DNA from: a virus
Strand: one strand, 5' to 3'
Length of the DNA stretch: 38,428 nucleotides
Virus record (IMG/VR): IMGVR_UViG_3300036832_000667
Coordinates: 1 to 38,428 of that record
Position numbers and translations under genes: made by a program. The first letter of the stretch is position 1. Every line of letters begins with the position of its first letter. The notes beneath the pieces were generated by a model that was given only the letters and a program-made list of their open reading frames with translations, was not told the DNA's origin and did not search any database. Below are positions 1 to 38,428 of this stretch, piece by piece.

Positions 1-127
1 GCAAAGGCTACGTCGTTGCGGCGCATGAGAAGTGTACGCCGGTGCCGCCGATCGCTGCGCCGGTTCGGCCGGATACGCCGGCGACTAAAATCCCCATGGC
101 TACGCCGTATTCGTTCGAAGACGACGC
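1..127. repeat. Terminal overlap, left copy
   Basis: These 127 bases are identical to 38302-38428. A reading frame runs unbroken from the right end through this copy, so the simplest reading is that the assembler left a k-mer-length overlap on a circular contig. A true short terminal repeat is possible, but P22-like phages usually package headfuls from a terminally redundant, circularly permuted genome, which also assembles as a circle. Confidence 0.93.
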
Positions 128-245
128 GCTAACCGGCCGGCCTTGGGATCTCCGGCGTTTGGATGGCCGGCGGTCCGGTGTCGATTATGCGCCGTCAGAC
201 GTGCAGCCGTTGTTTATGCGCGTTGTCCGGTCTTGCCTTCGCTAG
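1..245 (+). CDS. Hypothetical protein, C-terminal part (gene crosses the contig junction)
   Basis: This is the 3' part of a gene that starts at the right end of the window (GTG at 38157, or 38187) and stops with TAG at 243-245. Joined across the 127-base overlap it is 129 codons from the first start. The N-terminal half is basic and looks like a small winged-helix or DNA-binding fold, with a helix containing STIEALIARGLVEL followed by a beta-like stretch. The C-terminal half on this side is a proline-rich linker and then an Arg-rich tail. It is last in the replication operon and runs tail to tail into the minus-strand gene ending at 214. I do not recognise the family. Confidence 0.6.
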   Translation, partial: KGYVVAAHEKCTPVPPIAAPVRPDTPATKIPMATPYSFEDDALTGRPWDLRRLDGRRSGVDYAPSDVQPLFMRVVRSCLR

Positions 246-402
246 TCATGCATGTGTGCTCTCGCATCTCTCGCGCGCCTAACTCAGCACCACACCGGGG
301 GCAGGGCCGGCACACTTTCGGCCGGCCTCCAGCGAAGGTTTTACGGCGCGCGGCCATCTGGCGCGCCCAGGCGGAAATCTGCTTCTTAGTCATGGGCACC
401 AT
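214..402 (-). CDS. Small zinc-ribbon-like protein
   Basis: 62 residues. The C-terminal half has two CxxC/H-type clusters (CRPCPRCG, then HTC about 15 residues later), which suggests a structural zinc site; the N-terminal part is basic (TKKQISAWARQMAARRK). This combination of a basic helix and one zinc finger is common in small phage nucleic-acid-binding proteins. It follows the 386-592 gene on the same strand and overlaps it by 17 nt, so the two are probably translated together. The plus-strand frame over this stretch is low-quality Arg/Cys-rich sequence and looks like a shadow. Function unknown. Confidence 0.55.
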   Translation of the reverse strand: MVPMTKKQISAWARQMAARRKTFAGGRPKVCRPCPRCGAELGAREMREHTCMTSEGKTGQRA

Positions 403-592
403 CGCCGTTCTCTACTTCGAAGTACGCCAGCATAGCGGCGCGAATAGCTCTATTGAGCCGGTCCCAGCGCTTATCTTCCCGTTCTGCCTGTCTGGTAATC
501 GAAGCATGCAATTCCTGGCAGGAAGCGTGCAGCGACTCCGTAGACTGCAACAGAAATTGCAGTCTTTCGTCGATTGTCGGTTGATTGTCCAC
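386..592 (-). CDS. Small helical hypothetical protein
   Basis: 68 residues, charged and almost wholly helical in appearance (heptad-like pattern from residue 8 to 55), so a coiled coil is likely. The GTG start is preceded on the minus strand by TTAGGACGCT, a usable AGGA ribosome site. It is first of a two-gene minus-strand unit with the zinc-ribbon-like gene downstream. Small coiled-coil proteins next to phage lysis or replication genes have many roles; nothing here fixes one. Confidence 0.55.
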   Translation of the reverse strand: MDNQPTIDERLQFLLQSTESLHASCQELHASITRQAEREDKRWDRLNRAIRAAMLAYFEVENGDGAHD

Positions 593-630
593 AGCGTCCT
601 AAGTGTACCAATAGCCGCTATTTGTGTTGA

Positions 631-834
631 GTGCCTGCGATCCTAATCGCCGAAACGAATGAACGGATCAAGATCAAACCGGTCGATGGAACATGGCGCG
701 TAGTCCTGCCGCACCGCCATCCGGCCTGGTCCGAAGTCGTCGCGATCAAACACCCGACGTACGAAGAAGCAAGGGAAACGGCGCTGGAGTGGGCCGAGAT
801 TCTGAACGCATGGCACCGGAAGAAACTCGCCTGA
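631..834 (+). CDS. Small hypothetical protein upstream of the methyltransferase
   Basis: 67 residues from a GTG start. The sequence alternates beta-like segments (IKIKPVDGTWRVVLPH) with a C-terminal amphipathic helix (ARETALEWAEILNAW), a balanced composition that looks like a folded domain rather than a shadow. It overlaps the start of the methyltransferase gene by 25 nt, which suggests translational coupling. There is no clear ribosome-binding site in front of the GTG, so the start is uncertain. Function unknown. Confidence 0.5.
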   Translation: MPAILIAETNERIKIKPVDGTWRVVLPHRHPAWSEVVAIKHPTYEEARETALEWAEILNAWHRKKLA

Positions 835-2078
835 AGGTGCAGTATTTGGAAATCGTCCAGTTGGTTCCGTACGCATCAAACGCGCGCACCCACTCGGTTG
901 AGCAACTGGCGCAAATAGCGGCGTCCATTCGCGAGTTCGGCTGGACTAACCCGGTGTTGCTTGACGGCGAGAAAGGCGTCATCGCCGGGCACGGACGGCT
1001 ACTGGCGGCGCAGCAGCTCGGGCTGAAGCGAGTGCCATGTATCGAACTGGCGCACCTGACGGATGCGCAGAAGCGCGCCTATGTTATCGCTGATAATCAA
1101 CTGGCGTTAAATGCAGGCTGGGACCTGTCGCTGTTAGCGGGCGAGCTTCAGGAATTGAAGGCCGAAGATTTCGATTTAAATCTGCTCGGCTTCGACACGA
1201 AAGAATTAAGTGAATTACTTACTTACCAAAGCGGCACCGAAGGTCTCACTGATCCCGATGAAGTGCCGGAAACACCGGAGCAGCCGGTCACCAAACCGGG
1301 CGATCTGTGGATTCTCGGCAAGCATCGGCTGCTGTGTGGCGACGCTACGAAGCGGGAGGATGTTGAGCCGTTTCTCAATCATGCAGAAGACGTAGTGGTC
1401 ATCACAGATCCTCCATATGGCGTCAACATTGTCAAAATAAAAACCGAGGCAACTAAGGGCGTCGGCGGCGGCGGTAAACCATATGGCAAAAGAGGCGTCG
1501 TCGTCGGCGCGAATATTGTGAAGCCCAGTCTTTATGCGCCGGTCATCAACGATGACAGCACCGACACCGCGGAAAACTTTTATCGATGTGCGCTCACTTG
1601 CAATCTGTCAAATCTCATCATCTTCGGTGGCAACTATTTCACTCATTTCCTCCCGCCTTCGCCGTGTTGGATTATTTGGGATAAACAAAACAGCGGCAAT
1701 TTTGCTCCGGTTGAAATTGCGTGGACTTCTTACAAGCGAGGCTCCAAGCTTTATCAGTGGACGTGGAATGGATTGTCACGGGCTGGTGAACGAAAGACAG
1801 AGTTGATGCAACGAGTCCATCCGACACAAAAGCCGGTCGGACTATTTGAAAAGATTTTTGTCGACTTTCCGTTTAAGAATTGCTTCGATGGGTTTCTTGG
1901 TTCCGGTTCAACGCTCATCGCCTGCGAAAAGACAGCACGCACCTGCTTTGGCATGGAACTCGCACCTGCCTACTGCGACGTGATCGTCACGCGCTGGCAA
2001 AACTTCACCGGAAACAAAGCCGTCCTCGACGGCACAAAACAAACCTTTGACCAAATCTCCCAAAAACGCGCCGCCTAG
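810..2078 (+). CDS. ParB-like domain fused to DNA (N4/N6) methyltransferase
   Basis: 422 residues from ATG 810. Residues about 8-100 are a ParB/Srx-type domain (NPVLLDGEKGVIAGHGRLLAA with the conserved GHGR). The C-terminal two thirds is an adenine/cytosine-N4 methyltransferase: DPPYG at about 200-204, the HPTQKP element at about 337 and the SAM-binding FLGSGST at about 362. Catalytic motif before SAM motif is the beta-class order. This architecture is frequent next to phage terminase genes and is thought to modify phage DNA, perhaps at packaging or for protection from restriction. The frame stays open back to 693, but 810 is preferred because the N-terminal extension is Arg/Ser-rich and overlaps the gene upstream. 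It overlaps the next gene by 32 nt. Confidence 0.9.
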   Translation: MAPEETRLKVQYLEIVQLVPYASNARTHSVEQLAQIAASIREFGWTNPVLLDGEKGVIAGHGRLLAAQQLGLKRVPCIELAHLTDAQKRAYVIADNQLALNAGWDLSLLAGELQELKAEDFDLNLLGFDTKELSELLTYQSGTEGLTDPDEVPETPEQPVTKPGDLWILGKHRLLCGDATKREDVEPFLNHAEDVVVITDPPYGVNIVKIKTEATKGVGGGGKPYGKRGVVVGANIVKPSLYAPVINDDSTDTAENFYRCALTCNLSNLIIFGGNYFTHFLPPSPCWIIWDKQNSGNFAPVEIAWTSYKRGSKLYQWTWNGLSRAGERKTELMQRVHPTQKPVGLFEKIFVDFPFKNCFDGFLGSGSTLIACEKTARTCFGMELAPAYCDVIVTRWQNFTGNKAVLDGTKQTFDQISQKRAA

Positions 2079-2565
2079 CAAGCGCATCGACTGGCCGGCA
2101 GCGAAGACTGAATACATTAACAATGCTGCGCTGACCTATGCCGACATCGCGAAAAAGTATGGCACAAAACTAGGCAGTGTTCAAGCGCAGGCTGCTACTA
2201 ACAACTGGACGGAAGCGCGCGCCGCCCGTTCGAAGCTTTTACAACAAAGGGCAACAGAGAAATCGCTAACGACCGCGGTTGACGAACTTGCCAAGTACAA
2301 CGAGCAGGATCTGCTCGCCGCAAAAGCCCTGCGCTCATTGATCGCTAAGCGAATGCACGAGGCGCAGCAGACGCGGATTGACGCCAGAGACTTGCGCTCT
2401 TTGGCTGGCGCGATGGAAAGCGTACAGCGCGTGGCGCGCCTGGCGCTCGGCGCATCAACCGAGAACGCCGATACGCGAATTTCGGAAGCCGACCGGCTGA
2501 CGCCGGAAGAACGGCGCGAGCGTATCCGGCAATTGCACGCCGAATTGTTTCCGACCGTCCAGTGA
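2047..2565 (+). CDS. Terminase small subunit (probable)
   Basis: 172 residues from TTG 2047, placed directly before the large terminase and overlapping it by 4 nt. Residues about 24-55 form a helix-turn-helix (ALTYADIAKKYGTKLGSVQA) like that of small terminase DNA-recognition domains. The middle is a long helix with an Arg-rich face (RIDARDLRSLAGAMESVQRVARLAL), consistent with oligomerisation, and the C-terminus (LTPEERRERIRQLHAEL) is also helical. The role would be to recognise the packaging site and regulate the large subunit. The assignment rests on position, the HTH and length; the sequence is not diagnostic on its own. The TTG start has no strong ribosome site. Confidence 0.72.
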   Translation: MTKSPKNAPPSKRIDWPAAKTEYINNAALTYADIAKKYGTKLGSVQAQAATNNWTEARAARSKLLQQRATEKSLTTAVDELAKYNEQDLLAAKALRSLIAKRMHEAQQTRIDARDLRSLAGAMESVQRVARLALGASTENADTRISEADRLTPEERRERIRQLHAELFPTVQ

Positions 2566-3296
2566 CCAATGCCGCAACGCTGGAGCGATACGAAGACCTG
2601 CTGGAAGCTGAAAAGCGCTGGCGCCGCTTTACGAAGATTGCCAGCTATTATCCGGATACTGGTCCGTTACGGCGTTCCGCTTACGCGAAGCATCTGGATT
2701 TCTTCGCGCTTGGCAAGGATTATCGCGAACGAATGTTCATGGCCGCGAACCGAAGCGGAAAGACCACTGTCGGCTGCTACGAAACCGTCCTGCATGCAAC
2801 CGGTCGTTACGATCAGTACGCGGCGTGGTGGCCGGGAAAGCGCTTCGACCATCCGGTATCGGTGATCGTCGCTGGCGATACGAACTTGACGACACGCGAC
2901 ATTTTGCAAGCGAAGCTGTTCGGCAAGCTGACGCGGCAGATCGGCGATTCACTATCGGATGCGGTCGGCTTAGGAACGGCGATGATGCCGCGCGACGCGA
3001 TCATACGCGCGATACCAAGGCGCGGCGCGGAAAACGCTTTCGAAGAGGTGACCATACGGCACATCAGCGGCGGGACATCGATTATCAAGCTTCGATCGTT
3101 CGAGCAAGGCCAAGAAGCGTTTCAAGGGACCGAAGAAGACTTGATCTGGCTGGATGAAAGCTTTCCGGCTGAAATCTATTCGGAAGCCGTCACGCGCCTG
3201 ATGACGACGCGCGGGCACTTGCTGATGACTTTCACGCCAATTTACGGCGTGACGCCGATCATCCGCGAGTTCATGGACAAGGCGCATCGCGGCTAG
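2562..3296 (+). CDS. terL: Terminase large subunit, N-terminal ATPase half (split gene)
   Basis: 244 residues. It holds the packaging motor: a Walker A-type loop AANRSGKT at 61-68, Walker B LIWLDE at 194-199 with the catalytic Glu, and the coupling element TFTP at about 223. It ends at TAG 3294-3296 straight after FMDKAHRG, exactly where the linker to the nuclease should begin. The nuclease half resumes at 3974 in another frame. Together the halves make about 484 residues, the usual TerL length, so nothing essential seems lost. Both halves keep their motifs, arguing against decay; either the two polypeptides assemble or the intervening RNA is removed. Confidence 0.92.
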   Translation: MTNAATLERYEDLLEAEKRWRRFTKIASYYPDTGPLRRSAYAKHLDFFALGKDYRERMFMAANRSGKTTVGCYETVLHATGRYDQYAAWWPGKRFDHPVSVIVAGDTNLTTRDILQAKLFGKLTRQIGDSLSDAVGLGTAMMPRDAIIRAIPRRGAENAFEEVTIRHISGGTSIIKLRSFEQGQEAFQGTEEDLIWLDESFPAEIYSEAVTRLMTTRGHLLMTFTPIYGVTPIIREFMDKAHRG

Positions 3297-3298
3297 GT

Positions 3299-3577
3299 AT
3301 GTGGCGAAAACTGGGCTGTTTCTCGTGGCCCCCAAAAGGCTGTTACCCCTTTGAAGACTGGTCTGAGTTGCCAGAGTTTCCGGTGCGACCGGTGGCTATT
3401 CCTTTAAGTGCATTTAGGCTTGATTGGCGTGATCCGCGGTATTTCAACAATCGCGACGATAGGCCGCATCATTTCAATGCACATGGGTCGGAATATATGC
3501 ACGGGCCTGAACAGCTCGCCGAGGAACGGGCAGCGCAGGCGCAGTTCCTGGCAGCAAAACAAGCCAAGCACCACTAA
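3299..3577 (+). CDS. Hypothetical protein inside the terL interruption
   Basis: 92 residues beginning 2 nt after the TerL ATPase stop. It is rich in Trp, Pro and aromatic residues (W at 2, 10, 21, 43; a DWRDPRYF segment), with a His-rich middle (DDRPHHFNAHG) and an Ala/Gln-rich helical end. The composition looks like real protein, not a shadow. I see no HNH, GIY-YIG or LAGLIDADG motif, so it is not an obvious homing endonuclease. The ATG lies within the TAGGTAT direct repeat, and the AGG there is too close to be a good ribosome site. Function unknown. Confidence 0.55.
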   Translation: MWRKLGCFSWPPKGCYPFEDWSELPEFPVRPVAIPLSAFRLDWRDPRYFNNRDDRPHHFNAHGSEYMHGPEQLAEERAAQAQFLAAKQAKHH

Positions 3578-3583
3578 AGCAAA

Positions 3584-3694
3584 ATGAACTGGATACTGCC
3601 CTGGCCGGACCCGGATTCGGATCGGCCGCCGCTTGATTGCGATGAAGTGCAAGCAAAACCGGCAGGGTCGCTCGCGAAGAAAAAAGGGCCATGA
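3584..3694 (+). CDS. 36-residue hypothetical peptide inside the terL interruption
   Basis: A short ORF (starts MNWILPWPDPDSDRPPLD, ends KKKGP) that begins 6 nt after the previous stop. The Trp/Pro/Asp-rich N-terminus and Lys-rich end resemble the style of the 92-residue neighbour, which supports it being translated. No known domain. A further frame opens at its ATGA stop (3691) but runs into the hairpin repeats and looks non-coding. Confidence 0.4.
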   Translation: MNWILPWPDPDSDRPPLDCDEVQAKPAGSLAKKKGP

Positions 3695-3812
3695 TATCTT
3701 CAGCTTGCGCTACCGTTATGCGCAGCCGCATCAAGTGCCGGAACGCTTGCCGACCGGTCGCTCGCGGGAAGGCCGCTAAACACTGGGGATATATGCCGTT
3801 TACGGCAACGGC

Positions 3813-3922
3813 CCTCGGAGCAGTCAAGATCTTTGATATCTGCTATGGACACTCTACACCTGCCAAGCGGACTGCTCATTCGCAACCTCGGAGCAGTCAA
3901 GATCTTTGATATCTGCTACGGA
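3813..3922 (+). repeat. Two 37-bp direct repeats, each able to form a hairpin
   Basis: Copies at 3813-3849 and 3886-3922 differ at a single base (T/C near the end) and are spaced 73 nt apart. Each contains AGCAG ... CTGCT arms around an inner TCAAGATCTTTGA inverted repeat, so each RNA copy can fold. Near-identity in a region with no clear gene, just before the second terL half, suggests a recent duplication or a conserved RNA/DNA-binding element rather than coding sequence. Confidence 0.8.
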
Positions 3923-3973
3923 GATCACGCTCACGGCACGGGCGGCGGATGTATGCGGATTTAGGTATTCAGC

Positions 3974-4696
3974 ATGAGCCGCGCGCTGGTAACCGCAACC
4001 TGGGACGATACGCCGCATCTCCCGGATGATGCGAAGGCCGATCTGATCGCTTCGTATCTGCCGCATGAAATCGAAGCGCGTACGCTCGGCATCCCGTCGC
4101 TGGGCCACGGTGCGGTGTATCCGCTGGCGCAGAGCGATTATACGTGCGACCCATTTCCGGTTCCGGCGCATTTCAAGCGCGCCTTCGGCCTGGATATCGG
4201 CTGGAACTGGACCGCCGCGGTTTGGATGGCCTTCGACCTCGAGAACGATCAGGACTTCGTGTATCGCGACTATCAGCGCGAACAAGCGCCGCCGGATGTT
4301 CACGTTTCGGCGATTAAAGCCGCCGGCGACTGGATTCCGGGCTGCATCGATCCGGCGGCAAAACAGCGATCGCAAGTCGATGGCCGCAGTTTACTGGTCG
4401 AATACGAAGCGCTGGGATTGCGGCTGGCGTTAGCCGACAATTCGGTCGACGCCGGCGTCCTACGCGTCTATCAGCGCATGGCCTCCGGCAAGCTGAAGAT
4501 CTTCCGGACCTGTACGAAGTTGCTGGAAGATCTGCGCTTCTATCATCGCGACATAACCGGTCGAATCGTGAAAGACCGCGACCACCTGCCGGATGCGCTT
4601 CGTTATGTGAGCATGTCGGGTCGCAACGCCGCGCGCTGGAAGCCGGTGCCGAAGGTCGCAACGAACGGCGCGCCGGCAACCTGGGCCTGGGGCTGA
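3974..4696 (+). CDS. terL: Terminase large subunit, C-terminal nuclease half (split gene)
   Basis: 240 residues. It opens with RALVTATWDDTPHL and GIPSLGHGAVYP, the segment that normally follows the ATPase linker in TerL. It then shows the RNase H-like nuclease: first acidic residue in FGLDIGWNWTAA (D74), a middle site around ADNSVDA (D155) and the terminal DHLPDALRY (D203/D207). This domain cuts concatemeric DNA at packaging. ATG 3974 could be a genuine start (a weak AGG lies 8-9 nt upstream), or the codon may be internal to a spliced product; an in-frame TAG at 3962 bounds any extension. Confidence 0.92.
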   Translation: MSRALVTATWDDTPHLPDDAKADLIASYLPHEIEARTLGIPSLGHGAVYPLAQSDYTCDPFPVPAHFKRAFGLDIGWNWTAAVWMAFDLENDQDFVYRDYQREQAPPDVHVSAIKAAGDWIPGCIDPAAKQRSQVDGRSLLVEYEALGLRLALADNSVDAGVLRVYQRMASGKLKIFRTCTKLLEDLRFYHRDITGRIVKDRDHLPDALRYVSMSGRNAARWKPVPKVATNGAPATWAWG

Positions 4697-4698
4697 AA

Positions 4699-5004
4699 AT
4701 GCGAATGACCGGACTTTTGGACAGGCTTACTGCCCGTGAGCAGATTGACCTTTGGAAATCCTTAGTGAGGCGCATGGAAGACACCAACGAACAGGCAACC
4801 TACACCGTGAACGGCGAACCGGCCGGCGAAGGACCTGCAGTCGAGCGCGCAGCGCCGCCGGAACCGACCACCGAGGCTGAAATCGAAGAATTCGACCGGA
4901 AGGCGCGCGAAGCTTTCGACCGCGAGCTGGCAAAGTGCTACGAAATCAAGCCCGGATCGAAGGAAGCCGAAGAAGCGATCCGCTCCGCGATCCGCGGCGA
5001 ATGA
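4699..5004 (+). CDS. Acidic hypothetical protein after terL
   Basis: 101 residues, starting 2 nt after the terminase stop. There is an N-terminal helix (LLDRLTAREQIDLWKSLVRRME), a Pro/Glu-rich linker and a C-terminal charged helix (EEFDRKAREAFDRELAKCYE). The codon pattern and spacing fit a co-transcribed late gene. No domain recognised. The stop overlaps a possible ATGA start at 5001 in another frame that gives only a short, unconvincing peptide. Confidence 0.6.
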   Translation: MRMTGLLDRLTAREQIDLWKSLVRRMEDTNEQATYTVNGEPAGEGPAVERAAPPEPTTEAEIEEFDRKAREAFDRELAKCYEIKPGSKEAEEAIRSAIRGE

Positions 5005-5016
5005 CACCGAGACAGT

Positions 5017-5268
5017 TTGAGGAAACGCTTCCAGCGTGCGCGGCTTTACGGCGCAATCGAGGCGCACTTTGAAGTATTGCTGCTGTGTTTTCTCGTCGGC
5101 GCGACGATTGGAGTCGCGATAGTGGATGACCTGCTCGTTAAACATGGCGTCCGGCGATACGATCCGTCAATCCGACTTTGGCTGCGCGAACAGGCGGCAC
5201 TTTTAATCGGCGGGTTGTTTGGATTGCTGCGCGGACAGCATAAAAAGGCGAACGGCGATAAACCGTAA
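5017..5268 (+). CDS. Small membrane protein (possible holin)
   Basis: 83 residues from TTG 5017. It has a basic N-terminus (RKRFQRARLYG), a hydrophobic segment at about 20-38 (VLLLCFLVGATIGVAIV), a charged linker, a second, shorter apolar stretch at about 62-70 (ALLIGGLFGLL) and a Lys-rich tail. Two membrane segments with a basic tail resemble small holins, but many phage membrane proteins look like this and there is no adjacent endolysin. The start is uncertain because no good ribosome site is visible. Confidence 0.5.
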   Translation: MRKRFQRARLYGAIEAHFEVLLLCFLVGATIGVAIVDDLLVKHGVRRYDPSIRLWLREQAALLIGGLFGLLRGQHKKANGDKP

Positions 5269-5280
5269 TGCCGGGATCGA

Positions 5281-5487
5281 ATGGCTAGGTTATCGGAAAC
5301 AGCGAAGGGCGTGGAGTCGGCATTCGACTTCTGGCTATCGCAGCACGACATCAGCGTGCCGGAAATGTTTGAGACGGCAATTAAGCAGGCTGTCACAAAT
5401 TGGCTGGACGATAACGAGGACCGCATCATTGAGGCGATCGCTACAGCGATCGCTACAAACGCGGTAACCGAACGAAAGGAAGAATGA
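5281..5487 (+). CDS. Small helical hypothetical protein
   Basis: 68 residues, acidic and helical, with a segment VPEMFETAIKQAVTNWLDDNEDRIIEAIATAIATNAV. Many phage and plasmid proteins carry a similar arrangement in which a single amphipathic domain mediates oligomerisation. It sits 12 nt after the membrane protein gene and 1 nt before the next gene, inside one transcription unit. No function assigned. Confidence 0.55.
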   Translation: MARLSETAKGVESAFDFWLSQHDISVPEMFETAIKQAVTNWLDDNEDRIIEAIATAIATNAVTERKEE

Positions 5488-5488
5488 C

Positions 5489-6073
5489 ATGGCGGATCTA
5501 TCCACCGATACCCGCAACCGGCTCAAGAGCTCGAGTTTCGGGCTACCGGGCGCGAGGAAATACCCAATGCCCGATAGAAGCCACGCTGCGAACGCGAAAG
5601 CGCGCGCTACGCAGATGGTAAAGCGCGGCAAGTTGTCGCCGGCCTCGGCGGCAAAGATCCGCGCGAAGGCGAACCGGAAGCTAGGTCCGGGCGGCGTCGA
5701 TCAGGACATCAATGCGCCGGGAAACCGTGCGCCGTCGCCGGCGCAGGACGATCAGAACAATTGGAAGTCGAAACCAGTATCAAGGGGAGCAAAAGTGAAA
5801 ACAGACAGTCAAGGCAGCGGTGAAGCCGCGCGTTCAGCGAAAGGGCGAGACTACTCCGGCCAGGCGAAACACGGCGGCACGGAAGCGGCCGGCGCGAACA
5901 AGAAGGGGCAGGCGAAGGTATCGAGCGGCACACAAGTCACAAGCAGCAGGGATCTGAAGAAGGAAATGAAGAAAGTCGGAACCGGCAAGACGCAACCGGC
6001 GCCGCATGGCAAGAGCTACGCAAACGGATCGAGCAGTATGGACTCAATGAAAAGCGTCATCCGCGATCACTAA
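5489..6073 (+). CDS. Basic phage hypothetical protein with KYPMPDRSHA motif
   Basis: 194 residues with a good AAAGGAAG ribosome site before the ATG. Residues 10-65 contain FGLPGARKYPMPDRSHAANAKARA and GKLSPASAAKIRAKA, a pattern I know from many phage proteins of unknown function encoded in head gene clusters. The remainder is Lys/Gly/Ser-rich and probably disordered, with many KK and KG steps. Its strong basic charge suggests a DNA- or capsid-associated role; that is inference. Confidence 0.65.
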   Translation: MADLSTDTRNRLKSSSFGLPGARKYPMPDRSHAANAKARATQMVKRGKLSPASAAKIRAKANRKLGPGGVDQDINAPGNRAPSPAQDDQNNWKSKPVSRGAKVKTDSQGSGEAARSAKGRDYSGQAKHGGTEAAGANKKGQAKVSSGTQVTSSRDLKKEMKKVGTGKTQPAPHGKSYANGSSSMDSMKSVIRDH

Positions 6074-6083
6074 TCATCCGTAA

Positions 6084-8198
6084 GTGCGACCCGCGGGGTG
6101 CGACTTAGCCATATTTACCCAGACGCAGGTGAGTAATTTTGTTTGCCGCGCCATCGCAGCGTTCGCTTTGGTCAGTCTTGGCTACGCGGCTGCTCCAGCA
6201 ACCCCTACGTTTAGCGTGCCAGAAGGATCGTATACAACAACTCAGAACGTCGGCATCAGCACAACGACTCCCGGCGCGTCGATCTATTACACGATCAACG
6301 GGATTGCGCCGACAACGTCCTCCTATCTCTATACGGCGCCAGTTACTATTCCGATCACGACCAAGCTCCGGGCGATTGCATCGTTGTCGGGGATGTCGAG
6401 CGGCAATCTTACGGTTGTTTATACGATTGTCCCGGCCGCCGATCCGACATTCGATCCACCTGCCGCGCTCTATACGGGCAATCAGCTTGCCGTGATTACA
6501 TCGACGACTTCGGGTGCAGTTATTTACTACACGACGAATGGGCTTGCGCCCACCACGACTTCACCGCGGTATGTGGCACCCGTTCCCATCACGACTGACA
6601 CGAAGCTGCGAGCCATTGCGCAGTATCCGAATGGGCCACCGAGCGCAGTAGTGACGGGCCAGTATTTGATTCGACAATCGCCAACTCCGGTTAAGACACC
6701 GAACGCAGCGACAACCTTCTTCGGCCTCGTTGTCCACAATCTGCTGACTGGGACTCCCTGGCCTGCGGTGTCTATCGGGACGCTGCGGCTTTGGGACACC
6801 AAAACGCTTTGGCGCGATCTTAATCCGGCTGTCGGTCAGTACACGTTCTCGACTCTGGACAAGTTGTTGGCCCTAGCGAAAACGAATAATGCGCAGGTGT
6901 ATTACACGTTCGGCGGCACGCCGCCGTGGGCGCTGGCAGCGAACGTGCCGATCACGTCGATCGGCAGATCAGCCGGAGTGGTGACGGTGACAACCGCCTC
7001 GGCGCACGGCCTGTACTATAACTCGGCCCAACCCGCCAATTCGCAATCGCCAGCGCTGATAGCAGGGGTTGCTGATGCTAGCTTTAACGGCACGTTTTAC
7101 ATCACCGCCACGCCGTCGTTCAATACGCTCACTTACGCGCAAACCGGCAGTGACGCGAAATCATCTGCGGGCACCTTCAGCGCAGTGTGTAGCGGTGCCT
7201 ATGTGCCGGGTGCCTGTGCGGAAGCACCTGTCAGCCTTGGCTCCTGGGACCAATTCATCACGCAACTGGTTATTCATGTGGGCACTGCGATTCCGTACTG
7301 GGGCATGTGGAACGAAGCGAACATCCCGGACTTCTGGAAGGGCGACCCCGCGATGATGGTGACGATGGTGGATGATGCACGCCGCATCATTAAATCGTCG
7401 AATTTAAATGCTGCGATTATGTCGCCCAGCGTTTCGGGCGTTTACGAGACACCAAATCTGTGCAACTCAAGCCCATCGTATTGTGGCGCCGCGTGGCTAG
7501 ACCAATGGCTAAAGCTGGGCGGCAAGGACTTCATCGACGGTGTAGCCTTTCACGCTTATCCGGTGAATGGGAAGCAGCCGGAGAAAATCCAAGGCGCGAC
7601 CAATCTGATGCAAAGCACGCTCGCGAACAACGGATTAGGAAACTTGCCGCTTTGGGACACCGAGTCAAGTTGGGGCGATAACAGTTCGATTGCCGTTGCC
7701 GATCAACCGGCCTGGGTAGCGCGGCATTTGCTGCTTGCGCAATCGATGGGTGTACAGCGCGTTCTTTGGTATTCCTACGACAGCGCGACGTGGGGCAATC
7801 TGTGGACCTCGGCAGGGCTTACTGCGGGTGGCGTGGCGTATCAGCAAGTCGAGCAATGGATTAGCGGCACGACGCTCAGTGCTCCGTGTGCGCAGACCGC
7901 TGCTGATGCAACGACGTTCGTTTGCGGCTACACGCGCGTAACCCGGCGCCGCGGAGGCGGGGATTGTGATTGCAAGGACGATGACAGTCCGGAAGCACGC
8001 TCAGGAACCTATTCGGCGCAGGCGATCTGGAATACAGCCGGGTCGAAGGCGTGGACGGTCGATTCCAAATACATTCAGTACCGGGATGTCGCCGGGAAGG
8101 TGCATTCGATCAGCGGCGGAACGGTAACGATTTCGACCAGCCCGATTCTGGTGGAGACTGGCACGGTAGGACGTGGAGCAGGAAAAGGGAATAACTGA
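6084..8198 (+). CDS. Secreted-looking glycoside hydrolase with two chitobiase-type C-terminal repeats (tailspike or moron)
   Basis: 704 residues from GTG 6084; GTG 6129 would leave a tidy signal-peptide-like N-terminus (CRAIAAFALVSLGYAAA). Two repeats of about 75 residues (roughly 38-110 and 118-195) match the CHB_HEX_C type, each with YYTxNGxAPTT and KLRAIA. A TIM-barrel-like glycosidase follows, with WNEAN (E411, likely acid/base) and WDTESSWG (E527, likely nucleophile), the spacing typical of clan GH-A. An Asp/Cys-rich insertion (GGGDCDCKDDD) lies near the C-terminus. It could be a virion depolymerase that digests host surface glycan, or an exported enzyme made by lysogens. Its place between terL and portal is unusual. 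Confidence 0.8.
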   Translation: MRPAGCDLAIFTQTQVSNFVCRAIAAFALVSLGYAAAPATPTFSVPEGSYTTTQNVGISTTTPGASIYYTINGIAPTTSSYLYTAPVTIPITTKLRAIASLSGMSSGNLTVVYTIVPAADPTFDPPAALYTGNQLAVITSTTSGAVIYYTTNGLAPTTTSPRYVAPVPITTDTKLRAIAQYPNGPPSAVVTGQYLIRQSPTPVKTPNAATTFFGLVVHNLLTGTPWPAVSIGTLRLWDTKTLWRDLNPAVGQYTFSTLDKLLALAKTNNAQVYYTFGGTPPWALAANVPITSIGRSAGVVTVTTASAHGLYYNSAQPANSQSPALIAGVADASFNGTFYITATPSFNTLTYAQTGSDAKSSAGTFSAVCSGAYVPGACAEAPVSLGSWDQFITQLVIHVGTAIPYWGMWNEANIPDFWKGDPAMMVTMVDDARRIIKSSNLNAAIMSPSVSGVYETPNLCNSSPSYCGAAWLDQWLKLGGKDFIDGVAFHAYPVNGKQPEKIQGATNLMQSTLANNGLGNLPLWDTESSWGDNSSIAVADQPAWVARHLLLAQSMGVQRVLWYSYDSATWGNLWTSAGLTAGGVAYQQVEQWISGTTLSAPCAQTAADATTFVCGYTRVTRRRGGGDCDCKDDDSPEARSGTYSAQAIWNTAGSKAWTVDSKYIQYRDVAGKVHSISGGTVTISTSPILVETGTVGRGAGKGNN

Positions 8199-9939
8199 GG
8201 CTGACTTCCTCGAGTGGTTCCAGCGACGTTATCGCGCTTATGTCGGGCGATTGGTAATGCGGTATTACCCTCATATCGAGTTTGATGATGTTCTGCAGGA
8301 GTCTACACTCGCCATGCTACGGGCATTTCGCCGCCAGAAGATCCGTGATCCCGAACCCTATGCCCGTCGAGTTATTCGCAACATTGTGGGCCAGTTCGTG
8401 GAGAAGCGTTTTCATCCCGAGATGCTTCGGGTCCGTGAGCCCGTAGAGGAGCTTGAGTATTACTTGCCGGATCCCGCTGTTCCCATCGAGGACCGGATCT
8501 ATACCGAGGAGCGCAACCAATTGGCGCGGGAGTTCATTGTCCGTGAAAGTGCAGTGCTGTCGTGCGGCACGCGCAAAGAGCAGGTTGGTATCGGATTGAT
8601 CGAACAGTCGTTCCACGACGGCAAGCCGCCGTTTAAGCCAAGCCATTCACGCCGCTGTGCGCGGAGTACAACTCTCTACAAACTGATTGACCGGGTGCGG
8701 AGCGTGGGACCGATGCGATTGTTGATAGTAAGTTGTTTTGCCGCGATGTTGGTGTATGGGCATCCTCGAAAGACCAAAGCGGCGCCTACTCCAGAGGCAG
8801 CCGTTTACGTTGAGCAGTTCGGCGCGGTCTCTGACGGTTATACGGATAACAGCGCAGCGCTTGCGACTGCGTTTACCTATGCGACGAATCACCAAGGCAC
8901 TCGGCTGATGTTCACCTGCGCGGCTGCGCAGAAGTACTGCACCTATGTAGTCAAAAGCCCGGTTACCTTTCCGACGAAAACGACGATTGAATCCATGCAC
9001 TCGACTGCGAGCATTCTTTACGCCCCATCGGCCCAGCCGGCGGTTATCCCGCAAGCGGCCTTTCAGATCACCGGAGGCGGCTACACCACGGTAAAAAATA
9101 TCGGCCTCAAGACGAGCTCCAACTACCCGCCGCGCACCATCATGTTTCTGGCACGGCAGAACGGCGTGGCTGGAAATAATATTTTCGATTCTGTGATCAT
9201 CCAGGGCTATGCGACCACGGCAGCCATCTATTCAATTTCGAGCGAGGTGAACACCTGGCACAAGTTGCACGTGGAACTCGACGGCGGTGGCGCACTGTAT
9301 GGCTTCTACACTTCGGGTGCCGATGATCTGCATATTTGTTCACCGGCCTGCGGCCAGAGCAGCAACCTGTCGCTGTTCATGTCGGACTATCAGGTGCTCG
9401 GCTACGTGGGCGTGACTCCGCCGTTCATCGCGATCGCGGATGCGCTCGGTGGCGGCACCGGTGATCATTACTACCGCAACGGATACATCGCGCTCAATCA
9501 CAACGTCAAGTCGATCGGCGTCGAACTGATCAGCGGCAACTCTACACAAGGCGGGCCGAACACGGTGTTTCATTTGTCAGACACGCGTACCGAGAACGGC
9601 GGCTATGGATTGTACTTCAAGAAGGGCGCGCAGAACACTATTCACCACGTCAACATCGAGGGCTACACTTTCGACTCGAACGAAGGCGGCACCAGTCAGT
9701 TCTTCGCTTACGGCGATAACGGATTGACGCTGGCCGAGTGCCATATGCGCGGCAACGTCGGCGAGACAAACGGGCCGACGGCGGCCATGTCCATAGACTC
9801 TCTAACCTCGTCGCAGCTCAGCGAAAACTATGGGCCGATTACGGTACGTACGCTGGCCTCCGGCAACGTGCTAATGGGCGCCGGCAAGACGACGTTTACT
9901 CTGCCAACGGCAAACAATACCGTTATTACGCCTCAGTGA
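8173..9939 (+). CDS. Sigma-70-like N-terminal domain continuous with a pectate-lyase-fold tailspike
   Basis: One open frame of 588 residues. Residues 1-85 resemble sigma-70 region 2 (FDDVLQESTLAMLRAF, then PEPYARRVIRNIVGQFVEKR). Residues about 115-178 could be a region 4-like HTH (ARSTTLYKLIDRVRS). At residue 181 a new ATG (8713) begins a signal-peptide-like stretch (RLLIVSCFAAMLVYG). From about 210 on there is a right-handed beta-helix enzyme opening with FGAVSDGYTDNSAAL, as in pectate-lyase-type tailspikes. There is no stop between the parts. The second part may be translated separately from 8713, where GGAG and GGGA lie just upstream. Its start overlaps the previous gene by 26 nt. Confidence 0.72.
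   Translation: MEQEKGITEADFLEWFQRRYRAYVGRLVMRYYPHIEFDDVLQESTLAMLRAFRRQKIRDPEPYARRVIRNIVGQFVEKRFHPEMLRVREPVEELEYYLPDPAVPIEDRIYTEERNQLAREFIVRESAVLSCGTRKEQVGIGLIEQSFHDGKPPFKPSHSRRCARSTTLYKLIDRVRSVGPMRLLIVSCFAAMLVYGHPRKTKAAPTPEAAVYVEQFGAVSDGYTDNSAALATAFTYATNHQGTRLMFTCAAAQKYCTYVVKSPVTFPTKTTIESMHSTASILYAPSAQPAVIPQAAFQITGGGYTTVKNIGLKTSSNYPPRTIMFLARQNGVAGNNIFDSVIIQGYATTAAIYSISSEVNTWHKLHVELDGGGALYGFYTSGADDLHICSPACGQSSNLSLFMSDYQVLGYVGVTPPFIAIADALGGGTGDHYYRNGYIALNHNVKSIGVELISGNSTQGGPNTVFHLSDTRTENGGYGLYFKKGAQNTIHHVNIEGYTFDSNEGGTSQFFAYGDNGLTLAECHMRGNVGETNGPTAAMSIDSLTSSQLSENYGPITVRTLASGNVLMGAGKTTFTLPTANNTVITPQ
8700..8715 (+). promoter_or_regulatory. Possible internal ribosome site and start (ATG 8713) for the beta-helix protein
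   Basis: GGAGCGTGGGACCG precedes ATG 8713, giving GGAG about 9 nt and GGGA about 3 nt upstream. Translation from here would give a 408-residue protein with its own signal-peptide-like N-terminus, whereas an internal hydrophobic signal in the middle of a fused protein would make little sense. Either the sigma-like gene lost its stop or the two proteins share the frame. Confidence 0.4.
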
Positions 9940-10085
9940 GCACAGAAGTCTTCAATACGCCGGACCCGGTAAAGCAAGTGGGGGGCAAGTCCACCGATTG
10001 GGCGCGGTCGAGGGAGACGACCGAGCACCGGCGACTACGCGAGTATGCGTTTTATCTGTTGGTCCTAACGAAAGGCGAAGGTTAA
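9936..10085 (+). CDS. Small hypothetical protein
   Basis: 49 residues from a GTG that overlaps the upstream TGA (GTGA), the coupling style used throughout this genome. The sequence STEVFNTPDPVKQVGGKSTDWARS followed by a hydrophobic, aromatic C-terminus (YAFYLLVLTKGEG) looks coded. The same frame is open further upstream inside the tailspike, but that part is a shadow. Function unknown. Confidence 0.45.
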   Translation: MSTEVFNTPDPVKQVGGKSTDWARSRETTEHRRLREYAFYLLVLTKGEG

Positions 10086-10089
10086 CGAT

Positions 10090-10311
10090 ATGCCGTTAAA
10101 ATCTGGGCCTGGGCCGGCGACGATCGGCGCGAATATTCGCGAGCTGCAAAGCGCGAGCTATCCGCACAAGCAGGCAATCGCGATCGCATTGAATAAGGCC
10201 GGAAAGTCGAAGCCGAAGAAGGCGGTCGTCAGCGTGAAGCCGGCCGTCGTCGTAAAGGTCCACCCGGTAAAAGCGGTGCATCCGGCGCTTGATGTTATTC
10301 GGACCCACTGA
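10090..10311 (+). CDS. Small basic phage protein (GANIRELQ...KQAIAIAL type)
   Basis: 73 residues. The first 40 (GPATIGANIRELQSASYPHKQAIAIALNKAGKSK) match a very common small phage protein, often written as ISxNIRxLxxxGxPxKQAxAIAL, of unknown function and usually found in head gene regions. The tail is Lys/Val-rich. It lies 4 nt after the preceding gene and ends against the convergent minus-strand toxin-like gene. Confidence 0.65.
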   Translation: MPLKSGPGPATIGANIRELQSASYPHKQAIAIALNKAGKSKPKKAVVSVKPAVVVKVHPVKAVHPALDVIRTH

Positions 10312-10327
10312 CATGTCTGGCAATGCC

Positions 10328-10573
10328 TCAGTCGATCTTCCGACCGTAAGGCCGCATGGCCTCCGTGAGTATCGTTTTGGGATACGGGCCGGTGCCGCAG
10401 AGCTTGAAGGAGCCGAAGTCCTTGTACCAGTCGCCGTCGGGGGCGTCGGGCTGGGTGAGAGTCCATTCGATGAGTTGCTGCACTTGGCCTTCGGTGGCGC
10501 TTCGCTCGCGAAGCCTTTTCCGGAGATGTGCGCGGATTTCTACGGGCAACCCAATGAATTGAATCTTAGGCAC
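10328..10573 (-). CDS. Toxin-like partner of the ribbon-helix-helix protein
   Basis: 81 residues from a GTG inside the end of the upstream gene (8-nt overlap). The core is DGDWYKDFGSFKLCGTGPYPKTIL, with a helical N-terminal half (LPVEIRAHLRKRLRERSATEGQVQQLIEWTL). I recall proteins with a WYKDFGSFKLCG core encoded downstream of small ribbon-helix-helix genes in phages and bacteria, which suggests a toxin-antitoxin pair. There is no biochemical assignment I can state, and it could equally be a regulator partner. The frame stays open upstream to 10624, but that extension overlaps the antitoxin and is unlikely. Confidence 0.6.
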   Translation of the reverse strand: MPKIQFIGLPVEIRAHLRKRLRERSATEGQVQQLIEWTLTQPDAPDGDWYKDFGSFKLCGTGPYPKTILTEAMRPYGRKID

Positions 10574-10838
10574 CCTTGGAGCTGCGCTCCTGTGGGCCGA
10601 AGATGGCTTCCTCCAATTCCTCATCGAATTGGGCGGCGTCTTCTGCCGTCGCTGCGGATTGGATCTTCTCCACTACCTCATGAAGTTGCTTGAATCGCCG
10701 GTCGCGTTCGACCAGCCCGACTCGGGCGTAGTCGAGCAACGTTTTGCTGAAGGTTTGATGTTTTCGTTTCGCGTCGCGTTGAATCTGGCGCGCCAGATCG
10801 GCCGGAACCGTAACGCTTTGCCGGACAGAAGAAGCCAT
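10566..10838 (-). CDS. Ribbon-helix-helix antitoxin-like regulator
   Basis: 90 residues. The N-terminus shows a ribbon-helix-helix pattern: beta strand SVRQSVTVPADLARQIQ, then two helices (RDAKRKHQTFSKTLLDYARVG). The C-terminus is acidic (EDAAQFDEELEEAIFG), typical of an antitoxin tail that wraps a toxin. It is first in a two-gene minus-strand unit. Ten bases upstream of its ATG is a perfect 8-bp inverted repeat (10849-10865), a likely operator for autoregulation. The unit is inserted between the tailspike region and the portal, against the direction of the late operon. Confidence 0.75.
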   Translation of the reverse strand: MASSVRQSVTVPADLARQIQRDAKRKHQTFSKTLLDYARVGLVERDRRFKQLHEVVEKIQSAATAEDAAQFDEELEEAIFGPQERSSKGA

Positions 10839-10848
10839 GACCCATTAT

Positions 10849-10865
10849 TGCACCACTGTGGTGCA
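10849..10865. promoter_or_regulatory. Perfect palindrome, likely operator of the RHH gene
   Basis: TGCACCAC T GTGGTGCA: two 8-base arms around one base, lying 10 nt upstream of the RHH start and 15 nt upstream of the portal start. RHH dimers usually bind such inverted repeats, so it probably autoregulates the minus-strand pair; it could also touch transcription entering the portal gene. Confidence 0.75.
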
Positions 10866-10879
10866 CACCTACATGCCTG

Positions 10880-13030
10880 ATGCCTGACAACGAAGACTAT
10901 TCATCGCTCGATATCCCGGAACAGGTCCGCCGCTACTGGCACGACGGCATCGAGGCCGAACGCGAGCAGCGTGACGAATTCGACAAGCGCATGCGCTTTC
11001 GCGCCGGCGACCAGTGGGATGCTGCCGACGTCACCGCGCGAGGAAAAGACCGGCCGGCGATCGTCGTCAACCTACTCGAACAGCCGATACAGCAGATCGT
11101 CAATTCGAACCTGAAGAATCATCCCGGCGGTAAAGTTTCGCCCGCGGACGACGCCGCGACGGACCAAGTGGCCGAATACTTCCAGGGGCGCGTGCGGCAT
11201 ATCGAATACGAATCGGACGCGCAGCACGCCTACGGAACCTGTGTCGCCTATATGGCGACTGGCGGCCACGGCCTGGTCGGCTTGACGGTCGACTATATCG
11301 CGCATGATTCGCTCGATCAGGAGCCGCGCATACGCGCGATCGACGATCCGGCGAACTGGGTACTCGGCCCGGCGCAGGAAACGGACGGCAGCGATCGGCG
11401 CTGGGCGATCGGACGATGCCGCTATTCGGTCGAAGAATTCAAACGCCAGTGGCCGGATGCGGCAGTGATCGACGCATCTTGGTTCGGCGCAGATGCGAAG
11501 TACGCCGAATGGGGTGATGGCCGCGATATCTGGATCGCAGAATACTGGCGGCTCGATTATAAGAAGCGCAAGCTGCAGCGTTATTCCGACGGTAGCGAAG
11601 GCTTCGCCGATGACAAAGATTTTCAGGCGTGGCTGCGGCCCGGCGTCGTCGCACTGACCGGCGAAGGCAATTCCGCGATGAAGGATTGTCCGGTGGTTAC
11701 GCAGTACCTGGTCAGCGGCGCGGAAGAACTGGATAAGACGCCATGGCTCGGTTCGCGCATTCCGGTCTATGAAGCGATCGCGAATCAGTTCTACGCCGAC
11801 GGCAAGCGCATCGAAAAATCGGCGATTAGCGACAGCCTTCCGAGCCAGCAGACCTACAACTGTTCCGAATCGTTGAAGCTCGAATCGCTGGTCATGGCGC
11901 CGAAACCGAAATGGCTGGTCTCGACCGAACAAATCGCCGGCCATGAACAAGCATGGAAGACCGCGAACACGTCGAGCGATGCAACGCTGTTCTACAACGG
12001 AACCGTCGATTCCCGCGGCAATCCGGTTCCGCCGCCGGACTGGAAAGTATTTATTCCGCCAATTCAGGCGTTCCAGATGGTTTCGGATGGTGCGAAGCAA
12101 GATGTAAAACTGGAGACCGGCTTTTTCGACGCCGCGCTGGGGAATCTTGATCCGCAGACGCAATCCGGACGCGCGATTACCGCGCTGCAGCAGCAGACCG
12201 GGCTAGGAACGTCGCATTATTCGCAAGCGCTGGCGCATGTCCTGAAGACGCTGTATGAGGACATCATCGAGGTTGACCGGAAGCTAACCGGCAATAAGAT
12301 CCGGTCAATGCGGATCGTGAAGCCGGACGGCAAGCACGATCGTATGCGCGTTAACGATTCCGCGGCTGCCATGCCGTTGCTGGTATCGAGGGGCCGGCTC
12401 GGGGTCATCGTATCGATCGGCCCTACCCAGCAAACGCAACGCGAAGCAGCCAGCGACTTCATCGATTCTGTTGTGCAGTACGATCCGCAAGGCTGGGCGT
12501 TGATCCGCGACATCGGCGCGCGCATCAAGGAGCCGGACTTAGGCCATTACGCCGACGAAATCGCCGACCGGTGGACACCGCCGCAGTTCGCAAACCAGGA
12601 TGAAAACTTGCCGCCCGAAGCGCAGCAAGCGATGGGGATGGTGCAGCAACTACAGCAGGAGAACGGGCAGCTAAAGCAGGCGATCCAGCAAAAGCAAGTC
12701 GAAGAGCAAGGCAAGTATCAGCGCGACATGGCGGTCGAACAGCAGAAGTATGCGACCGAAGAACTTCGCGCGGCGACGCAGATCAGGGTTGCGGAATTAA
12801 ACGCAAAGAACGATCAACTGCTGGCGATGATGGACGCGCGCGTCAAACAGCTCGAGGCGCAATCCGACCGCATGGCCGACATGTTGAAGCTCGGCCACGC
12901 GCAAGCGCACGAACATGCGATGCAGAAGGAAGAGCATTTTCACGAACTAACGAAGCTGGTACAACCGCAGCCGCAACCGCCGCCGAACAGCGTCGATACC
13001 TCAATTGATCCAAACCAACAAGGAGAATAA
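10880..13030 (+). CDS. Portal protein (P22 gp1-like)
   Basis: 716 residues, the length of P22-type portals. The N-terminal region (QRDEFDKRMRFRAGDQWD, then RPAIVVNLLEQPIQQIVN) and the central body match podovirus portals. The last 150 residues are an extended coiled coil (from about QAMGMVQQLQQENGQLKQAIQQK), equivalent to the P22 portal barrel that reaches into the capsid, with a Pro/Gln-rich end. A dodecamer of this protein forms the DNA entry vertex, receives the terminase and later binds the gp4-like adaptor. It is the first gene of the morphogenesis run. Confidence 0.93.
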   Translation: MPDNEDYSSLDIPEQVRRYWHDGIEAEREQRDEFDKRMRFRAGDQWDAADVTARGKDRPAIVVNLLEQPIQQIVNSNLKNHPGGKVSPADDAATDQVAEYFQGRVRHIEYESDAQHAYGTCVAYMATGGHGLVGLTVDYIAHDSLDQEPRIRAIDDPANWVLGPAQETDGSDRRWAIGRCRYSVEEFKRQWPDAAVIDASWFGADAKYAEWGDGRDIWIAEYWRLDYKKRKLQRYSDGSEGFADDKDFQAWLRPGVVALTGEGNSAMKDCPVVTQYLVSGAEELDKTPWLGSRIPVYEAIANQFYADGKRIEKSAISDSLPSQQTYNCSESLKLESLVMAPKPKWLVSTEQIAGHEQAWKTANTSSDATLFYNGTVDSRGNPVPPPDWKVFIPPIQAFQMVSDGAKQDVKLETGFFDAALGNLDPQTQSGRAITALQQQTGLGTSHYSQALAHVLKTLYEDIIEVDRKLTGNKIRSMRIVKPDGKHDRMRVNDSAAAMPLLVSRGRLGVIVSIGPTQQTQREAASDFIDSVVQYDPQGWALIRDIGARIKEPDLGHYADEIADRWTPPQFANQDENLPPEAQQAMGMVQQLQQENGQLKQAIQQKQVEEQGKYQRDMAVEQQKYATEELRAATQIRVAELNAKNDQLLAMMDARVKQLEAQSDRMADMLKLGHAQAHEHAMQKEEHFHELTKLVQPQPQPPPNSVDTSIDPNQQGE

Positions 13031-13032
13031 TC

Positions 13033-13356
13033 ATGGCAGCTACAATCACAGCCGCGAATCTTGGCGACATCGTCGTCTTTCATCCATCCGCCGATTTAGG
13101 CGGCACACCGCGCGCCGCGCTCGTCATCGAAGCGCACGACGACGGAACAGCCGATCTGCGCGTCTACAACGGATACGCACAAGGCACGACTGATTTTCAG
13201 AAGGTCGTGCCATTTGACCTTAAGTCCGAAGACCCGGATGCGCCGCAGCCCAGAACGTTCCAGGCGCGTACCGATTTCCAGAAAGCCGCGAAGGCCGACG
13301 ACAAGTTTAAATCCGAACATCCGGATAAGCCGCGAACGGCCGAAGCGCACAAATAA
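13033..13356 (+). CDS. Hypothetical protein between portal and scaffold
   Basis: 107 residues with a clear AAGGAG ribosome site. The first 65 residues look like a compact beta-rich domain (ITAANLGDIVVFHPSADLGG, then ALVIEAHDDGTADLRVYNG); the rest is Lys/Asp-rich and probably flexible. The position suggests a minor head or decoration protein, but there is no family evidence. Confidence 0.6.
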   Translation: MAATITAANLGDIVVFHPSADLGGTPRAALVIEAHDDGTADLRVYNGYAQGTTDFQKVVPFDLKSEDPDAPQPRTFQARTDFQKAAKADDKFKSEHPDKPRTAEAHK

Positions 13357-13359
13357 CCC

Positions 13360-13497
13360 ATGCCGACCGTCCATCTGATCTTGCTGGCCTTCGCGTTTGT
13401 CTTCTTCATGCTGGCCGGTTTCAACATTTCGCATCCGAAGATAGAGTTCGGCTGGCTGGGCCTGGCATTGCTGACGATCGCGCTTTGGTTCAGGTGA
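13360..13497 (+). CDS. 45-residue two-TM membrane protein
   Basis: A short gene starting 3 nt after the previous stop. Segments LILLAFAFVFFMLAGF and WLGLALLTIALWF form a helical hairpin with a short loop (NISHPKIEFG). Small proteins of this look recur in phages with podovirus-like head clusters and are usually unannotated. It could be a small holin or membrane-associated assembly protein; the sequence does not decide. Confidence 0.6.
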   Translation: MPTVHLILLAFAFVFFMLAGFNISHPKIEFGWLGLALLTIALWFR

Positions 13498-13517
13498 GAC
13501 GGCTGTCCGGCTGAATA

Positions 13518-13712
13518 ATGCCGCTAGCGGATCAAATGAATTGGAATGCGATCGGCGATGCCGCTTATGAAGCATTCCAGCGCGTATCGCGATCCGAAGC
13601 GGCTTCGCTTCCCGTACCGGCCTGGGAAGACCTGCCGCCGAAGATTCAAGACGCTTGGATCGTGTCGGCGAAATGCGCTTGCAGATGGTTCGTAAGCGCC
13701 ATGATGCCATGA
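13518..13712 (+). CDS. Small hypothetical protein (WEDLPPKIQDAW type)
   Basis: 64 residues. The segment AAYEAFQRVSRSEAASLPVPAWEDLPPKIQDAWIVSAK resembles a common phage small protein in which a WxxLPxxxQxAW motif ends a helical domain. Function unknown. After it, an imperfect stem (CCGCTT/AAGCGG, 13728-13746) without a T-run sits before the scaffold gene. Confidence 0.6.
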   Translation: MPLADQMNWNAIGDAAYEAFQRVSRSEAASLPVPAWEDLPPKIQDAWIVSAKCACRWFVSAMMP

Positions 13713-13774
13713 AGTTTTTTCGGCTGACCGCTTGCCGTAAAAGCGGAATTACTCAGTGAGGAACTGTAACACCT

Positions 13775-14746
13775 ATGGCTGACGACGCCAGTTCAGCCGT
13801 GACGACGTTCGCGCAGTACGAAAGCGCGGTAAAGGACGGCAAGTTCAACGCCAGTCCTGCGCCGGCGCCGGAAGCTGCCGGCGACGCAACCGATACGGCC
13901 GAAGAAGCACCTACATCCGAAAGCGTGGCGGAATCGGAAACCGTCGAAGACAAATCGGTTCAAACAGAAAAAGCAGAAGCAGCGCCAGCGCTGCCAAAGA
14001 AGCCGCCGGCGAAGGCGACGCCGAAACTATCGTTATCCGATGAGCATGCGCGCTTACTGCGCGAAGTGGTCGAGCTCCGCAAGGAACGGCGCGAACTGCA
14101 GCAGCCACAAACAACGCGCCCGCCGGCGCCGGAAGCCGGTACTGCAGCAGCGCGCCCGCCGGCCGATGACGACAAGCCGCCGTCGATGCCGAAGCTCTCG
14201 ACGTTCCCAGGTTCGCTCGAGGAGTACGAGAAGGCCGTCGAAAAGTACGAAGGCGATAACCGCGCGTATCTCGAACGGCAATGGCAGCGCAAGCAGGAAG
14301 CGCAGCAGGCGCAAGCCGACCAGCAGCGGATCACGACAGCCTACGGCGACAAGCTGGCCGAACACCTGAAGATGTATCCGGACTATGATGCCGAAATCGC
14401 GCAAACGCCGATGACGGCGTTGATGGTCGATATCGTGCTTCATACCGGACCGGAACTGGGGCAAGTCCTGATCGACGACAAGAACGAAGCGAAGCGCATC
14501 CAAGCATTACCGCGCGACGTTCAGATCTTCGAGATGGGCAAGCTGGCCGCGCGTACGAACGGTAACGGCGCTAGTGCCGCTTCTGCTGTTTCTGAACCTG
14601 AATCGACAACCCAACCTGTCAAAGTACCGGCGAAAGTCGGCGCTTCTGGTGGATCCGCGGCCGTCTTAAATCGACCGGATCACGGCGCGAAGAACTTCGC
14701 CGAATTCGAAGCGATCGAGCGACGGCTCGCCAAAAAAGGGAAATAG
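13775..14746 (+). CDS. Scaffolding protein (probable)
   Basis: 323 residues just before the coat gene, the P22 gp8 position. The protein is acidic, rich in Ala, Glu and Pro and apparently mostly disordered or helical: a Pro/Ala linker at about 30-85, charged helices (HARLLREVVELRKERRELQQ; EYEKAVEKYEGDNRAYLERQWQRKQEAQQAQ), then a folded-looking block with YPDYDAEIAQTPMTALMVDIVLHTG. The C-terminus is basic (FAEFEAIERRLAKKGK), like the coat-binding helix-turn-helix of P22 scaffold. It would guide procapsid assembly and then leave. Confidence 0.82.
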   Translation: MADDASSAVTTFAQYESAVKDGKFNASPAPAPEAAGDATDTAEEAPTSESVAESETVEDKSVQTEKAEAAPALPKKPPAKATPKLSLSDEHARLLREVVELRKERRELQQPQTTRPPAPEAGTAAARPPADDDKPPSMPKLSTFPGSLEEYEKAVEKYEGDNRAYLERQWQRKQEAQQAQADQQRITTAYGDKLAEHLKMYPDYDAEIAQTPMTALMVDIVLHTGPELGQVLIDDKNEAKRIQALPRDVQIFEMGKLAARTNGNGASAASAVSEPESTTQPVKVPAKVGASGGSAAVLNRPDHGAKNFAEFEAIERRLAKKGK

Positions 14747-14752
14747 GTTCAC

Positions 14753-15997
14753 ATGCCCAATACATGGACAAATACGCAAGTCGTCTTATGGAAGACGCTG
14801 GCGCGATGGAAGAATAATTTGAAATTCGCGCGCAACGTCGATCATTCCTATAGCGATGAATTCGGCGCGGTCGTCGGATCGCATAACAAGGCCGGCCAAA
14901 CGATTCAGGTTCCAAAGCCGCAGCGTTTCACGGTCACAGCCGCGCAAGCCGCGAGCTTCCAGGGAATCACGAACATTACGACGCCGCTGACGATGAGCGT
15001 GCAAGCGAACGTCGCGTATCAACTCTCGTCGGCAGAACGCTTCTTAAACGCCGACCACATGTACGAAAAGTACGGCAAGCCGGCTGCGGACGCGCTGTCG
15101 AACTACGTCGATTACAATTCGTTCCTGTTTGCGACGAATACGACGCCGAACTTCGTCGGTGTTCCGGGAACTGCGCCGACCGATAACGGCGTCTATCTCG
15201 ATGCCGGCGTCGCGCTCGATAATTTCGATTGTCCGATGAATGCAACGGACCGGATGATGCTGGTATCGCCGCAGCAGATGCGGAAGGCGATCACCAACGA
15301 TCAGGGGCTTTTTCACGCCGGCCAGGAAATCGAAATGCAGTACCGCGAAGGCGCGGTGGGCGAAGCGCACGGCTTCCAATGGTTCAAAACGCAGAATACG
15401 CCGGTTACGACAGCGCCGACCTATGCCGGTACGCCGATCGTATCGGGAGCAGGGCAGACCGGAAGCACGCTCATTACAAGCGGCTGGACATCCGGCAGTT
15501 TGCCGGCCGGCACGCGTTTAACTATCGGCTCCGGAGCAACGGCGGTCAACACCGTGAACGCGCAATCACGCCAGTCGATCGGTGTACTGCAATCGTTCAT
15601 CGTGACCTCGACCACGGCACTTACTGCGACAACTAACATCCCGGTTTATCCGGCCATGCAGCCGACCGGCCAATACCAGAACATCAACCAATCGCCGCCG
15701 GCAGGCGCGGCAATTAACGTCTGGGTCGCCAGCGGCGGGACGACGCCGATCGTCACCGGCCTGGCATTCCACGAAAAGGCGTTCGCCGTCGTATACGGCA
15801 AATTGGACGTGCCGGACAAAGGCGTCATCGAGGCCTTCGGCGACACTGACCCCGAAACGGGCGCGTATATGCGCTACATGATGTATCTTGACGGCGACAA
15901 CGATCAGTGGAAATGCCGTTGGGATATACTATTCGGGTATGGGGCTCTTTACCCGGAGTGGGCGTGCGTCGTCGCAGGAAACGCGGCAACTGGCTAA
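14753..15997 (+). CDS. Major coat protein (P22 gp5-like)
   Basis: 414 residues, the expected size for a P22-type coat with an HK97 fold. After the N-terminal arm come SYSDEFGAVVGSHNKAGQTIQVPKPQRF and LNVAV-like TMSVQANVAYQL, then a Gly/Thr-rich stretch (about 215-335) that may hold the insertion domain, and the end CVVAGNAATG. It assembles the T=7 shell around the scaffold. The last seven residues and stop are repeated, with changed codons, at the end of the HNH gene that follows. Confidence 0.92.
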   Translation: MPNTWTNTQVVLWKTLARWKNNLKFARNVDHSYSDEFGAVVGSHNKAGQTIQVPKPQRFTVTAAQAASFQGITNITTPLTMSVQANVAYQLSSAERFLNADHMYEKYGKPAADALSNYVDYNSFLFATNTTPNFVGVPGTAPTDNGVYLDAGVALDNFDCPMNATDRMMLVSPQQMRKAITNDQGLFHAGQEIEMQYREGAVGEAHGFQWFKTQNTPVTTAPTYAGTPIVSGAGQTGSTLITSGWTSGSLPAGTRLTIGSGATAVNTVNAQSRQSIGVLQSFIVTSTTALTATTNIPVYPAMQPTGQYQNINQSPPAGAAINVWVASGGTTPIVTGLAFHEKAFAVVYGKLDVPDKGVIEAFGDTDPETGAYMRYMMYLDGDNDQWKCRWDILFGYGALYPEWACVVAGNAATG

Positions 15998-16038
15998 TAT
16001 CTTAACAACATAGATTGACAAAGTGGTAGAATTAAGAA

Positions 16039-16072
16039 GGGTAACCGAATGGTATATCCCATCTGGTTACCC
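16039..16072 (+). repeat. Stem-loop between coat and HNH gene
   Basis: GGGTAACC (16039-16046) pairs perfectly with GGTTACCC (16065-16072); inside, ATGG pairs with CCAT across a 2x2 internal loop. No T-run follows, so it is not a standard terminator. It may attenuate or process the coat message before the endonuclease gene, or hide the GTG at 16023 from ribosomes. Confidence 0.7.
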
Positions 16073-16103
16073 GACACCATTGACGGCCATAGGAGGGCCG
16101 CAC

Positions 16104-16763
16104 ATGGCTATCACCATCATTACCCGTAAGCAGGCGCGGGCACAGGGCTTGTCGCGATACTTTACGGGCAAAGCTTGCAAGCAGGGACATCTCGCGGAGC
16201 GTTCCACAAGGCATGCTGACTGCATAGAATGTGTCCGGTTAAAGAACAGCCGAACCTATTGGCGCGACCCAGCGAGAGATAATGCGCGACGAAAGGCGTC
16301 GCGGCAGGCGAGTCCGGAGAAGGCGAAAGCCTATAGTCGCCTGCAAAGCGCTCAATGGAAACGAAAGAATCCGGAAAAGGTAAATGCTCAAAATCGTGCT
16401 TGGCGCGAGAAATATCCGGAAAAGGTCAGGCTGGTGCGTGAGCGCTGGGACGAAAAACACAAAGACCGGATGCAGAATGATCCGGAGTATGCAGCCAAAG
16501 AAAGAACCAGGAAATTGAAAGAACTTTGGCAGCGCCGCGAAAAAAAGGCTGACCGCCCGTGTCCGGATCATTGCGAAATTTGTGGTGGAAGACCAAAAGA
16601 GATCTGCTTCGATCATTGCCATCAAACCGGAAAATTTCGAGGGTGGCTTTGCCATCAGTGCAATCAAATACTGGGACTCTCGGGCGATTCGCCCGATTTA
16701 TTACGTCAGTTGGCTCATTATTTGGAGAAGCATCTAAGCGCCGGCAACGCTGCGACAGGTTAA
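16104..16763 (+). CDS. HNH endonuclease, recombination endonuclease VII type
   Basis: 219 residues from ATG 16104, chosen because AGGAGGG lies 7 nt upstream; the frame is open from 16023. The N-terminus has a zinc-binding type CKQGHLAERSTRHADCIEC, the middle is a long Lys/Arg-rich helix (about 60-150), and the C-terminus is the EndoVII fold: C157xxC160, the catalytic FDHCH (about 169-173), and C183HQC186. Free-standing enzymes of this type behave as homing or Holliday-junction nucleases. It sits just behind the coat gene, and its last seven residues copy those of the coat protein, which looks like a mark of insertion into the 3' end of that gene. Confidence 0.88.
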   Translation: MAITIITRKQARAQGLSRYFTGKACKQGHLAERSTRHADCIECVRLKNSRTYWRDPARDNARRKASRQASPEKAKAYSRLQSAQWKRKNPEKVNAQNRAWREKYPEKVRLVRERWDEKHKDRMQNDPEYAAKERTRKLKELWQRREKKADRPCPDHCEICGGRPKEICFDHCHQTGKFRGWLCHQCNQILGLSGDSPDLLRQLAHYLEKHLSAGNAATG

Positions 16764-16777
16764 AACACCTTCCAAGC

Positions 16778-16846
16778 GGGAAAGCGTACCTAAGCCACGC
16801 CGAATTATAGGGTCATTCGGCCTTTACGCTTTCCCATTTTTATTTT
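16778..16846 (+). terminator. Rho-independent terminator after the HNH gene
   Basis: GGGAAAGCGTA (16778-16788) pairs with TACGCTTTCCC (16825-16835), an 11-bp stem, followed by ATTTTTATTTT. A second hairpin lies inside (GCCGAAT 16799-16805 with ATTCGGC 16815-16821). It would separate the capsid block from the head-completion genes. Confidence 0.88.
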
Positions 16847-16868
16847 GTAAAGCGAGGAGTAAAGATTC

Positions 16869-17285
16869 ATGCCAACTGGACCGGCACAAGTGAAGACGCA
16901 TGGTTCAACGCGCGACGCGGTGCGGAACTTCTTCGAGACCGAAGCGCGTAACGCGGAAAAGATACAGCGTCATGTATTAGAGCTTTCGGAAGACGATGAA
17001 CTGCCGGCGTACGTTTACCAGGAATTCCCCAAGGCGATGTATCCAGAGCACGAAGGCGACGACCCGATCGTCGTCGCAGATGAAGACGAAGAATCGAAGC
17101 GGGCAGCCGAAGGCTATTTCGCCAGCTTGGCCGAAGCCAAGGCGCATTACGCAAAGAATGGCGATGAGGACGATAACGACGGCGATGAAGATGAGATACT
17201 CATCGCGGAACACGATGATGAAGCCGAGCCGGTTCATCATGTCCCAAAACGGCCGGCGAAGAAGACAGCGCGCCGACGCCGCTAG
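16869..17285 (+). CDS. Acidic hypothetical head-region protein
   Basis: 138 residues after a good GAGGAG ribosome site. The first half is helical (RNFFETEARNAEKIQRHVLELSED), with a compact middle (ELPAYVYQEFPKAMYPEH) that ends at a very acidic run of Asp/Glu (about 88-118). The C-terminus is strongly basic (PAKKTARRRR). Acidic-then-basic tails suggest binding to a partner or to DNA. It lies between coat and the gp4-like gene, where a head accessory protein is expected. No family recognised. Confidence 0.6.
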   Translation: MPTGPAQVKTHGSTRDAVRNFFETEARNAEKIQRHVLELSEDDELPAYVYQEFPKAMYPEHEGDDPIVVADEDEESKRAAEGYFASLAEAKAHYAKNGDEDDNDGDEDEILIAEHDDEAEPVHHVPKRPAKKTARRRR

Positions 17286-17307
17286 AATGCGCTAAAGCGA
17301 AGCCGAA

Positions 17308-18243
17308 ATGCCGACAACTACCTATCTCGACTTGCTGACGCAAGCCGCTGGCGAGCTAAATTTAGTCGCGATCGGCGATTCGCTGTCGGCCGGCACCCCG
17401 CTAACGCAGCGACTATTAGACCGGCTGGTGATGATGGTCGATTCGTGGAACCTGAAACCGACCGTTGTTCCGTGGTATGACCAGTATGTATTCAATTTGA
17501 AGCCCGGACAGCAGACGTATCTGATCGGGCCGAACGCACCGGACTGGAACGCGCCGACGCCGACTTGCTTGAATCCGAATGCGACGAACCTATTGCTGAC
17601 GAATCCGATCGCAACCGGCATTTCAGGAACCGGCTATTACCCGGAATTCGTTCAGTGCAATAACATTTTTCTCGGAGGACCGCCGTACAGTTTCCTGATC
17701 AAGGGCACGAACCTTGGTTCTTATCCGGTGAACCTGCTTGTCAATTGGCAAGCAGGCAGCTATGCGGCGGCGGCGGCGGTTCGCATTCCACTCGCCGTCC
17801 TGAGCGTCGAGCAGTGGGCTACTATTTCGCTTCCCTATCTGCAGAATTCGTATCCGTCCGGCTGTTACTTAGATAGATCCGTCGTTACCGGTACGAACCA
17901 CGGCCAGACTTATACGGCATCGCGTATTTCCGTATGGGGAATTCCGACGACGGCGAATCAGATCGAATTGTTCTACTGGCATGCCATCGCGGTAGGCAAC
18001 CTGACCGACAATGTGAATGCCTCCCCTGGATACTTCAGGGCGATGGCCTTGAATCTGGCCGTCGAGATGGCCCCAAGTTTTGGCATCCAGGTCAGCGCAG
18101 TGACGCTCAAAAATGCTGCCGATGCGCTGGCTGATATCAAAGAGCTGAATGCTCCGGACATGAGCATGCGGCCTGATGTTGGGATGCCGGGCAGCAGAGG
18201 CGGCTACATCACCAAGGCCCAATTCTTAAGCGGGAACTTCTAG
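17308..18243 (+). CDS. Head completion / tail accessory protein (P22 gp4-like)
   Basis: 311 residues. The N-terminus TYLDLLTQAAGELNLVAIGDSLSAG, then RLLDRLVMMVDSW, is the pattern of podovirus packaged-DNA stabilisation proteins, whose helical N-terminal part forms the first ring below the portal. The middle is beta-rich and the last 60 residues helical (FRAMALNLAVEMAPSFGIQVSAVTL). P22 gp4 also has a muramidase activity, but I see no clear catalytic motif here. It is followed 3 nt later by the gp10-like gene, the P22 order. Confidence 0.85.
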   Translation: MPTTTYLDLLTQAAGELNLVAIGDSLSAGTPLTQRLLDRLVMMVDSWNLKPTVVPWYDQYVFNLKPGQQTYLIGPNAPDWNAPTPTCLNPNATNLLLTNPIATGISGTGYYPEFVQCNNIFLGGPPYSFLIKGTNLGSYPVNLLVNWQAGSYAAAAAVRIPLAVLSVEQWATISLPYLQNSYPSGCYLDRSVVTGTNHGQTYTASRISVWGIPTTANQIELFYWHAIAVGNLTDNVNASPGYFRAMALNLAVEMAPSFGIQVSAVTLKNAADALADIKELNAPDMSMRPDVGMPGSRGGYITKAQFLSGNF

Positions 18244-18246
18244 GCG

Positions 18247-19707
18247 ATGCCCTTGACGGACCTACCTGGCGCGATCGGGCCGACCGCTAATGGTCTGCCA
18301 GCGACGGTAAACAGCGAGCGCACCACCAACCTGATTGCTGAGAAGGTGGAAAGCAACGGCAAGGTCGCTTTCTATTACAAGCGCGTGGCCGGCTACAGCA
18401 GCGTTGCGGCCACTACCGCAGCGACGGGAGGCGTACAGGGCGGCCTCTACATCAACGGCCGGCGTTTTGTCATTGCCGGCGATCAGTTGTGGGAAATCAC
18501 CGGCGGCGCCATTCCATTCAGCTCCACACTGATCGGCAGTGTCGGGCCGGCCCTGGGCCAGTATGTGCGCTACTCGATTGCCACCAACATCCGCGGCAAC
18601 CAGCTTTGCATCGCGAGTAATAACGTCACCAGCGTTTATGATCTGACGACAAACACCTTTACGGCGAGCGTGACGACGCCCGAACCCCTCATCATGGTGG
18701 ATGAAGTCGACGGTTATTTCATCGGGCTGGCTTCCTCGGGCAACTTCTATATCAGTGCTTTCCAGAATGGCACCAGTTGGAATCCGCTCGATTTTGCGTT
18801 TGAGGAAACACCGGATTTAACGATGGGCTTCAAAGTGTGCAACCGCCGGGTGTGGATGTTCGGCTCACAGCACATTGAAGTGTTTGTAGATTCCGGCGAC
18901 CCAAATTTCCCGTTTACGCGCGATCAAAGCGTGTACGTGGAAGCGGGCGCTTACCGCAACAGCCTGTGTATCGCCGACAACACGGTGTATGGTATCGCTA
19001 CCGATGCACGAGGCGCAGGCTGGGCCTTCTTCCTGAATGGCGCACAGCCGCAGCGGTTCTCTACTCACGCGGTTGAGACTGCCTGGGGTCGATACGCCAC
19101 GATACGCGATGTAGTGCCCAAGGTGTACCAGGAAGCGGGACATGCTGTCGTGGTCTTCAGTTTCCCCACAGCCAATGTCAGTTGGGGTTACGACATCACG
19201 ACCGGCATCTGGCATGAACGCGGCGTCTACAACAGCGCCACCGGCAACTGGGATCGCGATTGGGGCGAAGTACACTTTTTTGACCCGGTTCTACAAGTCC
19301 ATTTCGTAGGCGATTACCGCAACGGCAACATGTATCTGCAGGGCCAGCAGTATTACGATTTCGCCGGTACGCCGATTTACTGGCGCAGGCGATTCCCGCA
19401 TATCAACGACGATCAGACCGGCATCGTGTATGACCTGGTGCGGGTGATCATGCAGACCGGTGTGCAAGGCTCGCTGCCGGCCGGAACGCCGGCAACAGTA
19501 ACGCTCGCCAAGTCCGACGACGGCGGCTATACGTTTACCACGCCGACATATCCGGTCAGCATCGGCGCGGCCGGCGCGTTTAACAAACGGCTCGACTGGA
19601 ACGCGATGGGCTATAGCACTGACCGTGTCTTTGAACTGATCGGCAATGATCCGATTCCGCTCGCCATCCTTGCCGTCAAAGGCTCAGTACGTTCCTGCGC
19701 TAACTAA
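18247..19707 (+). CDS. Packaged DNA stabilisation protein (P22 gp10-like)
   Basis: 486 residues, the gp10 length. The start (LPGAIGPTANGLPATVNSERTTNLIAE), the repeated blades (GVQGGLYINGRRFVIAGDQLWEI; WMFGSQHIEVFVDSG) and the WGYDITTGIWHERG segment fit the gp10 beta-propeller that forms the hub between the gp4 ring and the tail needle. The stop overlaps the next ATG (TAATG). Confidence 0.9.
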   Translation: MPLTDLPGAIGPTANGLPATVNSERTTNLIAEKVESNGKVAFYYKRVAGYSSVAATTAATGGVQGGLYINGRRFVIAGDQLWEITGGAIPFSSTLIGSVGPALGQYVRYSIATNIRGNQLCIASNNVTSVYDLTTNTFTASVTTPEPLIMVDEVDGYFIGLASSGNFYISAFQNGTSWNPLDFAFEETPDLTMGFKVCNRRVWMFGSQHIEVFVDSGDPNFPFTRDQSVYVEAGAYRNSLCIADNTVYGIATDARGAGWAFFLNGAQPQRFSTHAVETAWGRYATIRDVVPKVYQEAGHAVVVFSFPTANVSWGYDITTGIWHERGVYNSATGNWDRDWGEVHFFDPVLQVHFVGDYRNGNMYLQGQQYYDFAGTPIYWRRRFPHINDDQTGIVYDLVRVIMQTGVQGSLPAGTPATVTLAKSDDGGYTFTTPTYPVSIGAAGAFNKRLDWNAMGYSTDRVFELIGNDPIPLAILAVKGSVRSCAN

Positions 19708-20201
19708 TGCATCTCTGGCAGTACCAGGCACAGCTTCGCTGGTCAGACACCAACGGACTACTGACTGATCAATCGCGCCTATGGCTGAATGCTTTGTTTC
19801 GGACGGTCACGACGGCTGGCGAAGGACCGGTACAGCTCGGCGGCGACATCGGCGGGACATCGGCGAAGCCGATCGTCGAAGGCTTGCAAGGGAAGGCTGT
19901 TGCTTCGACGCTTCCGGCTAATGGTCAAGTGCTCACATGGTCATCGACCAATAACGACTGGGAGCCGGGAACGGCAGCAGCCGCGCCCGTAGCGGTGCGC
20001 GAAGTACCCAGCGGCACGTTGAACAGCGTCAACCAGGCGTTTTCGTTGAGTTTTACGCCTAGCTCCACGGCTTCGCTTTCGTTGTTCGTGAATGGCGTTG
20101 AGCAGACGCCGAACGGCGATTACACGCTGGCGGGAGCCACCATCAATTTCGCGGTCGCACCCAAAGCAACTGACTGGCTACTCGCGTTCTACACGCACTA
20201 A
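19707..20201 (+). CDS. Tail or fibre protein in the tail-needle position
   Basis: 164 residues. The opening helix (QAQLRWSDTNGLLTDQSRLWLNALFRTV) is followed by a shaft-like GDIGGTSAKPIVEGLQGKAV, then SWTDWEPG-type repeats as in phage fibre shafts, and a beta domain (SLSLFVNGVEQTPNGDYTL). It stands where P22 has the tail needle (gp26), but I see no long coiled coil, so it is more likely a fibre or tip protein. Confidence 0.65.
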   Translation: MHLWQYQAQLRWSDTNGLLTDQSRLWLNALFRTVTTAGEGPVQLGGDIGGTSAKPIVEGLQGKAVASTLPANGQVLTWSSTNNDWEPGTAAAAPVAVREVPSGTLNSVNQAFSLSFTPSSTASLSLFVNGVEQTPNGDYTLAGATINFAVAPKATDWLLAFYTH

Positions 20202-20214
20202 GAAAAGAATTTTT

Positions 20215-21261
20215 ATGGCACTCGAATTTTGCGACGGCTTCGATCACTACACGAGTGCGACCGCTGGCGCGAGCCGCAAATGGGATAGCACCAACACTGC
20301 CGGCAGCACCAGCGCTGGACGCTTCGCGGGAAATAGCTGGGGAACTCAGAATCAGCCGCTTAGTCTTACGCAAGGACAATTGACCTCGGTAGCGACGAGG
20401 ACAGTTGGATTCGCGTGCCAGATCGGGCAAATCACGGGCGGGGTGGGCGTGGTTCCTATCTTTCAATTTTTAGACGCTGGCACGACGCAGATAGAAATAA
20501 GGCAGGTAACTGGCGGCGGCGGCGTGCTGCAGGTGACGCGCAACGGTACGGCGTTGGCTACCTCGACCTCAACCCTCACCGTCAACACCTGGTATTACAT
20601 CGAATTTCAGGCGACGATTCACCCCACTGCGGGCAGTTTCACGTTGCGAGTAACCAGCGGCGGCACAACTTCCGTGTGGGCCAGCGCTAGCGGAGTGAAC
20701 ACCCGCAATACGTCAAACTCCACCACGGATGGATTGGGTTTCCCAAACGCTGGTTATCCAATTACTGTCGACGACTTCTATTGTCTGAACTCTTCGGGCT
20801 CCGTCAACAACACGTTTCTCGGCGAGTCCCGCATCCTGACTAATCTTCCAAGCGCGGACGACACGGCCGCTACTGGAACTAATTTATTGTGGACACCGAA
20901 CAGCGGCACGCCGCACTTCAGCCGGGCCAATGAGACGAATCCCGACGACGACACCAGCTATGTATCGAGCGCCACGGCGGGCCAGATCGACACTTACAAA
21001 TACGCAGCCATCTCGCCAACCGGCGCGATTGCCGCCCTTCAGGTAACGCTCTGCGAGCGCAAGGATGACGTTGGGACACGAACAACGTGCGTAGCGTATC
21101 GATCTTCGGGCGGAACAAATTACGCGGGTGCCAACAATTTCTCGCCCACCTCTTCCTATCTCATGAACCGGCAGATTTTTGAAACCGACCCGGCCACTTC
21201 TAGCGCTTGGACCGCTTCTGCTATCAACAACGGCGAGTTTGGCGTGAAGTGCATCGCCTAG
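20215..21261 (+). CDS. Tail fibre/structural protein with lectin-like fold
   Basis: 348 residues from ATG 20215. The N-terminal 200 residues (LEFCDGFDHYTSATAGASRKW; NTWYYIEFQATIHPTAGSFTLRV; FYCLNSSG) look like the concanavalin A/LamG-like jelly roll found in many phage structural proteins. The second half (about 205-348) is another beta-rich domain with PDDDTSYVSSATAGQIDTYKY, typical of phage adhesion modules. Probably virion surface; receptor binding is inference. Confidence 0.7.
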   Translation: MALEFCDGFDHYTSATAGASRKWDSTNTAGSTSAGRFAGNSWGTQNQPLSLTQGQLTSVATRTVGFACQIGQITGGVGVVPIFQFLDAGTTQIEIRQVTGGGGVLQVTRNGTALATSTSTLTVNTWYYIEFQATIHPTAGSFTLRVTSGGTTSVWASASGVNTRNTSNSTTDGLGFPNAGYPITVDDFYCLNSSGSVNNTFLGESRILTNLPSADDTAATGTNLLWTPNSGTPHFSRANETNPDDDTSYVSSATAGQIDTYKYAAISPTGAIAALQVTLCERKDDVGTRTTCVAYRSSGGTNYAGANNFSPTSSYLMNRQIFETDPATSSAWTASAINNGEFGVKCIA

Positions 21262-21265
21262 CGAC

Positions 21266-21571
21266 ATGGCAAATCGCGTCACTCAGGTAGCCGAAGAGAC
21301 TCTTCAATCGGGCGGCAACCCGAATGCTCGCGTTACCCAGGTTGCGACGGAGACGCTCGTTCGTCTCACGGTTCCCGTGGCGCGTGGCAACATCGACTAC
21401 GACCAGATTCAAGGCGCGGTTCGGCAGGGCAACGGAACGAAGTTCCAAATGTTCGGCGGCGGCAGTATGACTACGGGACATCTCGCCGTCTATGACGCAA
21501 ACGGCAATGTAATCGATGGCGGCGGTACGCTGGCAGTCCTCAAAGTCAACGGAACGGTAGTCGGTATTTAG
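21266..21571 (+). CDS. Small tail/fibre-associated protein
   Basis: 101 residues, starting 4 nt after the previous gene. The first part has a near-repeat (RVTQVAEETLQSGG and RVTQVATETLVRLT), often seen in tail-associated proteins; the rest resembles a shaft or beta element (HLAVYDANGNVIDGGG). Position places it in the fibre cluster. Function otherwise unknown. Confidence 0.6.
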   Translation: MANRVTQVAEETLQSGGNPNARVTQVATETLVRLTVPVARGNIDYDQIQGAVRQGNGTKFQMFGGGSMTTGHLAVYDANGNVIDGGGTLAVLKVNGTVVGI

Positions 21572-21587
21572 TTAGCGAAAGGATCTT

Positions 21588-22346
21588 ATGTCAACAGTCA
21601 ATTTCAACGACACGACACCAGCCGCACTAAGCGGGTTTTCGAATGTCCACTGGCAAAGCGATGCCAGCGGCAATATCAGTGCGAACGTGCCGCTTTCAGC
21701 GAGCGTTAAATCTGTCTCGACCGATTACACGGCTACTACAACAGACCAGATGATTGCTGCCACTGCCGGAGTGAGTAATGTCTATCTTCCCGCAGCTCCG
21801 GTCGCCAATCAGATTCTACAGATTCGCAATCTCAATACGGGTACAAATCTGATCACGATCCAGGGCAATGGCAATACTGTTGCCGGACTCCCGACGTACC
21901 CGTTGTATTCAGGCATGACCATCCAGCTCTGGTTTGATCTTTCTGTGCCAACGTGGCGCTCATTGCTTCAGACAGCGAGCGGCTGGCTGGCCTGGACCCC
22001 AACGTTTGCAGCCGCAGGCTCTATGACGGTTACCAGCCCAACGATTACCGACGCACAGTGGCTATTTATCAATGGAACAGTTATTTTCTACAAGCTTTCC
22101 GCCACGTTCACGCTCGGCGGCACGGCGAACAGTCAAGTGTATTTCACTGCACCTCTGCCTGTCGTTGGCACTCTGTATCCGGGTATTTGCTGGATACAGG
22201 AACCAGCGCAAGTGGTTCCCAACAGCAATCTGTACTTTTGCCGTCCTGACTTGACACAGGGGTTTACATTGCGGCGTGCCGATAATGCGAACTTTCCGCT
22301 GGGCGCCTATACCATCAATACGCAGGGCTTCTATCGTATCGCCTGA
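21588..22346 (+). CDS. Tail fibre protein with C-terminal adhesion-like domain
   Basis: 252 residues. A collar-like N-terminus (SGFSNVHWQSDASGNISANVPL) is followed by a knob-like NLNTGTNLITIQGNGNTVAGL, and then WLAWTPTFAAAGSMTVTSPTITDAQW, a domain type seen at the receptor-binding end of phage fibres. The C-terminus is aromatic (GAYTINTQGFYRIA). It ends tail to tail with a minus-strand methyltransferase, 5 nt away. Confidence 0.7.
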   Translation: MSTVNFNDTTPAALSGFSNVHWQSDASGNISANVPLSASVKSVSTDYTATTTDQMIAATAGVSNVYLPAAPVANQILQIRNLNTGTNLITIQGNGNTVAGLPTYPLYSGMTIQLWFDLSVPTWRSLLQTASGWLAWTPTFAAAGSMTVTSPTITDAQWLFINGTVIFYKLSATFTLGGTANSQVYFTAPLPVVGTLYPGICWIQEPAQVVPNSNLYFCRPDLTQGFTLRRADNANFPLGAYTINTQGFYRIA

Positions 22347-22351
22347 TTGAC

Positions 22352-23155
22352 CTAAGTACGCTTTCGAAATAGCGTATTGCTGTATTGACCATCTGTTTCG
22401 CGATTCAGAACTTCAAAGCCGGTTAGTTCAGCCAGATGATATATCGACTCGTCAAGGTAGAAAATAGTGTGAAAGCGCGTATCGTCGAACAGCCATTCAT
22501 AGCAGGGCGTGGAATGGGCCATCAAGCCATCGGCTTTCAGGATATTCGCAAAGTCGCGAAACGCCGCTACCGGATCGCGGAAGTGCTCGATGACGTTGTT
22601 AGAAAAGATGCCATCAAATTGTGCCGATATTTCACCGCGGGATTGAACGACATGGTTACCGCTGGTGTCCGCATATGGTTCATAGCCCCAAACGTCCCAT
22701 CCTTGGGCGCGCAGGGCGCGAACGGAATGCGACCATATGCCGCCACATCCCCAGTTCAGATAGAGCTTGCCAGGTGAAGGACTCAACGAATCGAAGGTGC
22801 GTAGTTCTCGCTCCGTCCGATCTGCTTCAGTGTAGGCACTGTATAGCAGCCGGTATTCATCATCCAGCTCTGCTGGTGCCATATCCAGCATTTTCATTGG
22901 CCCGAATACCGCGTGGCAGCGTGGGCAGTCATAACGTTCCAGCTTGCCGCCGGCGAACTGGCAGCGGGATATTCGCATAGTGAATGTTTCCCGAATCGCT
23001 TCATAGCCACACAGGATGCACCTTAGTACGCGACCAGCCAGCGTGGAGTCATACCAGTTATCTAAGGCTGTATATTTGGCCTGGATAAGTGCACGGCTGG
23101 TTAGCTTGGTTAGCGATTCGAGGCGTGTCAGGCGCTGTTCTAGCTCATCATCCAT
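22352..23155 (-). CDS. Class I SAM-dependent methyltransferase with zinc-ribbon N-terminus
   Basis: 267 residues on the strand opposite to the late operon, with AGGA 6-7 nt before the ATG. The N-terminal part carries two CxxC pairs (LRCILCGYEAI; YDCPRCHAVFG), probably one zinc site. SAM motif I is LYLNWGCGGIWSHS, with the acidic residue in WGYEPY, then a motif near FDGIFSNNVIEHF, the Methyltransf_23 pattern. Such enzymes act on sugars, lipids or small molecules. Here, beside the fibres, it may alter a host surface glycan in lysogens. Orientation and tight fit suggest a later insertion (moron). Confidence 0.82.
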   Translation of the reverse strand: MDDELEQRLTRLESLTKLTSRALIQAKYTALDNWYDSTLAGRVLRCILCGYEAIRETFTMRISRCQFAGGKLERYDCPRCHAVFGPMKMLDMAPAELDDEYRLLYSAYTEADRTERELRTFDSLSPSPGKLYLNWGCGGIWSHSVRALRAQGWDVWGYEPYADTSGNHVVQSRGEISAQFDGIFSNNVIEHFRDPVAAFRDFANILKADGLMAHSTPCYEWLFDDTRFHTIFYLDESIYHLAELTGFEVLNRETDGQYSNTLFRKRT

Positions 23156-23176
23156 GCTTAATCCTTATAGCCTACA

Positions 23177-23656
23177 GTGACCTTCGAACGCACCTTCGAC
23201 TACGACTTGGTGCGCCGGATCATTACGCATCCGAAGGTCTATCGCTGGATGAACTCAGACGACGCCGTCGCGCCGGAGGACTATCGGCCAGTCGAAGATG
23301 AGCTGGTTTACTACATTCTGGTGCGCGAGGATGATTCCGTGCTAGGGCTGTTTTTGCTGGTGCCGCAGACCAGTGTTTGTGCGCAGGCGCATGTTTGTCT
23401 ACTGCCTTGGGCGCGGAACGGTATGGCGGTGGAATGTTATCGCGCAGGCCTTCAGTGGGCCTGGAACAATACGAAGTTTGAGAAGGTCATCGGCTTCACG
23501 CCGAAGTATAACTTTGCTGCTCTTCAATGCGCCGAACGCGCCGGCCTCGAGCGTATCGGCGTAATCACGAAAAGTCTGAAGAAGTTCGGCAAGCTGCAAG
23601 ATCAAGTCGTCTTCGCGATCGGCAAGCCGGAAGAAGGAGTAAATCATCATGGGTGA
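23177..23656 (+). CDS. GNAT-fold protein, P22 gp14-like (DUF2824 type)
   Basis: 159 residues. The acyltransferase-like layout is visible: RWMNSDDAVAPEDY, FLLVPQTSVCAQAHVCLLPWARNG, then AWNNTKFEKVIGFTPKYNFAALQCAERAGLERIG, the last stretch matching the GNAT acetyl-CoA end. In P22-like phages a protein of this type (gp14) precedes the ejection protein genes, and the order here is the same. Its role in P22 is linked to head maturation or DNA ejection and is not settled. It starts with GTG only 21 nt from the divergent methyltransferase start. Confidence 0.72.
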   Translation: MTFERTFDYDLVRRIITHPKVYRWMNSDDAVAPEDYRPVEDELVYYILVREDDSVLGLFLLVPQTSVCAQAHVCLLPWARNGMAVECYRAGLQWAWNNTKFEKVIGFTPKYNFAALQCAERAGLERIGVITKSLKKFGKLQDQVVFAIGKPEEGVNHHG

Positions 23657-24848
23657 TATCGGCGGAGTAGCGCAAGCTGGCGCATCTTTAGCCGGCGCAG
23701 GCATTCAGGCAGCCGCGGCGAAATCGGCTGCGAATACGGCAGCAGACGCCTCGAAGTACGCGGCGCAGCAGCAGTACCAAGCCGGACAGAATGCGCTGAA
23801 CCAAGAGAAATCGATCTTCAATACCGGGCAGACGAATACTAAGCCATGGCTTACCGCAGGAACCGGCGCACTGTCGCAATTGACGGCGGGAACGAAAGCA
23901 GGTGGACAATTCCAACCGAGCGCGTATGCGCCGTTTCAGGCTACGGGGCTGGCCGGGAATGCGCTCAATCCAGCGGCATTCCAGGCGACCGGAGCCGCGG
24001 CGAATGCACTCAATCCGGCAGCATTCCAAGCAACCGGCATGGCGCAGAACGCCCTGAATCCGACAGCCTTTCAAGCGCCGACGGCAGAACAAGCGGCGCA
24101 GACACCCGGATACCAGTTTGCGCTGGATCAAGGCTTGCAAGCGATGCAAAGGAACCAAGCGGCGACCGGCGCGTTAGGCGGTGCCGCGGCGAAGGAGGCG
24201 CAACAGTACGGACAAGGCCTGGCGTCGACAACCTACCAGCAGACGTACGGTAACGCGCTGCAGCAGTACGCCGCGAATCAGCAAGCGGCGCAGCAAGCCT
24301 TATCCGGTCAGCAAGGTATCTACGGTCAAAACCTGACGGCAGATCAAGCAGCGCTGGCGGCGCAATCCGGATTATACGGCCAGAACCTAGGAGCAGCGCA
24401 GCAAGCCTTGGGCGCGCAGCAGGGGCTTTACGGAACGAATTACGATGTCTACAACCAACAGCAGAACCAGAACTTTAATCGGCTGGCGCAGATGGCCGGA
24501 TTAGGGCAAAACGCGCTGACTGCTTCACTCGGGGCCGGTCAAAACTTTGGCAACGCGGCGTCGAACCTATTGACTTCGCAGGGCAACGCGCTGGCTGCCG
24601 GCACGGTGGGCGCGGCGAACGCTGGCGCAGCCGGAACGATGGGACTTGGCAATGCGCTGAGTGGCGCGGCAAACCAGCTATTCGCAAATGGTAATCCGTT
24701 CAGTAGTGGTATGAAGACCGGAGCGAACGTCGACTATACGCCGACATTTAACGACATTTCCAGCAGTCTCTATTCGCCTTCGTCATATAACGCGCCGACC
24801 GCGCCGTTCGTCGGCGCAGCTCCTTATTCGCCCTCGCTGTACGGGTAA
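23649..24848 (+). CDS. DNA ejection protein (P22 gp7-like class)
   Basis: 399 residues, overlapping the previous gene by 8 nt. It is Ala/Gln/Gly-rich and low in charge, with a hydrophobic N-terminal region (GGVAQAGASLAGAGIQAAAAKSAAN). Three 15-residue repeats follow at about 96-140 (each FQATG...NALNP). The TPGYQFALDQGLQAMQR and GLYGQNL pattern is that of podovirus DNA-transfer proteins. These leave the virion before the DNA and form a conduit across the host envelope. It is first of three ejection proteins. Confidence 0.78.
   Translation: MGDIGGVAQAGASLAGAGIQAAAAKSAANTAADASKYAAQQQYQAGQNALNQEKSIFNTGQTNTKPWLTAGTGALSQLTAGTKAGGQFQPSAYAPFQATGLAGNALNPAAFQATGAAANALNPAAFQATGMAQNALNPTAFQAPTAEQAAQTPGYQFALDQGLQAMQRNQAATGALGGAAAKEAQQYGQGLASTTYQQTYGNALQQYAANQQAAQQALSGQQGIYGQNLTADQAALAAQSGLYGQNLGAAQQALGAQQGLYGTNYDVYNQQQNQNFNRLAQMAGLGQNALTASLGAGQNFGNAASNLLTSQGNALAAGTVGAANAGAAGTMGLGNALSGAANQLFANGNPFSSGMKTGANVDYTPTFNDISSSLYSPSSYNAPTAPFVGAAPYSPSLYG
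23934..24068 (+). repeat. Three 45-bp in-frame repeats in the ejection protein gene
   Basis: Three direct 45-bp units encode 15-residue copies beginning FQATG and carrying NALNP(A/T)A. The unit is degenerate at several positions, so it is older than a recent slippage event. Confidence 0.8.
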
Positions 24849-25072
24849 TGGCTCAATTTGAAATCGCCCGGTATTGACACTGGTCCGCTCAAGCATCAGA
24901 TCAAACAAAATAGGAATTAAAAACGGAATAACTTCCGTTTACAAACTACAAAAAGTGACTTAGGCTCGTTGTATCAGTAATTTACAACCGGGTCTTAATG
25001 CCGATTCTAACAATCCCTGAGCTTCAGACGATTCTTGAGCGGTTAATTTGATTTACCCATCGGAGAAGAAGT
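24849..25072 (+). other. AT-richer gap between ejection genes with a hairpin and a gene-start remnant
   Basis: The upstream stop overlaps an ATG (TAATG at 24846-24850), whose frame reads MAQFEIARY and then stops, a start typical of phage genes, so this may be a cut-off gene. AAACGGAA (24921-24928) and TTCCGTTT (24933-24940) make a perfect 8-bp stem with a TAAC loop but no T-run. A 17-codon ORF at 24998-25051 is doubtful. GGAGAAG before 25073 is the ribosome site of the next gene. Confidence 0.5.
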
Positions 25073-26980
25073 ATGCCGCTTGATCCGTCCGTCATTGCGC
25101 CGAACACGGCGGTGCTGCAGTCGATCGCGAATCCGCCGCCGATACCGACGATTGCCGATATTCAGGCGAAGCAGCTTGCGCTGCAGAATGCGCGCCTGCA
25201 GTCGCAGGGTCTCACCGCGGACCTCCAGCAAAAAGACCTCGAGCGGCAGCAGCAAGCCGAGGTGATTCAAGCCTTCCACGATTCCGGCGGCGATGCTGGT
25301 AAGGCAATACAGGATCTCTACAGCCGCGGGAACCCGGCGGCATTCAAACTCCAACAGGATCAGTTAGCCATTCAAAAACTGGTGGACGATCACAAAAAGA
25401 CCGCGTTAGACAATGCCGCACACAACGCGGACATGCTGGGCCGGGCCGCCTCGAGCGTTCAGAGTGCACCGCCAGACCATAAAGCCACGGTGTACCAATT
25501 CCAAAAAGGGTTTCTCGAGCAAAACGGTCTCGTACCCAAAGGGCAACTGCCGGACACATACGACCCGGCAATGGAACCGCAGTTTCAAACCTGGATAGAC
25601 AACGCTCAATCGGCGAAAGACGCAGCGCAGGCGGCCAAAGATAAGGCCGAGACACAGGGGAAAACGCTCGAGACCGCAACTAAACAGCGGACTGATGCAC
25701 TAAACACGCTTTCGTCTGTCAAGAGTGACGCCGATTATCAGACACAACTGGCGAATCTAAAGAGCCGCGGCGTTCCCGATAACGTACTCGCTGAATTTCA
25801 GGGTGCCTGGACACCGGAGCGCGGCGCGCAGCTCGAGAATTTAGCGCGCTCGCCGGCTGAACGCATGGAGGCGCCGGTTAAACAGACAGCGGCTACTTTC
25901 GCTCGAGCGAAACTGGCGAGCGAACCACTCACGCAGGCCGCGGCGCAAGGTCCGGCCGCCTATGCCGCGGCACTGCCCCAACAGCCGCCCGATGTCCAGA
26001 ATTTATTACGCACGCTCGGGCCGAATGCTACGCCGGCGCAAGTGTTCCGCGCGCTACTGCCGGACGATGAGCAGTACAAATTTGACCATATGAAAGTGGA
26101 GGAACAGCAAAAGAGAGTGGAGCTCGCACTCGAAGCGCGCAAAACCGCGGCAACCGAGACACAGGCGAGACTAGCCGGTATGTACATACCGAGTACGCCG
26201 AATGCGCAAAACCTGCACGGCGAGGAATTTCTCGCAACCTTACCGTCGGCGGCCGCCACTCAAATCCGGCAGATTGCTAACGGCGAGCAGGACGCACCTT
26301 CACTTAATAGCCGCAACCCGATGGCCGGCGCCGTTCTGCAGGCGGTGAATCAGTTTGATCCGACATTCAACGATAACCGCAAGAAGACGATGGTGGCCTA
26401 TGCGACGGGCGCGCCGAGCCAACCGGTGAATGCGATCAACACCGCAATCGGACACCTGCAATTACTCGATGAGGCCGGCCAGGCGCTCAAGAATGGCTCG
26501 TTTGTACCGGGCAATGCAGTGTATAACCGATTCGTTACCATGTTCGGCAAGCCGGAAGCGACCAATGTCAAAAGCATTGTGCAGCGCGTTTCGGGCGAAT
26601 TGAACAAGGCGACCGGCTCCGTCGGCGAAGGGGAACAGGAGGCCATTAAACAAAATCTTTCGGGCGATCTTTCACCCGATGGTTTACATGGCGCCGTCCA
26701 AACCAACATCCACCTGCTCGGCGAGGCGATGGACACCCACAAACAGGCCTATATGCGTGGCACCGGCTTCACCGCGGATAACCCGAAAGTGCGGGCACTC
26801 CTGACACCGCGCGCCAAATCAGCACTGGCGGCAATGGGGTTTGACGAAAACATGCAACCCATCACACCGCCGGCGAATATACCGACCGGCGCCACCAAAC
26901 AACTAAACAAGAAAACCGGACAGTGGCGCTACTCAACCGATGGCGGTAAATCATGGCAAATCCCAGCATCGCAGCAGTAA
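25073..26980 (+). CDS. DNA ejection protein (P22 gp20/gp16-like class)
   Basis: 635 residues. Long helices with heptad patterns fill the first half (IQAKQLALQNARLQSQGLTADLQQKDLERQQQAEVIQ; AQAAKDKAETQGKTLETATKQ). The C-terminal 250 residues are more compact (NRKKTMVAYATGAPSQPVNAINTAIGHLQLLDEAG) and contain SVGEGEQEAIKQNLSGDLSPDGL. In P22-like phages the second and third ejection proteins are large and helical like this. It ends KTGQWRYSTDGGKSWQ and overlaps the next gene by 28 nt. The exact P22 counterpart cannot be fixed from sequence alone. Confidence 0.7.
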   Translation: MPLDPSVIAPNTAVLQSIANPPPIPTIADIQAKQLALQNARLQSQGLTADLQQKDLERQQQAEVIQAFHDSGGDAGKAIQDLYSRGNPAAFKLQQDQLAIQKLVDDHKKTALDNAAHNADMLGRAASSVQSAPPDHKATVYQFQKGFLEQNGLVPKGQLPDTYDPAMEPQFQTWIDNAQSAKDAAQAAKDKAETQGKTLETATKQRTDALNTLSSVKSDADYQTQLANLKSRGVPDNVLAEFQGAWTPERGAQLENLARSPAERMEAPVKQTAATFARAKLASEPLTQAAAQGPAAYAAALPQQPPDVQNLLRTLGPNATPAQVFRALLPDDEQYKFDHMKVEEQQKRVELALEARKTAATETQARLAGMYIPSTPNAQNLHGEEFLATLPSAAATQIRQIANGEQDAPSLNSRNPMAGAVLQAVNQFDPTFNDNRKKTMVAYATGAPSQPVNAINTAIGHLQLLDEAGQALKNGSFVPGNAVYNRFVTMFGKPEATNVKSIVQRVSGELNKATGSVGEGEQEAIKQNLSGDLSPDGLHGAVQTNIHLLGEAMDTHKQAYMRGTGFTADNPKVRALLTPRAKSALAAMGFDENMQPITPPANIPTGATKQLNKKTGQWRYSTDGGKSWQIPASQQ

Positions 26981-28938
26981 GCAACGATAGCGATTGGGTA
27001 ACGGTGCCTACCACGCCGAGCGCCGGCACATCGAGCGCTGCTAGGAGCTCGAGCACCGGGAGCTCGAGTGATGGCGATTGGGTAACGGTCGACGCACCGC
27101 CGGCGCCTCCATCGGCAGGCCTGCGCACGGCAAAGAGCTTTTGGGATTCTACCTTGGGCGGTCTGGTGGATGCCGTCAAGCGCTACGGTATGGACCCGGC
27201 CGGGCGAGCGCAGGCGGCCGCACAAAGTGCGCATGACGCCGCAAAAAACGGTGACTGGAAAGCGGCCGCGCAGCACATGGGCGATGTGCTGAAAGAATCA
27301 TTCTTGAGCTCTACACCGGGCGTAAGCCTTGTTTCCGATATAGCGAAGGGCTCGTATCAGCAGGGCGCGCAAGCGCTTCAGCAGGCGAAGGCCGGTCAGT
27401 ATGGACCGGCCGCGGTATCGGCTGCCGGCGCCGTGCCGTTTGTGGGCCCACTCGTTGCGAAACCGGCCAGTCAGTTCATGCAGGGCGATGTAGCCGGCGG
27501 GCTCGGCACAGTCGGCGGCGAGCTCGCTACATTCGCATTACCGAAAGTCTTACCGCGGAGTCTCACCGTGCTACCCGAGGCGGCGAAAACGCTCGACCCG
27601 GCGGAGGCGGCCGCGGTGAAATTTGGCGAAGGCGCCGGCGTTCCCATGACGGCCGCCACACGTTCGGGGAGTCCGGTAGTTAGGAATATTCAAAAAGTCG
27701 CAATGAATGTGCCGGGCGCAGGCACGGCCGGCCGCGAGGCGGTACTCGCGGAACAAAAAGGCCTCAGCGATGTAGGCGAGCAGTTAGCGCAAAAGACCGG
27801 GCCGGCCGCCACAGCTGAAAGTGCAGGCGCCGGCGTGCGCAGTAGTCTCGAGCAGCGGGTACAAAACCTGCGGAGCAGTTCACAGGCCGCGTATAACGAC
27901 CTCGCCACGATGGAAGCAGACCCGAAAAATATTCGTACGATTCAAACCGGCACGAAAACTACAACCTCGCCGGTACTCGGTCCGAATGGGCAGCCGTTAA
28001 CGCAAGCGCAGCCGATTATCCAACAAATCGGTATGCCGGTCGACATGCGGCCGGTGAAGGCCTCGCTGCAGCCAATTTTCGATGAACTGAAACGCGACAT
28101 GCCGATTACACGGCAACAGGCCTCCGTTGGCCTCAAGGCCATCGAGAATATTGTGAACGGTGACGATTACATGTCTGCGAGTGCTGCCGATCGGAACCTC
28201 TCGGCAGTTAAGGCCATTCAACGCGAGGGCACCGCGCGCGCAGCGTACCTCGCCGGCAAAGCGATAGACCAATTCAGCCCGGCAGTCGATCAGGCAGTGG
28301 CGCAGGCCGGGCCACAGGCAACCGCGGAACTACAGAATGCGCGCAGCCTCTGGAAAGCGAAAACGGCCACTGAGGACACGTTGAACGGTTTGCCGACCGA
28401 GCCGGTTCAACTGTTCAATAAATTAACCTCGAAGCAAGATGTAGGGGTAAACCTGCTCCGCGATATCGAAAGCAAGGCGCCCTCAGCCATGCCGGCGGTA
28501 ACGCGGGCCTATCTCGACGGCATGATGCAGCGAGCGTTTGCCGAGGCCGGCCAGGCAAAGCCGGGCACAGTCCTGAACGAGTGGCAAAAACTCGGGCCAA
28601 GCACGAAAAGCATTCTGGTGAAAGACCCGGTATTGCGCGGCAACCTCGACAATTTTTTTGTGCTCGCAAAAAAGGCGGCCGAAAACCCGAACCCGAGCGG
28701 CACAGCTACGACAGGCCTGCTTACGACAGACGGAGCGTTTCTGGTAGCCTCGCCGCATTTGGCGGTACCGTATGTAATCGGCCGGGCCGCGCTCGGCCGA
28801 GTGCTGCTCTCGCAAGGTGGTGCTCGAGCCTTAGCGAACGGCTTACGTGTTCCGGTGAGTAACCCGGCGGCGGCGACACTGGCGGCGAATCAGATTCTCA
28901 AGATTGCCGGACCTGACGCGGTACCGGCGACGCAGTGA
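26953..28938 (+). CDS. DNA ejection protein, third in the cluster
   Basis: 661 residues. A disordered N-terminus carries two copies of a short motif (DSDWVTV, DGDWVTV). An amphipathic or membrane-active looking stretch follows (VSAAGAVPFVGPLVAKPASQFMQGDVAGGLGTVGG), then a long helical region (LEQRVQNLRSSSQAAYNDLATMEA; ELQNARSLWKAKTATEDTLNGL). The C-terminus has a hydrophobic helix (TTDGAFLVASPHLAVPYVIGRAALGRV). Length, order and the Gly/Ala-rich segment fit P22 gp16-type ejection proteins that help move DNA across the inner membrane. I see no lytic transglycosylase motif. Confidence 0.7.
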   Translation: MANPSIAAVSNDSDWVTVPTTPSAGTSSAARSSSTGSSSDGDWVTVDAPPAPPSAGLRTAKSFWDSTLGGLVDAVKRYGMDPAGRAQAAAQSAHDAAKNGDWKAAAQHMGDVLKESFLSSTPGVSLVSDIAKGSYQQGAQALQQAKAGQYGPAAVSAAGAVPFVGPLVAKPASQFMQGDVAGGLGTVGGELATFALPKVLPRSLTVLPEAAKTLDPAEAAAVKFGEGAGVPMTAATRSGSPVVRNIQKVAMNVPGAGTAGREAVLAEQKGLSDVGEQLAQKTGPAATAESAGAGVRSSLEQRVQNLRSSSQAAYNDLATMEADPKNIRTIQTGTKTTTSPVLGPNGQPLTQAQPIIQQIGMPVDMRPVKASLQPIFDELKRDMPITRQQASVGLKAIENIVNGDDYMSASAADRNLSAVKAIQREGTARAAYLAGKAIDQFSPAVDQAVAQAGPQATAELQNARSLWKAKTATEDTLNGLPTEPVQLFNKLTSKQDVGVNLLRDIESKAPSAMPAVTRAYLDGMMQRAFAEAGQAKPGTVLNEWQKLGPSTKSILVKDPVLRGNLDNFFVLAKKAAENPNPSGTATTGLLTTDGAFLVASPHLAVPYVIGRAALGRVLLSQGGARALANGLRVPVSNPAAATLAANQILKIAGPDAVPATQ

Positions 28939-28939
28939 A

Positions 28940-29116
28940 TTACGGGCCGAAGCGGATATAGCGATAGGCGAGTCGCAGACCAAGGCCGAGGGCGAATGGT
29001 CCAAAAATCAGCACACCGTCGAATACATCAAATTTGAACGGTACGCGAGTGGCGGCATTGAGAAACAGGATACCTCCCCAAATGAGCGACAGCACGAACC
29101 AAAGGCGCGCGATCAT
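28940..29116 (-). CDS. 58-residue two-TM membrane protein (holin candidate)
   Basis: Two hydrophobic segments (LWFVLSLIWGGILFLN and VLIFGPFALGLGLRLAY) joined by a short loop (AATRVPFKFDVFDG), with a basic C-terminus. The start overlaps the stop of the coiled-coil gene (ATGA at 29116-29113), so the two are translated together. A small two-TM protein beside a coiled-coil partner downstream of the virion genes resembles a holin or lysis regulator, but no endolysin is visible nearby. Confidence 0.55.
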   Translation of the reverse strand: MIARLWFVLSLIWGGILFLNAATRVPFKFDVFDGVLIFGPFALGLGLRLAYRYIRFGP

Positions 29117-29391
29117 AGCTTCTCATCTATCTTTTGGATCAGTTTGCCGATGGCACTGACAAGATTGCCGATTCGCGTGTCGATAGCCTTATCGCGTTCT
29201 TTTGTCTCGGCCTTCCATTTGTCTAGGGACGCGCGGTCCTCGGCCATCCATTTATCGTGGGCCTTAAGGGATGCTTCATGTCGTTCGATAGAATCTGCCT
29301 GCAAGACCTGGGCGCGGAGCAATAACTTATCCATCTGTTCCAGGTCGCTGAGTCGTTGGTTGGTATTACTGCCGCCGTTTTCATCAGCCAT
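29113..29391 (-). CDS. Coiled-coil hypothetical protein
   Basis: 92 residues, almost entirely helical: QRLSDLEQMDKLLLRAQVLQADSIERHEASLKAHDKW and a Lys/Glu-rich heptad run to the end (IGNLVSAIGKLIQKIDEKL). No signal or TM segment is visible, so it is not a plain spanin. It lies between the basic KKGG-type protein (8-nt overlap) and the membrane protein (4-nt overlap). A role with the membrane protein in lysis is a guess from position. Confidence 0.55.
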   Translation of the reverse strand: MADENGGSNTNQRLSDLEQMDKLLLRAQVLQADSIERHEASLKAHDKWMAEDRASLDKWKAETKERDKAIDTRIGNLVSAIGKLIQKIDEKL

Positions 29392-29554
29392 TATCTTTCC
29401 CAGCCTTCTTCTTCGCCTTCGCCAGCCGCCAGCGCCGCTTGACCAGCTTCCGCATCTGCTCCGACCGCTCTGTCGGCGTCATCTTCGCGACGCGCGCCTT
29501 GCCGCCCTTTTTGCCCATTTCGGAAGCCGTCATTGGCTGCTTCGTCTTTTCCAT
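29384..29554 (-). CDS. Small basic KKGG-type protein
   Basis: 56 residues, strongly basic: MGKKGGKARVAKMTPTERSEQMRKLVKRRW and a Lys-rich tail. Small proteins with a KKGGxAR...RxxxxxxAxxRW pattern are widespread in phages and bacteria and resemble DNA-binding or toxin-antitoxin proteins; the function is not established. First of the minus-strand trio. Its start is 26 nt from the 29580 palindrome, so the trio could share regulation with the divergent early operon. A second protein of the same type is at 33818-33985. Confidence 0.65.
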   Translation of the reverse strand: MEKTKQPMTASEMGKKGGKARVAKMTPTERSEQMRKLVKRRWRLAKAKKKAGKDNG

Positions 29555-29579
29555 GCTTCATATCTTATCCTTTTCGATT

Positions 29580-29621
29580 CGAAACGTTTCGTTTGCTTCG
29601 AAGCGCTTCGTATGCTAGAAT
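29580..29621 (+). promoter_or_regulatory. Early promoter with two palindromic operators
   Basis: CGAAACGTTTCG (29580-29591) and CGAAGCGCTTCG (29599-29610) are perfect 12-bp palindromes with centres 19 bp apart. An extended -10 (TGCTAGAAT, 29613-29621) lies just downstream, with a weak -35 (TTGCTT, 29593-29598) 17 bp before TAGAAT, so the second palindrome occupies the spacer. A repressor bound there would block RNA polymerase. The same CGAAGCGCTTCG occurs at the 31021 promoter. It drives the plus-strand early genes and lies near the divergent minus-strand start at 29554. Confidence 0.72.
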
Positions 29622-29628
29622 AATACAT

Positions 29629-29781
29629 ATGACACCAAATGTAAAGCTAACGATCGAACGCGACGGCAAGACGGCGATCGTTCTGGTACGCCAAATGCCG
29701 CATGATGCGCCGGTCGGAAAGAAGTTCCGGTACGGCTCCGGCAAGGCCTGGATCGTCCGGCAGGTGGAGGCGGCCAGCTAA
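29629..29781 (+). CDS. Small early hypothetical protein
   Basis: 50 residues (TPNVKLTIERDGKTAIVLVRQMPHDAPVGKKFRYGSGKAWIVRQ) with an alternating beta-like pattern. ATG 29629 is 8 nt after the promoter -10, so the message would be almost leaderless. The same frame extends upstream to 29533 but crosses the operators, so it is rejected. Function unknown. Confidence 0.5.
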   Translation: MTPNVKLTIERDGKTAIVLVRQMPHDAPVGKKFRYGSGKAWIVRQVEAAS

Positions 29782-29820
29782 GGCCGCTTCTTCTAAAAGA
29801 ATCGAAAGGGAAAAACGACT

Positions 29821-30024
29821 ATGACAGAAGCACAATGGGACACACTGAGCGCCGCGCTATCGGGCGGCAAGATCGCGATCCGGGCATTAATGGCCGCGCG
29901 AACAGCGCAGGGCCGGCAGAGTGATCACCTGAATGAATGGCTCGAAGAGAATGCAAAAGCCTCGGAACTGCTGATCGAGATGGGCTACGAGATCGAGATG
30001 GCGTGCGAGGCGGCATGGAGCTAA
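29821..30024 (+). CDS. Small helical early protein
   Basis: 67 residues, mostly helical (AQWDTLSAALSGGKIAIRALMAARTAQGRQ; DHLNEWLEENAKASELLIEMGYEIEMACEAAWS). The ATG follows an AAAGGGAAAAA ribosome site. It overlaps the KTSC gene by 10 nt. No family recognised. Confidence 0.6.
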   Translation: MTEAQWDTLSAALSGGKIAIRALMAARTAQGRQSDHLNEWLEENAKASELLIEMGYEIEMACEAAWS

Positions 30025-30233
30025 AACCACTGCCTCGGCAATCGGGCACCATCAAAGCTGCCGGCTACGATCCCGCGGCGCGCGAGCTGCATATTCAGTT
30101 TCACGCGACAGGAAAAACCTACCGCTATGCGAACGTACCGGCAGACAAGTGGGCCGGGCTGCTTGCGGACAAATCGCACGGAGCGTATTTTTCGCGCCAG
30201 ATCCGCCCCGTTCATAAAGGGGAAACCCTCTAA
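30015..30233 (+). CDS. KTSC-domain protein
   Basis: 72 residues from ATG 30015. It shows the KTSC pattern: a GTIKAAGYDPAARELHIQFHATGKTYRYANVP core with the YRY element, then KWAGLLADKSHGAYFSRQIRP. This short beta-rich domain is found alone in many phages and fused to some lysyl-tRNA synthetases; RNA binding has been suggested but is not proved. It overlaps both neighbours (10 nt and TAATG), so it is translated with them. Confidence 0.82.
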   Translation: MELKPLPRQSGTIKAAGYDPAARELHIQFHATGKTYRYANVPADKWAGLLADKSHGAYFSRQIRPVHKGETL

Positions 30234-30424
30234 TGAGTAGCCTCGCTCACGCTCCGGTCGGCTGGTGCGCGCATCCGAACTGTTGCGAAGACGCGCAGCA
30301 CTGCTGCGAAATCTGCGATGCCTGGTTTTGTTCGGACCACGGCAGCCCGCACAAACCACAGCATCAGTACGACGACACGATTTCCGTCTGCTGGAAATGC
30401 GGCGGCTACAACGCGGACGAATAA
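30233..30424 (+). CDS. Cys/His-rich zinc-binding protein
   Basis: 63 residues with three Cys/His clusters: WCAHPNCCEDAQHCCEICDAWFCSDHG, then CWKCG. The spacing fits a double zinc finger of AN1, B-box or RING-like type. Such small proteins may bind nucleic acid or recruit partners. It sits before the PD-(D/E)XK nuclease in the early operon. Not specific enough for a function. Confidence 0.65.
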   Translation: MSSLAHAPVGWCAHPNCCEDAQHCCEICDAWFCSDHGSPHKPQHQYDDTISVCWKCGGYNADE

Positions 30425-30427
30425 TTA

Positions 30428-31009
30428 ATGCCGACCTTAACCCTGGAGCAACCGGCGCATATCTACCGTGTCGATGGCCGCGAAGTGCGCGGCGTAACAT
30501 CGATCCTTCGCAGCGCCGGCGTCCTGGACTATGCGATGATTCCGCACGACGTGCTGGAACGCGCCGGAAGACGCGGCACAGCCGTGCATAAAGCGATGCA
30601 TGCTTACGCGCTGGGAACGCTGGATACGGCATCGCTCACGGCAGAAATCGCCGGCTACGTCATGGCCGGAATCCGCTTCCACGAAGAATCCGGCCTGGTT
30701 CCGGCGAACGCCGAAAAGATCGTCTATCACGAGCAATACGACTATGCCGGCATGTACGATCTCGATTGCGTCATCCAGGACGAACTTTGGCTAGTTGACT
30801 ATAAGACCGGCTTAGTCCTGGACGGTCATCGCGCACAACTGGCGGCGTACGTCAACTGCCGGCCGAAGCCGCGCCGCTACCGGCGCGCCTGCGTCAAATT
30901 GTCGGATGATGGCACGTATCGCGTCCATCAGTATTCCCGCGCCGATTTCGACCGCGACCTGGATTTATTTTTGTTCGCCCTGGCGAATCAGCAAAAACCC
31001 GCCGCCTAG
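30428..31009 (+). CDS. PD-(D/E)XK nuclease (Cas4/RecB-like phage exonuclease)
   Basis: 193 residues. The core motifs are visible: GTAVHKAMH (H54), the GMYDLD turn (D111/D113), the catalytic LVDYKTG (D124, K126) and HRAQLAAYVN (Q137). This is the Cas4/RecB-type order. Upstream of two recombination-associated genes, it may supply the exonuclease that makes ssDNA for annealing, or process ends. The length is short but complete for the domain. Its stop is followed by the second operator/promoter. Confidence 0.85.
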   Translation: MPTLTLEQPAHIYRVDGREVRGVTSILRSAGVLDYAMIPHDVLERAGRRGTAVHKAMHAYALGTLDTASLTAEIAGYVMAGIRFHEESGLVPANAEKIVYHEQYDYAGMYDLDCVIQDELWLVDYKTGLVLDGHRAQLAAYVNCRPKPRRYRRACVKLSDDGTYRVHQYSRADFDRDLDLFLFALANQQKPAA

Positions 31010-31012
31010 GGC

Positions 31013-31041
31013 TTTACATTCGAAGCGCTTCGTATAATAAT
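31013..31041 (+). promoter_or_regulatory. Second early promoter with the CGAAGCGCTTCG operator
   Basis: TTTACA (31013-31018) is a plausible -35; the perfect palindrome CGAAGCGCTTCG (31021-31032) follows, and TATAATAAT (31033-31041) supplies the -10. The operator again lies between the promoter elements, as at 29599. It would let the recombination genes be transcribed separately from the upstream early genes under the same repressor. Confidence 0.72.
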
Positions 31042-31064
31042 AGAAGTCGAGGTAGTTTTTAGCA

Positions 31065-31757
31065 ATGGATGCATTGATGCAAGTAGAGATGAAACAGTTA
31101 ACGCGCGAAACGGCGTACTGGATTGACCTGGCCGATCATCTCGAAGTAATAGACCAGCCGTCGGTCGAAATGGCCGCTGGGCATCTCCAGGCGATCGCCG
31201 GATTGCAGAGCGAAGCCGAAAAGATTTTCGGGCCGATCATCAGTAAGGCACACGCGGCGCATAAGGAAGCGCTCACCCAGAAGAAGAACGTTTGCGCGCC
31301 GCTCGATCAGGCCGAACAGATTATTAAGGCGAAGCTGTCCGCCTATGTGCAGGAACAGCAGCAGATTCGGCTGGCCGAAGAACGCCGCTTGCGCGAAGAA
31401 GCCGAACGCGAAGCTGCTTTCGAGCGCGAACGCGAAATCGAAGCCGCGGAAATGCTTGGTGCATCGGTCGAAGAAGTTCAAACGCTGGTCGAAGCGCCGC
31501 TGGTCCGGCGTCCGGTCGTATTGGCGCCGGCGCCGAAGCAGACTGGCTTTTCGGCGCGCGAAACCTGGAAGGCCGAAGTGACGGATCTTTCCGCGCTGAT
31601 CAAGTACGTTGCAGCGCGGCCGGAATTGTCGAACTTGGTTACGGCGAATATGCCGGCAATCAACGCGCTGGCGCGATCGATGCGCGGTGCGTTTGCGATT
31701 CCTGGCGTGCGCGTCTATAACGAATCGAATATCGCAACTTTACGGAGGTCTTCATAA
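31065..31757 (+). CDS. Coiled-coil phage protein near recombination genes
   Basis: 230 residues. Residues 15-95 are helical, then comes a Glu/Arg-rich coiled coil (EERRLREEAEREAAFEREREIEAAEM). A Pro/Val linker leads to a conserved end: ARETWKAEVTDLSALIKYVAARPELSNLVTANMPAINALARSM, then IPGVRVYNES. Proteins with this end are common in phage early operons beside RecT/Erf-type genes, but their exact role is unknown. It is the first gene behind the second operator. Confidence 0.7.
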   Translation: MDALMQVEMKQLTRETAYWIDLADHLEVIDQPSVEMAAGHLQAIAGLQSEAEKIFGPIISKAHAAHKEALTQKKNVCAPLDQAEQIIKAKLSAYVQEQQQIRLAEERRLREEAEREAAFEREREIEAAEMLGASVEEVQTLVEAPLVRRPVVLAPAPKQTGFSARETWKAEVTDLSALIKYVAARPELSNLVTANMPAINALARSMRGAFAIPGVRVYNESNIATLRRSS

Positions 31758-32642
31758 ATGCAGGGACATCAGATCATTCAGGAACCGGCGAACGCCGCCG
31801 TTATCACTCAAGCTCTGGCAGAGATCGACGACGGTTTCAGCCTGCGCCTGCAGCGCAAGCCGGAAGCGATCGTCGCAGAAGCGCGGCTTTGCGCCGATGC
31901 GCTGATCGCGGCGGTTAAGCGAAACAATTGGGTGCAGCGGTTCGGCGGCCGCGATCATTTGTTTTTTGAGGCCTGGTCGTTTTTAGGCGCCATGTATCGC
32001 GTAACACCACGTACGCGTGAAACGCGCCTGGTGCAGATCGGCGATGTCGTCGGGTACGAATGTACAGCCGAAGCGTTCCACGTTCCGTCCGGAATCGTGA
32101 TCGGGTCCGCCGATGCTATGTGCCTGAACGACGAGGATAACTGGTCATTCCGTCCGACCTACGAATACGATCCGCAATCGCGTAGAAAGGTCCAGACTGG
32201 CGAACGCCCGGTTCCGCTGTTCCAGCTCCGGTCGATGGCACAAACGCGCGCCCAAGCCAAGGCCTTGAAGGGACCGTTTAGCTGGATCATCGCGATGGCC
32301 GGCTACGCGCCGACGCCGGCCGAAGAGCTGACCGGACGCGAACGGACGGTAGAAACGCCCAGGACCGAAGCGCCGGCAGTCCAGATGCCGCGCGAACGCG
32401 AAGAACCGGTATCCGATGCGCCGCCCGCTTTAGCGCAGAGCGGCAATGGCGAGAAGCGAACGATTACCGGCAAGCAGGCGAGCCGGATCTGGGCGCTGGG
32501 ATTCAGCCAGGGCGTTGACAAAAAGATCACCGGCCAGATCCTGAATGGCTTCGGCTTCCAGCGCGCCGAAGAAGTGACGGTCGACCGCTACGAAGAAGTC
32601 TGCGCTGCGGTTGAGAATGCTGGTGCGGGAACAGCTCACTAG
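31758..32642 (+). CDS. Phage recombination-associated protein (annealase-like?)
   Basis: 294 residues, starting directly after the previous stop. The N-terminal 190 residues are compact (QRFGGRDHLFFEAWSFLGAMYRVTPRT; GSADAMCLNDEDNW; PLFQLRSMAQTRAQAKALKGPFSWIIAMAGYAPTPAEEL). The SMAQTRAxxxAL...AGYxxTPAEE segment is one I associate with phage recombination proteins of the Erf/Rad52-like neighbourhood. A Pro/Glu linker and a C-terminal helical domain follow (about 235-290). The neighbouring nuclease and coiled-coil gene fit such a module. No annealing activity can be claimed from sequence. Confidence 0.55.
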   Translation: MQGHQIIQEPANAAVITQALAEIDDGFSLRLQRKPEAIVAEARLCADALIAAVKRNNWVQRFGGRDHLFFEAWSFLGAMYRVTPRTRETRLVQIGDVVGYECTAEAFHVPSGIVIGSADAMCLNDEDNWSFRPTYEYDPQSRRKVQTGERPVPLFQLRSMAQTRAQAKALKGPFSWIIAMAGYAPTPAEELTGRERTVETPRTEAPAVQMPREREEPVSDAPPALAQSGNGEKRTITGKQASRIWALGFSQGVDKKITGQILNGFGFQRAEEVTVDRYEEVCAAVENAGAGTAH

Positions 32643-32689
32643 AGCTATACTAAGTAACGCGCGTAGTCACACACGCGATTCGTTTATTT

Positions 32690-32738
32690 AAAGACCGTTT
32701 TGCCTTGCCATATCCCAAGGTTGAACGGTCTTTCTGCT
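32690..32738 (+). terminator. Terminator after the early operon
   Basis: AAAGACCGTT (32690-32699) pairs with AACGGTCTTT (32724-32733); an inner CCTTG/CAAGG stem stacks across a TTG/TTG internal loop. The tail (CTGCTTTTA) is only moderately T-rich, so termination may be partial. The stem lies between the early operon and the convergent minus-strand RHH gene and could serve both. Confidence 0.72.
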
Positions 32739-32739
32739 T

Positions 32740-33066
32740 TTAGCGATCGTGAATCTTAAACAGTTCTGCCAGTAATTGCCGCAGTGCTGGGTACGCCGTT
32801 TTGCCGTGCCGAAGATACCGGGTCAAACCGTAGACCCAGCGCCATTCAAGATCGTTCTTGGGCGCGTATTCATGGTCGTATGGCTTCGCTTGCGCCGGAC
32901 CGCGGCCGGCTTCCGTCAGCGCTTTCTCGACGGCGCGCTGCAGGAAGTGCTCGATCGAACGATACGGCCTTCCGCTTCCGCAGACAGCTTGCAGTTTGAC
33001 GTGGGTGTCGAGCGAGACTTTCGTGCAAACCTTGATTCGAACTGCATTATTTTTAGGCGTAGTCAC
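32740..33066 (-). CDS. Ribbon-helix-helix-like regulator
   Basis: 108 residues from GTG 33066. The N-terminal part (NAVRIKVCTKVSLDTHVKLQAVCG, then YRSIEHFLQRAVEKAL) is the strand-helix-helix of a MetJ/Arc-type DNA-binding dimer. The C-terminal 50 residues (PKNDLEWRWVYGLTRYLRHGKTAYPALRQLLAEL) are an extra domain. It is divergent from the excisionase-like/integrase operon across a long control region, so it is the best visible candidate for a lysogeny regulator, though not a CI-type repressor. CGTAGTCACAC lies at its start and again past its stop. Confidence 0.6.
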   Translation of the reverse strand: MTTPKNNAVRIKVCTKVSLDTHVKLQAVCGSGRPYRSIEHFLQRAVEKALTEAGRGPAQAKPYDHEYAPKNDLEWRWVYGLTRYLRHGKTAYPALRQLLAELFKIHDR

Positions 33067-33442
33067 ACGACTGATTATTCACTTGACGGTGTAGAGTGAG
33101 CCGCGATGTACGCAAATGCGTATTCATACTCGGATGACCGAGGGAGATATATATAACGCTCTCCAGTCGGGCCTCTGCAGGATATGCCTTTTGCACTAGA
33201 TCTGTAGACTTTAAGACAGAACATCTTTCGTTTTCATCGAAAGTTAGGAATTCTGTCATTGTTCGCTTGCGCGTCCCATAATTTTAGGGTAAAACCATAA
33301 ACATTCCGACTTTGAGTATCAAATGATCGTCAGAAAATAGCTTTCGTTTATCTCTAAGTCGAATCCTGCTTGTGTGACTGCTTCCAAACAGCCGCCCTGT
33401 TCGTAGTGCGCGCGTTTTATTTGCGCGATGAGAAAGGAGCGT
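33067..33442. promoter_or_regulatory. Control region between RHH gene and HTH/integrase operon
   Basis: About 375 AT-richer bases without a convincing gene. A long imperfect hairpin is formed by GACAGAA (33215-33221) with TTCTGTC (33251-33257) and, inside, TTTCG (33226-33230) with CGAAA (33238-33242). TTGACG lies at about 33083 and GATATATATAA at about 33144, so promoters are possible in either direction. GTCACAC-type sites occur at 33062 and, reversed, at 33372. A minus-strand frame (33053-33259) crosses the hairpin and looks non-coding. AAAGGAG serves the ATG at 33443. Confidence 0.5.
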
Positions 33443-33790
33443 ATGAAATCAAGTGATCTTGATGTAGATTTTGCTTATCGTCGCAATGCGATGGACATCA
33501 CCGGCACGCTCACGATACCGGCACGGATCGGCAGCTCGAAGACGTCGCCGGCGAGCAAAAGGCGGCCGCCCGGTAAAAAACGGTTGAATGGCAAAAAGCC
33601 GCAGCCGGCGGTCCAATCGCCATTGTTGACGCGTGACGAAGCGGCTGAATATCTGCGCTGCAGCATCGGCACAGTGGACAATCTGACGGCAGTTAAAAAG
33701 TTGGCCGCCTGTCGCATTCAGCGGCGGATCTTTTACCAATTCGAAGAGCTGCAGCGATTTATCCGCGACAGTAAAAACGGCGCAGCCTGA
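33443..33790 (+). CDS. Helix-turn-helix (excisionase/MerR-like) protein
   Basis: 115 residues from ATG 33443, preceded by AAAGGAG (the frame opens at 33428). The first 60 residues are basic and probably flexible (SSKTSPASKRRPPGKKRLNGKK). The C-terminal 50 are a winged-helix of the excisionase type (PLLTRDEAAEYLRCSIGTVDNL, then RIFYQFEELQRFIRDS). Just upstream of the integrase, it is the natural candidate for a directionality factor, though it could be a regulator. Confidence 0.72.
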   Translation: MKSSDLDVDFAYRRNAMDITGTLTIPARIGSSKTSPASKRRPPGKKRLNGKKPQPAVQSPLLTRDEAAEYLRCSIGTVDNLTAVKKLAACRIQRRIFYQFEELQRFIRDSKNGAA

Positions 33791-33817
33791 TATATGCGCT
33801 TATGGTATAGTCGGAGC

Positions 33818-33985
33818 ATGCCAACCACTATACAGCAGGCGGCCGCCATCCTTGGTAAAAAGGGCGGCCAGGCCAAAGTCCCGAAGGGCTTCGCGATGAT
33901 GAACCCCAAGCGGCGCAGCGCGATCGCCAAAGCGGCCATCCGGAAGCGCTGGGCGCAAGCCAAGAAGAAGGATTCCGCAGCATGA
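33818..33985 (+). CDS. Small basic KKGG-type protein
   Basis: 55 residues from ATG 33818: LGKKGGQAKVPKGFAMMNPKRRSAIAKAAIRKRW with a Lys-rich tail. Same type as 29384-29554. Its stop overlaps the integrase start (ATGA), so they are translated together. DNA binding is likely from charge alone. Confidence 0.6.
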   Translation: MPTTIQQAAAILGKKGGQAKVPKGFAMMNPKRRSAIAKAAIRKRWAQAKKKDSAA

Positions 33986-35127
33986 GCAAAGATGCTTACG
34001 GTAGCGGTTCACAACGCCAACGAAGTCCCGGCACGTGGCAGCTTCGTTATCGCGGACAGATCAAAACAGTTATCTGCGCAAACGCCAAAGAGGCGCAAAA
34101 AGAGCGCTTGAAATGGGTCGAAAGCATCGACCTGCAAAAGCACCGGCCCGCCGCCTTCTCCATGAAGGATCTTTTTGAGGAGTATCTGGCGCATCTATTT
34201 CGGAATGATCGCACCGATATCCTTACCGTTCGCCGGCGCATCGATAAACACTTAACGCCCCGGCTCGGCATGATCGATGCCCGCGCGCTTGGTCGGCCGG
34301 AGATCAACGCCTATATCGATAGCCGGAAGAAGGATGTCACAAAACATGGCAAGCCAGTGCGCAACGGCACGATCAATCGCGAGCTGGCGATCATTTCAGC
34401 CGCCCGCTACCTAGCTGCCGATCGCCTGCCGGCCATCGCGCCCATTGCGAAATTGAGCGAAGAGGACGGCATTCGCCAGGGCGTTGTGAGCGAGGAAGTC
34501 TATCGCTGGATGCTGCGCGAATTGCCGGCCCATGCGCAGTTGTTCTGGGTGTTCGGCTACTATACCGGCGTACGCAAAGGAGAGTTGCTTAAGCTGCGCT
34601 GGGAATGGGTGGATTGGGATGCCTGGCTGATCCGCGTGCCGGGCTGGTTCGCAGGAGAACGCATCACGAAAAACGGCAAGACGCACTTCATCCCGATCTA
34701 TGCCGACATGCGGGAGTTTCTAAAGAGCGCCTTTGCGGTGCGCGACCCGCAGCTACCCTGCTTATTCCAGCGTTGCGGCGCCTGCGTGAAAAGTTTTCGC
34801 AGCGCTTTCGAGCTGGCGCGCCAGCGGCTCGAATTGCCTGGCCTCTTGTTTCATGACCTGCGCCGGACCGCGGCCACCAATCTCAAGCGCCAGGGCTACT
34901 CGGACTTTGAGGTACAGCAGATCACCGGGCACAAATCGCCCCAAGCCTTCCGCCGCTATTTGATCCCGGAGGAGCATGACATGCGCAGCATGGTGGGGCG
35001 CCTCGAGGTACAAGCAGCCGAAAAACGGGAGACCGAGAAAAAAACAGTTGGCCAAACACTTGGCCAAGGGCCAGCGGAGGGGGGTGCCGATGCGAGCTCG
35101 GCCAAAGCCCCTAAGTATAAACAATGA
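33982..35127 (+). CDS. int: Tyrosine integrase
   Basis: 381 residues. The catalytic set is visible: R198 (TGVRKGELLKLRW), a Lys near 230-233 (ITKNGKTHF), HxxR (H291, R294 in HDLRRTAATNLKRQG), H317 (TGHKSP) and Y326 (RRYL). The N-terminus has a beta-like arm-binding start (GTWQLRYRGQIKTV) and a core-binding helical domain (about 60-150). The end past about 345 is a charged, disordered tail whose DNA overlaps the left attP arm sites. It would integrate the phage at the tRNA-Leu 3' end represented at 35142-35205. Confidence 0.93.
   Translation: MSKDAYGSGSQRQRSPGTWQLRYRGQIKTVICANAKEAQKERLKWVESIDLQKHRPAAFSMKDLFEEYLAHLFRNDRTDILTVRRRIDKHLTPRLGMIDARALGRPEINAYIDSRKKDVTKHGKPVRNGTINRELAIISAARYLAADRLPAIAPIAKLSEEDGIRQGVVSEEVYRWMLRELPAHAQLFWVFGYYTGVRKGELLKLRWEWVDWDAWLIRVPGWFAGERITKNGKTHFIPIYADMREFLKSAFAVRDPQLPCLFQRCGACVKSFRSAFELARQRLELPGLLFHDLRRTAATNLKRQGYSDFEVQQITGHKSPQAFRRYLIPEEHDMRSMVGRLEVQAAEKRETEKKTVGQTLGQGPAEGGADASSAKAPKYKQ
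35048..35067. promoter_or_regulatory. Left pair of TTGGCCAA sites (putative integrase arm sites)
   Basis: Two TTGGCCAA palindromes at 35048-35055 and 35060-35067, spaced 12 nt, lie in the tail of the integrase gene. A matching pair is on the other side of the attP core (35306-35324). Paired sites on both sides of a core are what arm-type integrase or accessory binding sites look like. Confidence 0.55.
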
Positions 35128-35141
35128 AAAGACTTAGGCGG

Positions 35142-35205
35142 TGGTGCGGATGGAGAGACTTGAACTCTCACGCCCATTACAGGCGCTGGAACCTAAATCC
35201 AGTGC
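35142..35205 (-). other. attP core: 3' part of a tRNA-Leu(UAG) gene
   Basis: Read on the minus strand, 35205 to 35142 gives the 3' half of a tRNA: anticodon stem-loop CTGGA-TTTAGGT-TCCAG (anticodon UAG, Leu), a class II variable arm (CGCC TGTAAT GGGCG), T-arm GAGAG-TTCAAGT-CTCTC and the acceptor end ATCCGCACCA. The 5' half (D-arm and acceptor 5' strand) is absent: the adjacent sequence does not fold as one. This is the usual form of an attP that restores the host tRNA gene after integration. CCTAAGT/ACTTAGG (35110-35138) lies next to it. Confidence 0.9.
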
Positions 35206-35439
35206 TAGTAGGTTTCGGTAGGTCTCGGTGCGCCGTAAGTGTTTGAGTTCACTACTAGGCAGTAGTACCGCGTCACACCGAGTAGCACCGAATCACATCT
35301 AAGAGTTGGCCAAGACTTGGCCAAAACTGCCCAAAGTGCGCTTGCCAACGAAGCCGTTTGGGAGTAAAAAACCGGTATCGGTAATGGACCCGCGTAAAGC
35401 ACCTCGGGCCTCCCCCTCCGGCACCTGAAAACACGATTT
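35206..35439. promoter_or_regulatory. Right attP arm with inverted repeats
   Basis: TTTCGGTAGGTCTCGGTG (35213-35230) and the reverse complement of 35276-35293 agree at 13 of 18 bases, making a long inverted repeat with TCGGT half-sites. Between them ACTACT-AGGC-AGTAGT (35251-35266) is a perfect small hairpin. The TTGGCCAA pair follows at 35306-35324. No gene is visible until 35440, and no strong promoter for the replication operon is obvious; GGACCCGCG or similar is not diagnostic. Confidence 0.55.
35306..35324. promoter_or_regulatory. Right pair of TTGGCCAA sites (putative arm sites)
   Basis: TTGGCCAA at 35306-35313 and 35317-35324, spaced 11 nt, mirrors the left pair at 35048 across the tRNA-like core. 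Confidence 0.55.
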
Positions 35440-35901
35440 ATGCAAGACGACTTATTCACGCGAGGCGTCGAAGAAGAAAACGAAAAGCTGATTCGTATTC
35501 GGAAGGCGCCGACCATCGAAGACCGGCTGGCGATGATCATCCAGCGCAGCAGCGCACACCGCCGAGTCTGCGATTGCGGCACGCCGATGTTCTTCCTCCG
35601 GCATCACGACGTAGGAAGCGGGCCACTGCCGCGTTATCAACTTGACGGCATCAACCATCAGGAAGTATGCCCGTACACGATACACGAGGAAAACCCCTGG
35701 CCGCGTAGCGCGCAGACGATCGAAGACCGGCTGGCCGACATCGTCCGGCGCATCGCCGAATACGAAAAAGTCTGCAGCTGCGGTGCCTATATCTATTTCC
35801 TCGGGCATAACGATACGGCGAAGCTGACGCCTTACCAGCTCGACGGCGTCAACCACTTCACGACGTGCCCGGTGGCCGCGCGCTATCGGAGGCGATCGTG
35901 A
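35440..35901 (+). CDS. Duplicated Cys/His zinc-binding protein
   Basis: 153 residues made of two copies of one domain. Copy 1 runs from TIEDRLAMIIQRS to HQEVCPYT (about 25-79) and copy 2 from TIEDRLADIVRRI to HFTTCPVA (about 92-146). Each has CxCGxxxxFLxHxD, then PYQLDGxNHxxxCP or its variant, so C-x-C ... H ... C likely binds zinc. The type resembles small zinc-binding modules seen in many phage replication regions, but a tandem fused pair is unusual. First gene of the replication operon. Function unknown. Confidence 0.7.
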   Translation: MQDDLFTRGVEEENEKLIRIRKAPTIEDRLAMIIQRSSAHRRVCDCGTPMFFLRHHDVGSGPLPRYQLDGINHQEVCPYTIHEENPWPRSAQTIEDRLADIVRRIAEYEKVCSCGAYIYFLGHNDTAKLTPYQLDGVNHFTTCPVAARYRRRS

Positions 35902-36146
35902 ATAAGACAGGCAGCTTCTCGATCGATCCCTTTGCCGGTTTTCGAGAAGAGCCGCTCGCGATGCAAATCGGCTCGGCACGCGATCGTTTGATTCTGCTGA
36001 TTACAAATTCAGCCGATGCGGAGCTGGTGATGCCTATCACGCTCGACCAGGCGCACCTCTTGCAGCGGGCGCTAGAAGCAGCGATTCGCGAAGCGAACAG
36101 GTACGCGCGCGCCGGCCAGAAAGCGGCCGCGGCGAGGACGAACTGA
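35898..36146 (+). CDS. Small hypothetical protein
   Basis: 82 residues from a GTG that overlaps the previous TGA (GTGA). An N-terminal beta-rich half (IGSARDRLILLITNSADAELVMPITLDQA) is followed by a helical end (HLLQRALEAAIREANRYARAGQ). No recognised family. The position just before the replication initiator suggests an accessory role. Confidence 0.55.
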   Translation: MNKTGSFSIDPFAGFREEPLAMQIGSARDRLILLITNSADAELVMPITLDQAHLLQRALEAAIREANRYARAGQKAAAARTN

Positions 36147-36147
36147 C

Positions 36148-37026
36148 ATGCGCTGGTTTAAACATTTGTCGCGCGCGCATAAGGACCCGAAACTGCTCGC
36201 GCTCATCGAACGCGGCGACTACGAAGCCTACGGTTTGTACTGGCGCTTGGTGGAAGAAGTAGCCGAAAATTTGTCGCTAAAAAGTGACCGCCCGGCGCTT
36301 CGCCATACCGAAAATGGCTGGGCGCAAATCCTCCAAATCTCCGTTCGGAAGTTCCGGAGATTGGTGTATTCACTTGCGGGTGAATACTTGATTGATCGGC
36401 GGATCATCGGCGGATCATCGGCCGATCAAATCGAAATCGAAGTCTGTAAGTTATTGAAATATAGAGATGAAGGCAAAAAAAAGTCGGAAGTTACTTCCGA
36501 CCAACTTCCGACCAAGTTGGTTTCCAAGACTAAAGAGACTAAAGAGAGTAAATATAGTACAGATTCTGTAGAGTATTCAGAACTGGAAATTAAGCAAGCT
36601 TTGAATACTCTCCCCCCACCCCCTCTCGGGGGAGAGGCGCACACTAAACCCAAACCAAAACGGGAACCGGTTTCGGAACCAAATGCCATCGGCGCGCCCG
36701 AACACTGGGGCGCGCTGCTGTCCGTCGCGGCGCGGGCAGGTCTCCAGTGGTCGGCGGCGATTGAATCGAAACTACGCGCGACCTGGTCGCGGATACCAAT
36801 CGACGAACGCTTGATCGCGATCGAAGGAATTTCGCTTCGCGTCGACACCGGCGAATACGCGGACCCGGCTTATGTACCGAAGTTGCGCCGCTATCTCGAA
36901 GAGCGGCTCTGGACCGAACGAGTCCGGCCGCCGCCGAACCGAAAAGTCGCGGCGATCGACGATCGGAACGAAGTCGCGTTGCGGAAATTTGCCGAGCGCT
37001 ATGTGCGCGAAGGAGGGCTGCAATGA
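36148..37026 (+). CDS. Replication initiator-like protein with internal candidate origin
   Basis: 292 residues. The N-terminus (MRWFKHLSRAHKDPKLLALIERGDYEAYGLYWRLVEEVAEN) is the DUF4373/Lin1244-type start found in phage replication initiators with a winged-helix fold. A low-complexity Lys/Thr/Ser/Pro linker (about 110-180) follows, then a second helical domain (HWGALLSVAARAGLQWSAAIESKL). The linker DNA holds palindromes and tandem 9-mers (see 36483-36611), as lambda O carries its own origin. The stop overlaps the next ATG. Confidence 0.78.
   Translation: MRWFKHLSRAHKDPKLLALIERGDYEAYGLYWRLVEEVAENLSLKSDRPALRHTENGWAQILQISVRKFRRLVYSLAGEYLIDRRIIGGSSADQIEIEVCKLLKYRDEGKKKSEVTSDQLPTKLVSKTKETKESKYSTDSVEYSELEIKQALNTLPPPPLGGEAHTKPKPKREPVSEPNAIGAPEHWGALLSVAARAGLQWSAAIESKLRATWSRIPIDERLIAIEGISLRVDTGEYADPAYVPKLRRYLEERLWTERVRPPPNRKVAAIDDRNEVALRKFAERYVREGGLQ
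36483..36637. other. Candidate replication origin inside the initiator gene
   Basis: GTCGGAAGT T ACTTCCGAC (36483-36501) is a perfect 9-bp inverted repeat, with a third ACTTCCGAC at 36504 and CCAACTT/AAGTTGG (36501-36520). Three tandem 9-mers follow at 36527-36553 (AGACTAAAG twice, then AGAGTAAAT), then an AT-rich tract. A 9-bp inverted repeat (AGAGTATTC 36570, GAATACTCT 36603) and a CCTCTC/GAGAGG hairpin close the block. Iterons followed by AT-rich DNA inside the initiator gene are the lambdoid origin layout. Confidence 0.65.
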
Positions 37027-37589
37027 AAATCGAAATCCCGGATGATCTGCGCGCCTTGGCGGATGCTTGCGACGACTTTGCCACGATGCCGTACTGGAGC
37101 GAAGCCGCACGCGCTTCCGTCATGCGCTACCTGGCGGAAATGTGTCCGCATCGTGAAGCGCTGCGCTGGCTGGTACGCGAAGTGATCAACCACGTCGGTA
37201 AATGGCCGGGGCTGGCCGAGGTGCGCGGCATACTTTGCATGCGCTACGATCCCGCCGATGGTATCGACGGCGATTCGACCATTCCCGGCTATCGCGCCGA
37301 CGATGCCGAGATGCGTTACATCCTGCGGGAGCGGCAGACGTTTGCTAGCCTGCCGCCGCCAGCCGTTGCGCTGGCTCAATTCGCCGAATCAGGGTCGGCC
37401 GATTGCGATCCGGCACCGCGCATTCCAGCGCTGAAGCAACTGCCCAACGGACACATCGAGCTGAAGCCCACGCCGCCGAACGAATACGAACTGAACTTGA
37501 TTCGCGGTGAAGCGAACGACGAGCGTTTAACGCTCGAAGCCCGCGAACGCGCCCGGCGGATCCTGGAGCGAATGGATCAAGCCGGATGA
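37023..37589 (+). CDS. Replication-associated protein (helicase-loader-like?)
   Basis: 188 residues, overlapping the initiator gene (ATGA). The N-terminal 90 residues are helical (RALADACDDFATMPYWSEAARASVMRYLAEMCPHREALRWLVREVINHV) and end in GKWPGLAEVRGILCMRYDPADGID, a pattern I know from small phage proteins after initiator genes, where a loader would be expected. The rest is Pro-rich linker and a C-terminal helix (DERLTLEARERARRILERM). No Walker motif, so it is not an ATPase loader. Confidence 0.55.
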   Translation: MKIEIPDDLRALADACDDFATMPYWSEAARASVMRYLAEMCPHREALRWLVREVINHVGKWPGLAEVRGILCMRYDPADGIDGDSTIPGYRADDAEMRYILRERQTFASLPPPAVALAQFAESGSADCDPAPRIPALKQLPNGHIELKPTPPNEYELNLIRGEANDERLTLEARERARRILERMDQAG

Positions 37590-37840
37590 CGATCGCAGCC
37601 GATCTGCCGACGAACCAACGCCGGCGCAGGCGGACGATCTACGAACAGCATCTCGACGAACTGGTCCGGCTGCTGAATGCGAGAGATTTGTACGGCTGGG
37701 AAATCTGGAACTACTTCGCGGCGAAGCGCCAACTTAGCCGGCGTGATGTTACGGATCTGATCGATCACGCGAAGGCGGACGGCTGGATTAGGGTTTCGGA
37801 TTTCGGAAGTTACTTCGCGGTGATGGACGAGTATGACTGA
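37586..37840 (+). CDS. Small winged-helix-like protein
   Basis: 84 residues, overlapping the previous stop (ATGA). A basic start (NQRRRRRTIYEQHLDELVRLLNARDLYGWEIWNYFAAKRQLSRRDVTDLIDHAKADGWIRVSDFGSYFAVM) suggests a compact helical DNA-binding fold with a beta wing at the end. Function unknown. Confidence 0.55.
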   Translation: MTIAADLPTNQRRRRRTIYEQHLDELVRLLNARDLYGWEIWNYFAAKRQLSRRDVTDLIDHAKADGWIRVSDFGSYFAVMDEYD

Positions 37841-38063
37841 CTTGTTTCATGCGCTGCGAAGCTGCCACGCGAAAGGCGGCTGGATAAGCGGCGTAAAGCG
37901 TGCAGACGATCAGTACGACGTTACGCTGTACAAGCGCGACGATACGCCGATCGGCCGCGTCGCGCTGACCTACGATGGATTCCGGCAGGTCTTCGATTAC
38001 TGGCAGCAATTGGAACGCTCGCCGCTGTCCGGAAAGCCTTGGCGAAAGGAACTGATCGCGTGA
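37833..38063 (+). CDS. Small hypothetical protein
   Basis: 76 residues, overlapping the previous gene by 8 nt. A mixed alpha/beta composition (FHALRSCHAKGGWISGVKRADDQYDVTLYKRDDTPIGRVALTYDGFRQVFDYWQQL) gives a plausible folded domain. Part of the replication operon. No family recognised. Confidence 0.55.
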   Translation: MTDLFHALRSCHAKGGWISGVKRADDQYDVTLYKRDDTPIGRVALTYDGFRQVFDYWQQLERSPLSGKPWRKELIA

Positions 38064-38075
38064 GGGTCGCACTTT

Positions 38076-38119
38076 TTCCAGGCCGGCCGGTTTGGTGGTA
38101 TGATTTCAGCAACCTGGAA
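38076..38119 (+). promoter_or_regulatory. Possible extended -10 promoter flanked by an inverted repeat
   Basis: TTCCAGG (38076-38082) and CCTGGAA (38113-38119) are an exact 7-bp inverted repeat. Between them, TGGTATGAT (38096-38104) fits an extended -10. A short hairpin follows (TTAGCG-CGA-CGCTAA, about 38126-38140). It may drive the junction gene; the -35 is poor. Confidence 0.4.
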
Positions 38120-38156
38120 CGTCGATTAGCGCGACGCTAAAAATACGCATGAAGCC

Positions 38157-38428
38157 GTGAGGCCGTTTGGATTCTCACGCTCTGAAGTGCCCCAAAAATC
38201 GAAAATCAATTTATTCCGGAATGGCCGACTCCTCGGCGTCCGGCACCGCTCGACTATCGAAGCGCTCATCGCGCGCGGTCTGGTTGAACTCGAATTTAAC
38301 CGCAAAGGCTACGTCGTTGCGGCGCATGAGAAGTGTACGCCGGTGCCGCCGATCGCTGCGCCGGTTCGGCCGGATACGCCGGCGACTAAAATCCCCATGG
38401 CTACGCCGTATTCGTTCGAAGACGACGC
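38157..38428 (+). CDS. Hypothetical protein, N-terminal part (gene continues at position 1)
   Basis: The frame opens after a TAG at 38127 and can start with GTG 38157 or GTG 38187; the shorter start gives 119 residues, the longer 129. Bases 38302-38428 repeat 1-127, so the unique part is 38157-38301. The basic start (PQKSKINLFRNGRLLGVRHRSTIEALIARGLVELEF) suggests a small DNA-binding fold, with one helix and a following strand. It completes the replication operon across the contig junction and stops at 243-245. Confidence 0.6.
   Translation, partial: MRPFGFSRSEVPQKSKINLFRNGRLLGVRHRSTIEALIARGLVELEFNRKGYVVAAHEKCTPVPPIAAPVRPDTPATKIPMATPYSFEDD
38302..38428. repeat. Terminal overlap, right copy
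   Basis: Identical to 1-127; see that entry. The true circular length is therefore 38301 bp. Confidence 0.93.

Follow-up and report, generated by a model that had tools for sequence, protein, structure and literature searches.

The large terminase (TerL) is usually taken to be a single chain, with a hinge coupling the engine to the nuclease. The window analyzed here, an IMG/VR virus record of 38.4 kb, is that of a P22-like temperate podovirus and raises the question of how such an enzyme operates in two pieces: P22 and nearly all of the isolates listed in our searches have one TerL ORF, whereas the window has two, with cargo between them. An earlier note left open whether these are parts of an intron-containing gene or a two-subunit terminase. 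From comparative sequence analysis, we propose that the TerL of this phage is very likely encoded by two neighboring genes, whose separate polypeptides would reassemble without a covalent link and jointly form the packaging motor.

The two TerL ORFs and the position of the break

The upstream ORF, TerL-A (positions 2562 to 3296, plus strand; 244 amino acids), is an ATPase (ASCE) core matching Terminase_6N (E = 6.6e-18), with Walker A (AANRSGKTT), Walker B and catalytic Glu (IWLDES), and motif III (TFTP). It ends in DKAHRG, 18 residues past motif III, at a TAG stop codon (3294 to 3296). Its fold is confidently predicted for this half alone (AlphaFold2, pLDDT 91.7) and, because a PDB sequence search gave no convincing match, was compared by Foldseek, in which the model matches the ATPases of the D6E and P74-26 TerLs. 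The downstream ORF, TerL-N (3974 to 4696, plus strand; 240 amino acids), starts at ATG 3974 in a different frame from TerL-A. Its first 38 residues (3974 to 4087) correspond to the C-terminal part of the ATPase lid (transmission) subdomain, and the remainder (4088 to 4696) to the linker and an RNase H-like headful nuclease matching Terminase_6C (E = 2.4e-8). The P22 gp2 nuclease structure, 4dkw, matches TerL-N in sequence (E = 1.3e-20) and is the top Foldseek match of its model (E = 6e-16, rmsd 1.8), which is again confident on its own (pLDDT 86.5).

The coordinates given in the earlier note all hold; that the ATPase half runs to 3294 to 3296 and the nuclease half resumes at 3974 in another frame can be read directly from the sequence, and its claim that both halves have intact catalytic motifs is borne out by the conserved catalytic positions in TerL-A and TerL-N alike. 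Their Pfam and PHROG identities hold as well. The likeness to P22 gp2 (Terminase_6N plus Terminase_6C) extends over sequence family, TerS-TerL order, catalytic motifs, and nuclease fold. The window has both enzymes typical of P22-like large terminases, a Terminase_6N ATPase (with the two Walker motifs and motif III) and the gp2-type RNase H-like nuclease, but in two ORFs and not in one polypeptide. The C-terminal WAWG of TerL-N is invariant among the window and its closest relatives; a C-terminal W motif was considered as a peculiarity of split proteins and rejected, since fused TerLs end similarly. We also note that phrog_31467, listed in PHROG as of "unknown function," covers the ATPase half nearly end to end (E = 9e-59) and probably groups pieces of TerL, either split or N-terminal.

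In an alignment to the D6E terminase structure, whose chain numbering runs 3 ahead of that in PMC5727402, TerL-N begins near D6E residue 192, and Y213, M216, and R224 of the D6E lid, together with the linker at 230 to 241 (PMC5727402), fall at about TerL-N residues 22, 25, 33, and 39 to 50. Terminase_6N positions 163 to 211 of 215 also match TerL-N residues 4 to 52, albeit weakly (E = 0.016). On the strength of this alignment and the Pfam tail, the break is placed between the ATPase core and the C-terminal lid segment, ∼38 residues before the ATPase-nuclease hinge; TerL-A keeps the core, and TerL-N carries lid, hinge, and nuclease together. Alignment to an intact TerL, as the earlier note had proposed, thus locates the junction and refines its placement of the split "between ATPase and nuclease domains." The distance from motif III to ATWDD is alike in joined split halves (31.7 ± 5.3 amino acids) and one-ORF homologues (27 to 49 amino acids, mostly 28 to 40), so that no residues were lost or gained, and the summed length of split halves equals that of one-ORF homologues.

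The order in the window is operon-like, with TerS, TerL-A, cargo, and TerL-N in succession. The candidate TerS gene (2047 to 2565, plus strand) has weak PHROG matches (phrog_1206, E = 3e-5; phrog_2606; phrog_509), and its TGA stop overlaps the GTG start of TerL-A as GTGA. No promoter or terminator was found between the TerL halves of the window, and a Shine-Dalgarno-like AGGT (3963 to 3966, plus strand) lies 7 nt 5′ of the TerL-N start codon. The window retains genes for the portal (10880 to 13030, 3′ of TerL-N), scaffold, major head protein, connector proteins, and integrase. Positions 693 to 2078, adjoining the 5′ side of TerS, code for a single 461-residue protein with a ParB-N domain and an N6/N4 DNA methylase. 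The interval between TerL-N and the portal holds a 704-residue protein with CHB_HEX_C_1/Fn3_assoc domains (6084 to 8198) and a 588-residue tail-spike-like protein (8173 to 9939), whereas in several relatives the portal follows close behind TerL. An endonuclease VII/HNH-like gene (16023 to 16763) lies immediately 3′ of the major head protein gene.

The junction and its cargo in the closest relatives

The spacer between the halves in the window is 677 nt long, has stops in all three frames, and contains both small ORFs described in the earlier note. The first (3299 to 3577, plus strand; 92 residues) starts 2 nt past the TerL-A stop, and the second (3584 to 3694, plus strand; 36 residues) may not be a gene. 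Neither matches Pfam or PHROG, and no homing endonuclease family is represented among the insert ORFs in these searches. Homologues of the 92-residue ORF (30 to 40% identity) occupy the same junction in three relatives (L001, L002, and L003) and share the C-terminal motif MHxPEQLxEE...AxFLAxK. We detected none away from the TerL junctions of these genomes and the window, and tblastn against phage records with the L003 homologue gave no match. The pN/pS ratio is 0.45 to 0.49, with dS saturated, indicating weak constraint, and five of the nine members of the clade (L005, L017, L018, L019, and L020) lack the ORF at their junction. Given this restriction to three relatives' junctions, the weak constraint, and the absences, it is most likely a passenger.

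Two 37-bp direct repeats (3813 to 3849 and 3886 to 3922, plus strand) lie 73 nt apart in the insert, as the earlier note had reported; they are 97% identical, but as hairpins they are weak singly (z = +0.5 and −1.6), with a z of −2.4 for the pair together. A known element was considered and rejected, as there are only two copies in the window and the 24-bp core is absent from viral_contigs. Both copies of the direct repeat TAGGTAT that was said to bound the insert are likewise present (3294 to 3300 and 3962 to 3968), but they are not evidence of a target-site duplication, being at chance level: when the window was shuffled 100 times, two or more copies occurred in 28 cases, and 34 7-mer repeat pairs are present in such a stretch, with ∼15 expected. 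The second copy provides the AGGT upstream of TerL-N.

The break falls at one and the same residue in the window and in all eight of its nearest viral relatives (71 to 81% identity), which form a clade with it with tree support of 100/100. Six of them (76 to 81% identity) have an ATPase ORF ending in EFMDKAHRG or YRA and a nuclease ORF restarting at M(S/T)RALVTATWDD. The shortest spacers among the eight are −4 and 7 nt, and the longest is 1.95 kb. L004/L018 has no spacer, its stop and start sharing the sequence ATGA, and in L005 a gap of 7 nt is found at the same break; the frame of the nuclease half relative to the ATPase half varies, being +1 in L005 and −1 in L018. The relatives carrying the 92-residue family have spacers of 273 to 304 nt, and the stop of the junction ORF overlaps the nuclease ATG in all three. 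L006/L019 has another small gene, unlike that of the window, and the spacers of L017 and L020 are 348 and 1,948 nt, the latter with a transposase (phrog_4285). The L020 stretch at 7525 to 8653, flanked by the transposase gene and the nuclease half, reads in long open frames as repetitive low-complexity sequence.

The cargo differs even between nearly identical terminases. L005 and L019 are 95 to 99% identical in both halves, yet the former has the 7-nt gap and the latter a 427-nt insert. Similarly, the TerL halves of L001/L015 and L002/L016 are 99 to 100% identical, but their cargo ORFs share only the C-terminal half, which is identical, the N-terminal halves being unrelated; this difference is a domain swap within the cargo gene. 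Homologues split alike but lacking an insert, which the earlier note named as refuting a recent insertion, are at hand in L018 and L005. Comparison across the clade shows that the split is real and is neither a recent insertion nor an intron, and of the two readings left open in the earlier note, the insert-free relatives decide for two subunits.

Both halves are under purifying selection, with dN/dS for the window against six relatives of 0.08 to 0.17 for TerL-A and 0.11 to 0.23 for TerL-N. The window and those relatives' records in which any TerL ATPase was found have one match each, with no second one in the records searched. The identities of the two halves correlate at least as well across split pairs (Pearson 0.82) as across fused pairs (0.68), suggesting that the halves travel together; recombination between them was considered and rejected on these values.

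Split and one-ORF terminases across the P22-like family

Alignment-based searches with each half, followed by HMM classification, yielded 92 rows having both halves, a few of them near-copies; 41 are split and 51 have one ORF, although the 45% that are split is not a family rate, because the sample was chosen by similarity to the split clade. The split or one-ORF state changes at least 11 times on the IQ-TREE tree (10 to 12 in bootstraps), compared with ∼30 for shuffled labels, and nine times when only gaps of >100 nt are counted as split. Strongly supported branches by themselves force three changes; the tree has no fixed root and changes are counted without direction. An origin of the splits in one clade, which we considered, is not supported by these counts. 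One-ORF outgroups include P22, phiEco32, PaP3, and EBPR podovirus 1.

The gap between the two profile matches in the survey ranges from 9 nt to 5.6 kb, and searches of whole records place the halves ∼6.8 kb (L105) and ∼10 kb (L109) apart on the same strand, with other genes between them. Stops and starts overlap in other lineages also (−4 in L041, L063, and L068; −8 in L029 and L085). The spacers contain small unknown genes, a transposase, a tail-fiber gene (tail-fiber-like, in L100), or ∼7 to 10 kb of genes. That of L143 has a virion-structural gene and an endonuclease VII/HNH-like gene just 5′ of the nuclease half, the only endonuclease among the tested cargo ORFs of the relatives. A simple scan finds a clear Shine-Dalgarno sequence at the nuclease start in 12 of 43 cases.

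Matches were obtained in 412 isolate or GenBank phage records, and in the 60 records listed, the match is in one piece, with a few partial. MW202785.1 (Podoviridae sp. ct2G2228, circular) resembles the window in having two adjacent CDSs annotated as "large terminase protein," 133 nt apart, and is known in this respect from its annotation alone; we found no comment or paper on its two-CDS terminase. A split TerL is also present in a named bacterial genome, that of Fulvimarina endophytica (L116), with the second start ∼18 to 35 nt past the stop. Some bacterial cases have decayed, G147 and G240 among them. The G147 prophage (L145, 6185 to 7342, on a 6.27-Mb contig) has a C-terminally truncated nuclease half joined to an endolysin domain in one ORF, which looks like a deletion fusion, and G240 (L144) has a TerL-A-like ATPase half and no nuclease half detectable anywhere in its genome.

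Alternative explanations and a proposed two-polypeptide motor

A self-splicing intron (group I, group II, or unrecognized) of 671 bp interrupting a single terL has precedent in the Jug phages, whose terL genes are split by group I introns and spliced, with metatranscriptome support (PMC12363816), and the arithmetic of the earlier note is right that joining T3294 to T3966 restores the frame. An intron would, however, leave a continuous ORF in an uninterrupted allele, and the insert-free L018 and L005 have the identical stop and start and are still two ORFs, with nothing to splice out. The inserts are moreover unrelated or chimeric between nearly identical halves (L005 versus L019; L015 versus L016), they contain ORFs running into the nuclease ATG, and elsewhere in the family as much as 10 kb separates the halves, a distance at which splicing is implausible. 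The earlier note saw no group I or group II core, in agreement with an Rfam covariance search that gave no match in the window at the gathering score and none in the insert even at E ≤ 10. We consider an intron very unlikely. Programmed frameshifting or stop read-through to give one polypeptide is likewise very unlikely: it would suit those relatives in which the halves overlap by 4 to 8 nt or lie <60 nt apart, but not the 677-nt insert of the window with its stops in every frame, nor the inconsistent nuclease frames of L005 and L018; inspection by eye revealed no slippery site in common, and the distances in L105 and L109 exclude frameshifting there.

Split inteins join fractured phage genes, and one could in principle join these halves after translation, yet there is no room for it in the clade, where TerL-A ends so soon after motif III and TerL-N starts at a conserved strand; both termini consist of conserved terminase residues and not of intein fragments, and the extensions in other lineages are mostly short. 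This we regard as having hardly any likelihood. That the phage is a dead remnant whose terL was broken by insertion is suggested by the truncated nuclease-endolysin fusion of G147 and the lone ATPase half of G240, but conservation of both halves clade-wide, their low dN/dS, and the structural and integrase genes retained in the window make decay decidedly unlikely here. The 92-residue family could alternatively be a third, bridging terminase subunit and not a passenger, given its recurrence at the same junction in four genomes and the overlap of its stop with the nuclease ATG in three of them. Its absence from five junctions, the swap of its N-terminal half between L015 and L016, the weak constraint, and the lack of homologues detected beyond these junctions render this unlikely.

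We return to the two-gene motor as the best explanation. TerL-A would supply the ATPase engine core and TerL-N the C-terminal lid segment, hinge, and headful nuclease, the two being translated separately from one operon across a junction that would behave as an ordinary intergenic gap and receive inserted cargo genes. The most likely route of noncovalent reassembly is that the lid segment of TerL-N docks on the TerL-A core, such that the engine core would be the detached part, lid and nuclease remaining joined. Such reassembly is not to be taken for granted, as severing T4 gp17 in the linker between ATPase and nuclease is reported to preserve both enzyme activities but to abolish DNA translocation (PMC3012670, PMC9958956). 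The laboratory gp17 pair is like that of the window in that two polypeptides span the same protein; in the natural pair, by contrast, a single chain carries lid, hinge, and nuclease, the equivalent of the lid in T4 being the transmission domain (PMC3012670, PMC9958956).

Genes-in-pieces are known in T4-like phages, including Aeh1 nrdA split by mobE, the T4 topoisomerase gene 60 split by mobA, and the 43A/43B polymerase of phages 25 and 44RR; the activity of the divided enzymes in Aeh1 and phage 25 shows that split phage enzymes can work (PMC2988022). The window is similar in that an essential enzyme is divided at the DNA level into two polypeptides, although here reassembly is inferred from sequence. 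The T4-like cases are linked to homing endonucleases or intercistronic sequence, whereas no homing endonuclease is seen in the window, and the TerL split further differs in having changed state many times within the family and in affecting the packaging motor. The terL of the Jug phages is also in pieces in the DNA, but its message is rejoined by splicing (PMC12363816), whereas the window has no intron that we could find and has insert-free split relatives. The DNA polymerase of the OM43 phages MEP401/402, a different enzyme but also an essential one, is encoded by two ORFs flanking a small unknown ORF, and the authors did not decide between an intron and a split gene (PMC10580990). Our literature search, largely of sources outside subscription journals, found no paper on a two-gene large terminase.

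Taken more broadly, these phages probably possess a natural two-polypeptide packaging motor in which the engine is not covalently tied to the transmission, the junction has repeatedly gained cargo, and many switches between split and fused forms have occurred within the P22-like family. The large natural set of TerLs cut ∼38 residues before the hinge makes the covalent connections that the motor needs testable, and it supplies naturally occurring pairs of fragments for reconstitution and structural studies. Split genes will be overlooked or cut in half by annotation pipelines and in TerL-based phylogeny, as phrog_31467 exemplifies.
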